A DNA stretch of 64,000 bases from Clostridia bacterium (GTDB lineage Bacteria; Bacillota; Clostridia; Lachnospirales; Lachnospiraceae). How positions within the stretch are numbered: position 1 is the stretch's first letter; the number at the start of each line of letters is the position of its first letter. Positions 1 to 64,000 of this stretch are shown here, piece after piece. The stretch spans positions 51,469 to 115,468 of the forward strand of contig CAJTDE010000013.1 of the NCBI GenBank assembly GCA_910574835.1. The letters run 5' to 3'. The notes beneath the pieces were generated by a model that saw only the letters and a list, made by a program, of their open reading frames with translations, was not told the origin of the DNA and did not search any database. A program made the translations under genes and the position numbers.

Positions 1-771
1 GAACTGAAAATAGATTTTCGGAGACAAAGAATCCTGGAGCTACTCGCTCAGGACGGACAGGTTAAGGTTACACAGTTAAGCGAATTATTCCATACAACGC
101 CGGTCACCATTCGCAGCGATCTGGCTGCTCTGGAAAAGGACGGCTATCTAAAGCGGGTCACCGGAGGCGCCGTCCAAACGGTGCGGAATTTTTATACAAT
201 GGACGCACAGCAGCGTAAAAACTACAATCTGGAAGCCAAAACAGCGATCGCAAAAGCCGTGGCGGAGCTTATTGAAGACGGGGATACCCTGCTTATTAAT
301 TCCGGGACTACTACGCTTCTGATTGCTTCGGAGCTAAAAAAGCGCAACAGCCTGAATGTTGTAACCAATTCCATGTCGGTTTCCGTAGAACTGGCAAGCT
401 GCCCTACCTTTCGCGTGCTTCTTCTGGGAGGAGAAGTAAATGCCCAGTATTCTTTTTCCTATGGAAATACGGCCCTGGAGCAGTTGAGCCGATACAAGGC
501 CGACAAAGCCATCCTCTCCATCGACGGCATCCACAGCCAGGCCGGTATCACTACTTATCACGCGGAGGAGTCGCCTATCTGCCGTATGATGATGGAGCGG
601 TCCCATGAGACAATTGTGGCAGCGGATTTTTCTAAATTTGGATTTGAAAGTTTTTCTAATATTGCGGATATACAAAGTGCGGATTATTATGTAACAAATA
701 AAACTGCCGATCCCGGCACGGTTGCTTCTATAAAAGAATTGGGGAAAAAAGTGATTTTTTCCGATTCATAA
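1..771 (+). CDS. DeoR/GlpR-family transcriptional regulator, 5' end outside window
   Basis: The open frame runs from the first base of the window, so the start codon lies upstream. The first 55 or so visible codons encode a DeoR-type helix-turn-helix (RRQRILELLAQDG, then TTPVTIRSDLAALEKDGYL), which in this family binds operator DNA. The rest is the DeoR C-terminal sensor domain, recognisable by INSGTTTLLIASEL near visible residue 100 and the ILSIDGIHSQAGITTY segment; this domain normally senses a phosphorylated sugar. The controlled genes are probably upstream, outside the window, because the next gene on this strand belongs to a different module. The effector cannot be predicted. Family assignment is secure. 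Confidence 0.9.
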   Translation, partial: ELKIDFRRQRILELLAQDGQVKVTQLSELFHTTPVTIRSDLAALEKDGYLKRVTGGAVQTVRNFYTMDAQQRKNYNLEAKTAIAKAVAELIEDGDTLLINSGTTTLLIASELKKRNSLNVVTNSMSVSVELASCPTFRVLLLGGEVNAQYSFSYGNTALEQLSRYKADKAILSIDGIHSQAGITTYHAEESPICRMMMERSHETIVAADFSKFGFESFSNIADIQSADYYVTNKTADPGTVASIKELGKKVIFSDS

Positions 772-818
772 GCGGGAAAATAGAAGCGATATTATTTCAG
801 GGAGCAAAGATAGTATGT

Positions 819-1547
819 ATGTACCGAATTGGAATATGTGACGACGATAAAATTTTCTGTTCCTTGCTGGAGGAACAGATCCAAGGGCTTTCGGCAGAAT
901 CTTTAGTAAAATTTGATATCGAGGTATGGTACAGCGGAGAAAGCCTTGAATGTGATTTGAAAAAGGGGGTTGGATTGGATATCCTTTTTCTTGATATTGA
1001 ATTGCTGCAAAAAAACGGCATTGAAATAGGAGCCTTTATCCGTGACGAGCTGGAGGATACGGATACCCATATCGTCTATATTTCCTCAAAGCAGGGTTAC
1101 GCAATGGAGCTTTTCAAAATGCAGCCGCTGGAATTTCTCGTAAAGCCAATTTCCCCTGCCCGGCTGAAAGAAGTGCTTGAAAGAAGCATGAAAAGAAAAA
1201 AGTATGCAAAAAGCTGCTTTGAATATCAAAGAGGAAGTCAGGTTTTCCGCGTTTCGGTAAAGGAAATATTATATTTTATGAGTATGGATAAAAAGATTTT
1301 GATGATAAAAAAAGATGGACAGGAGCAATTCTACGGAAAGCTGAAAAATGTTATGGAGCAGCTTCCGGCAGGCTTCCTGATGATACATCAGTCCTATATC
1401 ATCCATCAGGAATATGTGAGCGAGTATTCCTACGAAAGCATAAAAATGATAAATGGCGACGTCCTAAGCGTCAGCAAACCATACCGGAAAGAGGTCAGGG
1501 CAAAAATCAAACAATATTTAAAGAGAAAAATGTACAATGATTATTAA
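819..1547 (+). CDS. LytTR-type response regulator (AgrA-like)
   Basis: A 242-residue two-component response regulator. The receiver domain spans about residues 1-120, with the acidic pocket at D8-D10, the phospho-acceptor D59 in LFLDIEL and the conserved lysine in LVKPIS near residue 108. A LytTR DNA-binding domain follows, with FRVSVKEILYFMSMDKK and the ending FLMIHQSYIIHQEYV. LytTR regulators usually control peptide sensing, bacteriocins or virulence. The stop overlaps the start of the histidine kinase gene by 11 bases, so the two are translationally coupled. No gene for a signal peptide was seen nearby. The likely targets are the lipoprotein and ABC transporter genes downstream. Confidence 0.92.
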   Translation: MYRIGICDDDKIFCSLLEEQIQGLSAESLVKFDIEVWYSGESLECDLKKGVGLDILFLDIELLQKNGIEIGAFIRDELEDTDTHIVYISSKQGYAMELFKMQPLEFLVKPISPARLKEVLERSMKRKKYAKSCFEYQRGSQVFRVSVKEILYFMSMDKKILMIKKDGQEQFYGKLKNVMEQLPAGFLMIHQSYIIHQEYVSEYSYESIKMINGDVLSVSKPYRKEVRAKIKQYLKRKMYNDY

Positions 1548-2799
1548 AACAGGATACGAATTACCGCTGATCTTGATTGTAGGCATTTTGCACACGGCGC
1601 TGCTGAAAAAGGTCCTGGATACCTTTCTTCCCGCAGAGGATAAGAGCCGTCTCATATGGAAGCTCGCTTTTGCGGGATATTATCTGCTGACAACAGCCGC
1701 CTACCATATATTTCATATATCGCTTTTCTATGAAATGTGTAATCTGGCGGGAATCATTGGCGTGACTTGTTTTTACCGCGGTGCATGGGCGAAAAAAATA
1801 TGGATCTCTATGGTCTATTTCTGTCTTGATACAGGCACCGGCCTGGCCGTATCTTTTGCCGGTTCGGAAACAATCCGTATGCAGCAGAGTGCAATTTCCG
1901 CCTTGCTCCTGCTGATTTGCACGGCAGTTATCTGCCATATTCCCGATCCGAAAGAAAGCAGGGAAAAAACCCTTGATAAAAAGCAGATGTTTCTGCTGTC
2001 CGCAATTCCCATATTAAGCGTGACGGTATTTTGGGAAATAACTTATGGAAGTATCGGAAGATTGACAGCGGTATTTGTGTGCGCCGTGATTTTAATTCTT
2101 AATCTGTGTGTGTTCTATTTGTATCATATTTTGCTTAAAAATTATGTACGGTTAAGGGAACAGGATATTTATAAGCAGCAGACAATTGCTTATCAGAACC
2201 AGTTTGAGCTTATGAAAGAGTCTCAGAGCCGTATCAGGGCATTAAGGCATGATATGAAAAACCATGTGCTGGCCCTTGAGGGTTTGGCCAAAGGTTCAAA
2301 GACAAAAAAATTGATAGAGTATCTTGATTCCATGCAGGAGTTTATGCAGAATCCGTCCGAACATATTTATACCGGAAATGAAGCTTTGGACAGCCTCCTG
2401 AATTTTAAGCTGCAAAGGGCACAGGAGGAATTAAAAAAGGTGGAAACGGATGTCGTACTTCCGGAGAAGATGAATCTTCATTCTTTTGATTTCAATGTAA
2501 TCGTCGGAAATCTTTTGGATAATGCAATAGCTGCATCTGTTCGTACAGATGAGAAATATTTTAAACTCAGTATGCGGATGGAGAACGGCGTTTTATTTCT
2601 ATTTATGGTAAATAGCTGTTCAGGGATTCCCGAAGGCATATGCGAAATACGCAGGCTGTCAGAAAAGTCTTCCCCGGAACATGGTATAGGGCTTTCAAAC
2701 GTTCAGCGGATTGTGGAAAAATATCATGGCGATATGGAAATGCATTGTAAAAATAACTATATGGAAACAGAAATTATGCTGTATATGAAAAACCTGTAA
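1537..2799 (+). CDS. Sensor histidine kinase, GHKL type (AgrC-like)
   Basis: A 420-residue membrane histidine kinase. The first 205 or so residues form about six hydrophobic segments, as in AgrC-type peptide sensors. A linker follows, then the phospho-acceptor motif LRHDMKNH near residue 235, the N-box GNLLDNAIAAS near residue 330 and a G-box with HGIGLSNVQRIVEKY near residue 390. It should phosphorylate the LytTR regulator encoded just upstream, with which it overlaps. The gene ends at a strong terminator at 2805-2838, so the sensor pair and the transporter are separate transcripts. The ligand is unknown; a secreted peptide or a cell-envelope-active antimicrobial would fit the family. Confidence 0.92.
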   Translation: MIIKTGYELPLILIVGILHTALLKKVLDTFLPAEDKSRLIWKLAFAGYYLLTTAAYHIFHISLFYEMCNLAGIIGVTCFYRGAWAKKIWISMVYFCLDTGTGLAVSFAGSETIRMQQSAISALLLLICTAVICHIPDPKESREKTLDKKQMFLLSAIPILSVTVFWEITYGSIGRLTAVFVCAVILILNLCVFYLYHILLKNYVRLREQDIYKQQTIAYQNQFELMKESQSRIRALRHDMKNHVLALEGLAKGSKTKKLIEYLDSMQEFMQNPSEHIYTGNEALDSLLNFKLQRAQEELKKVETDVVLPEKMNLHSFDFNVIVGNLLDNAIAASVRTDEKYFKLSMRMENGVLFLFMVNSCSGIPEGICEIRRLSEKSSPEHGIGLSNVQRIVEKYHGDMEMHCKNNYMETEIMLYMKNL

Positions 2800-2804
2800 A
2801 TGCC

Positions 2805-2838
2805 GAAAAAGCTGTCATATGTTCATGGCAGCTTTTTC
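2805..2838 (+). terminator. Intrinsic terminator after the two-component pair
   Basis: A 14-bp stem (2805-2818 with 2825-2838, one G-U pair) closes a 6-base loop and is followed a few bases later by a run of T. It separates the two-component genes from the lipoprotein and ABC genes. Confidence 0.85.
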
Positions 2839-2855
2839 ATAAGGATTTTTTTAGG

Positions 2856-2882
2856 TTGATTTCGGAAAAAATATGGTAGAAT
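2856..2882 (+). promoter_or_regulatory. Candidate promoter for the lipoprotein-ABC operon
   Basis: TTGATT (2856-2861) and TAGAAT (2877-2882) lie 15 bases apart, shorter than the ideal 17, about 80 bases upstream of the lipoprotein start. The short spacer suggests an activated promoter; the LytTR regulator is the obvious candidate activator. This is inference. Confidence 0.35.
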
Positions 2883-2960
2883 TTCGCCGGAATAAAAAAA
2901 CGCGGAGAAAGAAGCGTATAATTCATACCATAACCCATATGGGGACTTGACAGGAGGCGT

Positions 2961-4145
2961 ATGAAAATGAAAAAAAGAGTTTTAAGCATACTAATAGCCG
3001 GCGTATTAGAGATATGCGTTTTTACAGGATGCCAAAAAGCGCCGGAAGCATCCGCAGATAATGATGTTTCCCATGCCAAAAGCTCTTTGGAAAACGAGGC
3101 GGAAGCTATTGCGGCGGAAGAGCCTGACAAAGATACGGCAAGAGCAGACGGAAGTTATGATGCTTTAGTCGGAACGGAGGAAAACGGTATTTGGATTTGT
3201 GCGGAAGTTCCTGCGGTGCCGCAGACAGTCCGGGCGCTGACTTTGCGGGAGCGGGACGACTGGGATGAGGAAAAGCTGAAGAAACTGCTTGACAGCGAAG
3301 GCGGAAATGTGCAGGACATTACTGCGGAATATCTTGCACAGGCGCAAAAAGAGTTCAATGAAATGAATGAAGAGGACAGGCCGGTTGAATGGCTGAATTT
3401 CGGTGATGATTCTCTTATGATTTTATCAGATGGGCAAAAGGAGGCATCTTTTGCAAGAAATACATGTGTAAGCTATGTGGATGAAGCATTAAAGAAGAAT
3501 TGTGATGCAATTTATAAAAAAGCCCCGGAAATGGATGTTATCAGTGCTGATGAGGATGTTTCCGCAAATTTTTCCGTTTCCCGTGCAAAGGATATTCTTC
3601 TGGAGAAGCTGGCAGTATTGGACATTGCGGAAATAAATATTTCCAGGGCTTTGTATTATGAGCTTGGCGGAACAGCATTTTATGAGCTGGTATTTACACC
3701 TTCTTACGAGAAGCTCCCAGTGGCGTCAGAGTTCGGTCAGATTGTGCTTGGGGAGGTTCATCCGAGAGGAACCGCATGGATTACTGCGGACGGCATAGCC
3801 GCAATGAATTTGGAGAATTATTGCGGAAAAATTACGGAGCAGTCTGAAACCGGAAATATTCTGACCTTTCCCCAGGTAACAGATATTCTGGAAAAATATT
3901 TGGAAAACAATACGCTCTGCGGCAATCCCTGGGCAAAGCTGACAAAGGCAGAGCTTGTATATTATCCAACGCTTCGGGATTCACAACTGATTCTGACACC
4001 TGCATGGCATGTCTACATTCCATTGAATGAAATGGAAACGGCGCTGGAGACCGGCGATAAAGCATGGCAGGAAGCGGCTGATGAAGGTGCGGCATGGAAT
4101 ATTTATCTGGATGCCGTGACAGGAATAATGATAAAGGCGGAATAA
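2961..4145 (+). CDS. Predicted lipoprotein of unknown function, first gene of the ABC operon
   Basis: A 394-residue protein. Its N-terminus is a lipoprotein-type signal: basic MKMKKR, a hydrophobic core, then VFTGCQK with the cysteine near residue 24, close to a standard lipobox although the -3 residue is unusual. An acidic, alanine-rich linker follows, then a globular domain with alternating hydrophobic strands that I do not recognise with certainty; it ends in a segment with YLDAVTGIMIKAE, reminiscent of PepSY/YycI-like folds. The start at 2961 follows a GGAGG ribosome site. It lies one base upstream of the first permease gene, so it probably works with the transporter as an extracellular sensor, substrate-binding or immunity component. 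Confidence 0.75.
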   Translation: MKMKKRVLSILIAGVLEICVFTGCQKAPEASADNDVSHAKSSLENEAEAIAAEEPDKDTARADGSYDALVGTEENGIWICAEVPAVPQTVRALTLRERDDWDEEKLKKLLDSEGGNVQDITAEYLAQAQKEFNEMNEEDRPVEWLNFGDDSLMILSDGQKEASFARNTCVSYVDEALKKNCDAIYKKAPEMDVISADEDVSANFSVSRAKDILLEKLAVLDIAEINISRALYYELGGTAFYELVFTPSYEKLPVASEFGQIVLGEVHPRGTAWITADGIAAMNLENYCGKITEQSETGNILTFPQVTDILEKYLENNTLCGNPWAKLTKAELVYYPTLRDSQLILTPAWHVYIPLNEMETALETGDKAWQEAADEGAAWNIYLDAVTGIMIKAE

Positions 4146-4146
4146 A

Positions 4147-4905
4147 ATGAACGGATTTTTTTGGAAGGATATAAAAAGAAGTTTCCTGAATGTGGGGTTC
4201 TTTGCCGGGATGACTGGGGTGGCAGCGCTTTTGCTGACTGCCGCAGTGACGGGGACGCCGCCGGAACGTACACGGAGCAGTTATTATATTCTGTACAATG
4301 TGTTCGGCGCTTCGGGATTCGGGCCTTTTGCGGCTGTCTTTCCCGTACTGGCTTATTCCACCAGCTTCTGTGAAGAATATCAGAGCGGGTATTACCGCAT
4401 GATTTTTTCAAGGATGAGTCCGGTGCGTTTTGGAAGAATCCGGATATGCAGCGTTGCGCTGTCCGGAGGCGTTATGCTGGCAGTTCCCATTGCAGCCGCC
4501 TGTATCATGGCTTTTACGCTTGGCGTTCCGGGTGTGCCGCAGGATTCGGATAAGGGTTTGCTGGACGGGACAATTATGCTTACCTACCTCATGAAATATG
4601 GGGATTGGTACATTGCAGCGGGGAAAACCGTTCTTGGCTTTTTGTTTGGATCTGTGTGGGCGCTTGTGGGACTTTTGTTTGCGGTATGGATTCCGAACCG
4701 CTATGTTGCTTTGATTGCGCCCTTTGTTCTATACGAATCTATGTGGATTGGGCTGGATGGGATTGTATGGCTGAATCCGATCCGGCTCCTCCGGGGGGAT
4801 GATGTAGGCAGTTACCCTCTGGCCGCAGGAGTGGAATGTGTCTATATCATTATCGTGTCAGCCGTTATTATGGCAGGACTTGTGAGGAGGTATCGGAATG
4901 GGTAG
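4147..4905 (+). CDS. ABC transporter membrane protein 1 (ABC-2/bacteriocin-immunity type)
   Basis: A 252-residue integral membrane protein with about six hydrophobic segments and a cytoplasmic basic N-terminus (FFWKDIKRSFLN). No catalytic motif is expected. Its layout, adjacent to two more membrane proteins and one ATPase, is that of an ABC-2-type exporter such as those that expel antimicrobial peptides or give lantibiotic immunity. The start is one base after the lipoprotein stop, with AAGGCGG as ribosome site, and the end overlaps the next gene by 8 bases. Function is inferred from neighbours, not from a diagnostic motif. Confidence 0.75.
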   Translation: MNGFFWKDIKRSFLNVGFFAGMTGVAALLLTAAVTGTPPERTRSSYYILYNVFGASGFGPFAAVFPVLAYSTSFCEEYQSGYYRMIFSRMSPVRFGRIRICSVALSGGVMLAVPIAAACIMAFTLGVPGVPQDSDKGLLDGTIMLTYLMKYGDWYIAAGKTVLGFLFGSVWALVGLLFAVWIPNRYVALIAPFVLYESMWIGLDGIVWLNPIRLLRGDDVGSYPLAAGVECVYIIIVSAVIMAGLVRRYRNG

Positions 4906-5737
4906 CTTTGCTGTCATCACAAAGGGAATGTTTCAGCAAGAGCAAAGAAGCGGCAGGGTTGTCATGGGGTATCTTTTGGGCTTTGCTGTTATGGGCTATT
5001 GGATCGCCTGTTTCCTGCGGTATGCGGCTGACACAGGGGAGCCGGTCAACATACTGGAAGCCTTCTGCGTGGTTGAGCAGCATTATGTGAATATGCTGTT
5101 TTTAGTCTTAGGGTGGCTTTTGGTGGTGGCGGACGCTCCATTTATAAAAGGGAATCTTTATCTGCTTTTGTACCGGTGCGGCAGAAAATGCTGGAATATG
5201 GGAATGCTTTTTTATATATTCGTGCAGGCATTTTTCTATAGCGGGGCTATGGCGACATTTAGTATTATCGTCAGCAGTTCTTTTGGGTTTGCAGGAGATA
5301 TATGGAGCAGTCCGGTATACGCTCTGGCGCTTGATGTCGGAAACAATCTTGGCGTCAAATATAATATTACTTTTCCGTGGCTTGAAATGATGAAAGCAAT
5401 GTCCGTTCCGCAGGCGTTTGCAGTAACGTTTTTATTTTTTTATCTGTATCTTGCTTTTATGGGAGTACTTTTATATACTTTTGCATTGCTGTTTTCGGGA
5501 AATGGGGGAATGGTGGCTGTAATGGGGGTACATTTGGCCGGATATTTGCGAATGATGGATGGCCATACGGAAACTTCCCTTTTGGCAAGGGCGATTCCGG
5601 GTAATTTTATAGACGGGACGCTGTCTTATTTACAATCAGCAGCTTTATTTTTGTCAATGATTATTGTTTTGATGGTGTTATCCTCTTTTTTTATAAACCG
5701 TGTTGAATTTAACTCGGGAACGGAGGTGGATGGATAG
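4898..5737 (+). CDS. ABC transporter membrane protein 2
   Basis: A 279-residue membrane protein with about six to seven hydrophobic segments (for example around residues 23-45, 65-85, 105-130 and 170-215). Its start overlaps the previous gene by 8 bases and is preceded by GGAGGTATCGG. Its stop shares one base with the next start (TAGTG). This tight coupling indicates fixed subunit ratios in one complex. No substrate can be assigned from sequence. Confidence 0.75.
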   Translation: MGSFAVITKGMFQQEQRSGRVVMGYLLGFAVMGYWIACFLRYAADTGEPVNILEAFCVVEQHYVNMLFLVLGWLLVVADAPFIKGNLYLLLYRCGRKCWNMGMLFYIFVQAFFYSGAMATFSIIVSSSFGFAGDIWSSPVYALALDVGNNLGVKYNITFPWLEMMKAMSVPQAFAVTFLFFYLYLAFMGVLLYTFALLFSGNGGMVAVMGVHLAGYLRMMDGHTETSLLARAIPGNFIDGTLSYLQSAALFLSMIIVLMVLSSFFINRVEFNSGTEVDG

Positions 5738-6366
5738 TGTCGGAAAGTATGTTTATCAGGCTGTTTGCGGGCGTGCCTTCCGATTATTTCGGCTCTGTAC
5801 CGCTCATTCCCTTCGGATGGTGGCTTTTGCCGATTGGCCTTTTTTTGCTTGCGGCGGGATTCTATGCGGAAAGGGACAGGAAGCTGAAAGTGCTGTTGCT
5901 GTACCGTTGCGGAACAGTGAAGGGCTGGTGGAAAAGGCGTTTTGGAAAAGGGCTGTTATCCGGCGTAAAGACGGCAGCATTGTTCTTGCTCATTGTTTTG
6001 AACTGGGACATTGCTATGGGGAACCTATCTGCGCTTTCCGCAGAACTGCTTGCAGAAATCATCGTCTTATGGCTGTTCCACAGTGTCAGTATGGCGGCAT
6101 TGTTTGTGTTGCTGGATTTGTTTCCTGTCAGACGCTTTGTTCCGGGGGCGTTGCTTCTGTTAGAAGGCGTGACATTTATCATCGGCTGTCAGGTTCATGC
6201 GGTTTCTCATGTGATGTACGGAATGTGGGGCATGTATCTGCAAAGCAGCTTTTGTGAGGCAGGCGGCTTTTCAGCGGGACCGGTTATCGCAGCGGAAGTC
6301 GTTTTGCCGGCGGCCGGATTTTTGATCGGACGGGAATATTTGAAAAAAGAAATCGATCTTGTTTGA
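5737..6366 (+). CDS. ABC transporter membrane protein 3
   Basis: A 209-residue membrane protein read from a GTG start that overlaps the previous stop by one base, with GGAGGTGG as ribosome site. It has about five to six hydrophobic segments. Three different membrane subunits for one ATPase is more than the usual one or two, so they may form alternative or hetero-oligomeric channels. It is unrelated by eye to the other two permeases apart from a similar membrane topology. Confidence 0.7.
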   Translation: MSESMFIRLFAGVPSDYFGSVPLIPFGWWLLPIGLFLLAAGFYAERDRKLKVLLLYRCGTVKGWWKRRFGKGLLSGVKTAALFLLIVLNWDIAMGNLSALSAELLAEIIVLWLFHSVSMAALFVLLDLFPVRRFVPGALLLLEGVTFIIGCQVHAVSHVMYGMWGMYLQSSFCEAGGFSAGPVIAAEVVLPAAGFLIGREYLKKEIDLV

Positions 6367-6386
6367 GGAAGGGAAGGATTGCAGCT

Positions 6387-7025
6387 ATGGCAGAATGTAT
6401 GCGTGTAGAGAATGTAACAAAAAGGTTCGGTGACGTCGTTGCGCTTGACCATATTAATATCAGTTTTGAAAGGGGGAAAATTTATGGGATTATCGGCAGG
6501 AATGGTTCGGGTAAGACTGTTTTGTTCAAAACGATGATTGGTTATTTAAAGCCCACATCCGGGAGGATTGTTGTGGGGGAAAGGGAGATTGGAAAAGATA
6601 TTGATTTTGCGGACAATATGGGAATTATTATTGAAAATCCCGGATTCTTAAGCAGATATACAGGGTACAAAAATCTGGAATATCTGGCGTCTATCCGTAA
6701 ATTGATAGGCAGGGGGCAGATTAGGGAGAGCATGGAGCGGGTAGGCTTAGATCCGGACAGCCGCAAAAAAGTCGGGAAGTATTCCCTTGGTATGAGGCAG
6801 AGGCTTGGTATCGCCCAGGCAATTATGGAAAACCCGGATATTCTGATTTTGGACGAGCCAATGAACGGACTTGATAATGAGGGGGTAAGCGATGTGCGGA
6901 ATATTCTCTTAGGGTTAAAGGAGGAAGGAAAAACTGTTATACTTGCCAGCCATAATAAAGAAGATATTGAAGTTTTGTGTGATACCGTATATGAGCTGGA
7001 ACATGGAAGGCTCCAGACCGTATGA
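6387..7025 (+). CDS. ABC transporter ATP-binding protein
   Basis: An ABC ATPase of about 212 residues. Motifs seen in order: Walker A GRNGSGKT, Q-loop region near GIIIENPGF, signature YSLGMRQRLGIAQAI, Walker B ILILDEPMNGLD and the switch histidine in LASHNKED. It should energise the three membrane proteins encoded directly upstream. I place the start at ATG 6387 (MAECMRVENVTKRF), 9 bases after GGAAGG, instead of the TTG at 6363 that overlaps the previous stop. The protein looks complete, but the DNA just beyond its stop runs into a fragment of an unrelated antitoxin gene on the other strand. Confidence 0.92.
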   Translation: MAECMRVENVTKRFGDVVALDHINISFERGKIYGIIGRNGSGKTVLFKTMIGYLKPTSGRIVVGEREIGKDIDFADNMGIIIENPGFLSRYTGYKNLEYLASIRKLIGRGQIRESMERVGLDPDSRKKVGKYSLGMRQRLGIAQAIMENPDILILDEPMNGLDNEGVSDVRNILLGLKEEGKTVILASHNKEDIEVLCDTVYELEHGRLQTV

Positions 7026-7042
7026 AGCAGCAAAGGACCGCG

Positions 7043-7084
7043 CTGTTCTTCTAAAAGCTTGTCAAGCTGTTCAAACTGTGTCAT
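7043..7084 (-). pseudogene. N-terminal remnant of an AbiEi-type antitoxin gene
   Basis: Read on the minus strand from ATG at 7084, the first 14 codons give MTQFEQLDKLLEEQ. This matches my memory of the start of AbiEi-family antitoxins of type IV toxin-antitoxin systems, whose winged-helix domain begins this way. After codon 14 the frame reads unrelated sequence and runs into the antisense of the ABC ATPase gene, so the gene is cut off. A promoter with a large palindrome lies directly upstream. No AbiEii toxin gene is nearby. The family match rests on a short stretch and needs a profile search. Confidence 0.5.
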
Positions 7085-7087
7085 GTC

Positions 7088-7141
7088 GTTACTTCCTTTC
7101 GTGCTACTATTATATGCGATTGTAGCACGAAAGGAAATAAC
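7088..7141 (-). promoter_or_regulatory. Palindromic operator-promoter of the broken antitoxin gene
   Basis: Two 20-base arms (7088-7107 and 7122-7141) are inverted complements with one mismatch, around a 14-base centre. On the minus strand the centre contains TATAAT (7109-7114), so the arms flank a -10 element, and the start codon at 7084 follows at once. AbiEi antitoxins repress their own promoter by binding inverted repeats, which this layout fits. It could also be mistaken for a terminator, but it has no T-run. Confidence 0.65.
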
Positions 7142-7171
7142 AGCCAAAATGAACGATCAAGCAAAAGCTCC

Positions 7172-9124
7172 TTAGCAGATCTCCGCTCCGGCCGGCATAG
7201 CCTTCTCCGGTACTACCAAAGCCAGATTCCCGTCCGCGTCCTCCGCGCAGAGCAACATCCCTTCCGACTTCACTCCGGCCAATGTTGCGGGCTTTAAGTT
7301 CACAAGAACCATCACCTTCTTGCCCACCATCTCTTCCGGTGTGTAATGCGCCTTGATACCGGACACAATCTGCTTCACCTGGCTTCCGATCCGCACCTGG
7401 GAGCAGAGCAGCTTTTTGGACTTCTTAACTGCTTCGCAGGCTATAATCTCTCCCACCTGGAACTGCAGCTTTTCAAAGTCGTCAAAGGTAATCTCTGCCT
7501 TTGGCTCCGGATCGATCACCGGCTCCGCCGGTGCCTCCGGCTGTTCCTCCAAAGCCTTTTTTTCTTCCACCTTTGCCAAAACCTCATTTACATCCAGTCT
7601 CGCAAAGAGGATCTCCGGCTTCTCCGTCACTTTCTGACCGGACTGATAGAGGCCGAACATATTCATCACTTCAATGGAGCGCTTCTTTGCGCCCAGCTGC
7701 TCCAGAATCTTTGCAGAGGTTTCAGGCATAAAGGGTTCCAAAAGGGAAGCGCCGATGCTGATTCCTTCTACCAGATTGTAGAGCACTGTAGCCAGGCGGT
7801 CCTTCTTGCTCTCATCCTTAGCCAAAGCCCAGGGCATGGTTTCATCAATGTATTTGTTGCAGCGCTTAAAGAGAGCAAAAATCTCCGTCATGGCGTCCGC
7901 CACCCGAAGCTCCTCCATCTTATCCGCTACCTTCCCTGCCGTGCACACAGCCGTCTCCCGCAGGTCGCGATCCAGCGGCTCCATAAATCCGGGATTGCTC
8001 ACCACGCCGCCGAAATATTTATTGGACATAGAAACGGTCCGGTTCACCAGATTCCCCAGGGTATTCGCAAGCTCGGAGTTCATACGCTCTACCATCAGCT
8101 CCCAGGTGATTACTCCGTCGTTGTCAAAGGGCATCTCGTGGAGCACAAAGTAGCGCACGGCGTCCACTCCGAACATTTCTACCAATTCGTCCGCGTAGAG
8201 CACATTTCCTTTGGACTTGCTCATCTTGCCATCACCCTGTAAAAGCCAGGGATGGCCGAATACCTGCTTGGGCAGAGGCAGATCAAGCGCCATCAGGAAA
8301 ATGGGCCAGTAGATGGTATGGAAGCGGATAATATCCTTTCCAATCAGGTGCAGATCCGCCGGCCAGTCCCTTTTAAACTGATCTGTGGACTCTCCGTCAC
8401 AGTTGTAGCCGATTCCGGTAATATAGTTGGTCAGCGCATCCAGCCATACATAGGTTACATGCTTGGGATCAAAGCTTACCGGAATCCCCCAGCGAAAGGA
8501 GGTTCTGGATACACAAAGATCCTGAAGGCCCGGAAGCAGGAAGTTGTTCATCATCTCGTTTTTCCGGGAAACAGGCTGAATAAATTCCGGGTGAGTGTTG
8601 ATGTGCTCAATCAGCCGATCCGCATATTTGCTCATTTTGAAGAAATATGCCTCCTCCTTGGCCGGCTTCACCTCTCTGCCGCAGTCGGGGCATTTGCCGT
8701 CCACCAACTGGGATTCGGTGAAAAATGATTCGCAGGGGGTACAGTACATACCCTCGTAGTAGCCCTTGTAGATATCGCCCTGATCGTAGAGCTTTTTGAA
8801 TATTTTCTGAACCTGGGCTTCGTGATCCGAATCGGTGGTGCGGATGAATTTGTCGTAAGAGGTGTTCATCAGATCCCAGATGCGGCGGATCTCTCCTGCC
8901 ACATTGTCCACAAATTCCTTGGGCGTTACGCCCGCCTCGCCTGCCTTCTCCTCAATCTTCTGTCCGTGCTCGTCCGTGCCTGTCTGAAAGAATACGTCAT
9001 AGCCCTGCATTCTCTTAAAACGGGCGATGGCATCTGCCAGCACAATCTCGTAGGTATTGCCGATATGGGGCTTACCGGAGGTGTAGGCAATAGCGGTGGT
9101 GATGTAGTATTTTTGCTTTTCCAT
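7172..9124 (-). CDS. metG: Methionyl-tRNA synthetase
   Basis: A 650-residue class I synthetase that charges tRNA-Met. The HIGH signature appears as KPHIGN near residue 20, the zinc knuckle as CTPCESF with CPDCG near residues 127-148, and the KMSKS loop as GKMSKSKGN near residue 300. An anticodon-binding helical domain follows, then a proline/glutamate-rich linker and a C-terminal tRNA-binding domain of about 105 residues (FQVGEIIACEAVKKSKKL onwards), as in dimeric bacterial enzymes. It is transcribed from its own promoter behind a T-box leader, so it should be induced when uncharged tRNA-Met accumulates. Confidence 0.98.
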   Translation of the reverse strand: MEKQKYYITTAIAYTSGKPHIGNTYEIVLADAIARFKRMQGYDVFFQTGTDEHGQKIEEKAGEAGVTPKEFVDNVAGEIRRIWDLMNTSYDKFIRTTDSDHEAQVQKIFKKLYDQGDIYKGYYEGMYCTPCESFFTESQLVDGKCPDCGREVKPAKEEAYFFKMSKYADRLIEHINTHPEFIQPVSRKNEMMNNFLLPGLQDLCVSRTSFRWGIPVSFDPKHVTYVWLDALTNYITGIGYNCDGESTDQFKRDWPADLHLIGKDIIRFHTIYWPIFLMALDLPLPKQVFGHPWLLQGDGKMSKSKGNVLYADELVEMFGVDAVRYFVLHEMPFDNDGVITWELMVERMNSELANTLGNLVNRTVSMSNKYFGGVVSNPGFMEPLDRDLRETAVCTAGKVADKMEELRVADAMTEIFALFKRCNKYIDETMPWALAKDESKKDRLATVLYNLVEGISIGASLLEPFMPETSAKILEQLGAKKRSIEVMNMFGLYQSGQKVTEKPEILFARLDVNEVLAKVEEKKALEEQPEAPAEPVIDPEPKAEITFDDFEKLQFQVGEIIACEAVKKSKKLLCSQVRIGSQVKQIVSGIKAHYTPEEMVGKKVMVLVNLKPATLAGVKSEGMLLCAEDADGNLALVVPEKAMPAGAEIC

Positions 9125-9144
9125 TTTATTTCCTCTCTTTCTGC

Positions 9145-9435
9145 TGCATAAAAAATCCCGTCTTCCTTATATTTAAAGAAGACGGGGATATTCCCGTGTT
9201 ACCACTTCTGTTCGTCTGCCTCTCACGAAAACAGACCTCTGGGAGTACCTTCATACTCCTCCGCTATAACAGGCGGAACCCTGTCGCAGCTTATCGCTTC
9301 CATGCGTTCATCTGCGCCGCTCTGAAACCATCTTCGGCCAGCTTCCTTCCTTCCCTCTCAGCCACCGGGAATTCTCTGTAGAAAATCCATCAAGCCTACT
9401 CTTTTCTTCTCTGCGTTTTCTTATTTTATAGGGAG
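9145..9435 (-). promoter_or_regulatory. T-box leader of metG (Met specifier)
   Basis: The minus-strand leader contains the T-box core GTGGTAAC (9198-9205) and a Rho-independent terminator (arms 9157-9165 and 9178-9186, then a T-run). Stem I has GAAG-ATG at 9329-9331 in the same context as GAAG-ATC in the ileS leader of this window, which identifies ATG, methionine, as the specifier codon. Binding of uncharged tRNA-Met should favour the antiterminator. Confidence 0.93.
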
Positions 9436-9464
9436 ATCCTAGCATATGAGGAATTGTTTGTCAA
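9436..9464 (-). promoter_or_regulatory. Promoter of metG T-box transcript
   Basis: On the minus strand TTGACA (9459-9464) and TAGGAT (9436-9441) are separated by exactly 17 bases, directly upstream of T-box stem I. Confidence 0.8.
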
Positions 9465-9468
9465 GGTT

Positions 9469-11166
9469 CTACCTTCCAATCAATACGGTTTTCCCGCAAA
9501 AGGCAAAGCCGTATTTTCGTATTCTGTCCTTTGGAATCCCTTTTTCTGTCAATACGGCTGCATAGCGCTTCTCTTCTATCTGACGTACCGCCGCTCTCAC
9601 CGTGTCCGTAAGCTCCGGCTCTTCGTCCGTATCCTGAACCTTAAATTCAATGATAATCCCGTCTTCTTTTTTCGGATCTCTTGGTTCCAGCATTACATCA
9701 TATCGGCCAAAACCGCTTTCGCGATTCGAAGTCAGCGTATATCTGTCAGCAAGGTCAACCATCAGCCCGAGAACAAACCCATGATAGAAGCGCTCCGGCT
9801 CCTGCCACGACGGATTTTTTCCCGTATCAAAATAGCTGAATGTTGCGAAAGCTACTTTATTCATGTACACATTCATTGCTTTGATATCATCTGTCAGCAA
9901 TGCTTTGACAAAATCATTGTACACGTAGGACACTCTGCCAAACCATTTACGGATCATATTGCCAAACATAATCCGTACCTCCAGATTTGTAAGGCAAAGC
10001 TCGTAGACCTGTACCCAGTCGCCATAAGCCTGCGTCCGTGTTTCGATGCTTTTTACTCTCAGATATCCGCTGGCCAGCAGAAGGCTCCAGACTGCCTGTT
10101 CATCCCGATCCAATTGATTGTATACAATCTGCTCGTCAATTGCCGCATGGATGGATTCTCCGCAGAGTAATTTTTCAAACTCCTGCTTAATTTTTTTATC
10201 TCCTTCCTGAACCAGCTTCCCTGCCAATGTATTCGAGCTGGAGTTGGCCCAATAGGTTCCCAGCTTTTTTGCCTTTAAATAATTGATAATAGACCACGGA
10301 TTATAAATATCCGTTCGTTTTCCAAAAGTAAAGCCGTCATACCAGCTTTTTACATCTGCTCTTTGCTCTGACAGTCCAAACTCCTCCAAAGCATCGAAAA
10401 CCTCCTGCTCCGTAAAGCCGAAGCTATCCTCATATACTTCTGATGTAGTTGTTACCGCCTGTAAATTATTTAAATCTGAAAAAATGGATTCTTTGCTAAT
10501 CCGGGTGATTCCTGTCATAAGAGCACATTCCAGATAAGGATTTGTCTTAAAGGTTGCATTAAACAGGCTTCGGATAAAAGAAGTTATCTCCTCCCAGTAT
10601 CCGTTTACATAGGCTTCCTGCATGGGTGTGTCATATTCGTCTAAGAGAATAATGACCTTTTTCCCATAATACCGCGAAAGGTAGCCTGACAGCATTTTCA
10701 GAGAAAAAGAGGCTTGATAATCCTCCATATCTACGGATACGCTTCGGAAATCCTGCTTTTCCGATTCATTTAAAAAGTCTTCCTGAAGCAGAAAATCGTA
10801 TTGATTGTAAATGTTCTTGATAATGCGGCAGATTGCCTTCCGTGTCTGGTCAAAGCTTGTCTCTTTCACATCCGCAAAGCTGATCATGATCACAGGGTAG
10901 GTGCCCTGCAATTCCCTGTATTGTGCATTTTTCCAGATATTCAATCCTTCAAACAGATCTCCCCTGCCGGCATAATCTACGGAGAAGAATTTCTCTGCCA
11001 TGCTCATGGTCAGTGTCTTTCCGAATCTTCTCGGGCGCGCGATCAAGGTTACACTGTCCTTCTGCTCCCACCACTCCTGTATAAACGAGGTCTTGTCCAC
11101 ATAAAAACAATTTTCTCTTCGGATTGTTTCAAAATCCTGTTGTCCGATTCCTACTGTTCTTGGCAT
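9469..11166 (-). CDS. AAA-ATPase-like protein with PD-(D/E)XK nuclease-like domain (DUF1703 family), copy 1
   Basis: A protein of about 565 residues. The N-terminal AAA-ATPase-like domain begins IGQQDFETIRRENCFYVDK and carries a Walker-A-like RPRRFGKT (glycine-poor, typical of this family) and a Walker B IILLDEYDTP near residue 180. The C-terminal domain is a PD-(D/E)XK nuclease-like fold with RYDVMLEP followed by IIIEFKVQ. The family is highly duplicated in gut bacteria and its role is not established. I place the start at ATG 11166, 7 bases after AAAGGAGG, rather than at the upstream codon at 11220. It ends 5 bases before the metG promoter. A second member lies at 30472-32070. Confidence 0.85.
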   Translation of the reverse strand: MPRTVGIGQQDFETIRRENCFYVDKTSFIQEWWEQKDSVTLIARPRRFGKTLTMSMAEKFFSVDYAGRGDLFEGLNIWKNAQYRELQGTYPVIMISFADVKETSFDQTRKAICRIIKNIYNQYDFLLQEDFLNESEKQDFRSVSVDMEDYQASFSLKMLSGYLSRYYGKKVIILLDEYDTPMQEAYVNGYWEEITSFIRSLFNATFKTNPYLECALMTGITRISKESIFSDLNNLQAVTTTSEVYEDSFGFTEQEVFDALEEFGLSEQRADVKSWYDGFTFGKRTDIYNPWSIINYLKAKKLGTYWANSSSNTLAGKLVQEGDKKIKQEFEKLLCGESIHAAIDEQIVYNQLDRDEQAVWSLLLASGYLRVKSIETRTQAYGDWVQVYELCLTNLEVRIMFGNMIRKWFGRVSYVYNDFVKALLTDDIKAMNVYMNKVAFATFSYFDTGKNPSWQEPERFYHGFVLGLMVDLADRYTLTSNRESGFGRYDVMLEPRDPKKEDGIIIEFKVQDTDEEPELTDTVRAAVRQIEEKRYAAVLTEKGIPKDRIRKYGFAFCGKTVLIGR

Positions 11167-11354
11167 ATTTCTACCTCCTTTCCCCAGCTTTTTCCCGAAC
11201 ATTGTTTTTCTCTGCTCCACAGGATTGTTAAATTCTGTCTTTCTTATAATATACAGGAAACCTCCCCTAAATACAATGTCAAAACCGGAATAATAAATAG
11301 CATTTCTTCCCGGCTTTCCTCATAGAATACACCAACAATATTTCTGGTGAGAAT

Positions 11355-13106
11355 ATGAAACGTAAAAAGCTTTTGATTGCAGGCATACTCCTGCTTCTTT
11401 TTCTGTGCTGCGGCGTTTTTTTACTTCCCCGGCTTCAGGGAACTTCCGCTGAAACTGCGGATGAGGCATTTGAGCGCTTTACTCATACATTATTTCTGAA
11501 CGAGGTTTCCTCTAATGCTCTGACACTTCACTACACGCTCTCGGAACCGGAGCGTTTTGGAATTACGGATGTTCCTTCCGCTTTTTGTCTCTACTCCAAG
11601 GATTCCTCCGATGCGGCGGCTGCCGGTCTGGAAAATACCAGGCAGGCGCTTTCCGCCTTTTCCCGGGAGGAGCTTTCCGATTCCAACCGGCTTACTTATG
11701 ATATTTTGTCCTATCAGCTCGAAAAGCAGGCCGCGCTGCTTAATTTTCCATATTATGAGGAAATATTAAGCCCCACCCTGGGCGCCCAGGCACAGCTTCC
11801 GATTCTCCTGGCCGAATATGCTTTTCGATCAGAACAGGATATTGAAAATTATATTTCTCTTCTTTCCACGATTGATGCCTATTATCAAAGCTTGATGGAC
11901 TATGAACAGGAAAAGGCAAAGGCCGGACTGTTTATGTCGGACGAGACGGCGGAGGCCGTGATTGCTCAGTGCCGGGCCTTTCTTTCCAATCCCGGAGAGC
12001 ATTTTCTTCTTTCTACCTTTGAGGAGCGGATTGCTTCCGCAGATTTTCTTTCGGAGGAGAAGGCGGAAAAGTATCTTGCTTCCAACCGGACAGTATTTTT
12101 CGGACATGTAATTCCGGCTTATGAGCTTTTGATTCAAGGTCTGACTAAGCTTAAAGGCTCCGGAAAAAATCCTTACGGACTCTGCTATTATGAGAAAGGC
12201 TCCGATTATTATGAGGCATTGACGGCCGCCGTTACGGGAACCGGGCGGAATATGGAGGAAATCCTGCTGCTGATTGAAGAACAGCTTGACACGGATCTGG
12301 AAACAGTCACTTACCTTGTAAGCCTGAACCCGGAAATTCTGACGTCCGTATCCCGGCAGACAGGACTAACGGAGCCTGCTGTTATTTTGAAAAATCTTCA
12401 GCAGGAAATTTTGGAGGATTTTCCTTCCGCTCCCTCTGTTTCCTGCCAAGTAAAATATGTGGATTCCTCTCTGGAAAAGTATTTAAGCCCGGCTTTTTAT
12501 CTGACGCCGCCTCTGGATCGGATGAATGAGCATGTGATCTATATCAACCCTGCCAATCACTATGACAGTCTTTCTCTTTATACGACCCTGGCTCATGAAG
12601 GGTGGCCCGGGCATCTTTACCAGACGCTTTATGAAAATTCCTGCGGGATTGATCCGGTGCGGAATCTCTTTAACTTTGGAGGGTATACGGAAGGATGGGC
12701 TACCTATGTGGAATGGCTTTCCTATTCTTATGCGATTGCGGATCAAGAGATGGCGGAGCTTTTGGCGGCCAACGGAGCTGTTTCTCTGGGCCTTCATGCA
12801 CGGGCGGATGTGGGGATTCATTATGAAGGGTGGTCCCTTGAAGATACGGAGGCTTTTTTTGCCGGGTATGGCGTGACAAATCCGGAGACGGTATATCAGA
12901 TTTATCAGGCTGTTATTCAAGATCCGGGGAATTATCTGAAATACTATCTGGGAGCGGCTGAGATTCTCAAATTGGAAGGGGCGGCTGAGGAGGTTCTTTC
13001 CGAACGCTTTGTGCTGAAAGATTTTCATACCTTTTTCCTGTCTATGGGGCCGGCGCCGTTTCCGGTGATTGAGGATTATATGGAAGGGTGGATGTCGGAG
13101 CAATAA
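11355..13106 (+). CDS. DUF885-family membrane-anchored zinc-dependent hydrolase-like protein
   Basis: A 583-residue protein. Residues 6-24 form a hydrophobic signal or anchor segment after MKRKK, so the bulk should lie outside the membrane. The diagnostic part is near residues 410-460: YTTLAHEGWPGHLYQ, which supplies the HE..H zinc ligands, and then TEGWATYVEW with a downstream glutamate. This is the signature of the DUF885 family, related to M32-like metallopeptidases; the substrate is not known. It is a single gene, divergent from the AAA-ATPase gene, and ends before a cluster of hairpins. Complete, with no sign of damage. Confidence 0.85.
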   Translation: MKRKKLLIAGILLLLFLCCGVFLLPRLQGTSAETADEAFERFTHTLFLNEVSSNALTLHYTLSEPERFGITDVPSAFCLYSKDSSDAAAAGLENTRQALSAFSREELSDSNRLTYDILSYQLEKQAALLNFPYYEEILSPTLGAQAQLPILLAEYAFRSEQDIENYISLLSTIDAYYQSLMDYEQEKAKAGLFMSDETAEAVIAQCRAFLSNPGEHFLLSTFEERIASADFLSEEKAEKYLASNRTVFFGHVIPAYELLIQGLTKLKGSGKNPYGLCYYEKGSDYYEALTAAVTGTGRNMEEILLLIEEQLDTDLETVTYLVSLNPEILTSVSRQTGLTEPAVILKNLQQEILEDFPSAPSVSCQVKYVDSSLEKYLSPAFYLTPPLDRMNEHVIYINPANHYDSLSLYTTLAHEGWPGHLYQTLYENSCGIDPVRNLFNFGGYTEGWATYVEWLSYSYAIADQEMAELLAANGAVSLGLHARADVGIHYEGWSLEDTEAFFAGYGVTNPETVYQIYQAVIQDPGNYLKYYLGAAEILKLEGAAEEVLSERFVLKDFHTFFLSMGPAPFPVIEDYMEGWMSEQ

Positions 13107-13436
13107 GTGTTTTCTTTCATTAAAGTGGTAAAATTATTGGGATGTATTGCTTTTGTCATTCCCTGTTGGTAATCTTTTGTATTATTAGTAATGATATGAG
13201 GTAAAGACTCCCCGGTCAAGGAGAGTCTTTTAGAAAAAGCTATCCGCCAATGCCCGCTCTGCGAGCCAGAGCGCGGTAACAGTATATGCAGATATGGAAA
13301 AAGAGTTGCATGTAACAACTCTTTTTTCCCAGAAAAGCCTTGCGGCCAATCTCCCTTACGAGACTAGATAACTTATTTGTCTATGCCTTAATTATAGCAT
13401 TTCCAATAGGGAAGTCAAAAAAATTTACAGTTGATG
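13107..13436. other. Gene-free interval with three hairpins, ending in a bidirectional terminator
   Basis: This gap separates two convergent genes. It holds hairpin 13203-13230 (8-bp stem), hairpin 13255-13273 (7-bp GC-rich stem, 5-base loop) and a strong 11-bp hairpin at 13298-13326 with A-run and T-run, which can terminate on both strands. The first two are not needed for termination; a small RNA is possible but no convincing promoter was found. Confidence 0.6.
13298..13327. terminator. Bidirectional intrinsic terminator
   Basis: An 11-bp stem (13298-13308 with 13316-13326) has a 7-base loop, begins with A5 and ends with a T-run. It serves both convergent flanking genes. Confidence 0.8.
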
Positions 13437-14711
13437 CTATCTCGATAGCATCTGAAGCAACATCCAATTTGCCCGGAAAGGCCGCATCAGGTTCCAGTAT
13501 CCGATCCCCAGGAATCCATATTCTATAGCAGTCCGAAGCTTTACTTCCATACTTCTCACATCCTCGAACCATACTTCATGTGTCACTCCGCTGCGCTCAT
13601 AGGTATACCAGGGGCTTTGAGCTGTCTCATCGTATTGGATCGACGCTCCCTGTATGGCCGCCCGCCGGACTGCCTCTGCATTTCCCATGATTTCCGCAAC
13701 GGATTCTCCCCTCACGAAAGGCAGCGTCCAGTCGTAGGCATAGTTTGGGATGCCCATCAGAATTTTATTCCGCGGTATTTCCGTAACCGCATAGTCCAAT
13801 ACCTGGCGGACCTTGTTGATCGGAGCGATGGCCATAGCCGGGCCGTGCTGATGTCCCCACTCATAGGTCATTAAAAATACATGATCCGCATTGGCCCCAA
13901 GAAGCGCATAGTCCATGCCCTCATAGAGAAGTCCCCTCTGTTCACCCGAGGTTTTTGGCGCCAGGGCTACGGAAACCTGCCATCCTTCCCGGTTCATGGC
14001 CTCCCTGAGATTACCCACAAAAGCAGCGTAGCCTTCCCGATCCTCCGGAAGAATATATTCAAAGTCTACATCCACTCCGGCATAGCCCTGTTGTCTTACG
14101 GTTTCCAGCAGGTTTTCAATCAGAATCTGCTGCATTTGCGTATCCTGGGAAACTGCTTTTACCAGCTGGTTATTAAAATTGCCCTGCTCTGAAAACGGAG
14201 TTAATACCAGAATCGGCCGGATGCCCATCTGCCAGGCCAAAGAAATCATCCAATTCTCCGATATCTGCGGCGGAATCAAGGCTCCGGCTGTTGTAAAGCC
14301 GTAGGAGAAGATCAAAAGCTCATCCAGATACAGCAGGGCTTCTCTTAAAACCGCTTCCTCGATAAAGGGGTAGGCATATCCGGTCACGTATAGGTTGTTG
14401 TCCTCCTGTCCCCGGTAGCGGATCACCAGGCTTTGCCCTGCGCGCAGGTAAGGCTGTTCCAACAGATAGGGATTGTTCCGGTAGAGCTGTCTTTCCGTCA
14501 TACCATAGGCTGATGCGATTTCCTCCGTCGTCTCTCCCTCCGATACCGTATGGATGAGAGCGGGAATTAAAACGAGCACCGCCATTCCTGCCGGAAGGTA
14601 GGGCAGTACTGACAATTGATTGTCATATATCAGCCTCTGCGGGGATACGCCATATAAGGCTGCAATGCTTTCCGGCGTGTCGCCCGGTTGAACCACATAA
14701 ATTTCCATCAT
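13437..14711 (-). CDS. LysM-LysM-GH18 spore peptidoglycan hydrolase (YaaH/SleL-like)
   Basis: A 424-residue protein without a signal peptide, as is usual for spore-coat proteins made in the mother cell. Two LysM domains (residues about 3-48, YVVQPGDTPESIAALYG, and 52-97, HTVSEGETTEEIASAYG) bind glycan. The rest is a GH18 barrel with the catalytic DxxDxDxE-type motif as GVDVDFEYI near residue 215. In spore-formers such proteins (YaaH, SleL) act as N-acetylglucosaminidases on cortex fragments during germination. The neighbouring spmB is also a sporulation gene. The start may be the first or second of two adjacent ATG codons. The 5' leader holds two tandem hairpin repeats. Confidence 0.9.
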   Translation of the reverse strand: MMEIYVVQPGDTPESIAALYGVSPQRLIYDNQLSVLPYLPAGMAVLVLIPALIHTVSEGETTEEIASAYGMTERQLYRNNPYLLEQPYLRAGQSLVIRYRGQEDNNLYVTGYAYPFIEEAVLREALLYLDELLIFSYGFTTAGALIPPQISENWMISLAWQMGIRPILVLTPFSEQGNFNNQLVKAVSQDTQMQQILIENLLETVRQQGYAGVDVDFEYILPEDREGYAAFVGNLREAMNREGWQVSVALAPKTSGEQRGLLYEGMDYALLGANADHVFLMTYEWGHQHGPAMAIAPINKVRQVLDYAVTEIPRNKILMGIPNYAYDWTLPFVRGESVAEIMGNAEAVRRAAIQGASIQYDETAQSPWYTYERSGVTHEVWFEDVRSMEVKLRTAIEYGFLGIGYWNLMRPFRANWMLLQMLSR

Positions 14712-14732
14712 TTATCCTCTTATTCCAGTTCC

Positions 14733-14827
14733 GTAGTCCCCCATACAATGCGCAGACAACGGAGATGAATTTCCAGCCACCAAAAGATGTGTCTGCAAAT
14801 CCATCTGGGCATTGTATGGGGAACTAC
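14733..14827. repeat. Hairpin repeat unit 1
   Basis: A 95-base unit with 19-base inverted arms (14733-14751 and 14809-14827, one mismatch). A nested stem joins GCAGACA (14752-14758) to TGTCTGC further in. The core, CAACGGAGATG then ATTTCC and AAATCCATCTGG, is shared with unit 2, but the arms differ in sequence. It lies in the leader of the GH18 gene. Confidence 0.8.
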
Positions 14828-14840
14828 TGTTTCCAGTCCC

Positions 14841-14935
14841 GCAATATCCCATTCAGTACGCAATCAACGGAGATGCATTTCCGGCCACAAAAGCATGCGT
14901 CCGTAAATCCATCTGGGTACTGACTGGGATATTGC
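14841..14935. repeat. Hairpin repeat unit 2
   Basis: Also 95 bases, with 19-base arms (14841-14859 and 14917-14935, one mismatch). The core resembles unit 1, while the arms have different bases that still pair. Short TTCCAGTYCCG spacers precede both units and recur at about 14939-14949. Confidence 0.8.
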
Positions 14936-14964
14936 TGTTTCCAGTTCCGTAGTTCCGCAATACT

Positions 14965-15504
14965 TTACTGCATCATCCCGGCCAATACCACGCTTGCTGC
15001 AATTCCTGCTGCCGTAGCAAGCAATGCTCCGGTCAGCGTATGCCGGGTCTTTCTCACCTTAGCCGTCATAAAATAGACGCTCATCGTATAAAAAATCGTC
15101 TCCGTACACCCCATCATAATCGAAGCAATCAGCCCCAGACGGGAATCCGTTCCGTATCTCTGAAAAATATCCAATGCCAGTCCCGTAGCCGCCGAGGAGG
15201 AAAACATGCGGACAATCGCAAGCGGTACAAGCTCCGACGGAAAATGAATCAAATCCGTCGCATAACTCAGCGCCCCGGACAAAAAGTCCAGAAAACCGGA
15301 AGCCCGGAGCACCCCTACCGCCACCATCAGGCCAATCAGTGTCGGCATAATCTGAATCACCGTCTGAAAGCCGTCCTTCGCCCCCCGGACAAAATCGTCA
15401 TAGACCGGCCGCTTCATCAAAATCCCATATGCAACCACATAAAAGATCAAAAAGGGAACCAGTAAATCTGAAGTATAAAGAATGATACGAATTGCCGCCT
15501 GCAT
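14965..15504 (-). CDS. spmB: Spore maturation protein B
   Basis: A 179-residue membrane protein of the nucleoside-recognition/gate-domain family. Diagnostic segments are IMPTLIGLMVAVGVLRASG, MFSSSAATGLALDIF and SIMMGCTETIFYT. SpmA and SpmB act together in dehydration of the spore core. Normally spmB follows spmA directly, but here spmA lies 17 kb away at 32239-32874. The start codon at 15504 sits only 4 bases from a 60-bp direct repeat that is copied at 21542-21600, so the ribosome-binding region of spmB is itself a border of the defence island. Confidence 0.95.
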   Translation of the reverse strand: MQAAIRIILYTSDLLVPFLIFYVVAYGILMKRPVYDDFVRGAKDGFQTVIQIMPTLIGLMVAVGVLRASGFLDFLSGALSYATDLIHFPSELVPLAIVRMFSSSAATGLALDIFQRYGTDSRLGLIASIMMGCTETIFYTMSVYFMTAKVRKTRHTLTGALLATAAGIAASVVLAGMMQ

Positions 15505-15508
15505 TGCC

Positions 15509-15568
15509 TTGACCGCCTGCCGAAAGCTTTTTTTCTATTCTATGACATCAGATGCTGAAATATTTCTT
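15509..15568. repeat. Left copy of 60-bp imperfect direct repeat flanking the defence island
   Basis: Matches 21542-21600 in the same orientation. The first 35 bases differ by one substitution and one T-run indel; the tail is more diverged but ends in the same 11 bases. The copies enclose about 6.0 kb. Confidence 0.75.
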
Positions 15569-15572
15569 ATAC

Positions 15573-15635
15573 AAAAAGAAGCTGTCAAAAACTCGCAAAG
15601 ATCCCGAATATCTGTCTTTGCGTTTTTAACAGCCT
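15573..15635 (-). terminator. Terminator of the BREX-type ATPase operon
   Basis: On the minus strand a long stem (15579-15601 with 15615-15635, small bulges) is followed by a T-run. It lies directly after the stop of the last ATPase gene. Confidence 0.8.
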
Positions 15636-15643
15636 CTCATGCC

Positions 15644-16837
15644 TTACAGAAAATCATCTAAAGAAGGAACATCCTCCGTAAAAATCTCTTTCCCCAAGTC
15701 ATTGATTGTGGTCTTTCCAGCCTTTCCATACTGATAGAGCTGATCCAGAAATTCTATCGCCGCCCGTATCCGGGTCCGCAGCAGATACCCTCCGGATTGA
15801 ACCGCCTCTTCCAATGTTTCTATAGATAAGGCCGGAGTCCAGTCATAAGCCCTTCCATGAAATTCCTGTATCTTGCGCAGTACCTCGTGGATCTCCTCCT
15901 TCGTCAGAGGCAATAGCTGAGGCGCCCCTGCCAGCATGTTCAAAATTGTCCGGGCCGGTTCCGGTTCCTCCGGGTAAACTGTCTCCAGATTCTCATATTC
16001 GTGCTTCCCTTCAATCACATCCTCCACGTAAGATGCGCTGAGTGCAAAAAGGCTGAAGGTCCGCTCCGGACACCGATCAGGAAGAAGAAAGTTTGCCATA
16101 TTCCGGTAGGCATTGAGCCTTGCCTTTTTCCCGAGCCTTCCGATAAGCTCTGTCTCATCCAGCAGAATCACCCAGCCATGATACCCCATCTGTGTAAACA
16201 AATAACTCATAAAAGAAAAGTAATCCCGGCAGTGCTTCGTCTTGGTAAAGTTCACATTGTACTTCACCGGCTGTCCGAAAATACGGCGGTAAATCTTCTT
16301 CAGGGGCGCATTAGCTATAAAGTCTCCCTCCAAATCCGCCTGGAGAAGAAATTTCTCATCCGAATCCTCCGTATTCAGATAAGACCGGAACAGATAATAC
16401 AGCTTATCCGACTCCAGCTGCTTTGCCGCATACAGAAGCATCTCGTTTGCAATGGGACTGTTGGCCGAAATCTTCTCCAGCTCATACATAAACCCCGGCT
16501 GCCTGCGCTTGGGAAGATAGGTATTCTGCAAAACCTTTTGATAAATCAGATACAGCTTGTCCATAGGCGTCTCTTTGCTCAAGGAAAGATAGGAGACAAC
16601 CATATTGTTCGAATGAGCCAGATTAAATACGGTATTCAAAAGATGGGTCTTTCCCTCTCCATACTTTCCGCTGATCACCATTCCGCCGGAACGGCCCTGT
16701 TCGCACACGGCATCCAGACGATCCGAAATTTCCTTCATAACCCTGGGCCTTGCCTCAGAAAAATACTGTCCCACAGCCCGGGAAGGAATACCGGAACGCA
16801 ATGCTTCCACAATATGCCTGGCTTCCATATCATACAT
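15644..16837 (-). CDS. BREX-type ATP-binding protein, BrxD/DUF2791-like
   Basis: A 397-residue P-loop ATPase. Features resembling BrxD/DUF2791 are the N-terminal region HIVEALRSGIPSRAVGQYF, Walker A SGKYGEGKTHLL near residue 58, Walker B WVILLDETELIGR near residue 225, and the ending with QSGGYLLRTRIRAAIEFLDQL, an arginine-bearing helix seen in STAND/AAA-type ATPases. In BREX these ATPases support phage resistance, but no PglX methylase or PglZ gene is present here. It overlaps the preceding ATPase gene by 8 bases. Third and last gene of a minus-strand operon. Assignment to the family is good; the role is inferred. Confidence 0.8.
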   Translation of the reverse strand: MYDMEARHIVEALRSGIPSRAVGQYFSEARPRVMKEISDRLDAVCEQGRSGGMVISGKYGEGKTHLLNTVFNLAHSNNMVVSYLSLSKETPMDKLYLIYQKVLQNTYLPKRRQPGFMYELEKISANSPIANEMLLYAAKQLESDKLYYLFRSYLNTEDSDEKFLLQADLEGDFIANAPLKKIYRRIFGQPVKYNVNFTKTKHCRDYFSFMSYLFTQMGYHGWVILLDETELIGRLGKKARLNAYRNMANFLLPDRCPERTFSLFALSASYVEDVIEGKHEYENLETVYPEEPEPARTILNMLAGAPQLLPLTKEEIHEVLRKIQEFHGRAYDWTPALSIETLEEAVQSGGYLLRTRIRAAIEFLDQLYQYGKAGKTTINDLGKEIFTEDVPSLDDFL

Positions 16838-18005
16838 CTTCCTTCACCTCCTGCATCGCTGTCCGGACCAGTCCCGGGATACCGACAGCCCCCGTTCTGG
16901 CCTGACGCAAAATCTCCTGCGCCGCCTCCCTGTCAAGGGGCCTGACAAAAATGCTGTTCTGCTGCCCGGCCAATGCTTCGGACATGCTTATGATAACCTC
17001 CTCCGTATACTCCTGAGCTGCCAGACGGTCCAGATCCACCATATCCGAAAACCGGTTAAACCGCTCTCCCACAATCTCATTTTGAATCCGCATCCAGAGA
17101 GCCTGGTAAGACTTAAGTCCTGCATTTTCATCATCTGTCAGCCCCCGATCAAAGGCATACACAAACATAATATGCTTCATACTGTCAATATCGTCAATGA
17201 GCTGGCGGATGCTTTCATAGGTATCCTCACGCTTCATCTTCGTATAATGGACAGGCTCCAGACTGGAACGGCTGATGAGAATCTCCATATCATCAATAGC
17301 AATAAACAATCCGGAATATCCTCCCATGCGGATAACTTCCGCCAGAGAGCAGAGCATATGGCGGGCATTGTACTTTGTAATCCGGCTGGGGTAAAATCCC
17401 AGCGCCCGAAGCTGTGACAGCTTAATGGTGCGATCCCCTGCAAGCCAGGCCAGAAGCAATTCCCGGTTTTGTCCCTCCAGAACCGGATATCCCAGAATAC
17501 TTCCCGTAAGCATGCTGCATGCAAGGGCAAAATTATTATCCAGCATGGGATTGTCCAAAAAGATCTGCTTCAGCTGCGTTCGGATCTCCCTCTTTGTAAT
17601 TGCATCCCCCGAACCGTTCTGGGAAAGATAATCAATAAACTTCATTCCCTCCGGAATTTCCTCAGCTTCAAATCCCATTTCTTTTATCAAATAGCGGCTG
17701 ACCCCTTCCAGGCAGTTCAGGATATCGCATTGACGGAAAACCTCTATGTAAATCTCCCTGAAATCATGCATCCAAATATCCCGGGCCGAAAATACGGCTG
17801 TTTTATAGCCCTCTCTTCGTGCCGTTCCTGTGACCAGCTTCAAAAAATAGCTTTTGCCGCTTCCCTCTCGTCCTGACACAAACTTAATCTTGCTGCCGCC
17901 GTCCCGTATATATTCCCGGAGATACTTTGCTTCCCAGAAATCGGTAAGAAACTCTATTCCGCAGGCTGGCTTCCGATCCGCTCCCTCTTCAAACTCCAGC
18001 CTCAT
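16830..18005 (-). CDS. Second BREX-type ATP-binding protein (DUF2791-like paralogue)
   Basis: A 391-residue P-loop protein, distantly similar in layout to its downstream neighbour. Walker A is SGREGSGKSYFLK near residue 50; Walker B is GLFIAIDDMEIL near residue 240; a sensor-like segment MFVYAFDRGLTDDE follows. The start is GLEFLT-like (CGIEFLTDFWEAKYLREYI), typical of BREX ATP-binding domains. It overlaps the upstream gene by 4 bases (ATGA) and the downstream one by 8, so the two ATPases are likely subunits of one complex. I cannot place it more exactly than the BrxC/BrxD-related group. Confidence 0.75.
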   Translation of the reverse strand: MRLEFEEGADRKPACGIEFLTDFWEAKYLREYIRDGGSKIKFVSGREGSGKSYFLKLVTGTARREGYKTAVFSARDIWMHDFREIYIEVFRQCDILNCLEGVSRYLIKEMGFEAEEIPEGMKFIDYLSQNGSGDAITKREIRTQLKQIFLDNPMLDNNFALACSMLTGSILGYPVLEGQNRELLLAWLAGDRTIKLSQLRALGFYPSRITKYNARHMLCSLAEVIRMGGYSGLFIAIDDMEILISRSSLEPVHYTKMKREDTYESIRQLIDDIDSMKHIMFVYAFDRGLTDDENAGLKSYQALWMRIQNEIVGERFNRFSDMVDLDRLAAQEYTEEVIISMSEALAGQQNSIFVRPLDREAAQEILRQARTGAVGIPGLVRTAMQEVKEDV

Positions 18006-18784
18006 AGTTCTCCCCCTTGTTGAAAGAAGCGAATGGTTGCCAGGAATCTTTCCTTACCGTCCTTGTCAAGAATCCGAATCGCCTTATTCTGCTTTCGGCT
18101 TGGCCCGAACTGGAACTTCCTCCCGTTCTTTGTCTCCTCAATGCCCGAAGCGTACAGCCTTGCCAGGTCAAAGGCAAAGCTCTGCTGATCATAGTCCTTT
18201 CGGAAGCGGCTCATAGGCGCCAGTAATTTGTACAAATTAGTCAGATAAACATCCGCCGAATCATGCCTGCCAAGCTTCAAAACGGCCAAATCGTAAGCAT
18301 CCGCAAGTTCATTTACAAATGCCTGGGCATTAAAGGAAACCCGATTCAGCTTTTCCTGTCCGGCTTTTACCGTATTTACAAGGCTTAAGGGCCGCATACA
18401 GGGAAGCTTTTTCCGATCCAGATACACATCCTGATTCTCCGCGTCCAGCTTTACCTTATAAGGAAACATCTCATAAATCGGGAACTCTCCTCTCACATCC
18501 ACACCCTTTTCCGCACAGACCGAAAGCATCTGTTCCGCAAAATCTCCTTCTGCAAAATAGGCCTTTGAATCAAAGCTCTCGACCGTATCCTTTACATCTT
18601 CAAGGGCCGTCTTAAGGACTCCGCAGGCTTCCTGCATAGCGCTCACATCCCGCATAAGACTTTTTAGATCTCCGCCCTCTGTCTCCTTCATCACTGCCTT
18701 AAACAGCCTTTGCATAAGAGCAAGGCTGTCCTTCAAAGACTTCTCCCGGGGCTGTAAGGTTTCATACAATTCTTCATAATTCAT
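18002..18784 (-). CDS. Unknown 260-residue protein, first gene of the ATPase operon
   Basis: I do not recognise this protein. The N-terminal 75 residues are strongly helical and probably coiled coil (LKDSLALMQRLFKAVMKE, then LKTALEDVKDTVESF). The central part has MFPYKVKLDAENQDVYLDRKK, a beta-rich segment, and the C-terminus ends in NKAIRILDKDGKERFLATIRFF. No signal peptide or membrane segment and no obvious catalytic motif. It is read first from a good promoter (18839-18867) and overlaps the next gene by 4 bases. The position suggests an adaptor or sensor for the two ATPases. Confidence 0.75.
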   Translation of the reverse strand: MNYEELYETLQPREKSLKDSLALMQRLFKAVMKETEGGDLKSLMRDVSAMQEACGVLKTALEDVKDTVESFDSKAYFAEGDFAEQMLSVCAEKGVDVRGEFPIYEMFPYKVKLDAENQDVYLDRKKLPCMRPLSLVNTVKAGQEKLNRVSFNAQAFVNELADAYDLAVLKLGRHDSADVYLTNLYKLLAPMSRFRKDYDQQSFAFDLARLYASGIEETKNGRKFQFGPSRKQNKAIRILDKDGKERFLATIRFFQQGGEL

Positions 18785-18838
18785 TTTCTTATCCTCATCT
18801 CTTGTATATTAATCTGTCTGCTGCAAATTTCTATAAAA

Positions 18839-18867
18839 AGTATATACGATAGCCCGGGAGTTTTCAA
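18839..18867 (-). promoter_or_regulatory. Promoter of the BREX-type ATPase operon
   Basis: On the minus strand TTGAAA (18862-18867) and TATACT (18839-18844) are 17 bases apart, 55 bases before the start of the 260-residue gene. The surrounding 290-bp divergent region holds no gene. Confidence 0.75.
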
Positions 18868-19020
18868 TCTTTATTCCCGAAAAATGTGCGCAAACACCCC
18901 GCGGAACAGTAATGTGTGAACTGTACGGCCCCATAAACAGCAGTTGTTTAAATTGCTAAAATGAAAATTTTTATTTTGCGCATAGGCTAAAGTATTTTTT
19001 TAACTATTTAGCTGCATATA

Positions 19021-19049
19021 TTGATAAAATGGATACTATTTGATATACT
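19021..19049 (+). promoter_or_regulatory. Promoter of the toxin-antitoxin and helicase genes
   Basis: TTGATA (19021-19026) and TATACT (19044-19049) are 17 bases apart. Transcription starting just downstream would exclude start codons before 19075. Related TTAGCTAAA/ATTTAGCT words around it could be an operator for the antitoxin. Confidence 0.75.
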
Positions 19050-19074
19050 AAAATTAGCTAAAGGAGGTGCTGGT

Positions 19075-19317
19075 ATGATTACTGCAACTGCGACTGCAAC
19101 AGAATTACAGAACAATTTTGGTCGGTATTTAAATCTTGTCATGTCCGGGCAGGAGATTGTTGTGACAAAAAATGGTCGGGAGGTAGGCCGCTTTATTCCA
19201 AAGGATGCGGCCGTATCCTATCTGACAGATTCATTGACCGGTATTTTGAAAGGTAACGCAGAACTCGATGAAGCTAAATCCGAAAGGCTGAAGGAAAAAT
19301 ATGAAGCTGTTGATTGA
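19075..19317 (+). CDS. Phd/YefM-type antitoxin
   Basis: An 80-residue protein beginning MITATATATELQNNFGRYL, the standard Phd/YefM N-terminus that dimerises and binds DNA, with MSGQEIVVTKNGREVGRF completing the domain. The last 25 residues are charged and should bind and neutralise the PIN toxin. The start is chosen because AAAGGAGG lies 7 bases upstream and because the promoter occupies the sequence before it. It overlaps the toxin gene by 17 bases. It probably represses its own promoter. Confidence 0.9.
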   Translation: MITATATATELQNNFGRYLNLVMSGQEIVVTKNGREVGRFIPKDAAVSYLTDSLTGILKGNAELDEAKSERLKEKYEAVD

Positions 19318-19708
19318 TGCTAATATACTCTTGGATGTCCTTCAAAGCCGTGATCCGTATGTCCATACATCATCTGTCATCTGGAAATTATGTGAGACGG
19401 AGAGGGCAAAAGGTTATGTTTCCGCCTTAACGTTTGCTAATCTGGTCTATATTATGCGGAAAGAACTTGAACCGAAAAAGATTAAGGAAATTTTACAGGC
19501 TTTATTATTGATTTTTGAATTTGTAGATTTCAGTGTTTCTGATCTTTCCAAAGCGGCGGAACTAGGTTGGGATGATTTTGAGGATGCTATACAGAGTGTC
19601 ACTGCCGACCGTGTACATGCGGATTATATTATCACAAGAAATGTACAAGATTTTGCAAAGAGCAAGGTAATTGCATTTACTCCATCCGAATTGATTGATC
19701 GGATCTAA
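19301..19708 (+). CDS. PIN-domain toxin (VapC-like)
   Basis: A 135-residue PIN-domain ribonuclease. The acidic active-site residues are visible in KLLIDANILLDVL (D6) and later in WDDFEDAIQ and ADYIITRNVQDF (the TRN..D pattern). Such toxins cleave tRNA or other RNA when released from the antitoxin. Overlap with the antitoxin gene indicates coupled translation. It ends 30 bases before the helicase start with no terminator between, so all three genes are probably one transcript. Confidence 0.92.
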   Translation: MKLLIDANILLDVLQSRDPYVHTSSVIWKLCETERAKGYVSALTFANLVYIMRKELEPKKIKEILQALLLIFEFVDFSVSDLSKAAELGWDDFEDAIQSVTADRVHADYIITRNVQDFAKSKVIAFTPSELIDRI

Positions 19709-19738
19709 ATAAGCAGAATTTAATTGGAGCATCTGATT

Positions 19739-21310
19739 ATGAAAAATTCTCTATACACCTGGCAGGAGGAATGTCTGGATCGGTGGTTTCAAAATCAATG
19801 CCGCGGAATGGTGCAGGCAGTTACCGGGTCCGGCAAAACTATGCTGGCTTTGAATGCCATAGAGCGCCTGGAAAAGAATCTGCCCCAAGAACTGCATGTA
19901 AAGATTGTAGTTCCCTCCGGCGCCCTTATGCATCAGTGGAGCCATGCCATAAAAGACTTTCTCTCCGACTGTTCGAAGGTTTTGCAGGGACCGGATTCCC
20001 TTCATCATCGTATCGGACTTCGGGGCGCAGGCTGCAGGACGCCTGTCAACAGACAGTATATGATTTATGTCATTAACTCCGCCCGCTATGAGTTGGCAAG
20101 GCAGATCCTAAGTGAGCTCCGAAGCGGAATCCCTGTTCTGCTCATTGCAGATGAATGTCACCGTTATGAAAGTGAACAAAACCAGTTGATTTTTGAATTT
20201 CTTCCGCATTTGAAACCCTCGGACGCTCCATTCTTTTCCCTTGGCATGTCGGCAACCCTCCCTTCCGGACAGGCAGGAGAGGGACTGGCATCCCTGCTCG
20301 GCCCTGAAATCTACTGTTACGGGATTAAAAAAGCTGCCGCTATGCACACCGTATGCCCCTGCGACATCTTTCATATCAGCCTCTCCTTTCAAAAATCAGA
20401 GCAAATAAAATATGACGAAATCACAGAACAGATGCTGTCTCTGTACCGCAGTCTCGTCAATTCCTACCCTATTTTAAAGTCTTCGAACCGTAAGGAACGC
20501 TTTGAACTTATCTCTGCTCTTACCAAAGAGCCGGATAAAAAGACCGCGAAAGCCGCATCCTCCTACTTAAAGCTCTCCTATATACGAAAAACTCTGGTCT
20601 GCCTGGCATCCGGGCGGATCTCCTGTGCCTTTGAACTGGTGCGGCGCCTGCCGGAAAACGAAAAAATTCTGATTTTCGGCGAGCGTATTTCCCAGGCAGA
20701 TGAACTGTGCCGGCTTTTGCAGAAGCAGTATCCCGAAAAGGTCGGCCGCTGCCATTCCCAAATGGGCCGGACTGCCAATCAGAATACGCTGAATCGTTTT
20801 CGGGACGGATCGCTTCGGATTCTCATTGCCTGTAAATCTATGGATGAAGGCGTTAACATTCCGGAAACCTCCATCGGAATTGTCCTTTCCGGAACTTCTA
20901 TGCAGAGGCAGCGCACTCAGAGGCTGGGACGCATTATCCGAAATGCTGAAAACAAGGAGAGGGCCGCTCTCTATTATCTGCATCTGGCCGAAACAACGGA
21001 GGACCGCTGTTTTCTGCCGGATGGCGGCGTATATCCGGTATATGAACTGGAATATCTTGCAAATAAGCAGATATTTGTTAATCCTGCCTATGATAAAAAC
21101 GCCGCACAGCTTTTGGAGACTATGATCTCTGACGGTATTGACGAAGAACGGCTGCAAGAAGTTCGGCGCTGCCTGCAGCTTGGAAGCGTCCGCTCTGACT
21201 GGCTGCTTTCCGAAAAAGAACTGGAGCAGAGACTTCATTCCTGCTCCTCTGTTTCGGAAAAAAATTATTGGATTTGCATGAAATTGATAAAGGCATTGCC
21301 CCATAGATAG
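19739..21310 (+). CDS. SF2 DEAD/DEAH-type helicase of the defence-like island
   Basis: A 523-residue superfamily 2 helicase of the XPB/Rad25-like type. Motif Q-like TWQEECLDRWF opens it; motif I is VTGSGKTMLAL, motif II is ADECHRY (DECH), motif III is GMSATL, motif V region is ACKSMDEGVNIPE and motif VI is QRTQRLGRIIR. Helicases of this kind pair with BREX-type ATPases in BREX type 2 (BrxHI) and, as I recall, in the Shango defence system. I place the start at ATG 19739 after TTGGAG, not at the TTG at 19724. The last five codons (ALPHR) and the stop lie in a repeated hairpin that also occurs at 22661-22697. Confidence 0.88.
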   Translation: MKNSLYTWQEECLDRWFQNQCRGMVQAVTGSGKTMLALNAIERLEKNLPQELHVKIVVPSGALMHQWSHAIKDFLSDCSKVLQGPDSLHHRIGLRGAGCRTPVNRQYMIYVINSARYELARQILSELRSGIPVLLIADECHRYESEQNQLIFEFLPHLKPSDAPFFSLGMSATLPSGQAGEGLASLLGPEIYCYGIKKAAAMHTVCPCDIFHISLSFQKSEQIKYDEITEQMLSLYRSLVNSYPILKSSNRKERFELISALTKEPDKKTAKAASSYLKLSYIRKTLVCLASGRISCAFELVRRLPENEKILIFGERISQADELCRLLQKQYPEKVGRCHSQMGRTANQNTLNRFRDGSLRILIACKSMDEGVNIPETSIGIVLSGTSMQRQRTQRLGRIIRNAENKERAALYYLHLAETTEDRCFLPDGGVYPVYELEYLANKQIFVNPAYDKNAAQLLETMISDGIDEERLQEVRRCLQLGSVRSDWLLSEKELEQRLHSCSSVSEKNYWICMKLIKALPHR

Positions 21311-21328
21311 TTTATATAGGACAATGTC
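21292..21328 (+). repeat. 37-bp hairpin repeat at the helicase stop
   Basis: A palindromic element with 31 of 37 bases identical to 22661-22697. Its left arm supplies the final helicase codons and the stop codon. No T-run follows, so it is a weak terminator at best. Confidence 0.6.
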
Positions 21329-21604
21329 ATAAATTTAAGAGAAAACCGTTGGATTTCCTCATACGTGTGAAGCAGAACAAAAGCAGACAAAGAAAATGGA
21401 TATATCTATATCCAGACGGCAAAAAACGCGAAAAAGAAATACAGTGCCAAAACACGGATGAGGCGTTGGAATTTTCCTTCCCCATACCATATGACGCTGC
21501 GTATTGTCCACATCCGGTTAAGCACGGGGGAATATGAGACATTGACCGTCTGCCGAAAGCTTTTTTCTATTCTATGATACAGAAAGCGAAAATATTTCTT
21601 TGCC
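21311..21604. other. Interval between helicase and AraC genes, no recognised gene
   Basis: Holds the tail of the hairpin repeat, a 62-codon open frame (21349-21537) without homology that I can see, and the right copy of the 60-bp direct repeat. Probably debris of the insertion border. Confidence 0.5.
21542..21600. repeat. Right copy of 60-bp imperfect direct repeat flanking the defence island
   Basis: Copy of 15509-15568 in the same orientation, starting TTGACCGTCTGCCGAAAGC. It ends 4 bases from the stop codon of the AraC gene at 21605. Confidence 0.75.
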
Positions 21605-22414
21605 TCATCCTTTTCTTCCCAAAAGCTTCTCCCTTTGGCGAATACGATACTCTCTCGGCGTCACCCGGTATACCTCCCGAAATACCCGGTTAAAGGTCCT
21701 CTGGCTTTCAAATCCTGCATCCATATAAATCTCCGTAATGCTGCGCTTTGTGTATTCCAGAAGATCGCAGGCATAGGAAAGCCGGATTTCATTTACATAC
21801 CGGTTAAAATTCGTGTGAAAGACACCGGAAAACACCCGCGACAAAACATACCTGCTGACCCCTATCTCCAAAGCCATCCCTGACAGGCTCAGTGGTTCAC
21901 GAAAATGAGCGGAAACATAAGCCACTGACTGCTCCACTATATCCCCGCTTCCCTGCATGCTTCTTTCCGTAAGCTTCAGAAGAGGAATACACTTTGCCAG
22001 AAGGATCTGCACATACGCCTGCCCTGACACCGGCTCCGGCTCTTCGGCCTCCTTTAAACACATCATAGCATTGACAGCCTCGCCAGGCACCTTTTCCTTG
22101 CGCAGTACCGGATTCTCAGGAACATATTTTAAAAGCTCCTCCCCAAAAGCGCCGTATACTCCAGGATTCGCAATCACATAAAAGGCTCTTCCCTGCTCCT
22201 TTGAAAACACCTGGTAATGGTGAATCATATCCGGAAACACAACCCCGAGATCCCCTTCCTCCATGTGATACAGCTCCCTCCCCATGCCCAGCTCCAGGCT
22301 TCCCTTAGTCACATAAACAAACTCCATAGCCCGGTGAAGGTGGGGCGCCGTATGCCCAGGCTCCTTGTCAATCAGCCGAATATCTGATATTGATGCTTCA
22401 TAAAAAGGATACAT
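21605..22414 (-). CDS. AraC-family transcriptional regulator with cupin domain
   Basis: A 269-residue regulator. The N-terminal half is a cupin-type sugar-binding domain (APHLHRAMEFVYVTKG, then MEEGDLGVVFPDMIHHYQ). The C-terminal 100 residues hold two helix-turn-helix motifs (LSLSGMALEIGVSRYVLSRV and ITEIYMDAGFESQRTFNR) and the AraC signature ending FREVYRVTPREYR. It follows the transporter gene on the same strand but is separated from it by a terminator, so it has its own promoter. It may regulate the lactose genes or an unlinked locus. Confidence 0.93.
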   Translation of the reverse strand: MYPFYEASISDIRLIDKEPGHTAPHLHRAMEFVYVTKGSLELGMGRELYHMEEGDLGVVFPDMIHHYQVFSKEQGRAFYVIANPGVYGAFGEELLKYVPENPVLRKEKVPGEAVNAMMCLKEAEEPEPVSGQAYVQILLAKCIPLLKLTERSMQGSGDIVEQSVAYVSAHFREPLSLSGMALEIGVSRYVLSRVFSGVFHTNFNRYVNEIRLSYACDLLEYTKRSITEIYMDAGFESQRTFNRVFREVYRVTPREYRIRQREKLLGRKG

Positions 22415-22564
22415 TCCTTCCTCCCTTCCTGCAAAAAATGTCTGCTTTCTGTTCTCATCTGGCGCGTAATTCTCTCTTCTGTCTGCTAGAATAAGCCTGT
22501 AAATAAGAGAACCGGACAGCTAAAGCTTTCGCAAAGCTGTCTCTGACGAAAGGGGGATTAGCAT

Positions 22565-22642
22565 ATGAGCCGAATCAGACATTTTATCAATGAACTTCTG
22601 GACTTCTATGCGGTTTATTTCAGCCATGTATACCACGCATAG
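22565..22642 (+). CDS. Small ORF encoding a 25-residue aromatic-rich peptide
   Basis: An ATG at 22565 follows a GAAAGGGGG ribosome site with 8-base spacing and opens a 25-codon frame, MSRIRHFINELLDFY through YFSHVYHA. It starts basic and continues as an amphipathic, aromatic-rich helix, so membrane association is possible. It lies divergent to the AraC gene, after a hairpin (GACAGCT/AGCTGTC) and a TAGAAT box. No family is known to me. It may be a leader peptide, a small membrane peptide or chance. Confidence 0.4.
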   Translation: MSRIRHFINELLDFYAVYFSHVYHA

Positions 22643-22655
22643 AAGCCGCCTATTT

Positions 22656-22697
22656 AAAAAGGCACTGTCCCATAGAGTGTTTCTATAGGACAATGCC
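22656..22697 (-). terminator. Terminator of the lactose operon, hairpin repeat copy
   Basis: On the minus strand a 16-bp stem with two G-U pairs and a 5-base loop (22661-22697) is followed by T5. It is the second copy of the hairpin found at the helicase stop. Confidence 0.8.
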
Positions 22698-22714
22698 CTA
22701 ATCCGGACTGCCTT

Positions 22715-24106
22715 CTATCTTATCCAATAAGCATCCTCATCCTGTTCCCTAAGCTGTTCTTTTAGCTTTACATTTGCGCCTTCCACATTCATCCTAGAGA
22801 GCACCAGGGTAATCACCAGATTGATAATCAAAGGAATCCACAGATACATAAAATAAAGCATCTGCATACAGGATTCCGGCTGAACGGCAAGATTTTTATC
22901 GAATCCGCTTGCGGCAAGCAGCCATCCTGCAATAGCCGTTCCAAGGCCGCCTCCCAGTTTTACCCCCAGAGAGGTACAGGAGTACATGGTTCCGTCTACC
23001 CGTTTGCCTGTTCTCAAATAGGTGTACTCGGAGCATGAGGCAATCACCGCATTCATATCTCCTTGCCAGGGTCCCTGCCCGAAGGCTGCGATTCCCGTAA
23101 AGAGCAGCATCAGAGGAACGCTGCCAAGATAGCCGGCCACAACCACCAATGCGCGGCCCAGAGTTCCAAGCATATAGCCTCTTAAGTTCAGCTTATACAT
23201 GCCCTTCCACCTGGCTACCAGAGCAGGGGTAAATACAAGAGCCGCAATCAGCGGGATGTTCATAGCCCAGGAAAATACTCCGTAAAGATTTTCATTTTTC
23301 AGAACATAGGTCATATAGTAAATGCCCATGTTTATCATAGCCGTGTAGATCTGCTGGAGGATATATACCACACAGATCATCAGATAAAACTTGTTGGAAG
23401 CCAGAAGCTTTGCGGCTGTGGCAAGCCCGTATTTTTCCTCCGGCTTATTCTCCCCTGTGCTTTCACGCAGCTCTTCCTCCGAAAGCTCTTTAACGGACAG
23501 AGCGGAAACGGTGTTAACAACCAGGCCGGCCAGTGCATAGATAATGGCAACCATTCTCCATCCCCCGGCCCCGCCGCCACAGGCAGCCACCGCCTGAATG
23601 GTAATGGACTGAATCAGCAGGCTTGTGCCGAATGCAAAGATAAACCGGCAGGACCCCATCTGTACACGCTCCTTGCTGTTTTTTGTCACAAGAGCGGTGA
23701 GGGCGGAGTAAGCAATGTTGTTTGCCGTGTAGAACACCGCATTTAACAGGGTGTAGGCGATAAAGAACCATGCGTACTGAGCCGTTTTTCCCAAATCTAA
23801 GGGGATGGCAAAGATAGCGGCCAGTGTGACGGCGCAGCCGATATACCCGTAGAGCATCCACGGCCTCGCTTTTCCGAGCCTGCTTTTTGTCTTGTCGATC
23901 ATGGCTCCGAAAAAGATATCCGTCACCCCGTCAAAGAGCTTGGAAGCCGCGATCAGCGAGCCAACCACACCGGGATGAAGCCCTACGGTGTTGGTAAGGT
24001 AAATCATTACAAAGGAGGATAGGAATGCATATACCACATTTCCTGCAATATCTCCGGAACCATATCCAACTTTGTTGTACCATTTTAAATATGTTTTTTC
24101 CTGCAT
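22715..24106 (-). CDS. GPH-family glycoside:cation symporter (lactose-type)
   Basis: A 463-residue transporter of the glycoside-pentoside-hexuronide:cation symporter family, with 12 predicted membrane helices. The family fingerprint is KLFDGVTDIFFGAMIDKTKSRLGKARPW near residues 60-87, the loop between helices 2 and 3. It lies 235 bases downstream of the beta-galactosidase gene on the same strand, so it should import lactose or another beta-galactoside together with sodium or protons. The intervening 235 bases hold no recognisable gene. The operon terminates just after this gene. Confidence 0.93.
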   Translation of the reverse strand: MQEKTYLKWYNKVGYGSGDIAGNVVYAFLSSFVMIYLTNTVGLHPGVVGSLIAASKLFDGVTDIFFGAMIDKTKSRLGKARPWMLYGYIGCAVTLAAIFAIPLDLGKTAQYAWFFIAYTLLNAVFYTANNIAYSALTALVTKNSKERVQMGSCRFIFAFGTSLLIQSITIQAVAACGGGAGGWRMVAIIYALAGLVVNTVSALSVKELSEEELRESTGENKPEEKYGLATAAKLLASNKFYLMICVVYILQQIYTAMINMGIYYMTYVLKNENLYGVFSWAMNIPLIAALVFTPALVARWKGMYKLNLRGYMLGTLGRALVVVAGYLGSVPLMLLFTGIAAFGQGPWQGDMNAVIASCSEYTYLRTGKRVDGTMYSCTSLGVKLGGGLGTAIAGWLLAASGFDKNLAVQPESCMQMLYFMYLWIPLIINLVITLVLSRMNVEGANVKLKEQLREQDEDAYWIR

Positions 24107-24341
24107 AAGTGCTCCCTTCTATTACAGTTTTGCACCTATTGAGCAGTACCCGATCGTATGGATGAATCTCCGGCCTCAAAGGAATATGTCCGCCTGTCCA
24201 TCCGGGCACTTTCCAATAGGTACTGTTTGGAATTATTGTTTTCATCTCTCTCGGACATCCGGTTCCGGATTCTGCATGCTGAGACGCCCGGGGGAAATGA
24301 TGCTGCTGTATTCTGCTGCAATTCACAAAGTGAATTGTAAC

Positions 24342-27392
<3,051 letters not shown>

Positions 27393-27476
27393 TTATGAAA
27401 CCTCCTGTTCCTTTTCTGTTGCTTGATTGGACTCTTCTTTTCCAATTTTTTCTCCGCTCTTTTTACTTTAATCCAT

Positions 27477-27504
27477 ATTATAGTGACTTTTGGACGAAAC
27501 GTCC
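27477..27504 (-). promoter_or_regulatory. lacZ promoter with palindromic activator site
   Basis: On the minus strand TATAAT (27477-27482) lacks a good -35 box; instead the perfect palindrome GGACG-AAA-CGTCC (27492-27504) sits about where -35 would be. This is the layout of an activator-dependent promoter, and the AraC gene transcribed the other way is the probable activator. Confidence 0.6.
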
Positions 27505-27633
27505 ATAGACTGCATTAGACAAAACATGCACAAAATGATACAATCTACGCAGAAAGAGCTTTTTCGGATATACTAAGGGATATAAAACAGATACGGCAGC
27601 TCAAAAAATGCATAAAAGGAGGCCGGCAAAGGT

Positions 27634-28503
27634 ATGTATATTAATTCCGCATATTTAAATAATTCTCTGGTGGATTTTAAGGATAAGAGCAAGCCTCTGG
27701 TTGTGGGAAGCTGCGGAACTTATCATCTGTATACCAGGCCCAAGCTTCCTACCTACCGGCCCAAGGGAAGGGTGGATTTCCAATTGCTGTACATTGCTTC
27801 GGGCATTGCACATTTTTACTTTGATAATGACGAGACGGACACGGTTGTACCCGCCGGGCATATGGTGCTCTACCGGCCCAAAGAGCCGCAGCGGTATGTG
27901 TATTATGGGAATGAGCAGACAGAAGTGTACTGGGTGCATTTTACCGGGAACAGTGCAAAGAAGATTCTCGCAGGCTATGGAATTACAAATGAAATGCGTG
28001 TGCTCCCCACCGGTACTTCTTTGGATTATGCCCGCATTTTTAAGCAGATGATCCATGAGCTGCAGCGGTGCCAGACCCATTATCCGGAAATATTAACCCT
28101 GCTGCTGCGTCAGCTTTTTATTCTGATTCACCGGCAGCTTACCAGGGAGCACACCCGGAAAAATGATTATCTGGAGGAGGAAATGTCTCTTGCCATGCAG
28201 TTTTTCAATGATAATTACAATACGGAGGTGAATATTGAGGAATACGCTTCCGCAAGAGGCATGAGTGTGAGCTGGTTTATCCGCAGCTTTAAGCAGTATA
28301 CTCACACTACGCCTATGCAGTATATTGTATCGAGACGCATTACCAATGCGCAGATGCTTCTGGAGACGACCAATTACAACATTACGGAGATCGGGCAGAT
28401 TGTGGGATATGACAACCCTCTTTATTTCAGCCGGATCTTTCGGAAGCAGAAAGGAATGTCGCCTTCGGATTACAGAAAATCAGGGCAGACAGGAAAAAAT
28501 TAG
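27634..28503 (+). CDS. AraC-family regulator, probable lactose operon activator
   Basis: A 289-residue regulator with an AraC-type arabinose-binding-like cupin (RVDFQLLYIASGIAHFYF, then VPAGHMVLYRPKEPQRYVYYG and VYWVHFTG). Two helix-turn-helix motifs follow (VNIEEYASARGMSVSWFIRSF and ITEIGQIVGYDNPLYFSRIF) and the family ending GMSPSDYRKSG. It is divergent from lacZ with a 244-bp shared control region, the usual arrangement for a local activator. The start follows AAAGGAGG. It ends 8 bases from the convergent orphan gene. Confidence 0.94.
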   Translation: MYINSAYLNNSLVDFKDKSKPLVVGSCGTYHLYTRPKLPTYRPKGRVDFQLLYIASGIAHFYFDNDETDTVVPAGHMVLYRPKEPQRYVYYGNEQTEVYWVHFTGNSAKKILAGYGITNEMRVLPTGTSLDYARIFKQMIHELQRCQTHYPEILTLLLRQLFILIHRQLTREHTRKNDYLEEEMSLAMQFFNDNYNTEVNIEEYASARGMSVSWFIRSFKQYTHTTPMQYIVSRRITNAQMLLETTNYNITEIGQIVGYDNPLYFSRIFRKQKGMSPSDYRKSGQTGKN

Positions 28504-28511
28504 AACATCTG

Positions 28512-29471
28512 CTATGCCCTGGCCGTAAATTCCTGTCTTCTCCCGAACAGATAGTCTCCCGGTGTCTTTGTCATCTTTGATATCTGATCCAAAAAGAGAT
28601 TTATCTGCAGGTTTTTATTGGCCTGGAGCTTCTCCCGGACGGATGCCAGAAAGCTTTCCTTGCTTGTAGTATCCGTCCCGGCAAAGGTCTGGTCAAGCTC
28701 TACCTTTTGAAGCTTTTCATACTGCTCTTCCTGTTTTTCTTTATAATCTTTTCGGTTGGTCTTTATGAGATCCAGATTTTTCATGGCCCATCGAACCATG
28801 AAAAAGGCGGCTTCCGTATTTCCCGAGGTTTCTTTTAGCTTCTTATAGGTTTCATATTCCTTCGGGGCTTTCATTTCCATAGCATAAAGATACTCCTTTG
28901 AATGGTCCTCGTGGACATAACCGTTTCCGTCGATTTGTATAACATTCTTTACATTATATTCCATCTTACAGTCACTGACCCGCGTTCCCTTTGTACCGAT
29001 CTTGGCAATGGAGCGCATAGCCTCCATAAATGAGGCTTTCGTCTTGCCGTCCATAAATTGATCCGCAAGGTATTGCGCCTTTTCCACACCGAGGCCAATA
29101 CGGGCCAGACGGTCCGCTTCCTCCAGGCCGTGGACATTGTAGGGCAGAAAATCGTTTCGGATAATCTGATAGACATTGTCCTTCAATTCCTGGCTCTTTC
29201 CCTTAAGCGCGTCGGTGATTGCATTGTCAATCCGGGCATAGCCTGTGTGGAACGGGCTGACCGGACCTGTCTCAATCACGATTGTGCCGCGCTTGACAGG
29301 GGCCGCAGGAGATGTGGCCGTACTCTCCGACAGAGCCAATGGTTTCTCGTTCATGGGCTTTTTGGAGGAAAATTCGTTTCTTATCTTCGCATCCTGTTCC
29401 GGGGTAATCTGATCTTTCAGGGGACGGATTGGCTGGTATGGGGCAGAGTGGTAGCAGGTGCATTTTAACAT
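28512..29471 (-). CDS. Conserved-looking protein of unknown function
   Basis: A 319-residue soluble protein that I do not recognise. The first 60 residues are low-complexity and proline/serine-rich (TPEQDAKIRNEF, STATSPAAPVK). The rest is mainly helical and charged, with GYARIDNAITDALKGKSQEL, HGLEEADRLARIGLGVEKAQ and a C-terminal helix ending DQISKMTKTPGDYLFGRR. There is no signal peptide. Ribosome site AAAGGAGG precedes the ATG, so it is a real gene. It stands alone between the lactose cluster and the two-gene insert, and no functional clue comes from its neighbours. Confidence 0.75.
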   Translation of the reverse strand: MLKCTCYHSAPYQPIRPLKDQITPEQDAKIRNEFSSKKPMNEKPLALSESTATSPAAPVKRGTIVIETGPVSPFHTGYARIDNAITDALKGKSQELKDNVYQIIRNDFLPYNVHGLEEADRLARIGLGVEKAQYLADQFMDGKTKASFMEAMRSIAKIGTKGTRVSDCKMEYNVKNVIQIDGNGYVHEDHSKEYLYAMEMKAPKEYETYKKLKETSGNTEAAFFMVRWAMKNLDLIKTNRKDYKEKQEEQYEKLQKVELDQTFAGTDTTSKESFLASVREKLQANKNLQINLFLDQISKMTKTPGDYLFGRRQEFTARA

Positions 29472-29625
29472 GGCGGGGCCTCCTTTTGCCGTATAGATAT
29501 TTGTTTATGCCTCTTTTTTGCGGGCAAGGTGCTGCAAGATACCTTTAATGACTGTTTTCTATCTATTAGATATATCGGCAGGAATGGAGGGCGGTATAAT
29601 GTATTTGGGAATATTTACGAAAAAA

Positions 29626-29663
29626 CGGAGAGCCTTACGCTCCCCGCTTACCATCCATCACCT
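29626..29663 (-). repeat. Direct repeat copy: displaced spmA 3' end with terminator hairpin
   Basis: Thirty-five of 38 bases match 32230-32267, which encode the last spmA codons and its terminator stem. In the spmA frame this copy still reads VMDGKRGA and then a stop. On the minus strand its GC hairpin is followed by T6, so it can terminate the pRiA4b-like transcript. Confidence 0.85.
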
Positions 29664-29705
29664 ATAGAGGAGTATACTTCCTCACCATAGATTTTTTTCA
29701 ACAGT

Positions 29706-30437
29706 TCAACCTTTGATAGAATATATATCCGGTACAAACTGATCCGGATATATATCACTTCCGCAATAGCCGCAGACTCCCATCCGCGGCGAATTGCAGA
29801 CCGGCAAAAGCATTTCCTCTCCACACTCATGAGTCTCGGCACAATCTTCACACAGCAAACCGCCTCCCTCATAATAGCATTGTGTGCATATATACACCGC
29901 CGATTTTTTTCCGCATTCCTCACACAAAGTTTCAACCGGATTATTTCTGGACAAGATGATTAATTTCTCTTTCCCGTTGTTCCTGATCCGATAATTTACA
30001 ACCGTTATCATAAGCTCCGTAGTGGAACCGAAATCATATTCATAACCAAAAGTCATTCCTTTTTCCAGCACGGATTTCAATTTATAATTCATATTTTTTG
30101 CCGGTTCGCCCCAGAAAAAATTATCCTGCGGCATAACATCATAGCAGACGCCGTTTATGTCAAACGCACTCAAATGCCCGCAGCATTCTAACCATATATC
30201 CCTTAAAAACCGATCTAAGTCTTTTAATAATGCCGTCTCTTTTATCTCCACGTACAGCCAGTGCTCTCTGTTGTATTTCGGATAAATAGCAAGTTCAAAA
30301 TATCCGGTCTTCTTACCGCCGGTCTCTTCCGCCCATTTTTTCTGACGTTCTTCGCAAACCGGCAGATGCTTGTTCATATAACTGAATGTATATTCTTTTC
30401 CGCAATATTTGCATTTTCCTTTTGTACGTTTTGCCAT
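29706..30437 (-). CDS. Plasmid pRiA4b ORF-3-like protein with zinc-binding ends
   Basis: A protein of about 243 residues. The N-terminus carries a C2H-type zinc motif (CKYCGKEYTFSYMNKHLPVC, residues 8-27). The middle matches the pRiA4b ORF-3 fold: YVEIKETALLKDLDRFLRDIW, LSAFDIN, and the hallmark MTFGYEYDFGSTTELMI. The C-terminus has several CxxC pairs (CEECGKK, CTQCYYEGGG, CEDCAETHEC, CGYCGSDI), likely zinc ribbons. The biochemical role of the family is unknown. Start chosen at ATG 30437 after AAGGAG. Together with the AAA-ATPase gene upstream it forms a two-gene insert bounded by 38-bp repeats. Confidence 0.85.
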   Translation of the reverse strand: MAKRTKGKCKYCGKEYTFSYMNKHLPVCEERQKKWAEETGGKKTGYFELAIYPKYNREHWLYVEIKETALLKDLDRFLRDIWLECCGHLSAFDINGVCYDVMPQDNFFWGEPAKNMNYKLKSVLEKGMTFGYEYDFGSTTELMITVVNYRIRNNGKEKLIILSRNNPVETLCEECGKKSAVYICTQCYYEGGGLLCEDCAETHECGEEMLLPVCNSPRMGVCGYCGSDIYPDQFVPDIYSIKG

Positions 30438-30471
30438 TTTCTGCTTTCTCCTTATGTTTGATACTGCAAAA

Positions 30472-32070
30472 TTAATATTCAAATTTTTCTATTCTACATT
30501 GATGCTTTTTACTTTTCTTTTCATAGTTAATCCCAACAAGCAAAACATTTCCTTTATACTCTTTTAGTGCGGCTGCATACCTTTTATTTTTAATCTGGCT
30601 GATCGCCCCTTCTGCAGTTTTATCCCATTTCAGCTCCAAGATCAAAGCCGGTTTTAATGAAGTGCGTTTAGGAAGAAAAACGATATCAGAAAAGCCCTGG
30701 CCTGCCGGCAGTTCCCTTATAAGAACATAGTCTTTACACGCACTATAATATGCCAGCACAATCACGCTGCTTAGCGAAATCTCGTTATTGTAAACAAGAC
30801 TGGATGTATTTTGCATATGAACTTCCTGTATCATTTCTTCCACGGCTCTTTCATCCATATCTAAAGTTGCCCTGAGCAATGTCTCTGACGCATTTACTGC
30901 TTTTATCACTTCATCCCATCCATCATTTTTAATTGCCCGCAGAAAGACACTTCTCACTTCCTCATTTGGAATAAATACTTCTTTTGTTTTATAATCATAG
31001 GCTAAATATCCCATATGAATCAGCAATGTAATGACATCATCGGCTGAATTAAATGAAGTGATATCATTTTGGAAAGCCTCTACATCAACGTGGCATCTTA
31101 ACCCTCCCAGCATGTCCACAATCAATTGCCTTAATCCCTTAAAATCCATTGCAATATATGTCAGCAGTGATTCATATGTTTCTGTTCCGGACCAGTAATT
31201 TCCAAATTCTCTGCTGTCCAGCGCCTCAACTACGGAATTAGGGCTGTAAATATGTCCAATCTTGTCAAAATAATATCCATCATACCATCTTTTCATTTCC
31301 TTAAATGGCATATCATATTCTTTGCACAGAGCTTTTACTTCTGTTTCTGTAAAACCAATATACTCTGCCATCTGTCTGGCACTGACCATTGTATGTTCCC
31401 TGAAATTATTCAGTGCTGACTGTGTACCGTATTTTTTAATCGGTAAAATTCCCGTGATATAAGCCAGTTTTAAAAATGCTCCTGATGGAGTTCCTTTAAA
31501 TAATCCCCTCAGCAAGTTAATATATTCTCTTTGAAGTTTTTCGTTATTCTTGTCCTCCCTAAACAAGCAATCCCATTCGTCAATAATAATGATAAACTGC
31601 TCTTTTGTAGCGACATTAATTTTTGCCAGCACAGACGGCAATGAAATATCCGTATCTTGAACCCATTCCGAATACGCCATCCTTAATTCGGCAATCACTT
31701 GTTCCTGAATATAACTTACTATTTTAACGGAAGAATCTCTTTTCATTTCCTCAAGCGCATTTCCATATATCCATTGAATATCCAGGAGGAGCACATTATA
31801 TTTATTTAAATGCTTTTCAAATGATTCATCTTGTTTTATCTTAAGTCCGGCAAACAATCTTTCAGAACGACATCCCTTACTATAATATGCCGCAAGCATT
31901 GTTACAGCCGTCGTTTTCCCAAACCTTCTCGGCCTGCTGGAACAAATAAGCGGCCTGTCCTTTCCAATTCGGCTGTTTGTATATTTTATAAGCTCTGTCT
32001 TGTCCACGTACAATTCGGAATTGACAGAAACCGCAAACGGTTCATTTCCCGGATTTAAGTAAATTCCCAT
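30472..32070 (-). CDS. AAA-ATPase-like protein with PD-(D/E)XK nuclease-like domain (DUF1703 family), copy 2
   Basis: A protein of about 532 residues. Its N-terminus (NPGNEPFAVSVNSELYVDK) and Walker-A-like SSRPRRFGKTT mark the same AAA-ATPase-like family as the gene at 9469-11166. Walker B is FIIIIDEWDCLF near residue 165. The C-terminal nuclease-like domain shows FSDIVFLP followed by LILELKWDK, the D...ExK core. The start is ATG 32070 after AAGGAG. It is the first gene of the insert next to spmA. The two copies in this window are clearly diverged, so they are not a recent duplication. Confidence 0.85.
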   Translation of the reverse strand: MGIYLNPGNEPFAVSVNSELYVDKTELIKYTNSRIGKDRPLICSSRPRRFGKTTAVTMLAAYYSKGCRSERLFAGLKIKQDESFEKHLNKYNVLLLDIQWIYGNALEEMKRDSSVKIVSYIQEQVIAELRMAYSEWVQDTDISLPSVLAKINVATKEQFIIIIDEWDCLFREDKNNEKLQREYINLLRGLFKGTPSGAFLKLAYITGILPIKKYGTQSALNNFREHTMVSARQMAEYIGFTETEVKALCKEYDMPFKEMKRWYDGYYFDKIGHIYSPNSVVEALDSREFGNYWSGTETYESLLTYIAMDFKGLRQLIVDMLGGLRCHVDVEAFQNDITSFNSADDVITLLIHMGYLAYDYKTKEVFIPNEEVRSVFLRAIKNDGWDEVIKAVNASETLLRATLDMDERAVEEMIQEVHMQNTSSLVYNNEISLSSVIVLAYYSACKDYVLIRELPAGQGFSDIVFLPKRTSLKPALILELKWDKTAEGAISQIKNKRYAAALKEYKGNVLLVGINYEKKSKKHQCRIEKFEY

Positions 32071-32229
32071 GCCTGTATGCTCCTTATTTTTAACCCTCTT
32101 TATACGTAACAATAATAATCGTTCTGCGCAATAAAATAGCCTTTTCCATTGTAAAAAATTGTTGAAGTATAGATTTTACTATATTCTTTCAATGTTTCAT
32201 TGTCAATACATTTATTAGATTTATAAAGG

Positions 32230-32267
32230 CGGAGAGCCTCACGCTCTCCGCTTACCATCCACCACCT
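32230..32267 (-). repeat. Direct repeat copy at the spmA 3' end
   Basis: Encodes the last spmA codons (VVDGKRRA, stop) and the GC-rich hairpin just beyond. Thirty-five of 38 bases match 29626-29663. The copies enclose about 2.6 kb with two genes. Confidence 0.85.
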
Positions 32268-32874
32268 TACAATAAACAACCGCCACCGCCGTGCTCACCA
32301 TCGTCGCCGCAATCGCAGGACCTACAATCACCGCCGGGTTCACACTCCCGTACTGGCTCCGGTAAGCAATGATATTCACCGGTATCAATTGAAGCGATGA
32401 AATATTAATAATGAGAAAAGTACACATCTCATTGCTCGCCGTGCCTTTCGGCACCGGAGTTCTGATGCTTCTGCCGCCTGTGTGCACTTTTCCTTGTCTC
32501 CGCTCCTCCTCCAGCTCCTCCAAAGCCTCCATTGCTTTCAGCCCCGCAGGCGTCGCCGCCCATCCCAGACCGAAGATATTGGCAATGATATTGGTGGTTA
32601 TGTACTCTCTTGCCTTATGTCCCTTTGGAATCTCCGGAAACATAAAGCTGATAAATGGCTGAAGCTTTCTTGCCGCCTGCCGGATCATTCCGCTCTTCTG
32701 AGCAATCTCCATCAGCCCCACCCATAGAGACATCACGCCTGTCATTGTGATGCACAGGCTCACCGCATCCTTTGCAGAATCCAGAGCCGCCGTAGTAAGC
32801 TCCGGAAGCCTTCCCTGAAAGGCCCCGTACACAACACCCACAAGCAGCATAATTCCCCACAAATAATTTAACAT
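32239..32874 (-). CDS. spmA: Spore maturation protein A
   Basis: A protein of about 211 residues with several membrane helices and the SpmA hallmarks LPELTTAALDSAKDAVSLCI, LWVGLMEIAQKSGM, LFPEIPKGH-like FMFPEIPKGHKA and TNIIANIFGLGWAATPAGL. With SpmB it is needed for full dehydration of the spore core. I take ATG 32874 as start (MLNYLWG), after AAAAGGGG. Its 3' end carries one copy of a 38-bp repeat and spmB is 17 kb away, so the usual spmAB operon has been split by insertions. Confidence 0.95.
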   Translation of the reverse strand: MLNYLWGIMLLVGVVYGAFQGRLPELTTAALDSAKDAVSLCITMTGVMSLWVGLMEIAQKSGMIRQAARKLQPFISFMFPEIPKGHKAREYITTNIIANIFGLGWAATPAGLKAMEALEELEEERRQGKVHTGGRSIRTPVPKGTASNEMCTFLIINISSLQLIPVNIIAYRSQYGSVNPAVIVGPAIAATMVSTAVAVVYCKVVDGKRRA

Positions 32875-33035
32875 TTCACACCGTTTTTCCCCTTTTACGA
32901 TCAATATATTCTCTTGTGTCCCGAGCTATGTTTGATTAGAATTTTTTTCTTAATTTTCCTTATTTTTCGCGATTTTTAACGAATTTTTACTCGGAAATTT
33001 TTTTCATTTTTGCGCGATATTTGTCAATTTTGGTC

Positions 33036-33064
33036 TTGGAATCTTGCGCACTTTTTGATATACT
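33036..33064 (+). promoter_or_regulatory. Promoter of the AbrB-type regulator gene
   Basis: TTGGAA (33036-33041) and TATACT (33059-33064) are 17 bases apart, 42 bases upstream of the start codon. The region before it is very AT-rich. Confidence 0.7.
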
Positions 33065-33106
33065 TACAAGCATGAACGTGCTACTATCGCAGAAGGAGGA
33101 GACACA

Positions 33107-33361
33107 ATGAAAAACACCGGTGTAGTCAGACGACTAGACGAACTGGGACGTATCACGCTTCCAATGGAGTTACGAAAGGTATTTAACATTGAAGAACGTG
33201 ATTCTCTCGAAATCTATGTTGAAGACGACAAAATCATTTTAAAGAAGTATGCACCAACGGATATTTTTACAGGAGAGCGAGATGATTTGATAGAGTATCA
33301 CGGTAAAATGGTTTCAAAAAAGACCATTGAGGACCTTGCAAAACTCGCTGAACTGATTTAA
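33107..33361 (+). CDS. AbrB/MazE/SpoVT-family transition-state regulator
   Basis: An 84-residue DNA-binding protein. The N-terminal swapped-hairpin domain is GVVRRLDELGRITLPMELRKVF, then IEERDSLEIYVEDDKIILKKY, which is the AbrB core. The C-terminal 30 residues (LIEYHGKMVSKKTIEDLAKL) would mediate higher oligomers. AbrB-type proteins repress stationary-phase and sporulation genes. It is monocistronic, behind AAGGAGG and its own promoter, and closed by a terminator at 33401-33430. Confidence 0.93.
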   Translation: MKNTGVVRRLDELGRITLPMELRKVFNIEERDSLEIYVEDDKIILKKYAPTDIFTGERDDLIEYHGKMVSKKTIEDLAKLAELI

Positions 33362-33400
33362 GTATTCGTACATAACAAAGTTATTTGTTTTAAATAATGA

Positions 33401-33430
33401 AGCAGGAGTGATACGTCGCTCCTGCTTTTT
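33401..33430 (+). terminator. Intrinsic terminator after the AbrB-type gene
   Basis: Stem AGCAGGAGTGA / TCGCTCCTGCT with a 4-to-6-base loop, followed by T5. It also lies at the 3' end of the converging rsmI operon. Confidence 0.85.
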
Positions 33431-33460
33431 ACATATTAAATGCTCGGCTGTCTTTTTCCT

Positions 33461-34306
33461 CTATTGCCGTTCCAGCAGCTCCTGATACACATCCCGCCGG
33501 GACATTCCCCGATCCTTTGCCACTAACCGCATAGCCTCCTTATGAGTAATTCCCTGTTCCTCATAAAGCTCCATGTGCTCTTCCAGCGAAATCTCCTGCC
33601 AGGCTTTTTTTTGCTCCTCCCGGATTTCCTCTGCCGGTTTTCCTTCGATAACCAGAACACACTCTCCTTTTGGCTCTTCTGTCTCATAATAACGGATCGC
33701 CTCATTCAAATCTGTCCGAAAGGCCGTCTCATGCTTCTTCGTAAGCTCCCGGCACACCGTCAGCCTTCGGTTCCCCAGAAGCTCATAAAGCTCCTTAAGC
33801 GTCCTTCCAAGGCGGTGAGGCGCCTCATAGAGAATAATAGTTCTTGTTTCCCCCCGCAGTTCCTTCAGCACAGTCTGCCGCTCCTTTTTATCCGCAGGGA
33901 GAAAAGCTTCGAAGGCAAAGCGCCTGGTGCTTAAAGCCGAAAGGGTAAGGGCCGTAATGCAGGCCGAAGCCCCCGGAAGGGAGGTTACTTCAATCCCCTC
34001 CTGGGCGCACATTTTTACAAGCTCTTCCCCAGGATCTGAGATTCCCGGCGTCCCTGCATCTGTAATAAGCGCTATATTTTTCCCCTGCTGTAAAAGGGCG
34101 ACCAGTTCTCTGCCTTTGTCATACTTGTTATATTCATGATAGCTTGTCATAGGTGTATGAATCTCAAAATGGTTCAGAAGCTTGATACTGTTTCTCGTAT
34201 CCTCCGCCGCAATCAAGTCCGCTTCTTTCAAGATGCGAAGCACTCGAAGGGTAATGTCCTCCAGATTTCCGATAGGCGTTGCACATAAATATAATTTTCC
34301 CTGCAT
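33461..34306 (-). CDS. rsmI: 16S rRNA (cytidine-1402-2'-O)-methyltransferase
   Basis: A 281-residue SAM-dependent methyltransferase of the tetrapyrrole-methylase fold. RsmI motifs seen: CATPIGNLEDITLRVLRIL at the N-terminus, EDTRNSIKLLNHF, ALITDAGTPGISDPGEELV near residue 80, LPGASACITALTLS, and a C-terminal helical domain. It modifies C1402 in the decoding centre of 16S rRNA. Last gene of the minus-strand operon that starts at hydF or the decarboxylase. Confidence 0.97.
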   Translation of the reverse strand: MQGKLYLCATPIGNLEDITLRVLRILKEADLIAAEDTRNSIKLLNHFEIHTPMTSYHEYNKYDKGRELVALLQQGKNIALITDAGTPGISDPGEELVKMCAQEGIEVTSLPGASACITALTLSALSTRRFAFEAFLPADKKERQTVLKELRGETRTIILYEAPHRLGRTLKELYELLGNRRLTVCRELTKKHETAFRTDLNEAIRYYETEEPKGECVLVIEGKPAEEIREEQKKAWQEISLEEHMELYEEQGITHKEAMRLVAKDRGMSRRDVYQELLERQ

Positions 34307-34379
34307 CTTTTACTCCTTACCTCAAAATTCATCATCCGGACATCCCATCAGCACACAATGAAATATTGAAAGGATCATA

Positions 34380-35117
34380 TCAGTATCCATAGATATCATA
34401 AATCTCATCTGTATACACGCCCTGCTCCTGATACACAATTAAAGGTTTTTCCACCGTTATCCGGGCTCTTCCTCCCGAAAGCCCTTCAATAAGGACCATA
34501 TTCGGCTCCTTGTCCACAAAAGGGTACACCAGACGCATCCTTTTAGGCTCCAGCTTATACCGTACGAGAAGCGTCAAGATCTCTGCCAGCCGAAACGGTC
34601 TGTGAACCAGATAAAAACGCCCTCCCGGCCGCAGCACCTTGGCTGCCTGTCTCACGACGTCTTCCAAAGTACAAAGAATTTCATGGCGGGCAATGGCCTT
34701 GGGCTGCTCCGGATTCACCAAGCCGTGATTTCCCGTCATATAAGGAGGATTGCAGGTAACTACGTCAAAAGAAGCAGCTCCGAAAAGAGCTGCCGCTTCT
34801 TTTATATCTCCGGTCACAATCGAAATGGAGTCTTCCAGATGATTGTATATCACGCTGCGCCTGGCCATGTCTGCGCTCTCTTCCTGAATCTCCAGCCCGA
34901 CAAAGCTGCATCCTTCTGTCTTTCCCCGCAGCAAAATGGGAATAATGCCGGTTCCCGTTCCCATATCAAGCGCCCTTTCCCCTGCTTTTACCCTTGCAAA
35001 GCCGGACAGCAGTACCGCATCCATGCCAAAGCAGAACTTTTGAGAATTTTGGATGATCTGATAACCATTCCGGTGCAGCTCGTCCAGGCGCTCCCCTTCC
35101 TTTAGCTTAATTGTCAT
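34380..35117 (-). CDS. tRNA1(Val) (adenine(37)-N6)-methyltransferase-like (TrmN6/YfiC family)
   Basis: A 245-residue class I methyltransferase. The SAM site is ALDMGTGTGIIPILL near residue 50, and the NPPY catalytic motif of N6-adenine methylases is VVTCNPPYMTGN near residue 120. The N-terminal GYQIIQNSQKFCFGMDAVLLSGF is typical of the TrmN6/YfiC group, which methylates A37 of certain tRNAs. It overlaps ricT by 11 bases. The exact tRNA target is inferred from family, not from sequence. Confidence 0.88.
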   Translation of the reverse strand: MTIKLKEGERLDELHRNGYQIIQNSQKFCFGMDAVLLSGFARVKAGERALDMGTGTGIIPILLRGKTEGCSFVGLEIQEESADMARRSVIYNHLEDSISIVTGDIKEAAALFGAASFDVVTCNPPYMTGNHGLVNPEQPKAIARHEILCTLEDVVRQAAKVLRPGGRFYLVHRPFRLAEILTLLVRYKLEPKRMRLVYPFVDKEPNMVLIEGLSGGRARITVEKPLIVYQEQGVYTDEIYDIYGY

Positions 35118-36024
35118 CTAACTTTGATTTTCCTTCCTGACGCTCCAAAGCCTCCAGCTTTTTCAACTCTTTATCAGCAATATCGCCTTTGTCCTTTCTG
35201 CGTCTGGGCCGGAATTTGAGATCATCTACCTTATACTCGCGAATCTCCTTCTCATCCCCGTCCAGGGTAACAACCACCTTGACCTTCTGCCGCAGAACAT
35301 TGACACTCTGCACCTCACCCTTCAGCCCGTCATTTGTCGTCACATGATCCCCAAGGCTGGGAAGGCGGCTGTTAAGCTCTTCATAAGTCTCCTGTTCATG
35401 CTTTAAGCAGCACATCAGCCTGCCGCACACACCGGATATCTTTGTAGGATTTAATGACAGATTCTGCTCCTTTGCCATCTTAATCGATACAGGGATAAAT
35501 TCTGATAAATGTGTATGGCAGCAGAGACTTCTCCCGCAGATTCCAATACCACCTATAATCTTTGTCTCATCCCGGACACCTATCTGGCGCAGTTCGATGC
35601 GTGTCTTAAACACTGCCGCCAGATCCTTCACCAGTTCCCGGAAATCAATTCGTCCGTCTGCCGTAAAATAAAACAATACCTTATTATTGTCAAAGGTATA
35701 CTCCGCCTGTATCAGCTTCATATCCAGCTTATGCTTTCGAATCTTTTCCAGACAAATATAAAAAGCTTCTTTTTCCTTCTGACGGTTAGACGCCTCCTTG
35801 GCATCGTCTTCGGCCGTGGCAATTCTCAGGACCGGCTTCAAGGGCTGTACCACCTTATTGCCCTCTACCTCCTTGGTGCCGACCACCACGTATCCGTATT
35901 CTACTCCCCTTGCCGTCTCCACAATTACATGCTTTCCTTTGGGAATATTCAGCTTTCCCGGGGAAAAATAATACACCTTTCCCGCATTCCGAAATCTGAC
36001 TCCTATTACCTTTTCCATCTTCAA
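35107..36024 (-). CDS. ricT: RicT/YaaT PSP1-domain protein
   Basis: A 305-residue protein of the PSP1 family. The core is GVRFRNAGKVYYFSPG, a cysteine set in GIGICGRSLCC and SGVCGRLMCCLKHEQ near residues 160-205 (cysteines that can hold an Fe-S cluster), and SLNPTKISG. In Bacillus the RicAFT complex promotes mRNA processing by RNase Y and sporulation. Here the neighbours are holB and a tRNA methyltransferase gene, the same order as in Bacillus (yaaT next to holB and yabA). A charged C-terminal tail follows the domain. Confidence 0.95.
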   Translation of the reverse strand: MKMEKVIGVRFRNAGKVYYFSPGKLNIPKGKHVIVETARGVEYGYVVVGTKEVEGNKVVQPLKPVLRIATAEDDAKEASNRQKEKEAFYICLEKIRKHKLDMKLIQAEYTFDNNKVLFYFTADGRIDFRELVKDLAAVFKTRIELRQIGVRDETKIIGGIGICGRSLCCHTHLSEFIPVSIKMAKEQNLSLNPTKISGVCGRLMCCLKHEQETYEELNSRLPSLGDHVTTNDGLKGEVQSVNVLRQKVKVVVTLDGDEKEIREYKVDDLKFRPRRRKDKGDIADKELKKLEALERQEGKSKLDDN

Positions 36025-37010
36025 TTCTCCTTTATGGTCAGCAGGAGAAGCTCCATGACCAGTTCGAAATTCACGTTGGCCTTAAGACGTGTCTTTGCCT
36101 TCTCCAGCGCTTCTATAATCTGCTCCAAGCCCTCGTAGGATATCCTGGACGCCTGAAAACTAATATAATTGATCTCCTCTGAAAATACAAGGCCGTCTAT
36201 CTGTCTCGTTGCCTTAAACAGTAAAACATCTCGGTACCATAGCACTAGCAGATCAAGATAATCATTGATGTCCGCTTTATAGTCCGCCACCTTCCGGATA
36301 GCCTCTGTAATCTCCCAAAGTTCCATATCATTCATATGGCGCACCAGATGAATCGCATGATCCTTCAGCTCCGAGAAATGCTCCGACAAAGCCAGCATCC
36401 TCGCCCTTCCTACATTTCCTCTTGCAAAAGCCGTGCACAAATCTGCCTGATAATCCGGAAGCTTCAGCTCTTCCATCAAGTACTTTCGAATAAGGCTGTC
36501 CTTCACCGGCCGCAGCTTCAAGGTCACACACCGGGAAAGGATCGTGGGCAGAAATGCTTCTGAGTTTGTTGTCAGCAGTAAGATGATTCCATAAGCCGGC
36601 GGCTCCTCAATCGTCTTTAAAAGAGCATTTTGTGCCTGAATCGTCATCTTCTCCGCCTCATCTATCAAGTATATCTTATAAGGACTGTTATAGGGGCGAA
36701 TCTGAATATCGCCGCAGAGCTGTTCACGGATATCCTCCACTCCAACGGAGCCGGCGCTTCGATGTTCCACCTGAATGATATCCGGCTGATTGCCGCTTAC
36801 CGCCTGCTTACAGGATCTGCAGCTTCCGCAGGGAGATACTCCTCCCTTCTCACACTGCAGCGTCTGGGCAAATGCCCGGGCTATCAGACTCTTTCCAGAA
36901 CCCTCTTCCCCGTCTAAAATATAGGCGTGGGAGATCTTTTTCAGACGAATTGCATTCTGCAAATGGCTGATTAACTCCTCATGACCGATAATATCCTTAA
37001 AATCCGGCAT
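36021..37010 (-). CDS. holB: DNA polymerase III subunit delta'
   Basis: A protein of about 329 residues, one of the clamp-loader subunits. The AAA+ domain shows DIIGHEELISHLQNAI, Walker A DGEEGSGKS, the four-cysteine zinc module CGSCRSCKQAVSG, IYLIDEAEKM (Walker B) and LKTIEEPPAYGIILLLT. A C-terminal collar domain follows. I place the start at ATG 37010, after GGAGGGAGA, because the additional 40 codons upstream read like non-coding sequence. It overlaps ricT by 4 bases. Confidence 0.95.
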   Translation of the reverse strand: MPDFKDIIGHEELISHLQNAIRLKKISHAYILDGEEGSGKSLIARAFAQTLQCEKGGVSPCGSCRSCKQAVSGNQPDIIQVEHRSAGSVGVEDIREQLCGDIQIRPYNSPYKIYLIDEAEKMTIQAQNALLKTIEEPPAYGIILLLTTNSEAFLPTILSRCVTLKLRPVKDSLIRKYLMEELKLPDYQADLCTAFARGNVGRARMLALSEHFSELKDHAIHLVRHMNDMELWEITEAIRKVADYKADINDYLDLLVLWYRDVLLFKATRQIDGLVFSEEINYISFQASRISYEGLEQIIEALEKAKTRLKANVNFELVMELLLLTIKEN

Positions 37011-37081
37011 ACAATCTCCCTCCCCCTGTTTTGTACGGATTCTATTCATTATACCATATCTTATTTCGAAAGGACAGCCCT

Positions 37082-37675
37082 TTATATTCCCATTTTCTCC
37101 AATATATAACCCGTAATCTCCTGAATACATTCCTGAAGATCTTTGTTGGAAAACCGCCGCTCAATACCGGCCTTCAGAAGCTTATCCTCCGCGAAGTCAG
37201 CACTGTCCGCCAAAAACCTTCTGCAAAGCTCCGCATACCTTGGCTCCTCCTGACTTCGTTCCCGATCCAGAGCCCGCTGCAGCCGCTCTCCGTCCTCAAC
37301 CTCTATATAAACAGGAATCACCTTATCCGCGCCGTAATATTCCCGTATAGCCAAAAAAGAATCCAACACGCCTATCATCACATAATCATAACGCTCCAAA
37401 TCCGTATGATCCCCGTCTGCCGTAAAATACTTCCACGTCCCATGAACCGTTTCATAGGCCCGCAGCTCAATCACTTTTCCTGCCGCCTCCATACGGGCCA
37501 GCTCCGCCTCATCCGTAAAATGGTATTCCACTCCCGGCGTTTCCTTTGCCCGGATAGGGCGTGTTGTATAGGGCACAACCGGCCGAAGCATAAGCGTGTG
37601 ATTCCCCAACAGATTTTTATATATCGTATCCTTTCCGGTAGAGCTTTTTCCAAATACATAAAAAATTTTTCCCAT
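37082..37675 (-). CDS. Guanylate kinase-like nucleoside monophosphate kinase
   Basis: A 197-residue P-loop kinase. The phosphate loop is VFGKSSTGKDTIYK near residues 8-21, followed by VVPYTTRPIRAKETPGVEYHF, the guanylate-kinase GMP-binding segment. The C-terminal half is less like classical Gmk, and the P-loop has an extra Ser/Lys pattern. It is likely a second, non-housekeeping guanylate-kinase-fold protein that sits in this operon in many Lachnospiraceae. Reaction would be ATP + GMP to ADP + GDP if active. Confidence 0.8.
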   Translation of the reverse strand: MGKIFYVFGKSSTGKDTIYKNLLGNHTLMLRPVVPYTTRPIRAKETPGVEYHFTDEAELARMEAAGKVIELRAYETVHGTWKYFTADGDHTDLERYDYVMIGVLDSFLAIREYYGADKVIPVYIEVEDGERLQRALDRERSQEEPRYAELCRRFLADSADFAEDKLLKAGIERRFSNKDLQECIQEITGYILEKMGI

Positions 37676-37722
37676 TTACGCCTCCGGGCAGAGATATCCC
37701 CCTGCCAATCATGATTTTCAAA

Positions 37723-39186
37723 TTACTGATTTGTATGTCCGCACCTTATCACCGGAATCCTCCCTTTTTCATCCAATCCGTGCAGTTCCCGGCCTTCCGC
37801 AGCCCAGCGCGCTATCTGCCTGCAAAGCCGCCCTGTAAGCTTCTCTCCGGGAATGACAACAGGAATCCCCGGCGGATATACATAAAGGTACGCCCCGGAA
37901 ATCCTCTCTTCTGCCTCTTCAAGCTTTGCCCATTCCTTTTGACACTCTAAGGCTTCTCCCAGTGTTAAAACCGCTTCCCCTCTTTGAAGCTGCCGTATAT
38001 TCCTATTCTCTCTGCTGCTTACATCAGCACATCTTTCCCCCTCAACCTCATCCAGCTCATGGAGCGCCCGGCTTAACCGTTCAAAATCTTCCTCACGGTC
38101 CGCCACGCTGGAAATGCCTATCACATAGTCTTCCGCCGCCATTTCCATTTCCAGATGATATTGGCATCGAAGCTTCCGCATAAGCGACATTCCTGTCATG
38201 GATGTATTTCCCGTAGAAATCACAAGCCTGGAAGGATCAAAATCATAGATAGACGCTGTTCCTACAATCTCCTGCCCCGCCAGCCTAAGCCGTTTTAATG
38301 ACTTGCAGCTCTCTCTGAATCTCTCAAGACGCTTTTGATATGCACCGAACAAGACGCTGCCCTCCCGCTCCAGCTGCTCCATACAGCTGTCAACAGAGGC
38401 CATAAGCACATAGGAAGGGCTGCTGCTCTGATATACGGAAAGATAATAACGAACTCTCTCTCTGTCCACAAGATTTCCCTGCATGTGCAAAAGCGCGGTC
38501 TGTGTCAAAGCCGGCAGCGTCTTATGAACGCTTTCGATCACTACGTCTGCTCCGGCTCTCAACGCATCCTCCGGAAACCATTCGCAAAAGGGGAAATGCG
38601 CGCCATGAGCCTGATCTACAATAAGAGGTATGTTATACCTGTGGCAAATCTCTGCCGCTGTCTTTACATCCGTACAAATGCCCTCATAAGTAGGCGATGT
38701 AAGAAATACCGCCTCAAGTTCCGGATGCTCTTTCAGAGAATTTTCCACATCCTTTGGTGAAATTCCGCCATTTATCCACAGAGTTTCTTCTGTTTGTGGA
38801 TAAAGATATGACAGCTTCAAATTGCGGAGTCCCGCACCGTGGTAGGCGCTGCGGTGACTGTTTCTGGCCATCAAAAGCCGGCCTCCAAAGCTCGTACATC
38901 CGGATATGGCGCTTAGAATCCCCGCCGTACTTCCATTGATCAAAAAATGCGTCTCCTCCGCCCCATACAGCCGCGCCGCCCGTGCCTGAGCCTGTGCAAG
39001 TATTCCCTGCGCCTGCGGATGATGCAGATCATCGAAGCCATCAATCTCCGTAATATCTATTTGATAAGGATTCCCAAGCTCTCCCATTTGCCGCTTATGC
39101 CCCGGCATATGGAATCCATAATAATCTGACTCTGCATAGGCTAAAAGTCTTTTCTTAAGAGAGCCTTCTGCTCCTTGCTTTTCCAT
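37723..39186 (-). CDS. PLP-dependent Orn/Lys/Arg decarboxylase family protein
   Basis: A 487-residue fold-type I PLP enzyme. The start GFHMPGHKRQMGE and DITEIDGFDDLHHPQG-like segment (ITEIDGFDDLHHPQAQGI) are typical of the Orn/Lys/Arg decarboxylase major domain. The cofactor lysine lies in ESVHKTLPALTQTALLH near residue 225, with DQAHGAHFPF upstream of it. It should decarboxylate a basic amino acid, most often arginine or lysine, feeding polyamine synthesis; the substrate cannot be fixed from sequence. It is closely spaced after hydF (13 bases). Confidence 0.9.
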   Translation of the reverse strand: MEKQGAEGSLKKRLLAYAESDYYGFHMPGHKRQMGELGNPYQIDITEIDGFDDLHHPQAQGILAQAQARAARLYGAEETHFLINGSTAGILSAISGCTSFGGRLLMARNSHRSAYHGAGLRNLKLSYLYPQTEETLWINGGISPKDVENSLKEHPELEAVFLTSPTYEGICTDVKTAAEICHRYNIPLIVDQAHGAHFPFCEWFPEDALRAGADVVIESVHKTLPALTQTALLHMQGNLVDRERVRYYLSVYQSSSPSYVLMASVDSCMEQLEREGSVLFGAYQKRLERFRESCKSLKRLRLAGQEIVGTASIYDFDPSRLVISTGNTSMTGMSLMRKLRCQYHLEMEMAAEDYVIGISSVADREEDFERLSRALHELDEVEGERCADVSSRENRNIRQLQRGEAVLTLGEALECQKEWAKLEEAEERISGAYLYVYPPGIPVVIPGEKLTGRLCRQIARWAAEGRELHGLDEKGRIPVIRCGHTNQ

Positions 39187-39199
39187 CCTGCACTCCTGT

Positions 39200-40390
39200 C
39201 TATAAAAACGGCTCCAGGCTCCGCTCTAAAATTCCTTTTATATAAGCAATCAAAATCCCATAGTTTGTCATGGGAACTCCTGCCTTTACCGCCCGTGATA
39301 AGCGATTTTTCATCTCTCGCTCCTGAAGCATACAGCCGCCGCAGTGGATAATCAGGCGATATTCTTTCAGATCTTCCGGAAAATCCCCTCCTGAAGAAAA
39401 TACAAACTCCGGCTGCTTCCCTGTATGTTCCCGAATCCACCGGGGCAGCTTCACGGTCCCAATATCTTCACACTGGCGATGATGCGTGCAGCCCTCGCAA
39501 ATAAGAACCTTATCTTTGTCCTGCAATTGTTCCAACGCCCTAACTCCTGCTGCCGCCTGCTCAAGGCTGCCCTTATAGCGGGCAAATAAAACAGAAAAGG
39601 AAGTAAGCCATACACCCTTAGGCACCAGGGCATTTACCTTGTCAAATACCTGACTATCCGTAATCACAAGCTTCGGCTTTTGCTCCAGTCTGTCCAAAGT
39701 CTCCTTTAGCTCCGTATCCCGCACCGCAATTGAGACCGCCCCGGACTCCAGGATATCCCGTATCGCCTGCTGCTGAGGTAAAATAAGCCGGCCTTTGGGA
39801 GCGCTCTTATCAATTGGCACCACCAGAATTACAAAATCGAGCGGCTTTAGTAAATCTCCAACCAGCCTTTTTTCCCTTCCTTTTTGGGGAAGAAGCTCGG
39901 CCAGCCGCTCCTTTAACATCCGTATCCCTTGACCTGTATAAGCGCTGACGAAAAGGACCGGGAGTTCCTCTATCACAGGTTCAGAAACCGTTACGCCCAA
40001 ATCACATTTATTATACACGATCAAAGCAGGAGTCCCTTGCTCCTTTAACTCCTTTATCAGCTTCAAGTCTTCCCCGCTTATACCGAGAAGCCCATCCACC
40101 ACCAGAATGGCCAGATCCGCCCTTCCAAGCGCCTCCCGGCTTTTCTTCACCCGAAGCTCTCCAAGGCATCCTTCATCGTCAAGCCCCGGTGTATCTATAA
40201 ACACAACAGGTCCCAAGGGCAGAAGTTCCATAGCTTTGTACACCGGATCTGTAGTAGTTCCCTTTACATCCGATACAAGAGATGCTTCTTGATCTGTAAT
40301 TGCATTCATGATGCTGGATTTGCCCGCATTTCTTTTTCCGAATATTCCTATGTGAATCCGCTCTGAGGAGGGCGTTTGATTTAAGCTCAT
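39200..40390 (-). CDS. hydF: [FeFe]-hydrogenase H-cluster maturation GTPase
   Basis: A 396-residue protein. The GTPase domain has G1 GKRNAGKSSIM near residue 17, G3 FIDTPGLDDEG and G4 YNKCDLG. The C-terminal domain carries the cluster ligands CEGCTHHRQC near residue 300 and HCGGCML near residue 350, the CxH...CxxC pattern of HydF. HydF is the scaffold that delivers the di-iron subcluster to hydrogenase after HydE and HydG act. hydE and hydG are not in the window. Its presence implies hydrogen metabolism and anaerobic life. Confidence 0.96.
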   Translation of the reverse strand: MSLNQTPSSERIHIGIFGKRNAGKSSIMNAITDQEASLVSDVKGTTTDPVYKAMELLPLGPVVFIDTPGLDDEGCLGELRVKKSREALGRADLAILVVDGLLGISGEDLKLIKELKEQGTPALIVYNKCDLGVTVSEPVIEELPVLFVSAYTGQGIRMLKERLAELLPQKGREKRLVGDLLKPLDFVILVVPIDKSAPKGRLILPQQQAIRDILESGAVSIAVRDTELKETLDRLEQKPKLVITDSQVFDKVNALVPKGVWLTSFSVLFARYKGSLEQAAAGVRALEQLQDKDKVLICEGCTHHRQCEDIGTVKLPRWIREHTGKQPEFVFSSGGDFPEDLKEYRLIIHCGGCMLQEREMKNRLSRAVKAGVPMTNYGILIAYIKGILERSLEPFL

Positions 40391-40497
40391 TGGTATCTCC
40401 TGTCTTGAGTATTGAATTGCCTTTATCTTACTATATAATTCTTCAAATTGCCAGAGTAAAGTCTTGAAGGCTCATGATTCTTGTTAATACATATTGT

Positions 40498-40530
40498 AAA
40501 AAAACAGGAGTGAAACCTCACTCCTGTTCT
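40498..40530 (-). terminator. Intrinsic terminator after the NlpC/P60 gene
   Basis: On the minus strand stem ACAGGAGTGA/TCACTCCTGT is followed by T7. A second, longer hairpin lies just before it at 40557-40600. Confidence 0.8.
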
Positions 40531-40556
40531 CTAAGCTCTCTAGAATAGTTACAATT

Positions 40557-40600
40557 CACACCCACGCCAATCAGCGGAGTGATTGACGTGGGTGTGAAAA
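40557..40600 (-). repeat. 19-bp inverted repeat next to the NlpC/P60 stop
   Basis: Arms TTCACACCCACG-CAATCA are complementary over about 19 bases around a short loop. No T-run follows on either strand, so it is not a classical terminator and may protect the transcript end. Confidence 0.55.
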
Positions 40601-40605
40601 ATAAC

Positions 40606-41703
40606 CTAGAATATTCTTCTTACTGCTAAAATCGGCTTATAATTGGCCGGTGATGTATATTTGATTCCGGTTGCTGCCGTACTTGCATGTACGATGGTGT
40701 TATTTCCACAGTAAATACCTACATGGCCGCTATAGCAAATGATATCGCCCGGCTGTGCTTCCGCAAGGCTTACGCCGTATCCTACACCGCGCATTGCGCT
40801 GGAGGAATGGGGAAGTCCCACGCCGAAGTTTGCGTATACGCTCATTACAAATCCGGAGCAGTCCGCGCCGTTTGTAAGGCTGGTGCCGCCGTATACATAA
40901 GGATTGCCTACAAACTGGCTTGCAAAGGATGCCACCGCATTGCCGCTGCTGCTTCCTCCGCCATTGCCCACGACCGTATCCTGGCTGCCCTTTGTCTTGG
41001 CTTCCACTGCCGCCGCTTTGCGTCTTCCCTCTTCTTTTGCTTCTTCTTCCTTCTGTAATCTGGCTTTCTCCTCTTCCTTGGATTCCGCCTGAACAAAATC
41101 TGTCCGCAGGTCCACAAATTCCTTGGATACCCAGCCGTCACCTTCCTCTATGGATACCTGAACCCATTCGTCGGTCTCATCGGTTACCGTAAGCTCTTCC
41201 TCTTCTCCGATAAGTCCAAGGATGCTGGCTTCTGTGGTAGCCTCACTTCGAACGCGCAACGTCTCTGTTGTAACAGTTGCAACCCGCTTACCAACCTCGG
41301 CTGCCAAGGCTTCGGCCTCGTCGCCCGTAACCACATAATCGCTCTTAACGTACCCTGTTACGGTTCCTGAAGTAATCTTAAACCAACCATCCACATCTTC
41401 CTCGATGGTTCCAGCAGATTCATTGTAAAGCTTTCCTAATATCTCGCCTTCTTCGCTGGGAAGGCTTCTTACATTCACATAATCATTCACCTGTGCTATG
41501 CAGACGCCGTCGTATTCGGAAGGCGTCAGCTCTTCAACTACTTTCTCATCTACTGTAGGATCCGCCGTATGCGCCTCTGTCATTACCGACGCGATTCCTT
41601 CTTCTCCAAAGGAAAATGAATTGCTTGCTTCTGCTTTGATACCTCCCATGCTAAAACAAAGCGCTCCGGTCAGACATAATGTTGTAATCTTATATAAACC
41701 CAT
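40606..41703 (-). CDS. Secreted SH3b-NlpC/P60 peptidoglycan endopeptidase
   Basis: A 365-residue exported protein. A signal peptide (residues 1-26, ending GGIKAEA) is followed by two bacterial SH3 domains (about 65-125, VNDYVNVRSLPSEEGEILG, and 135-195, ETLRVRSEATTEASILG). A charged linker rich in Glu, Lys and Arg follows, then a C-terminal NlpC/P60 domain with catalytic Cys in GADCSGFVMSVY and His in GHVGIYCG, plus the third polar residue in IVHAS. It should cut peptide crosslinks in the cell wall, between D-Glu and the diamino acid. Single gene with its own terminator. Confidence 0.95.
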   Translation of the reverse strand: MGLYKITTLCLTGALCFSMGGIKAEASNSFSFGEEGIASVMTEAHTADPTVDEKVVEELTPSEYDGVCIAQVNDYVNVRSLPSEEGEILGKLYNESAGTIEEDVDGWFKITSGTVTGYVKSDYVVTGDEAEALAAEVGKRVATVTTETLRVRSEATTEASILGLIGEEEELTVTDETDEWVQVSIEEGDGWVSKEFVDLRTDFVQAESKEEEKARLQKEEEAKEEGRRKAAAVEAKTKGSQDTVVGNGGGSSSGNAVASFASQFVGNPYVYGGTSLTNGADCSGFVMSVYANFGVGLPHSSSAMRGVGYGVSLAEAQPGDIICYSGHVGIYCGNNTIVHASTAATGIKYTSPANYKPILAVRRIF

Positions 41704-41848
41704 TGTTTTACTATCCTCCGTAATATTCTTAACTTAATTATTACAAATTTGTTAAGACTTATGAAAGAATTATAACAGTCTAATTACTCATTGTCAACAG
41801 TTTATGCTATTTTCTGCGGAATTTCCATGAATTTCTATGTCCATACTC

Positions 41849-41876
41849 TTGACTTTCATCAATATTTTGCTAGAAT
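41849..41876 (+). promoter_or_regulatory. perR promoter
   Basis: TTGACT (41849-41854) and TAGAAT (41871-41876) are 16 bases apart, just upstream of the palindromic box at 41884-41900. Confidence 0.8.
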
Positions 41877-41883
41877 ATAAGAA

Positions 41884-41900
41884 ATAGTAATTGTTACTAT
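41884..41900 (+). promoter_or_regulatory. PerR-type operator in front of perR
   Basis: ATAGTAA-TTG-TTACTAT, perfect 7-bp arms, placed at the expected transcription start. Binding would give autorepression. The same design precedes the rubrerythrin gene. Confidence 0.8.
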
Positions 41901-41925
41901 TATCATCATTAAAAAGGAGATTCAT

Positions 41926-42339
41926 ATGACTGCCTTAAAATACAGCCGCCAGCGGGAATCAATCAAAAGCTTTCTGCTTTCCAGATACGATCATCCGACG
42001 GCAGATACTATTTATATGAATGTACGCAAAGAATTTCCCAATATCAGCTTGGGAACGGTCTACCGCAATCTGGCTCTTCTTACGGATCTGGGTGAAATTA
42101 TCAAGATCACCACAGACGGAGCGGATCGCTTTGACGCCCATGTAGAGCCTCACTCTCATTTTATATGTAGGGGCTGTCATGAAGTGCTGGATATTCAAAT
42201 GGAGGACGAGGACTTTATTGATGAGGAAGCGCAGAAAAAGTTTTCCGGACGGATCGAGGGGCATACGGTACAGTATTTCGGCCTCTGCGAAGGCTGTCTT
42301 GCAAAAAAAGACGCGATTTCCGAACAGGCCCGGGCTTAG
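41926..42339 (+). CDS. perR: Fur-family peroxide regulator (PerR-like)
   Basis: A 137-residue Fur-family repressor. The winged helix is ESIKSFLLSRYDHPTADTIY with the DNA-recognition helix SLGTVYRNLALLTDLGEI. The dimerisation domain has a metal-binding HVEPHSHFICRGCHEV segment and a second CxxC (LCEGCLAKK) for structural zinc. The PerR assignment over Fur or Zur rests on the adjacent rubrerythrin gene, the shared operators and D/H placement (FDAHVEPHSH). PerR senses peroxide by iron-catalysed histidine oxidation. Confidence 0.88.
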   Translation: MTALKYSRQRESIKSFLLSRYDHPTADTIYMNVRKEFPNISLGTVYRNLALLTDLGEIIKITTDGADRFDAHVEPHSHFICRGCHEVLDIQMEDEDFIDEEAQKKFSGRIEGHTVQYFGLCEGCLAKKDAISEQARA

Positions 42340-42382
42340 AGCGTATATGTAAATAGAAGTCAAATATTTTTTAAAATATCAC

Positions 42383-42411
42383 TTGACGCTTGGCTCAACA
42401 TGTGCTATCTT
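42383..42411 (+). promoter_or_regulatory. Rubrerythrin promoter
   Basis: TTGACG (42383-42388) and TATCTT (42406-42411) are 17 bases apart; the operator follows 8 bases later. Confidence 0.8.
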
Positions 42412-42418
42412 AATAATA

Positions 42419-42435
42419 ACAGTAATCGTTACTGT
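42419..42435 (+). promoter_or_regulatory. PerR-type operator in front of rubrerythrin gene
   Basis: ACAGTAA-TCG-TTACTGT has perfect 7-bp arms and sits 8 bases after the -10 element, the same position as in front of perR. The two boxes share GTAAT-GTTAC. Confidence 0.8.
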
Positions 42436-42478
42436 TTTATGGCAAAAATAATTTTATATAAGAAAAGGAGAATAAAAA

Positions 42479-43021
42479 ATGAAGAAATTCGTATGTCAGG
42501 TTTGTGGTTATGTTCATGAAGGAGATTCCGCTCCCGAAAAATGTCCTCAGTGCGGCGTTGGTCCGGACAAGTTCACGGAGCAGGCAGAGGGCCTTTCCTG
42601 GGCTGCTGAGCACGTTGTAGGCGTTGCTAAGGGTGTCAGCGAGGATATTCTTGAGGACTTAAGAGCAAACTTCAACGGTGAGTGCTCTGAGGTTGGTATG
42701 TACCTTGCTATGGCAAGAGTTGCCCACAGAGAAGGCTATCCGGAGATTGGTCTGTACTGGGAGAAGGCAGCTTACGAAGAGGCTGAGCATGCTGCTAAGT
42801 TTGCAGAGCTTTTGGGTGAGGTAGTTACTGACAGCACCAAGAAGAACCTGGAGATGAGAGTTGCCGCTGAGAACGGAGCTACCGCAGGCAAGTTTGACCT
42901 GGCTAAGAGAGCTAAGGCTGCGAACCTGGATGCTATTCATGATACCGTTCATGAGATGGCTCGCGACGAGGCTCGTCATGGCAAGGCATTTGAGGGACTT
43001 CTTAAGAGATACTTCGGTTAA
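42479..43021 (+). CDS. Rubrerythrin with N-terminal rubredoxin domain (reverse rubrerythrin)
   Basis: A 180-residue protein. The first 35 residues form a rubredoxin-like iron site ([21 protein letters not shown]). The remainder is a ferritin-like four-helix bundle with the di-iron ligands in [30 protein letters not shown] and [12 protein letters not shown]. This domain order is the reverse of classical rubrerythrin; in clostridia such proteins reduce hydrogen peroxide and are strongly induced by oxygen. Codon use (GAG, GCT, AAG, CTG) suggests strong expression. A PerR-type box lies at its transcription start. Confidence 0.96.
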
Positions 43022-43056
43022 GAAGAAATGCTGTAAAATCAACATTTTTGAGAATC

Positions 43057-43095
43057 TAAGGGTATGTTGGAGTAATCTGACATACCCTTATTTTT
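43057..43095 (+). terminator. Rubrerythrin terminator
   Basis: Stem TAAGGGTATGT / ACATACCCTTA (43057-43067, 43080-43090) followed by T5. Confidence 0.9.
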
Positions 43096-43170
43096 GTGCA
43101 AGCGGTTGTGTCCGGATGTGGGTTTTGTATTCATTTATAGCGAGGGGATTTTCTGCTTATAAATGAAGCA

Positions 43171-43189
43171 GGACGGCTGTCAGCCGTCC
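43171..43189. terminator. GC-rich hairpin between converging genes
   Basis: GGACGGC-TGTCA-GCCGTCC, with T6 eleven bases further on the plus strand. It lies at the 3' side of the surface-protein gene and may act as a weak terminator for both directions. Confidence 0.5.
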
Positions 43190-43214
43190 CACTAATTTTT
43201 TGTGTACTTCAATA

Positions 43215-46200
43215 TTAGTTCTCAATATTTGCTTGCCCGCGCTGTTTCTTTTGATGTCTTCTGTACATCTCTTCTCCGGTTACTCCAAGCACTGCGATGA
43301 GCAGCAGCCACCACCAGGACATCTGTCCCATCTCTGCAACCGGTCCGACAAGAGGAATCGGGAAGTCTTCCATGTTGACTTCGCTTGCCATCTCTTCCGG
43401 TCCGGCAAGTGGTGTTACTTCATCTTCTAAAGTTGTAAGACCTTCCGCCCCATTCTCTTGCGCATCGCCAGCGTCAGCTACCGTAGGCCCGGCAAGTGGT
43501 ACTGCGGCTGTGGGAATATTCACTACCGGAGCTGCTACAGGTACGGGAGCGCCAGCATCTGCGGCTCCGCCGCCTGCTCCACCTGCTCCGCCACCGGTTG
43601 TTCCACCTGTTCCGCCGCCAGTGGTTCCTCCGCCGGTTGTTCCACCGCCAGTGGTTCCTCCACCAGTCGTACCGCCTGGGGTTGTGCCTGGCGTAGCATA
43701 GTCAAACGGGAAACTAATATTTTTTAATGTTTCTACTGCTGCCTTTAAGCGCCCTACCTTTTCATCCTTCAATTTTTCATTTGCTATCGCATAATTTTTT
43801 TTCGTATCTTTTAGATTCTTATAATAGTCGGTTTCAGCTGTTTTCGCAGATACATCTAATAATGAAGCAACCGCTCCAGCAATACCCAGATAAGCCTTAT
43901 CTACATTTACCTTTACCTGATTGGCAGTCTTCCAGCTCTCTGTAACTTTTTTATTTTCCTGCTCTGCTTCTCCAAGGACATTTGCTAATTCCTTTCCGTC
44001 GCTAAGGTATCCATCAACTACTGCTTTTACCGCATCATTTTCATCTCTGCCAGATACACTGCTGCCCAGTTCCTCTTTTGCTTTTCCTAAAGCAGTCTCA
44101 AGCCCATTTATAATATCTCGGTAATTTTCTACATCTTTTTGATAATCCTCATCACTTAAGCCCCTATCTACATCACCTTTATCTGTAAATTTAGCTTCGT
44201 TACCAACTGCCATACTAGACATAGTATTATTATATGTTTCACCTTCTGGTAGATCTTTATACTCTATTGCACCCAGACTGATTCCAATAACAATACCATC
44301 TTTTATAATGGGTTTCCACTCCGGACGCACAACACCCAAAGGGCCATAGCATGTGTATTTTGGTTCCTTTCCATATTCTGTAATCACCTCAACTTTGCTG
44401 TTTCCGATCATTCCAGCAACATTTTCAAAGTAATATTTTTCTGTTTTTATGGCATCATCTATAATATAACCGCCGCCCTCTGTAACATGAACACGATCAC
44501 CCTCTACCTCAACCCCATTTAACTCATATGTGGGTACTCCATTATTTACTTGAATTTTTAATGAGTCACCTTTTTCTGATTCATAGATGGGATTTTTTCT
44601 AACAACATCTACCCCTGTACTCCCTTTTGTATGTGTGTAGTCAAAGTACTCTTCTTGTATACGAACAAAATTGCCTTCCTCATCATATATTTTATAAGAA
44701 ACTTTAACATAATTGCTCGTATAGTTATCCTTGTCTGCATCAGAGTACCATTCAACTATCTCTATATCTTCTGTTGATTTTACAATGTTGTCTTTCAAAA
44801 GAAGATATTTAATACGCGCTTCTGCACTGGAATTTAAACTCTCAATATAAGCCGTCCACTTTTTAACTTTTTCCTTCGGGTCTTTTTCTTCTTCCCATTT
44901 CTTATATGCCTCTTCTGCATTTGCAGAAAATCCGTTACCATCTTTGTCAGCTACTGAATTAAAAATTTCCTCATAAACCTCATTCTTTGCACTGTCTAAT
45001 TCATCCTGCGCCTTTTCTACACCATTAATAGCCGTTATAATCTTATTTACTTCCCCACAGGCATCCAAACACTCTTTTTCATATTCTGCTGCCTTCTCAA
45101 AGGCATCCATTGCATTATCAAGTGCATCTTTTGCGTTACCTTCGTTCAGTTCCAAATTTTCAATCCCAGTTGCAAGGTCTTTTAAAGCATCAGCATGATC
45201 TTTGAGTGCTGCCTGATAATCTTTAATATAGCTTTCTACCAATGCAAATACCGTCGTAGCTTCATCACCACTCCCCAGTTTCACATCTTTAAACTCCATA
45301 ATACTGGCTATATAATTTTCCATTTCAAACTTATTCAGTTTTCCAAGATCCGGTATCTGATTAACAAGTTCAATAAGTTCTTCCGTATCCTCATTGTTTT
45401 TAAGTTCTGTTACTATTTGATCTTTAAGTGTTTCCGCCTTATCAAGTACATTCTGCAAACCTGTCTGCGTACTTTCTGCTGCTTGTACGGCATCAGTTAA
45501 TTCGCCTACTCCTTCTGCATCTTGTTTGATATCATTCGCCTTACCTGCTGCGTTTTCTTGAGCTGCTTCTATTCTGTCAATCTGATCTGTTACGGTATTT
45601 ATTGCATCTGATACTTCCTGAGAGTTAAAATCTTTTTCTGCCTGCTCCACTTTACCAAATAATCCATCTTCTGCTGTTGCATCATCTATTGTATCCTTTA
45701 CTTGGCTTTCTGCTTCTTGTGCTGATGATGCATTATCATACTCTTTTTTTGATGCATCTTCTGCCACATCTGCCGTATTTTCTACTTCCTTCACATTTTC
45801 TTCCGTTAAACCATCTACGGATTCTATTACTCCATTGGAGCTATCATTAACCGTATCAACCTTATCCTGTACAATTCCTGTTTCATCTTTTTGCGATTCT
45901 TCCACCGCTGTATTTAACTCATTCAGTTCTTCTACATCTTTACTAATTTCACCAAGAGCGTTCTGCGCATTATTCAATGCATCACCAATATTATCCGGCA
46001 CGTCAGCATCCTTTACTGCTTCTTGTGCATCATTAACTTCTGTCTGAGCACTGCTAAGATTATCTGTCACTGCCTGATTATCTGACGCCGCCTGCTCTGT
46101 CTGCTCCTGATTTTCGGAATTCGAAGTATTAGATTCCACAACCAGATCTAGTTCCGGCTCCATCTCATTGTCCGCCAAAACCGTCAAGGTCGGGGATGTA

Positions 46201-46274
46201 GCTGTCACAAGCGCCATAATACCAATCCCAATAGAACTTACAACTTTTTTGTTTACCAAATTTTTTCTCATCAT
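43215..46274 (-). CDS. Large coiled-coil cell-surface protein with Thr/Gly repeat stalk and C-terminal membrane anchor
   Basis: A 1019-residue exported protein. A signal peptide covers residues 1-35 (ending LTVLADNE). Residues 40-460 and 720-870 are Asp/Glu/Asn-rich helices, probably coiled coil. A beta-rich domain with tyrosines lies between. The C-terminal stalk has five TTGGG-type units, a Gly/Ala tract, then three proline motifs (VPLAGP, TPLAGP, IPLVGP). The end is a membrane helix (SWWWLLLIAVLGVTG) with a basic tail. No LPxTG is present; the repeated PLAGP motifs may serve a non-canonical sortase. Probably an adhesin. A BTAD-type regulator gene lies upstream. Confidence 0.8.
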   Translation of the reverse strand: MMRKNLVNKKVVSSIGIGIMALVTATSPTLTVLADNEMEPELDLVVESNTSNSENQEQTEQAASDNQAVTDNLSSAQTEVNDAQEAVKDADVPDNIGDALNNAQNALGEISKDVEELNELNTAVEESQKDETGIVQDKVDTVNDSSNGVIESVDGLTEENVKEVENTADVAEDASKKEYDNASSAQEAESQVKDTIDDATAEDGLFGKVEQAEKDFNSQEVSDAINTVTDQIDRIEAAQENAAGKANDIKQDAEGVGELTDAVQAAESTQTGLQNVLDKAETLKDQIVTELKNNEDTEELIELVNQIPDLGKLNKFEMENYIASIMEFKDVKLGSGDEATTVFALVESYIKDYQAALKDHADALKDLATGIENLELNEGNAKDALDNAMDAFEKAAEYEKECLDACGEVNKIITAINGVEKAQDELDSAKNEVYEEIFNSVADKDGNGFSANAEEAYKKWEEEKDPKEKVKKWTAYIESLNSSAEARIKYLLLKDNIVKSTEDIEIVEWYSDADKDNYTSNYVKVSYKIYDEEGNFVRIQEEYFDYTHTKGSTGVDVVRKNPIYESEKGDSLKIQVNNGVPTYELNGVEVEGDRVHVTEGGGYIIDDAIKTEKYYFENVAGMIGNSKVEVITEYGKEPKYTCYGPLGVVRPEWKPIIKDGIVIGISLGAIEYKDLPEGETYNNTMSSMAVGNEAKFTDKGDVDRGLSDEDYQKDVENYRDIINGLETALGKAKEELGSSVSGRDENDAVKAVVDGYLSDGKELANVLGEAEQENKKVTESWKTANQVKVNVDKAYLGIAGAVASLLDVSAKTAETDYYKNLKDTKKNYAIANEKLKDEKVGRLKAAVETLKNISFPFDYATPGTTPGGTTGGGTTGGGTTGGGTTGGGTGGTTGGGAGGAGGGAADAGAPVPVAAPVVNIPTAAVPLAGPTVADAGDAQENGAEGLTTLEDEVTPLAGPEEMASEVNMEDFPIPLVGPVAEMGQMSWWWLLLIAVLGVTGEEMYRRHQKKQRGQANIEN
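43590..43680 (-). repeat. 15-bp tandem repeat coding for Thr-Gly-Gly units
   Basis: About five near-identical 15-bp units encode TTGGG in the stalk of the surface protein. Such tracts can change copy number by slippage and so vary stalk length. Confidence 0.75.
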
Positions 46275-46317
46275 TACCTTTCCTCCAAATAATTAATTTT
46301 CTTCCATTGCTATTCTG

Positions 46318-46494
46318 TCAAAGAGATACTGCAGGACATCTTCTGTAAATTTTTTGGCTGCGACTCCTATCAGATAAGTCCTGTATGCTGACAAAAATCT
46401 TCTTTTGTTCATCGCATACTACAATCACCCCATTTGCCGGATACTGTACGCGGACAATTCGCCTTTTTTCTTCTTGTTCCTTCTCCACCGTCAT
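46318..46494 (-). CDS. Small 58-residue basic protein upstream of the surface protein
   Basis: An ATG at 46494 with AAGGAAAGG ribosome site opens a 58-codon frame that ends 44 bases before the surface-protein start. The protein begins MTVEKEQEEKRRIVRVQYP, continues GVIVVCDEQKKIFVSI and ends with a basic YRRCPAVSL. It has one cysteine in each half and no membrane segment. No family is known to me. A TATAAT box on this strand at 46541-46546 could serve both it and the surface-protein gene. Its position suggests a co-transcribed accessory or regulatory factor. Confidence 0.55.
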   Translation of the reverse strand: MTVEKEQEEKRRIVRVQYPANGVIVVCDEQKKIFVSIQDLSDRSRSQKIYRRCPAVSL

Positions 46495-46631
46495 TGTTTC
46501 CTTTCCTTCATTTGCATTGATATCTCTATTACGTTATCTATTATATCAATCATGGTATCCTGCAAACTGCCTCATTCGATCCGATTTAAAATAAAATTTA
46601 AAAATTTCTAATAAAAATATTAAAAAATAAC

Positions 46632-46659
46632 AAAAAAAGACTCCGCTGTTTACGAAGCC
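46632..46659 (-). terminator. Terminator of the BTAD-type regulator gene
   Basis: A 7-bp stem on the minus strand (GGCTTCG / CGGAGTC with two G-U pairs) is followed by T6. It separates the regulator from the small gene and the surface protein. Confidence 0.65.
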
Positions 46660-46709
46660 TTTCAAATCCTTTTTACAATCTATCTCACCATTTATTTTTC
46701 TATACCTGA

Positions 46710-47963
46710 TCAAACTCCTGCAGATGCGCGGTCTAACTCCTGAGTCATATCTGCATAATACCACAGCTCGCCCTTTCCTGCCCTTTGCGAATAAACTCCC
46801 TCAATTCTCCGGAAAATCATTCCGCAAAATTCCATCCTCGTCTTAACCATCATCAAAATAAAATGTCTGTTTCCATACCTGGTAAATGCATCCCCGATTC
46901 GAAGAGAATCCCCAATCACACCCTTCAAAAGCTGCATCTGCTCCTGAAGATCCATTGGCCTTTGGGTGTTTTTCTTTTGGCTTAAGGTAAGAAACATCAA
47001 TACCGCCGGAAAATCATTCCGTTCCTTTGCCCGTACCACGATGCGGCAATAATCTACAAAACTGGGATAGGTGCAGTAATAAGCCCCTTGCACATCCTTT
47101 TCCGTAAATATAGCCTTTTGGATATCCTCTCTTTTTCCGCGAAAGACCTTATCCATATTTCTCCAGCTGTCCGCATCATTTACATCCCTTTGATGATTCT
47201 CATCCATGAGTTCCAAAGACTCAAAGCACTCCTGCATCTCATCAGTAGGTGCGGAACCCATCTCCCTGGCATAAAGCTCCACCGTATCATGGTAGATCTC
47301 CAGCGCTTCATCATAGCGATACATTTCCAGATTGCAGCGCATCAGCTTAAGCTGCCAGTTCTCAAAAGGATAGATCGAAGCTGCTCTTGCATAAAGCTGC
47401 AATCGATTTTTATAATCCCAGTTCTTTTGAAGCTGATTTTCCAACTCTTGAGTTGCCCAAATATATAGCTTCTTATAATACTTACTTTTTTGAAAAAACC
47501 ACATATCCGACAAATTAGCCGGAATCAGTTCTCCGCGGTAAAGCTCATTAGCTTTCCATAAAAGCGAGGTTCTTTTTGCCCCTTTCTCATCCTTGGCCTG
47601 CCTCAAAGTCTCTTCAAACTCCTGCGTATCCAGCTCCAGGGAAATACTGTCGTTAAAATAACACATTCCCTCCCGAACTTCCACATACTCTTTCTTCGGC
47701 AGTCCTACTGCTGTCAATTGTCCTTTCAAACGATAAATAAGATTATTCAGATTCATATTACGATTTGCCATATCGGCCTTTTCATTCCATCCGTAAAGAT
47801 TATCCATAATCTCACTTTTAGAAATACCGCCCGGCAGAGACAGCAAAAGCATCTGAAACAGCCGAATTGACTTAGAACTTCCGATTTTTTTTAATACTAC
47901 CGCATCCTCGCCATAATGCATGGCGAAGCCCCCCAACATCTGTATTCGCAAAACCTTTCCCAA
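46710..47963 (-). CDS. BTAD-type (SARP-like) regulator with degenerate GGDEF-like C-terminus
   Basis: A protein of about 417 residues. The N-terminal winged helix (LRIQMLGGFAMHYGE, SKSIRLFQMLLLS, MNLNNLIYRLKGQL) and the bacterial transcriptional-activation TPR domain (about 130-270, with NLSDMWFFQKSKYYKKLY, YPFENWQLKLMRCNLEM, YDEALEIYHDTVELY) are those of SARP/BTAD activators. The last 120 residues resemble a GGDEF fold whose motif is reduced: SLRIGDAFTRYGNRHFILMM. I place the start at TTG 47963 after AGGGGGAAGGG, since the ATG at 47993 has no ribosome site. It probably controls the surface-protein locus next to it. Confidence 0.78.
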   Translation of the reverse strand: MGKVLRIQMLGGFAMHYGEDAVVLKKIGSSKSIRLFQMLLLSLPGGISKSEIMDNLYGWNEKADMANRNMNLNNLIYRLKGQLTAVGLPKKEYVEVREGMCYFNDSISLELDTQEFEETLRQAKDEKGAKRTSLLWKANELYRGELIPANLSDMWFFQKSKYYKKLYIWATQELENQLQKNWDYKNRLQLYARAASIYPFENWQLKLMRCNLEMYRYDEALEIYHDTVELYAREMGSAPTDEMQECFESLELMDENHQRDVNDADSWRNMDKVFRGKREDIQKAIFTEKDVQGAYYCTYPSFVDYCRIVVRAKERNDFPAVLMFLTLSQKKNTQRPMDLQEQMQLLKGVIGDSLRIGDAFTRYGNRHFILMMVKTRMEFCGMIFRRIEGVYSQRAGKGELWYYADMTQELDRASAGV

Positions 47964-48071
47964 TATAATACCCTTCCCCCTCTGACAAGACATCTGTTAG
48001 TTTTCTTATTTTTTCCATCCCTCCTATAATTTAAATTCTATCATAATTATTCAAAAAAGCAATGCCAAGTG

Positions 48072-48098
48072 TTGACATTTTAACGATAAAGGTATAAT
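48072..48098 (+). promoter_or_regulatory. Promoter of the hemolysin III gene
   Basis: TTGACA (48072-48077) and TATAAT (48093-48098) are both perfect but only 15 bases apart, in an AT-rich stretch upstream of 48171. Confidence 0.6.
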
Positions 48099-48170
48099 AT
48101 ATTAACATCTACACATAGTATTAAAAACTACATGTCAAAATATAGCTATAACAAAAAAGGAGACGTCCAT

Positions 48171-48839
48171 ATGAAATTTGAACTTCAAATCAAAGATCCC
48201 GGCAGCGCTATCACACATTTTATCGGTATGCTTATGGCAGCATTTGCCGCCACCCCCTTACTAATCCGGGCCGCCAGACAGCCAGATATCATACACCTAA
48301 TATCCCTGGCCATCTTTATCGGAAGCATGATACTGCTCTACGCAGCAAGCACCACCTACCACACCTTAAACCTATCTGAGCGCTCCAACCGCATCCTCCG
48401 AAAAATAGACCACATGATGATTTTCGTCCTTATCGCAGGTTCCTACACTCCCGTATGCCTCATCGTCTTGGGCGGAAAAACAGGCTACGGCCTATGCGCC
48501 CTCGTATGGGGCATTGCCCTGGCCGGAATCCTCATCAAAGCCCTTTGGATCACCTGCCCCAAGTGGTTTTCCTCTATATTATATATAGCTATGGGCTGGG
48601 TCTGCGTCCTGGCCTTCACCCAGATCCTCAACTCCCTCTCCTCAGCCGCTTTTGGCTGGCTGCTGGCAGGAGGAATCATCTACACCATAGGCGGAATCAT
48701 CTACGCCCTAAAACTACCGATCTTCAACTCAAAACACAAAAATTTCGGCTCCCACGAGATCTTCCACCTCTTCGTCATGGGCGGAAGCATCTGCCACTTT
48801 ATCATGATGTACGTATTCGTAGCCCCCATGCCAATCTAA
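48171..48839 (+). CDS. Hemolysin III family membrane protein (PAQR/YqfA type)
   Basis: A 222-residue protein with seven membrane helices. Family hallmarks are the metal-binding SAITHFIGMLMA, ASTTYHTLNLS and the conserved histidines of GSHEIFHLFVMGGSICHF. The bacterial role of the family is uncertain; the hemolysin name comes from one Bacillus cereus protein. Start chosen at ATG 48171 after AAAGGAG. Codon use is unusually C-ending (ATC, CTC, ACC) compared with the genes around it, as also in the small GIY-YIG gene that follows. Confidence 0.9.
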   Translation: MKFELQIKDPGSAITHFIGMLMAAFAATPLLIRAARQPDIIHLISLAIFIGSMILLYAASTTYHTLNLSERSNRILRKIDHMMIFVLIAGSYTPVCLIVLGGKTGYGLCALVWGIALAGILIKALWITCPKWFSSILYIAMGWVCVLAFTQILNSLSSAAFGWLLAGGIIYTIGGIIYALKLPIFNSKHKNFGSHEIFHLFVMGGSICHFIMMYVFVAPMPI

Positions 48840-48892
48840 CGCAAGGTTCATAAAAATCAAATAAAACGCACAAATCAACCACAACAACATCC

Positions 48893-48933
48893 AAAGGCTT
48901 GTTTTCAATCCCCCATATTGAAAACAAGCCTTT
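48893..48933 (+). terminator. 17-bp hairpin after hemolysin III gene
   Basis: Perfect 17-bp arms (48893-48909, 48917-48933) with a 7-base loop, ending in T3. It can act as terminator on either strand. Confidence 0.75.
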
Positions 48934-49055
48934 CTCCATCATTTTACATCCCTACCATTTTCTCCATCCCCAGTTGCCAACCCCCACAACATCCCCTATA
49001 ATAAAAGAACGACATACCTTCAATCATACATACACATACACACCCCCAAAACCAG

Positions 49056-49266
49056 GTGCGGCCGTGCAGGAAGCCGGCACACTTTTCCAATATCAAGTGT
49101 CCGGCTGTTCACGCACACGCTGTCTGATATGGGCGAATATTGTCCTAGCCTCCAAAAAGCTTCCCAATATCTTCACAGGACAATATCCGCACAGAGCAGA
49201 CAGCGTGTACGTGAACCGTCCGAACACAGATATGGAAAAGTGTGCCGGCTTCCTGCACGGCCGCAC
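49056..49266. repeat. 211-bp long inverted repeat (single giant hairpin)
   Basis: The outer arms are perfectly complementary over 34 bases (49056-49089 and 49233-49266), and pairing continues inward with small bulges to about position 49147 and its partner near 49172, leaving a loop of about 25 bases. No gene lies inside. It is bounded by plain sequence and sits between two genes. A non-autonomous palindromic mobile element or a structured RNA are both possible. Confidence 0.75.
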
Positions 49267-49292
49267 CGTCCCCCCCACACAAAGGATCCTTT

Positions 49293-49550
49293 ATGCAAGC
49301 CTACACCTACATCCTAAAATGCTCCGACAACACCCTCTACACCGGCTGGACCACAGATCTAAAAAAGCGCCTAACCACCCACAACCAAGGCAAAGGCGCC
49401 AAATACACCCGCTCCCGCCTCCCGGTCACCTTAGTCTATTACGAAGTATTCAACACCAAAAAAGAAGCTATGTCCCGGGAATCCGCCATCAAAAAATTAA
49501 GCCGCCCCCAAAAGGAACGGCTTATTCACTCAAACCCTATATCTACCTAA
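49293..49550 (+). CDS. GIY-YIG nuclease-domain protein (UPF0213/YhbQ-like)
   Basis: An 85-residue protein consisting of a single GIY-YIG domain: [18 protein letters not shown] carries the YIL...YTG motif, [12 protein letters not shown] the conserved arginine, and a final [16 protein letters not shown] the glutamate helix. Small proteins of this type (YhbQ/YazA) are DNA nucleases with unclear roles. Start chosen at ATG 49293 after AAAGGA; longer frames read into the giant hairpin. C-ending codon use as in hemolysin III. Confidence 0.92.
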
Positions 49551-49570
49551 AGCTCCTCTGCCCTTCACAC

Positions 49571-50434
49571 TTACTGCAGCAGCGTCATAGGATCTACACT
49601 CTCTCCATCCTTACGCACTTCAAAATACACATTGCATCCTTCTTGGGCATAATACTTCGTAGGCTCGCTCACATACCCGATTGTCTCTCCTGCCTTACGG
49701 TAATCTCCTTCCTTTACCGTAAGCTCCTTAAGCTGACCATAGATCAACTCATACCCATTACCAATATCCATCGTAACCGTTGTTCCCGTCTCATCCAGCG
49801 TCTCAATGGCCGTAACCTTTCCCTGAGCCGCACACATCACGGACGCATCCCGGCTTCCCTGTATAATTACCGCAGGATTATATTTATACTGATTTAAGGT
49901 AGAAAAATAAATTGTTTTATCCATACTGTAGTCCAAAATCACATTTCCTGCAATGGGCCAGAAAAGCTTGTCCGTTTCCGCAGAAAATGAAAGAGTCGGC
50001 TCCTCTGCCATTGCATCCGAGACAGCCTCTTCCATCTCATCAATCACAATATTTTCCGCAATCTCCGTTCCTTCTGACTGAAAATCACTTTCCAGCTCCG
50101 CTCCGTCAATCACCGGAGATTCTTGACTTTTTTCTTTATCCTCTGTCTCCATCTGCCGTTTTGCCGAGGCAGAAGCCGCCTCCTGCCGCTGCTCAGCCAG
50201 TTTTTCCTCTTCTTCCTCCTGTACCTTTCGTGCTTCCTCCTGTTTCGCCCGCTCCTCTGCCCGTTTTTGCTCTGCCTCCGCTACCTGCCGCTCCAACTCC
50301 GCCTGCTTCTGCTCACTCTTTCCTACCGTATACATACCAATCATAGCGACTACGGCAAGAAGGCATAGACTGAATGCAACCGTGACGGCTCTTCCTCCCA
50401 TAAATGTACTCTTTCTCTTTCTTTTTACTGTCAT
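49571..50434 (-). CDS. spoIIQ: SpoIIQ-like membrane-anchored degenerate M23 protein
   Basis: A protein of about 287 residues. A membrane helix (residues 11-35) follows the basic N-terminus, then a Glu/Arg coiled coil (QKQAELERQVAEAEQK onward) and a C-terminal LytM/M23 domain. The zinc ligands are lost: the usual YxHL and HLHFEV signatures read LIYGQL and NVYFEV. SpoIIQ proteins with degenerate LytM domains form the forespore half of the SpoIIQ-SpoIIIAH channel. Its gene follows spoIID directly, as in other clostridia. Start chosen at ATG 50434 after GAGGTG. Confidence 0.82.
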   Translation of the reverse strand: MTVKRKRKSTFMGGRAVTVAFSLCLLAVVAMIGMYTVGKSEQKQAELERQVAEAEQKRAEERAKQEEARKVQEEEEEKLAEQRQEAASASAKRQMETEDKEKSQESPVIDGAELESDFQSEGTEIAENIVIDEMEEAVSDAMAEEPTLSFSAETDKLFWPIAGNVILDYSMDKTIYFSTLNQYKYNPAVIIQGSRDASVMCAAQGKVTAIETLDETGTTVTMDIGNGYELIYGQLKELTVKEGDYRKAGETIGYVSEPTKYYAQEGCNVYFEVRKDGESVDPMTLLQ

Positions 50435-50500
50435 AAGCTTCACCTCTATACTAGATTTCACACCTTGCTTTGTGCTGCTAATCATAGCATAGCCACTTTA

Positions 50501-51385
50501 TCAGAAGCTTATACATTCCACATTTTTATAAAAATAGTTTAATATTTCCAGGTAGGTCTGTTCCTTCCAAGCAAGCTGATTTGCCTGATACATACTCAAA
50601 CCCAGGCCGTGTCCAAGCCCTTTTGTAACAACACGAATCCCTTCTTCCGTCTTATCCAGTGTAAAGTTGCTGGAATTTAGACAAAAGCGGCTGCGAAATT
50701 CCTCGCCGGCCAAGAGTTCATCTTCCATGCGAAGCTCCGTCACATAACCTGCATCATCCTTCGCTGTAATTTCCGGAAGCTCCTCAAGCTCCAAAAGCTG
50801 AATATGCAGATAATCAGCCGATTCTATATCCTCAGGACAATCTACAGACTCCAGATAGGCATACCCCTCCCCCAAAAGCCTGCCGTCCCGGGTTCTTCCC
50901 GCACTTACCGCATGATATGGCAGCTCAATGATCTGCCCTTCAATTGTCAGTATTTGTCCTGCTGTAGCTTCCACGGCCTCCCAAAGCTTTCTGTCATATT
51001 CCTCCCACTGTTCATATCCCCACAGCTCTTTCAGCTCTTCCGGGGAAGAGTAATGAAAGCCCATCTCTTTTAAATCCTTCTCCTGAATGGCTCCGGCCGC
51101 CTCTGCAGGAGTCTCGGCGCCATAAAATTCCATGCCCTTTTTCAGCAGATTTGTTCTTATAATTACTGCCTGCGCTTTTAATGCCTCTTCCTGATAAGTG
51201 ATCTGCATCTGTCCCGGCAGAATCCCTGCTATATAATCTTCGATTCCCGGCCCTGTCTTAGTTTCCTCCTGTCCTTTCATATTTCCTGTGCGGAATACGA
51301 CCGCAACGTAAGGGAGCAGTATCAAAATGATAAAAATAGATATCCCTGTTTTTATTTTTTCTCTCATTTTACATTTTATGAACAA
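50501..51385 (-). CDS. spoIID: Stage II sporulation protein D, lytic transglycosylase
   Basis: A 294-residue protein with an N-terminal membrane helix (about residues 12-30). The SpoIID domain shows EDYIAGILPGQM, YQEEALKAQAVIIRTNLL, the segment ITYHAVSAGRTRDG-like (ELPYHAVSAGRTRDGRLLG) and the ending GLGHGLGLSMYQANQLAW. SpoIID degrades septal peptidoglycan during engulfment, together with SpoIIM and SpoIIP. Catalytic glutamate is expected near LPGQMQITYQEEALKA. It lies 66 bases upstream of the spoIIQ-like gene on the same strand. Confidence 0.94.
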   Translation of the reverse strand: MFIKCKMREKIKTGISIFIILILLPYVAVVFRTGNMKGQEETKTGPGIEDYIAGILPGQMQITYQEEALKAQAVIIRTNLLKKGMEFYGAETPAEAAGAIQEKDLKEMGFHYSSPEELKELWGYEQWEEYDRKLWEAVEATAGQILTIEGQIIELPYHAVSAGRTRDGRLLGEGYAYLESVDCPEDIESADYLHIQLLELEELPEITAKDDAGYVTELRMEDELLAGEEFRSRFCLNSSNFTLDKTEEGIRVVTKGLGHGLGLSMYQANQLAWKEQTYLEILNYFYKNVECISF

Positions 51386-51405
51386 GCCGGAAAATTAGAC
51401 ATAAA

Positions 51406-51460
51406 AAGACTGTGCAATTCCCAGAGTATCAGTACTCTGCTCTTAAAATTACACAGTCTT
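51406..51460 (-). terminator. Terminator of glycogen phosphorylase gene
   Basis: Outer stem AAGACTGTG/CACAGTCTT with an inner hairpin (CAGAGTA-TCAG-TACTCTG) and a T-run on the minus strand. Confidence 0.8.
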
Positions 51461-51511
51461 ATTTATTCCCTCAGGAATCAGCTTATTCTTTGTATGCCTG
51501 CAATGCAGATC

Positions 51512-53971
51512 TTACAGAGTTACGCTAATCTTATCCAGATGCCAAATGTCATCCACGTACTCCTGAATCGTCCTGTCAGAAGAGAACTTGCCGCAGGAAG
51601 CCGTATTCAGAATAGCCTTCTTTGCCCATCCCTTTTCATCGCGGTATGCTTCCTCCACGCGCTTGTGTGCATCCGCATAGGAACGGAAATCCTTCAAAAT
51701 GAAGTAAGTATCCGCACGATCACTGCTCTTGGTGTTCAGCAGGGAATCATAAATATCCCGGAACCGCTCCGGATCGTTGGGGGCATAGTAGCCATTGATA
51801 AGCTGCATCAGCACCTGACGGATATCCTGATCCGTATTGAAGATATCCATAGGATTGTAACCGCCGTTCTGCTCGTAATTGATAACCTCGTCAGAGCTTA
51901 AGCCAAAGATAACGGCGTTCTCCTCACCCATTTCCTCCACCATCTCTACATTGGCTCCGTCCATAGTTCCGATGGTAATAGCGCCGTTCAGCATGAACTT
52001 CATATTACCGGTACCGGAAGCTTCCTTGCTGGCCGTGGAAATCTGCTCGGACACATCAGCCGCTGCGAAGATCCACTCCGCATTGGATACCCGATAATCT
52101 TCAATAAATACTACCTTCAGCTTTCCGTTAATAGAAGCGTCGTTGTTGATCACTTCTGCCACGGCATTGATCAGCTTAATGGTCAGCTTTGCACGGTGAT
52201 AGCCTGCAGCCGCCTTAGCGCCGAAGATAAAGGTTCTCGGATAGAAGGGCATCTCGGGATGCTCCTTGATCTGATTGTACAGATACATCACATGAAGAAT
52301 ATTCATCAGCTGACGCTTATACTCATGCAGACGCTTTACCTGTACGTCAAAGATAGATCTGGGATCTACCTCCACCCCATTATGCTCCAGAATGTATTTT
52401 GCAAGGCGTACCTTATTCTGGTACTTGATATTCATAAATTCCTGCTGAGCCTTTTCATCATCCGCATAAATCTTAAGCTTGCTGATCTGAGACAAATCCG
52501 TAATCCACTCATCACCGATGTGCTCGGTTACCCAGGACGCCAGCAGCGGATTGCCGTGAAGCAGGAAGCGGCGCTGTGTGATTCCATTTGTCTTATTGTT
52601 GAACTTCTCCGGCATCATCTGGTAGAAGTCTTTAAGCTCCTGATTTTTCAAAATCTCCGTATGAAGTCTTGCCACACCATTTACGGAATAGCCTGCGGCA
52701 ATTGCCAGATGAGCCATCTTCACCTGTCCGTCATAGATAATGGCCATCTTGCGTACCTTTTCATGATCTCCCGGATATTTCTTCTGAATCTCCAGGATAA
52801 AGCGGCGGTTGATCTCCTCAATGATCTGGTATACGCGGGGAAGCAATCTGGAAAACAGCTCAATCGGCCATTTCTCCAATGCCTCTGACATAATTGTATG
52901 GTTTGTATACGCACAGGTCTTTGTGGTTACTTCCCATGCTTCATCCCACTCCAGGTGCTCCTCATCAAGCAGCACACGCATCAGCTCCGCAACTGCTACG
53001 GTCGGATGTGTATCATTTAACTGGAAGGTTGCCTTCTCATAAAACTTACGAATGTCCTTGTGAACTTCCTTATACTTTGCCACTGCCCTCTGAACGCTGG
53101 CAGAGATAAAGAAGTACTGCTGTTTCAGACGAAGCTCTTTTCCTGCCATATGGTTATCATTTGGGTAGAGAACCTCAACGATCAGTTTTGCCAGATTTTC
53201 CTCCTCCACGGCCTTCTGATACTCTCCTTTGTCAAAGGAATCCAGGTGGAATGAGTTCATAGGCTCCGCATCCCAGATACGAAGAGTATTGACTACATTG
53301 TTGCCATAACCTACTACCGGCAGATCACAGGGAACCGCACGAACGCTCTGATAGCCCTTCTGTACAAAATGATTCCTTCCCTTTTCGTCTATCTCAATAT
53401 CTACATAGCCACCGAATTTTACAATCTCAGCATACTCCGGTCTGCGAAGTTCAAAGGGGTTGCCGTTCTTCAGCCACTCGTCCGGCACCTCAAGCTGATA
53501 GCCATCTTTGATCTTCTGTTTGAACATTCCATAATGATATCGGATTCCGCAGCCGTATGCCACATAGCCCAGGGTAGACAGGGAATCCAGGAAGCAGGCT
53601 GCCAGCCGCCCAAGTCCGCCGTTTCCAAGAGCCGCATCCGGTTCCTGGTCCTCAATCAGATTCAGGTCGCATCCCAATTCCTCCAGAGCTTCCTTTACGC
53701 CGTCATAAAAAGTCAGGTTGATCAGATTGTTTCCCAAAGCACGCCCCATCAAAAACTCCATAGACATGTAGTAGACAATCTTAGGATCCTTCTTCTTCAT
53801 CTCCTCCTGGGTTGCAAGCCAGGCATCAATCACAGCATCCTTGGTAGCCAATGCTACCGCATTGAAAATCTGCTGCTGGGTCGCCTCCTCCATGTTCTTA
53901 CGGTACAGTGTCTTTACATTGTAAACAACACTTCTTTTGAAGAGTTCCTTATCAAAAGGTCTCTTGCTCAT
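51512..53971 (-). CDS. glgP: Glycogen/maltodextrin phosphorylase
   Basis: An 819-residue GT35 enzyme, the normal length. N-terminal YYMSMEFLMGRALGNNLINL and DAALGNGGLGRLAACFLDS are invariant in the family; the PLP-binding lysine is in EASGTGNMKFMLNGA near residue 665, with YNVSNAEWIF-like RVSNAEWIFAAADVSEQIS just upstream. It releases glucose-1-phosphate from glycogen or maltodextrin. Single gene, own terminator. Codon use (AAG, CTG, TCC on the sense strand) suggests good expression. Confidence 0.97.
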   Translation of the reverse strand: MSKRPFDKELFKRSVVYNVKTLYRKNMEEATQQQIFNAVALATKDAVIDAWLATQEEMKKKDPKIVYYMSMEFLMGRALGNNLINLTFYDGVKEALEELGCDLNLIEDQEPDAALGNGGLGRLAACFLDSLSTLGYVAYGCGIRYHYGMFKQKIKDGYQLEVPDEWLKNGNPFELRRPEYAEIVKFGGYVDIEIDEKGRNHFVQKGYQSVRAVPCDLPVVGYGNNVVNTLRIWDAEPMNSFHLDSFDKGEYQKAVEEENLAKLIVEVLYPNDNHMAGKELRLKQQYFFISASVQRAVAKYKEVHKDIRKFYEKATFQLNDTHPTVAVAELMRVLLDEEHLEWDEAWEVTTKTCAYTNHTIMSEALEKWPIELFSRLLPRVYQIIEEINRRFILEIQKKYPGDHEKVRKMAIIYDGQVKMAHLAIAAGYSVNGVARLHTEILKNQELKDFYQMMPEKFNNKTNGITQRRFLLHGNPLLASWVTEHIGDEWITDLSQISKLKIYADDEKAQQEFMNIKYQNKVRLAKYILEHNGVEVDPRSIFDVQVKRLHEYKRQLMNILHVMYLYNQIKEHPEMPFYPRTFIFGAKAAAGYHRAKLTIKLINAVAEVINNDASINGKLKVVFIEDYRVSNAEWIFAAADVSEQISTASKEASGTGNMKFMLNGAITIGTMDGANVEMVEEMGEENAVIFGLSSDEVINYEQNGGYNPMDIFNTDQDIRQVLMQLINGYYAPNDPERFRDIYDSLLNTKSSDRADTYFILKDFRSYADAHKRVEEAYRDEKGWAKKAILNTASCGKFSSDRTIQEYVDDIWHLDKISVTL

Positions 53972-54001
53972 GGTAAATCCCTCCTGTTATATTATTTTTC
54001 T

Positions 54002-57000
54002 TTATGGACGTTCCACACCCAGGGTTACTTCCTCCCCGTTGATGCTCCAGTCCTTTACATATCCCTTTGTCTCACCGATTCTTACCTCAAGAGCCAATAC
54101 CTCTGACTGAATGGCTTCCCTGTGAGATGTAAGAAGCTCCGCTATCTTATCATTTCCCTGACAATAAACAACGATCTTATCCATCACCTCAAAGTCGGCT
54201 TCCTTGCGCATGGTCTGAATCTTGCTGATGATCTCCCGGATAAAGCCTTCCTCAATCAGCTCCGGCGTCAGCTTGGTGTCAAGAACCACCGTAATCTCAT
54301 TGTCTCCGTCAGATACATAGCCCTCAGTTTGGGCCATATCGATCAGCAGATCTTCTTCTGATAATACCACAGATACACCGTTTACGTCAAATGTGAGGCT
54401 GCCTTTTTCCTTCAGCTCATCCATAGCTGCGTTGCCGTCCACCTCTGCCAGATAGGTACGGATTCCGTTGAGAGATTTTCCGTACTTCGGCCCTACGGTC
54501 TTAAGCTGAGGCTTGAAGCTGTAGGTGGTAAAGGAGCGCACGTCGTCCGTAAAGGAAACAGCTTTCACATTCAGCTCATCCCGAATGATATCCTGATAAT
54601 AACCGTCGAGCTTATAGGGCGCCTTCACAAACATATCGGCAATGGGCTGGCGATTCTTAATATTTGCCGCATTTCTGCATGCCCGGCCCATGACTACAAT
54701 CCGTAGAACCTCGTCCATATTCTTCTCAAGATCTTTGTCTATCCATTCCGTCTTTACCTCCGGGAAGTCACAGAGGTGAATACTCTCCGGCGCGCTCTTG
54801 TCAATACCGCACACCAGATTCCGATAAATATCCTCGGTGATAAACGGCACCATAGGAGCCGCCGCCTTGCAGATAGTTACAAGGGCGGTGTAGAGGGTCA
54901 TATAAGCATTTACTTTATCCTGCTCCATGCCCTTTGCCCAGAACCGTTCCCGGCTGCGGCGCACATACCAGTTGCTCATATCATCCACAAACTCCTGAAG
55001 CGCTCTGGCTGTCTCAGGAATCCGGTAGTTGGCCAGATTATCATCCACCTGACCCACGACGGTATTCAGCTTGGAGAGAAGCCATTTGTCCATGACATTC
55101 AGGGAATCGTAGTTCAGCTCATATTTCGTCGCATCAAAATTATCAATGTTTGCATACAGTACAAAGAAAGCGTAAGTATTCCAAAGAGTACCCATGAATT
55201 TGCGCTGTCCTTCCATCACGGCCTTTCCGTGGAAACGGTTGGGCAGCCAGGGAGCGCTGTTCACATAGAAGTACCAGCGAATGGCGTCCGCACCGTAGGT
55301 TGCCAATGCATCAAAGGGATCTACGGCATTTCCTTTGGACTTGCTCATCTTCTGTCCGTTCTCGTCCTGCACATGGCCCAGTACGATGACATTTTCATAG
55401 GGGGCCTTGTTGAAAATCAGCGTGGACTCTGCGAGCAGGGAGTAGAACCAGCCTCTTGTCTGGTCCACAGCCTCGGAAATAAACTGGGCCGGGAACTGCT
55501 GCTCAAACAAATCCTGATTTTCAAAGGGATAGTGGTGCTGTGCAAAGGGCATGGCTCCGGAATCAAACCAGCAGTCAATGACCTCCGGGACGCGGTGCAT
55601 TTCCCTGCCGCACTCCGGGCACTTGATGGTAATCTCATCAATGTAGGGGCGGTGAAGCTCTACGGTCAGCGCTCTCTCATTGCCGCTCATCTCCAAAAGC
55701 TCCTGACGGCTTCCGATGGCATGCTGATGGCCGCACTCGCACTCCCATACGTTTAAGGGCGTTCCCCAGTAGCGGTTCCGGCTGATACCCCAGTCCTGAA
55801 TATTCTCAAGCCAGTCTCCGAAGCGTCCCTTGCCGATGCTCTCCGGAATCCAGTTGATGGTATTGTTGTTGCGGATCAGATCCTCCTTGACCGCTGTCAT
55901 TTTGATAAACCAGGATTCCCTTGCGTAGTAGATAAGGGGCGTATCACAGCGCCAGCAGAAGGGATAATCATGCTCAAACTTGGGAGCGGAAAAGAGCTTG
56001 CCTTCCTTGTCCAGATCCTTGAGGATCTCCGGGTCCGCCTTTTTGACAAACATTCCCGCATAGGGAGTTTCCTCCGTCATATCGCCCTTGCCGTCCACAA
56101 ACTGTACAAAGGGCAGATCGTACCTGCGGCCTACCTGAGCGTCATCCTCACCGAAGGCCGGTGCGATGTGTACGATTCCCGTTCCGTCTGTCATAGTAAC
56201 GTAAGTGTCGCACGTTACATAGTGGCCTTTTTTCTTCTGCTTTGCGGCTGCCTCGCCGGTACAGGGGAATAGCGGCTCATATTCCTTGTATTCCAGATCC
56301 GTTCCTTTGAAAGTCTCAAGGATCTCATAAGCCGGCTGATCTTCTTCGGTCAGAGAACCAAGCACCTTGTCAAGCAGTTCCTGTGCCATATAATAGGTAT
56401 AGCCGTCCGCTGCCTTTGCCTTTACGTAAGTGTCATTTGGATTGACACAGAGGGCTACGTTGGAGGGCAGGGTCCAGGGGGTTGTGGTCCATGCAAGGAA
56501 ATATGCATCCTCTCCCACTACCTTAAAGCGGACAATGGCGGAACGCTCCTTTACTGCCTTATAGCCCTGAGCCACCTCATGAGAGGACAGGGGAGTCCCG
56601 CAGCGGGGGCAGTAGGGTACAATCTTAAATCCTTTGTATAAAAGACCCTTTTTCCAAATCTCCTTTAAAGCCCACCATTCGGATTCGATGTAATCATCAT
56701 GGTAGGTTACATAGGGATCATCCATATCGGCCCAGAATCCTACGGTACCGGAGAAATCCTCCCACATGCCCTTGTATTTCCAGACGCTTTCCTTGCATTT
56801 TGTGATAAAGGGATCGAGACCGTATTCCTCGATCTGTTCTTTTCCGTCAAGGCCCAGAAGCTTCTCTACCTCCAGCTCGACGGGGAGTCCGTGGGTGTCC
56901 CAGCCGGCTTTTCTCGGAACCATATAGCCCTTCATGGTGCGGTATCTGGGAATCATATCCTTGATAACACGGGTCAGTACATGTCCGATGTGTGGCTTTC

Positions 57001-57154
57001 CGTTGGCTGTGGGCGGTCCGTCATAAAAGGTGTAGGTTTCGCCCTCCTTGCGGTTTTCCATACTTTTCTCAAAAATATGGTTTTCTTTCCAGAAGTTTTC
57101 CACATTTTTTTCCCGCTCTACAAAGTTCAGATTGGGTGATACTTTTTCGTACAT
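54002..57154 (-). CDS. ileS: Isoleucyl-tRNA synthetase (long, eukaryote-like type)
   Basis: A 1050-residue class I synthetase. The HIGH motif is PTANGKPHIGHVLTR near residue 48; the editing domain follows, and the KMSKS loop is NGQKMSKSKGN near residue 600. The C-terminal 250 residues match the DUF5915-type extension of IleS2-type enzymes, and the C-terminal zinc finger of classical bacterial IleRS is absent. IleS2 enzymes are often less sensitive to mupirocin. It is expressed behind a T-box leader with an Ile specifier. Confidence 0.97.
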   Translation of the reverse strand: MYEKVSPNLNFVEREKNVENFWKENHIFEKSMENRKEGETYTFYDGPPTANGKPHIGHVLTRVIKDMIPRYRTMKGYMVPRKAGWDTHGLPVELEVEKLLGLDGKEQIEEYGLDPFITKCKESVWKYKGMWEDFSGTVGFWADMDDPYVTYHDDYIESEWWALKEIWKKGLLYKGFKIVPYCPRCGTPLSSHEVAQGYKAVKERSAIVRFKVVGEDAYFLAWTTTPWTLPSNVALCVNPNDTYVKAKAADGYTYYMAQELLDKVLGSLTEEDQPAYEILETFKGTDLEYKEYEPLFPCTGEAAAKQKKKGHYVTCDTYVTMTDGTGIVHIAPAFGEDDAQVGRRYDLPFVQFVDGKGDMTEETPYAGMFVKKADPEILKDLDKEGKLFSAPKFEHDYPFCWRCDTPLIYYARESWFIKMTAVKEDLIRNNNTINWIPESIGKGRFGDWLENIQDWGISRNRYWGTPLNVWECECGHQHAIGSRQELLEMSGNERALTVELHRPYIDEITIKCPECGREMHRVPEVIDCWFDSGAMPFAQHHYPFENQDLFEQQFPAQFISEAVDQTRGWFYSLLAESTLIFNKAPYENVIVLGHVQDENGQKMSKSKGNAVDPFDALATYGADAIRWYFYVNSAPWLPNRFHGKAVMEGQRKFMGTLWNTYAFFVLYANIDNFDATKYELNYDSLNVMDKWLLSKLNTVVGQVDDNLANYRIPETARALQEFVDDMSNWYVRRSRERFWAKGMEQDKVNAYMTLYTALVTICKAAAPMVPFITEDIYRNLVCGIDKSAPESIHLCDFPEVKTEWIDKDLEKNMDEVLRIVVMGRACRNAANIKNRQPIADMFVKAPYKLDGYYQDIIRDELNVKAVSFTDDVRSFTTYSFKPQLKTVGPKYGKSLNGIRTYLAEVDGNAAMDELKEKGSLTFDVNGVSVVLSEEDLLIDMAQTEGYVSDGDNEITVVLDTKLTPELIEEGFIREIISKIQTMRKEADFEVMDKIVVYCQGNDKIAELLTSHREAIQSEVLALEVRIGETKGYVKDWSINGEEVTLGVERP

Positions 57155-57183
57155 AAGTGCCTCCTGTTGATTTTACTTCTTTC

Positions 57184-57450
57184 AAAAATAAAGCTCCCAT
57201 CCTGTGTAAAAGGACGGAAGCCTTGCTTCTGTTATACCACCTGTTACTGCATGCTGTCACATGCGTTTCCCTTTAACGGAGGAAGGCCGTCAGTACCTAT
57301 GAAAGCAGCCCTGTAACAGATGCTTTCCTTCAGCCTGCAGCTCGGAAGTGATCTTCGGAAAAATCCTACTTGCACCGGGCTTTCACCCTCCCCGGCTCGC
57401 TTTGCCGTTTGGACTTTTCTTACTCTCTTCGTCTCTGCCTTTTCTTATCG
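57184..57450 (-). promoter_or_regulatory. T-box leader of ileS (Ile specifier)
   Basis: Minus strand: T-box core GGTGGTATAAC (57231-57241), terminator with 13-bp stem (57190-57202, 57212-57224) and T-run, and stem I with GAAG-ATC at 57350-57352, followed by CGAGCTGCAGGCTGAAGG, the usual clostridial stem I context. The specifier ATC codes for isoleucine. Confidence 0.95.
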
Positions 57451-57456
57451 TTCATT

Positions 57457-57486
57457 AGTATAACGTGTTTTTGCTTGGTTTGTCAA
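57457..57486 (-). promoter_or_regulatory. Promoter of ileS T-box transcript
   Basis: On the minus strand TTGACA (57481-57486) and TATACT (57457-57462) are 18 bases apart. Confidence 0.8.
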
Positions 57487-57673
57487 TGTTTTCGGTTCTT
57501 TTCTTAAAGAATTGTAAACTTTTTGTAATAGACCTTGCACCTATAAAAAAAATAACATATACTTGAAAGTGTTATTTTTCTAAAGACCGATTGATAATAG
57601 TATCTTTTCTATATACGGAAGTTTAATACGATAAATATCATCTCATACTTGTATTCTAAAGGAGTTTTCAAAT
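57487..57673 (+). other. Upstream region of carboxypeptidase gene with AT-rich hairpin
   Basis: Contains an AT hairpin at 57548-57579 (AAAAATAACA / TGTTATTTTT, 12-base loop) that could be an attenuator or terminator. Ribosome site AAAGGAG lies before 57674. No other feature seen. Confidence 0.4.
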
Positions 57674-59263
57674 ATGAAATTTTCACATAGATTTTTGGCT
57701 GCGGCTCTTGGCCTGGCTCTCTTTGGTTCCGCCTGTTTTCAGCCGCTGGATGCGGATGCCGCCAAAAAGAAGAAAGGACCTACGGCCGCCGAGATTGCCG
57801 CTGCGGAGAAGGCCGAGCAGGAACGGCAGGATGCTTACAATAAAACCATTGATTCCAATCAGATAGAGGGCTGGCCTCAGGGACCGCAGATTTATGCGGA
57901 GTCCGCTGTTGTGATGGAGGCGGATACGGGAACTATTCTTTATAATAAAGATATGGATATGCACAATTATCCGGCCAGTATTACCAAGATTATGACGGCT
58001 CTTGTCACGCTGGAGCATTGCTCTTTGGATGAAATGGTAACTTATTCCTATTATGCCACTCATTCTATTGAACGCAACAGCAGCAGTATCGGTACTACGG
58101 AAGGGGAAGAGCTGACCGTAGAGGAGTCACTCTACGCCCTTCTTCTGGAGTCTGCCAATGAATGCGGCAACGGACTGGCGGAGCATGTGGCAGGCTCTGT
58201 GGAAGCATTTGCCGATATGATGAACGAAAAGGCGGCGGAGCTTGGATGTACGAATACTCATTTTGTCAATCCTCACGGCCTTCATGACGACAATCATTAT
58301 ACCTCCGCATATGATATGGCTCTGATTATGAAAGCCGCGCTGGAAAATGATATCTTTGTACGTATTTCCGGAACGGCAAGCTATGATATGCGCGCTACCA
58401 ATAAGGATGATGAAATCACTTATATGAAGAATCATCATTATATGATTGGGCCGTATAAAGGTATTACAAAATATCTGGATGATACGGTAATTGCGGGAAA
58501 AACCGGCGGTACTACTGCCGCTAAGAATACTCTTGTTACGGCGGCGGAACGGAATGGTTTAACGTTGATTGTTGTTACTATGCGGACAGGAGGCGATCCA
58601 AGCGGCGAGAAGGGCGTTCCCTTATTTCCGGATACGGCTCTTCTTCTTAATTATGCTTCGGAGAATTTCAGTAAGGTCAATGTGGCTGCTAATGAGACGA
58701 ATTTTTCTATTAATAGCTCCAGCTTTTTCCATACGGGAAGTTCTATCTTTGGGCAGACAGAGCCTTTGATTGAAATCAGTAAAAATGATTCGATTGTTCT
58801 GCCAAATGACGTACCTTTTACGGATGCTTCTCCGGAGCTTACCTTCCAAAATGAAGAAGATTCGGATACCATTGCGACCTTATCCTATACTTGGCAGGGA
58901 CAGCCCGTAGGCTCTGCTTCCATTGAGCTTGCAAAATCTACGATACAGGAATTTACGTTTGATCGGGAGACCAGCGATCCGATAGAATCCGAAGACGATG
59001 GTAAAGTTGAACCAAAAAAGTTTATCCGCATAAATATCCGGCTGATTTCTATTGCTGTGATATCGGTTGCTGCCGTTTTCCTTATTTACCTGCTTCTTCG
59101 TCAGCTTATGAAATTTTTTAACTTTTCACTGAATATGGAGCATCTTCGAAGACGTTTCCGCCGCCGTCAGCGGGTTCGGAAAAAAAGACGAATAAAAGCA
59201 AAAAAGCGTTATAAAAGAACACCGAAAAAAAGAGTGTCCTCTTTTCATGAACTGGATTTGTAA
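57674..59263 (+). CDS. D-alanyl-D-alanine carboxypeptidase (DacF-like)
   Basis: A 529-residue penicillin-binding protein of the S11 family. A signal peptide ends near DADA (residues 1-29). Catalytic motifs are SxxK in YPASITKIMTALV near residue 97, SxN in ESANECGNGLAEH near residue 157, and KTG in IAGKTGGTTAAK near residue 278. It trims the last D-Ala from wall peptides. Unusual is the end: a second membrane helix (residues about 455-480) and a 50-residue Arg/Lys-rich tail (RRRFRRRQRVRKKRR) that would lie in the cytoplasm. Single gene. Confidence 0.93.
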   Translation: MKFSHRFLAAALGLALFGSACFQPLDADAAKKKKGPTAAEIAAAEKAEQERQDAYNKTIDSNQIEGWPQGPQIYAESAVVMEADTGTILYNKDMDMHNYPASITKIMTALVTLEHCSLDEMVTYSYYATHSIERNSSSIGTTEGEELTVEESLYALLLESANECGNGLAEHVAGSVEAFADMMNEKAAELGCTNTHFVNPHGLHDDNHYTSAYDMALIMKAALENDIFVRISGTASYDMRATNKDDEITYMKNHHYMIGPYKGITKYLDDTVIAGKTGGTTAAKNTLVTAAERNGLTLIVVTMRTGGDPSGEKGVPLFPDTALLLNYASENFSKVNVAANETNFSINSSSFFHTGSSIFGQTEPLIEISKNDSIVLPNDVPFTDASPELTFQNEEDSDTIATLSYTWQGQPVGSASIELAKSTIQEFTFDRETSDPIESEDDGKVEPKKFIRINIRLISIAVISVAAVFLIYLLLRQLMKFFNFSLNMEHLRRRFRRRQRVRKKRRIKAKKRYKRTPKKRVSSFHELDL

Positions 59264-59270
59264 AGACTTT

Positions 59271-59316
59271 GTGAGGAATATCTTTAGTATTACATTGCCC
59301 TTAAGATATTCCTCAC
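59271..59316. terminator. Hairpin between converging genes
   Basis: Perfect 14-bp arms GTGAGGAATATCTT / AAGATATTCCTCAC with an 18-base loop between the carboxypeptidase and YkgJ-type genes. There is no T-run on the plus strand. Confidence 0.6.
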
Positions 59317-59333
59317 TTATGTATATGAATCGT

Positions 59334-59990
59334 TTATAATTTCTTTGCCTCTGCAAGCCTTATTCGGAACTGTTCATAAAAATCCTGATTTTCTTCATAA
59401 GGCTTTAAATAAAAATTCTTCAGTATATACATACTGAGGCTTTTTCGAAAGCTCCCTTCTTCTGTGTGCTCCAGCCGTCTTGACAAAGATTTTAAAAAGT
59501 AATGCCACTCTATGATAAAAGTCTCATTTTGTTTTGGATTTGGCGTGTCTATCCACTTTTGTACTTTTATCTTTGTTTTTGGTTCTTTCCTGCATTCATG
59601 TACTTGCAGGAAGTATTGAAAGCTTTCGTTTTCATAATAGCGTCCCAGAGGGAAGATACGGCATATGCCCGGGCGGAAGGAATGTATGGTACAGCGACCT
59701 TCCTCATTTAGAAAGCTGCATTTCTCCTGGATACCTGACATTTTTAAGTTTGGCAGAATAATTCCCTCCACCAGATTTAATTCGATTTCTTTATCTAACA
59801 ATTTCTCAAAAGAGCGGCGCAGTCCTATGGTAAGACGATAAATATCATAAGGGTCTAATATAATGCTGTTTCCCATACTTCTGCAGCAGTCGGAACAACC
59901 TTCACAGCCTCCGCAATCAGCTTTTACCATATCACGCAGGCCGTATAATTTTCCGTCTGATACTTCTTTCATATCTATTTCCCGATCCAT
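59334..59990 (-). CDS. YkgJ/FliB-type cysteine-cluster protein
   Basis: A 218-residue protein. The N-terminal cysteine set (ADCGGCEGCSDCCRSMG near residues 24-40) and the later CSFLNEEGRCTIHSFRPGICRIFPLG near residues 90-115 are the metal-binding signature of the YkgJ family (zinc or iron chelation). The rest is a helical domain with HECRKEP. The biological role is unknown. It lies next to the tRNA locus, on the chromosome side of the integrated element. Confidence 0.88.
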   Translation of the reverse strand: MDREIDMKEVSDGKLYGLRDMVKADCGGCEGCSDCCRSMGNSIILDPYDIYRLTIGLRRSFEKLLDKEIELNLVEGIILPNLKMSGIQEKCSFLNEEGRCTIHSFRPGICRIFPLGRYYENESFQYFLQVHECRKEPKTKIKVQKWIDTPNPKQNETFIIEWHYFLKSLSRRLEHTEEGSFRKSLSMYILKNFYLKPYEENQDFYEQFRIRLAEAKKL

Positions 59991-60146
59991 TTTGACTATT
60001 CCTTTCTTTTATGACGTATTATTTTTGAATACCTTTTCTTCACTTTATACTTGTGTACTTGTTTATTTTATGGTACACTCTTATCTGGAAGTCAGTCAAG
60101 ATTCATTTTTAAAAATGATCTTATCAGTATTGTAAAAATAATGTGT

Positions 60147-60184
60147 GTTCCCTTAGTTAAATGGATATAACACGAGCCTCCTAA
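60147..60184 (+). pseudogene. 5' half of a tRNA-Arg(CCU)-like gene
   Basis: GTTCCCT, then a D-arm (GTTA-loop-TAAC, 60156-60171), then CGAGC and an anticodon loop CTCCTAA with anticodon CCT at 60180-60182. The expected GCTCG of the anticodon stem is missing; the sequence changes directly after the loop and no T-arm with AGGGAAC follows. It looks like a tRNA gene cut at its anticodon stem. Confidence 0.6.
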
Positions 60185-60247
60185 TATCCCGGTCATCAAA
60201 GTCCGTGGAGGGTAAAAAGCTCTTTTCATAAACTTCATATCGTTCGA

Positions 60248-60321
60248 GTCCTCGTAGCTCAGCTGGATAGAGCACACGCCTCCTAAGCGTGGGGTCGGAA
60301 GTTCAAATCTTCTCGGGGACG
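60248..60321 (+). tRNA. tRNA-Arg (anticodon CCU)
   Basis: A 74-base cloverleaf: acceptor GTCCTCG/CGGGGAC, D-stem GCTC/GAGC, anticodon stem CACGC/GCGTG with loop CTCCTAA (CCT at position 34-36), T-arm GGAAG-TTCAAAT-CTTCT, discriminator G. It reads AGG codons. CCA is not encoded. It lies at the border of the integrated element, the usual attachment-site target. Confidence 0.95.
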
Positions 60322-60325
60322 CTGG

Positions 60326-60358
60326 AATGCCGTAACTTCAAGGGTTGCGGCATTTTTT
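60326..60358 (+). terminator. Terminator after tRNA-Arg
   Basis: Stem AATGCCGTAAC / GTTGCGGCATT (60326-60336, 60344-60354) with T6. Confidence 0.85.
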
Positions 60359-60463
60359 GTTCCTCCAGGGATTCCAACATAACCTCCTTTCATGGCTGTA
60401 TTTTCGACCTGCCGCCTGTGGGGGAAGTCTTAAAAGGAATCGAACCCCCTGGCGGGAAAAACA

Positions 60464-60490
60464 AGGTCTGCTAATCATTCTGCTAATCTG
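60464..60490 (+). repeat. Left end: tandem TCTGCTAATC repeats and inverted repeat
   Basis: AGGTCTGCTAATCATT (60464-60479) is repeated in part straight after (TCTGCTAATC, 60480-60489) and is present as an inverted copy at 63755-63770. Probably arm-type integrase sites at the element end. Confidence 0.6.
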
Positions 60491-60535
60491 TACTTTTATG
60501 TACTCCCGTTGCATCCCATGTTATCCTGTGTCGTT

Positions 60536-61963
60536 TCATGCACCGAGCATCTTTTTTGCAAGCTGCGTCATGATCTGGTCGCCGTACTGTTCAATGAATT
60601 TCCGGGTGAAAGCGTCCATCGCCTGCGGGGAAGATTCCAGCTGTTTCATCATAACGTCCGGGTTGGGCACGGAGTCGCCCTCTCCCTGAAGGCTGCGCTC
60701 CACGGGGCGCATATCGGGGTTGGAGTAAAAAGCCGTCTCAAATTTCTGTGCGTTGATCTTGCGGTCTTCGTCCAGGATATGTGCATAGATTTCCGTGATC
60801 ATGTCAATCTGTGCATGGCCGGTATCTCCCTGGGTGGCTTTGAGATCCCCTTTGTTCAGCTTCAGCTTGTAGGTCGTGCTGGAGTGGCGCAGGGAATGGA
60901 ATACCACATTGGGCAGGCCGGCAGACTTTTTAAGGCGTTCAAACTGGTTGCCGATGATGCGGTCCTCGCAGGGCCTTCCCGTTTCCTGAGCCAGTACCAG
61001 ATTGTAGTCTGTATAGTCCGGTCCCATGAACTCTTTCAGCCTGTCCTGCTTTTCCTTCCAGTCGCGCAGGATAAGGGCAAGGGTTTTGGGAAGCCATACC
61101 TTACGGATGCTGCTTTCTGTCTTCGGCTTTTTCAGGACAAGCCTGGTGGATGATTTGCCGCCCATCAGCCTGGGGAATACAAAAAGGATATCCTTTTCCC
61201 CAAGTGCGTCAATCGCCCTCTGGTCAACACGGGCAAGTTCCTTTTCAATCCATACATATGCGTTATCGTTTGCAATGTCTTCATCTGCGATGTGGAGGCA
61301 GTCCCAGGTCAGACCGGTGATCTCCCCCATCCGCATGGAACAGGCAAAAGCCAGATTGATCGCAATGTAGAGTTTCCCATCCTGGCAGTTGTCGAGGGCC
61401 TGGCGGATAGTATCCGCCGTCCAGATTGCCCGGACTTTCTTTTCCCGCTTCGGCAGGTCGGCATCCTCAAACGGATTTTTGCCGATGATATCCCACCGGA
61501 CTGCCTGATGGAAAGCGCACCGGAGGAGCTTGATAATCTTTTCGATGGTGCAGGGCGTCACATACTCCGTTTTCGCATGGCGGTATGGAGTATTTACAGG
61601 GGCTGTTTTCTGGAGCTGCTGGATATATTTATCCACAGTCCTTTTGTTGATGTCCTGGACAACAAGGTTTCCAATCAGCGGATTGATATAGTTGTTGATC
61701 ATCGCCGTATTGCTGGCGTAGATTGAAAGCCCCCATTTCTTTTCTCCATAAAGCTCCACAAACTCCTTTAAGAAATCTTCCACGGTTGTTGTATTGGGCG
61801 GGATAAAAGTTCCGTTATCAAGATCGGCTTCCACCGCTGATTTTCTTTTCCTCGCCTCTGCTTTGGTGTTGAATGTTTCCCATTTCTGTCTTTTCTGCCC
61901 TTCCTGATCTGTATAGGTATAGACGACAGCATGTTTTTTTCCTCTTTTTTGAATTGATGCCAT
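60536..61963 (-). CDS. Tyrosine recombinase/integrase of the integrated element
   Basis: A 475-residue tyrosine recombinase. N-terminal AP2-like arm-binding domain (KHAVVYTYTDQEGQKRQKWETF), core-binding domain (VEDFLKEFVELYGEKKWG), and catalytic domain with R in ACSMRMGEITGL, H-x-x-R in FHSLRHSSTTYKL and the terminal tyrosine in ITEIYAHIL. The start at 61963 follows AAAGGAG. It reads towards the tRNA gene, as is typical for tRNA-site integrases, and follows the excisionase gene. The protein is intact. Confidence 0.95.
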   Translation of the reverse strand: MASIQKRGKKHAVVYTYTDQEGQKRQKWETFNTKAEARKRKSAVEADLDNGTFIPPNTTTVEDFLKEFVELYGEKKWGLSIYASNTAMINNYINPLIGNLVVQDINKRTVDKYIQQLQKTAPVNTPYRHAKTEYVTPCTIEKIIKLLRCAFHQAVRWDIIGKNPFEDADLPKREKKVRAIWTADTIRQALDNCQDGKLYIAINLAFACSMRMGEITGLTWDCLHIADEDIANDNAYVWIEKELARVDQRAIDALGEKDILFVFPRLMGGKSSTRLVLKKPKTESSIRKVWLPKTLALILRDWKEKQDRLKEFMGPDYTDYNLVLAQETGRPCEDRIIGNQFERLKKSAGLPNVVFHSLRHSSTTYKLKLNKGDLKATQGDTGHAQIDMITEIYAHILDEDRKINAQKFETAFYSNPDMRPVERSLQGEGDSVPNPDVMMKQLESSPQAMDAFTRKFIEQYGDQIMTQLAKKMLGA

Positions 61964-61983
61964 ATATGCAGGCTCCTTTCCTG

Positions 61984-62193
61984 TTAAATGTTATTATCTC
62001 CATCAAGCCATTCGTCAAAGGATTTTCTGGAGATTCTCAGCTTTTTGCCAATACGGACTGTTTTGAATGCATTTGCAGAGCACAGTTTGTAAATGGAACG
62101 TTTGCTTACACCAAGAATCTCTGCTGCTTCCGCAACAGAATAACTCCTTTTTTCCGAATCGGCATTTGGAATAGCGTTTCTATGTTCAGCCAC
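61984..62193 (-). CDS. Excisionase-family DNA-binding protein
   Basis: A 69-residue protein with a GTG start after AAAGGAGG. The winged HTH of MerR/excisionase type is SYSVAEAAEILGVSKRSIYKLCSA, then FKTVRIGKKLRISRKSFDEWLDG, the standard helix-turn-helix_17 layout. It should direct the integrase towards excision. It lies 20 bases upstream of the integrase gene on the same strand. Confidence 0.93.
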   Translation of the reverse strand: MAEHRNAIPNADSEKRSYSVAEAAEILGVSKRSIYKLCSANAFKTVRIGKKLRISRKSFDEWLDGDNNI

Positions 62194-62397
62194 AATGTCC
62201 TCCTTTCTGTGTGGCTGGAAAGAGCCTACGGTTTCTTACACATATATAACTTACGATTTTCAGCCAGCCACTGCAACAAAAAATAAAAACAACACGTTCT
62301 AATTCTAAAAAATCAGTTTTTATTTCCACATGACACCCTGGGCCACTTCCTGCGCCGGAGTTCCCGCCGCGTATTTCCAGGCCGTGCTGTGCAGCGA

Positions 62398-63060
62398 TCA
62401 AGCAGGGGCAGACTTTTTACGGCAGACCTGTCCCATGCACCTGTATAACTCCCAGTACCATGCTGTGAAATTGTCAATGTACACTCTATGGCATCTTTTT
62501 CTGAATGACCTATACAATGTGTAGACCAGTACCCCCAAAAGGACATACCGCTCTGCCGCTTCAAAAAGGAGTTTCAGGTAGTTCCATGCCAGAATCAGAA
62601 CGATAATCAGCGTAATCAGCGCCACCGCACCGTTGGCACAGACACCGATAATAGCTAACATCACCGAATTAAAGTCCGCAAAACTTAAAGCGGGCAGGTC
62701 GGAGTCCATGATCCAGCGGTACGGGGTTCCGCCAATCTTTAAGACAGTATCCACGATCCCGTCTGAGAAATAGGCCAGCAGGATGAAGAGGACGGAGCGG
62801 ATGCTCAGGCGCACCGGGTCCTCCGCCTCAATGCCGGCCCCCAGGCCGAAGTTTTTGAACAGCTGCCATACCCAGTTTAAAAGGATGATGCCGATAGCCA
62901 GTGCCACAAAGACCTTATACATGGTCTCGGCGGCGGGGAAGTAACGAAGGAACACGGCCATGTCACAGCCCAGCGCCCCCAGGACCGAGGTGGTTATAAG
63001 GTCAAGGCCGTTCATCACCTGTTCGGCGATCCACTCCACAATGCCGTCTAAAATACCCAT
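62398..63060 (-). CDS. VirB6/TrbL-like conjugation membrane protein, truncated with foreign tail
   Basis: The first 180 residues match the membrane protein of Tn1549-type conjugation modules: GILDGIVEWIAEQVMNGLDL, FPAAETMYKVFVALAIG, LFKNFGLGAGIEAEDP, AWNYLKLLFEAAERYVLLG. After VLVYT the expected continuation (APLAFAMG and about 80 more residues) is missing; instead the frame reads 40 unrelated, mostly basic residues to a stop. So the gene is broken at about 62518. It should be part of the mating channel in an intact element. Confidence 0.8.
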   Translation of the reverse strand: MGILDGIVEWIAEQVMNGLDLITTSVLGALGCDMAVFLRYFPAAETMYKVFVALAIGIILLNWVWQLFKNFGLGAGIEAEDPVRLSIRSVLFILLAYFSDGIVDTVLKIGGTPYRWIMDSDLPALSFADFNSVMLAIIGVCANGAVALITLIIVLILAWNYLKLLFEAAERYVLLGVLVYTLYRSFRKRCHRVYIDNFTAWYWELYRCMGQVCRKKSAPA

Positions 63061-63082
63061 AAATGATTACTCCTTTCCGGTG

Positions 63083-63475
63083 TCAGCCACTCCACTTTCC
63101 ATCCGCAAAGAACGGGGTGATGTAGGCCATGATGAACCCCAGGCCGTTTAAGATCGCCCAGGTGATGCAGATGCGCTTCAGCCATGCGCGGCTTTCGTCC
63201 ACCGTGCGGCCGGAGCGGGAGAAGTTCATCATCAGCAGGGCCACCGAAGCGGTGACGATAGCAGCCACAGTGGAGATCAGTACGATCTGGTTATAGACGT
63301 CCTTCATGATCTCCGTGGCTTTCGTCCATACATCTGCGGCATAGACCGGCTGGGTCGTCATTAAGAACATCATAAAGCTCAGGAAGGCATAATAGGCTGC
63401 CTTTGCAGGGGAAAATCTGCGGCGGGGCTTCTTACCTGCCGGGGCAGGCGTCTGCAGTTTGTTTTTCAGTCTCAA
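63083..63475 (-). CDS. VirB2/Maff2-like conjugation pilin-type membrane protein
   Basis: A protein of about 130 residues. After a basic N-terminus (KKPRRRFSPAKAAYY) comes a signal-like helix ending TTQPVYAADVW, then two membrane segments (IVLISTVAAIVTASVALLMM and ICITWAILNGLGFIMAY). This is the Maff2 family, a VirB2-like component of Tn1549-type conjugation systems. I take the TTG at 63475 as start, 9 bases after AAAGGAGG, because the sequence upstream consists of two terminator hairpins. It ends 22 bases before the VirB6-like gene. Confidence 0.85.
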   Translation of the reverse strand: MRLKNKLQTPAPAGKKPRRRFSPAKAAYYAFLSFMMFLMTTQPVYAADVWTKATEIMKDVYNQIVLISTVAAIVTASVALLMMNFSRSGRTVDESRAWLKRICITWAILNGLGFIMAYITPFFADGKWSG

Positions 63476-63516
63476 TTTGTGGACCTCCTTTAAATAAGAT
63501 TTGGTTGTGGAAAGAA

Positions 63517-63547
63517 AAGACCATGCCACAGAGACGGGCACGGTCTT
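63517..63547 (-). terminator. Leader hairpin 1 upstream of Maff2-like gene
   Basis: Minus strand: AAGACCGTGCC / GGCATGGTCTT with a 9-base loop and a T-rich tail, 42 bases before the start codon. Confidence 0.65.
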
Positions 63548-63599
63548 CTTTCTTTGGGCTGGCAGGCGGGGAAAAGCCGGATCATGCGGTAAGGGGCGT

Positions 63600-63626
63600 A
63601 AAAAAAGCACCTCTCTGGAAAGGTGC
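63600..63626 (-). terminator. Leader hairpin 2 upstream of Maff2-like gene
   Basis: Minus strand: GCACCT-loop-AGGTGC followed by T7. A strong intrinsic terminator placed upstream of the conjugation genes. Confidence 0.75.
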
Positions 63627-64000
63627 CATGCCAGCCCGGATTGCTTTTGGGTGCAGTTTTAAGCATATTTAGTGTAACATATCCCTTTTTACGGGGAAAG
63701 AGCAGAACCGTGCCAATTTTATGCGGAATTGTGCCAATTTCGTGCCAGATGGAAAATCATTAGCAGACCTATGTATAAATTTTATTGTTATAAAAAATAT
63801 AAAGCTAGAAAAAAATGGATAATATTGTCTAAAATGATATAAAATGGATATAAATTGACAAAAGTGGTTGATGAATATTGCCGAATAAAGTATAATTTTA
63901 ATACCTGTCTTTAGTATCAGACATTTAAAAATGGCGTTAGTTTATGAAAATAGTAAAAGCTGTTGCATTTCGGTGCGACAGCTTTTGGAATTATAGCTAT
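63627..64000. other. AT-rich right end, no recognised gene
   Basis: Contains two GTGCCAATTT repeats (about 63710-63750), the inverted AGCAGACCT repeat at 63755-63770, and very AT-rich sequence. A hairpin with T4 at 63955-63986 (AAAAGCTGTTGCA / TGCGACAGCTTTT) could terminate plus-strand transcription. Confidence 0.5.
63755..63770 (-). repeat. Right inverted copy of the integrase-arm repeat
   Basis: AATCATTAGCAGACCT is the reverse complement of 60464-60479 with one mismatch. Confidence 0.6.

Follow-up and report, generated by a model that had tools for sequence, protein, structure and literature searches.

The cassette and its products

The window analysed here, the whole 64,000-nt stretch at positions 51,469-115,468 of contig CAJTDE010000013.1 (GCA_910574835.1) to which all coordinates refer, carries at 15644..21310 a self-contained four-gene set composed of U260, ATPA, ATPB and HEL (Table 1). 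Every gene named for this segment is an open frame at its position, which bears out the layout given in the initial annotation of three overlapping minus-strand genes, a plus-strand toxin-antitoxin pair and an SF2 helicase. The minus-strand genes overlap by 8 nt (ATPB/ATPA) and 4 nt (ATPA/U260), and HEL, whose listed start is a TTG, has an in-frame ATG at 19739.

Table 1. Genes and other features of the cassette and its borders (window coordinates)
Feature	Positions	Strand	Details
ATPB, second BrxC/BrxD-family AAA+ ATPase	15644..16837	-	397 aa
ATPA, first BrxC/BrxD-family AAA+ ATPase	16830..18005	-	391 aa
U260, proposed adaptor	18002..18784	-	260 aa
Phd-type antitoxin	19075..19317	+	ATG at 19075; PhdYeFM_antitox 32.4 bits (Pfam); non-core
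PIN-domain (VapC-like) toxin	19301..19708	+	PIN_3 71.6 bits (Pfam); non-core
HEL, XPB/RAD25-like SF2 helicase	19724..21310	+	528 aa; TTG start; divergent from U260
Stretch in common with second carrier (G002), minus the Phd-PIN insertion	15541..21326		blastn against L118
Left copy of imperfect direct repeat flanking the insertion	15509..15568		~60 bp
Right copy of imperfect flanking direct repeat	21542..21600		

Judged by their profiles, ATPA and ATPB are distant AAA+ ATPases of the BrxC/BrxD family, with 103.9 and 92.7 bits, respectively, to Pfam PF10923 (cut-off 22.2). The description "BREX-type" given to them earlier holds at this family level only, because the two proteins reach 48.9 and 70.5 bits with the NCBIfam BrxD equivalog NF033438, under its cut-off of 350. 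The clear Walker A and B motifs that had been reported are present in both, as GREGSGKS and FIAIDD in ATPA and as GKYGEGKT (residues 57-64) and VILLDE in ATPB. Among close homologues, GSGK is conserved in ATPA (72 sequences) and GKYGEGKTHLLN in ATPB, at no less than 95% per column (74 sequences). Helicases accompany BrxD-type ATPases in both BREX and Shango, and to our knowledge the task of these ATPases is not known.

HEL has the Pfam domains ResIII and Helicase_C, with no nuclease domain seen, and its motifs I, II, III, V and VI are conserved in 71 close homologues. Its closest solved relatives are XPBII and RAD25, whose chains its motor domains match. In PADLOC, it matches the helicase part of PbeA (residues 252-627 of 672, 202 bits), but the ~250 residues that precede the helicase in PbeA are absent from HEL. 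Its score with the TIGR04095 restriction helicase is 130.5 bits, below the cut-off of 600. Dnd/Pbe phosphorothioate restriction requires either a full-length PbeA or a TIGR04095 match above cut-off, and HEL provides neither.

U260 has no family match in Pfam, PADLOC, NCBIfam or PHROGs, although its homologues form 1075 protein clusters. Models with pLDDT of 84.6 and 87.1 predict a helical hairpin (residues 3-69) followed by an alpha/beta domain (70-255), for which Foldseek returned no match at E ≤0.001, and a winged-helix hint falls under the tool's own meaningful level. A nuclease role had been considered for U260, since D114, D123 and K125 map to, or next to, adjacent strands of the model and MutH was one of the weak Foldseek matches (E of 0.2-2). 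The idea was dropped because, among 120 aligned sequences, these residues change to L/Y, N/S and R/E, respectively.

One core with changing partners

U260, ATPA and ATPB form a core that is kept together across the phylum, and its partner varies by clade: an XPB-like, SF1 or SNF2 helicase, BrxL, or a type I CRISPR-Cas system with Cas3, as classified with partner reference proteins drawn from the same loci. This picture draws on 43 far loci, with a sampling skewed towards one class (30/43: 28 loci plus L171 and L172) and with G345 (L208) excluded, which has a short U260-like stretch only and no ATPA or ATPB; the control windows were all from one genome, and the XPB-like profile search left them out. 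In other genomes, the core also lies beside BREX genes. In three far loci its partner is an HTH protein and in one other it is Hsp70, neither of which is a DNA motor, and in L198 there is no partner within 7 kb downstream. A six-frame profile search detected ATPA in L180 and L198 and found neither ATPA nor ATPB in L199, where U260 is kept in a cas locus.

The two ATPases behave differently across these loci. GKT or GKS is present in all 46 aligned near and far copies of ATPB, while the P-loop of ATPA is present in 37/47 and lost in 10/47, namely in six CRISPR-linked copies (6/6 of which are inactive by sequence), three SNF2-linked copies and L180. ATPB is therefore likely to be the engine throughout, with ATPA as a partner subunit that may lack activity in some copies. 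It also follows that a loader with two engines cannot be general. As to a possible likeness to ORC/Cdc6-type helicase loaders, the observations point both ways: the AAA+ Walker A and B motifs are conserved in close relatives and a helicase is linked in 75/80 loci, but ATPA is without a P-loop in the 10 copies just given; the ORC class itself was assigned to BrxD in the available text of PMC12839542.

On balance, we favour the view that the cassette is a mobile antiviral defence module in which the ATPase pair and U260 load a DNA motor onto invading DNA, the defence role being supported by the gene neighbourhood and motor loading being what we infer. ATPA and ATPB would assemble into a mixed ring or clamp, which U260, the proposed adaptor, would bridge to DNA and to the motor, and the core would recognise a feature of foreign or replicating DNA. 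The motor, here the XPB-like helicase, would then unwind or strip the DNA and block replication, with no need for a nuclease, while in CRISPR loci the core would aid Cas3 in interference or spacer capture. A wider proposal, which we put forward tentatively and which could well prove too broad, is that the core acts as a general loader of defence motors in prokaryotes, not described before, which evolution has joined by turns to an XPB-like helicase, an SF1 helicase, SNF2 helicases, BrxL and the Cas3 arm of type I CRISPR-Cas. In some of these pairings ATPA would serve as a dead structural subunit, and innate and adaptive immunity would share one DNA-targeting ATPase core. We found no description of the U260-ATPA-ATPB core in the literature searched, which for the BrxC_BrxD family (DUF2791) yielded no more than a plain list of Pgl genes. 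The CRISPR literature, in the portions available, does not name it as a Cas component, and the accessible parts of a type I-D review (PMC10212523) and of a survey of rare CRISPR systems (PMC10910872) name no such ATPases.

The CRISPR-linked loci bear on another possibility, that the core serves adaptation there, by capturing spacers with Cas1 and Cas4, and that its ancestral role was the capture of DNA ends or replication forks rather than motor loading. Far relatives of the core are encoded inside type I-D and I-B loci, between cas3 and cas1 in two cases (L169 and L170) and with cas1 as the nearest cas gene, 18 and 54 bp off, in two others (L181 and L182). Moreover, since ATPA there is inactive by sequence, its task in these loci may differ. 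However, no Cas1 was found in the searched stretches of the other clades, where the core is accompanied by a motor or BrxL, and the window has a helicase only, with no cas gene among the window genes scanned. We therefore regard an adaptation role as unlikely.

Conservation, mobility and genomic setting

Close relatives retain the gene set. In 80 fetched loci, U260 and ATPA are each found in 80, ATPB in 76 and the helicase in 75, a count that includes L061, in which the triad is kept and HEL mostly lost (46-residue remnant). In the four loci without ATPB, the gene is cut by a contig end, and in the five without a helicase, a contig end lies ≤725 bp upstream of U260. Retention on this scale is not due to chance. 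The four genes move together as a unit.

The Phd-PIN pair, which the initial annotation had placed in the set, does not belong to it: neither gene has a relative in the 80 loci (tblastn, E 1e-4), and the pair appears to have been inserted late, in the space separating U260 from HEL. Toxin-type genes adjoin U260 elsewhere, encoding a RES-domain protein (L049 and L054), MazE-PIN (L199) and PIN (L182). With the window, this makes several lineages in which such genes adjoin U260, as would be expected of a working guard that kills the cell when the cassette is lost or inhibited. Yet the toxin families differ between lineages, the window pair is without relatives in the fetched loci, and a gap of >600 bp between the divergent HEL and U260 is seen in just 4/75 other HEL-bearing loci, which together make a guard role for the pair decidedly unlikely.

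Congeners differ in where the cassette is inserted. A close congener with ~98% identical flanks has an empty site, and another carries the cassette ~7 kb away, at a site that is empty in the window genome. Blastn of the window against L118 matches in two blocks, 15541-18925 and 19718-21326. The repeat flanking the insertion, made up of families D1 and D2 with a spacing of 6032-6033, occurs in single copy at the empty site of G007. The distribution is patchy, with the cassette in 6/250 family genomes, own genome included. A match in G048 (L003) proved to be a two-component regulator gene, leaving 2, not 3, of 98 relatives as carriers.

The flanks of the 80 close relatives (at most three genes on either side, plus any lying between) yielded 357 proteins of ≥120 aa, of which 232 were scanned by PADLOC (two of three batches) and 114 by Pfam. 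Strong PADLOC matches among the 232, considering the best 25 of 54 and 25 of 55 families, are single and scattered: a type III methyltransferase (L030) and DpdF-like, GajB-like, RT-associated helicase and PsyrT-like proteins. The commonest family, mad3 (6 and 4 members), looked generic. No clear defence island surrounds these loci on the 232/357 flank proteins scanned, and we claim none; instead of the "island" of the initial annotation, we see a lone cassette.

Two further explanations meet this evidence. First, the XPB-like helicase and the ATPases might be a housekeeping DNA-repair set acting on damaged host DNA, in keeping with the repair helicases that are HEL's best solved relatives and with flanking genes that are mostly for transport, metabolism and signalling (114 proteins, Pfam). 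But a set found in so few family genomes, inserted at different places in congeners and occurring elsewhere in CRISPR-Cas loci and beside BREX genes is very unlikely to be housekeeping; U260 homologues, which might have been found mainly beside housekeeping genes, are instead patchy and keep the same partner genes. Second, the cassette might derive from a degenerate mobile element as its module for replication or maintenance, with ORC-like ATPases and a helicase that formerly served the element. A helicase next to BrxD-family ATPases does look like a replication set, and the cassette is mobile as a whole and flanked by a direct repeat. This reading is nevertheless highly improbable: no integrase, relaxase or transposase appears in the top 25, by frequency, of the 158 Pfam families of the 114 flank proteins, U260 was not found in a search of viral contigs, plasmids and phages, and separate clades associate the core with Cas3, BrxL and SF1/SNF2 helicases.

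Relation to known systems and significance

One of the systems nearest to the cassette is Shango, which consists of a TerB-like protein, an ATPase and a DEAD/DEAH helicase according to the available part of PMC10250203. Like the cassette, it is a small set in which a BrxD-family ATPase and an SF2 helicase are joined by a partner protein, and ATPB is remotely homologous to the SngB-type ATPases: SngB is its top PADLOC match and hhalign gives 99.7% over nearly its full length, while ATPA reaches 98.7% by hhalign. The cassette might thus be a Shango variant working as TerB, ATPase and helicase, with a TerB-type protein diverged into U260 and a duplicated ATPase gene. However, Shango has TerB and one ATPase, whereas the cassette has no TerB, two ATPases and an unrelated adaptor; against SngA-type TerB_N/TerB_C proteins, U260 reaches 0.3% by hhalign and shows no sign of a diverged TerB. 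The helicase is instead XPB-like and divergently oriented, matching SngC-type helicases only through the shared SF2 core (93%, E 2.8e-7), and SngC is not among the best 25 of its 37 PADLOC matches. Genuine TerB_N-BrxD-DEAD triads are found in relatives at family and order level, and the ATPases of two of them score 535 and 555 bits with PF10923, compared to 104 and 93 for the cassette. We therefore consider a Shango variant of this kind highly unlikely.

BREX type 2 likewise links a BrxD-family ATPase to a helicase, BrxHI, and a loader role has been proposed for this dyad in the available text of PMC12839542. There, BrxHI is called Ski2-like, unlike HEL, which best matches XPB and PbeA-type helicases, and PglX, PglZ, BrxC and PglW are absent from the cassette. 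No methyltransferase (PglX/BrxX) was found among the six proteins of the cassette stretch or the gene either side. The own genome as a whole gave neither TerB_N, which the same search found in 2/5 genomes, nor PglZ (BrxZ), for which 2/6 genomes and 2/14 controls were positive. The initial reading of a defence-type set related to BrxD/SngB ATPases but without TerB or PglZ is thus upheld, while nothing suggests that the 260-residue protein replaces PglX, PglZ or, given the hhalign result, TerB. The cassette is neither Shango nor BREX, and the Pfam, PADLOC and NCBIfam searches gave no exact match to a named system, as had been anticipated.

PADLOC 2.0.0 covers this probable defence cassette by partial family matches only. 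A three-gene core with a swappable motor makes the helicase-loader idea directly testable: different motors can be tried with one and the same core, and lineages whose ATPA is without a P-loop tell which ATPase must hydrolyse ATP. If the proposal is true, some type I CRISPR systems would also possess an ATPase arm, located between cas3 and cas1, that has gone unrecognised.

The cassette and its relation to Shango and BREX

The initial annotation had described two BREX-type ATPases, an SF2 helicase, a 260-residue protein and a toxin-antitoxin pair, all of which are present in the window as described. The cassette itself consists of the core (U260, a proposed adaptor, followed by the BrxC/BrxD-family AAA+ ATPases ATPA and ATPB) and the XPB-like helicase HEL, whose best solved relatives are XPBII and RAD25. 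ATPB overlaps ATPA by 8 nt and ATPA overlaps U260 by 4 nt, while the Phd antitoxin, PIN toxin and HEL genes form a plus-strand run.

Location and profile matches of features in the window
Feature	Position	Strand	Match or composition
ATPB	15644-16837	minus	Pfam BrxC_BrxD, 92.7 bits
ATPA	16830-18005	minus	Pfam BrxC_BrxD, 103.9 bits
U260	18002-18784	minus	no match to any Pfam family
HEL, SF2 helicase	19724-21310	plus	Pfam ResIII and Helicase_C
~60-bp repeat, first copy	15509-15568		
~60-bp repeat, second copy	21542-21600		
Gene near cassette	9469-11220		AAA-ATPase_like and PDDEXK_9
Low-GC stretches	30001-32000; 44001-46000		GC 37-38%, strong negative GC skew

In PADLOC the ATPases match BrxD and SngB (49-71 bits) and HEL matches the helicase half of PbeA; with the NCBIfam BrxD model, ATPB and ATPA score 48.9 and 70.5 bits, respectively, against a cut-off of 350. 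The cassette is not BREX. True TerB_N-BrxD-DEAD triads occur among both family-level and order-level relatives, and two of them have ATPases scoring 535 and 555 Pfam bits. Profile comparison indicates that ATPB (99.7%) and ATPA (98.7%) are homologous to the triad ATPases, as they are to each other (98.5%). U260 shows no kinship to the TerB proteins (0.3%), and HEL shares with the triad helicases only its SF2 membership (93.3%, E 2.8e-7). The lack of PglZ and TerB, initially noted for the gene set, extends to the whole genome, where a search found neither TerB_N nor PglZ. The cassette is not Shango either.

A gene resembling by eye the AAA-ATPase_like/PDDEXK_9 gene lies near the cassette of the congener G002 (L118:3088-4686). 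The two low-GC stretches, in a window mostly of 44-50% GC, are possible foreign segments.

Conservation and mobility of the cassette

Scanning genome contigs with a U260 alignment yielded 115 relatives, the best 80 of which form our close set; their titles are mostly Lachnospiraceae, Clostridia or Eubacteriales, with two titled Bacilli and Erysipelotrichaceae. U260 and ATPA are present in 80/80 of these loci, ATPB in 76 and HEL in 75. A contig end truncates all four loci missing ATPB; in the five missing HEL the contig ends no more than 725 bp upstream of U260. The order and strand of the core are constant in all 76 loci with the three genes, ATPA and ATPB overlapping in 67 of them. In 71 of 75 loci HEL is transcribed divergently, the exceptions being downstream (L053, L055) or upstream and co-directional (L069, L083); in one locus (L061:9428-9568) it is reduced to a 46-residue remnant with the core retained. 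Among these relatives Walker A and B are conserved in both ATPases (72 ATPA and 74 ATPB sequences), as are helicase motifs I, II, III, V and VI in HEL (71 sequences). In L063 (10285-11500) ATPB is in two pieces, by frameshift or assembly error.

The cassette is patchily distributed, U260 being found in 2 of 98 relatives (one false match removed) and, at family level, in 6 of 250 genomes, ours counted in both. In the congener G007 both cassette flanks are contiguous (97.9% and 97.8% identical to the window) and the cassette is missing, so the site is empty; the ~60-bp repeat, present twice in the window (6.03 kb start to start), occurs once in G007. G002 also carries a cassette (87.8-90.5% DNA identity across matched blocks), which is probably the same copy as close locus L004. 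Its insertion site differs, lying between two genes separated by 9 bp both in the window (28504-28513) and in G007, and the GATE-MFS interval of G002 holds no cassette. U260 was not found in the viral contigs, plasmids or phages searched.

The gap between HEL and U260 is 939 bp in the window, against a median of 256.5 bp (76 loci, window included), and the Phd and PIN genes have no relative in the 80 close loci (tblastn, E 1e-4). The same spot is occupied by RES-domain proteins in L049 and L054 and by a Uma2 putative endonuclease in L075. PIN genes beside U260 in two distant loci, one with a MazE-like antitoxin between cas3 and U260 (L199:8719-9427) and one adjoining U260 (L182:10857-11450), echo the insertion in the window.

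Partners of the core across the phylum

A phylum-wide search with the U260 profile detects the gene in 14 of 398 genomes, or 18 with a wider profile; by class, it is found in 4 of 20 genomes in one and 29 of 113 in another, the counts of 18 and 29 including G345, with a short stretch only. A six-frame profile search of 44 fetched far loci, 30 of the 43 positive ones coming from one class and three genomes giving two loci each, recovered U260 in 43 and the full core in 39. Three incomplete cores are cut by contig ends (L194, L205, L206); the fourth, in L199, has U260 in a type I CRISPR locus and no detectable ATPA or ATPB, possibly through loss or an assembly break.

Nearest partner of the core in 43 far loci, and partner clades on the core tree
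Partner	Far loci	Clade size	Support
SF1 helicase with AAA_11/AAA_12	14	14	100
Type I Cas genes	7 (L169-L172, L181, L182, L199)	7 + L193	100
XPB-like HEL	5	24	91
SNF2 helicase	3 (L174, L200, L193; L193 of a different SNF2 type)	2 (L174, L200)	100
HTH protein	3	3	100
BrxL	2	2	100
Hsp70	1		
None seen	8 (7 cut within ~365 bp of core; L198 uncut)		

Among the CRISPR-linked loci, L169 is a type I-D locus (Cas10d at 1165 bits, Cas3d, Csc1, Csc2, Cas1, Cas4) with an array of 44 copies and the core between cas3 and cas1. L170 has a Cas3b match at 625 bits, L182 an array of 46 copies, and in L172 cas6 is the only Cas gene before the contig end. In L176 (G472:C13) the core adjoins a BREX locus: BrxC (2092 bits) and PglXI (1445 bits) lie next to it on the opposite strand, and PglZ is found farther down the same contig. 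G472 has two cores, the other (L170) inside a type I CRISPR locus. In L177 (3901-10506) the operon is unusual, the core being followed by an Hsp70-like gene plus three long ones, two of which were scanned and have no Pfam match. A 192-residue protein without Pfam match lies between core and SNF2 helicase in L174 (12901-13476), and L200 has a related protein in the same position.

The partner reference proteins were drawn from the loci they classify. In a control from one genome (G702; XPB-like profile left out), none of 20 windows of 20 kb exceeded 40 bits against the Cas, SF1, SNF2, BrxL or Hsp70 references, and one matched the HTH reference (41 bits).

When U260, ATPA and ATPB were concatenated and placed on a tree (54 loci, 1020 columns, LG+G4, midpoint root), partner types fell into clades, so partners persist over long times and are rarely exchanged; on this tree the SNF2 partner was gained at least twice. 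The tree samples 19 of 81 close copies, namely the window plus 18 of the 80, together with the 35 far loci that have a partner, leaving out the eight without; L082, whose HEL lies beyond the contig end, is labelled XPB-like.

Aligning near and far copies together shows the ATPA P-loop in 37 of 47; it is absent from all six CRISPR-linked copies with ATPA, all three SNF2-linked copies and L180, a 3.1-kb contig with no visible partner. ATPB has GKT or GKS in 46/46 copies, the first glycine alone being altered in L173, L175 and L203. From these motifs, one of the two ATPase engines may be optional, which argues against two engines as a general rule. If the ATPases form a loader, they do so as an asymmetric pair.

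A possible loader with exchangeable motors

BrxD is described in PMC12839542 as an ORC-Cdc6 ATPase suggested to load or activate the BrxHI helicase. Our comparative data fit this idea and extend it to a pair of such ATPases, where one can lack activity, alongside an adaptor that stays constant and a motor that changes between lineages. Neither the U260-ATPA-ATPB core nor a CRISPR link is described in the openly licensed literature searched, including passages of PMC10250203 (Shango), PMC10952713, PMC10853773, PMC10212523, PMC10910872 and PMC5099237. Both the ATPase family and the concept of an ATPase working with a helicase are already known; the adaptor, tandem ATPases, motor swapping and CRISPR embedding are, as far as could be seen, new. 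We propose that the core would act as a loader placing a motor on foreign DNA, the outcome of which would be blocked replication in nuclease-free versions, and Cas3 or BrxL action in the CRISPR- and BrxL-linked ones.
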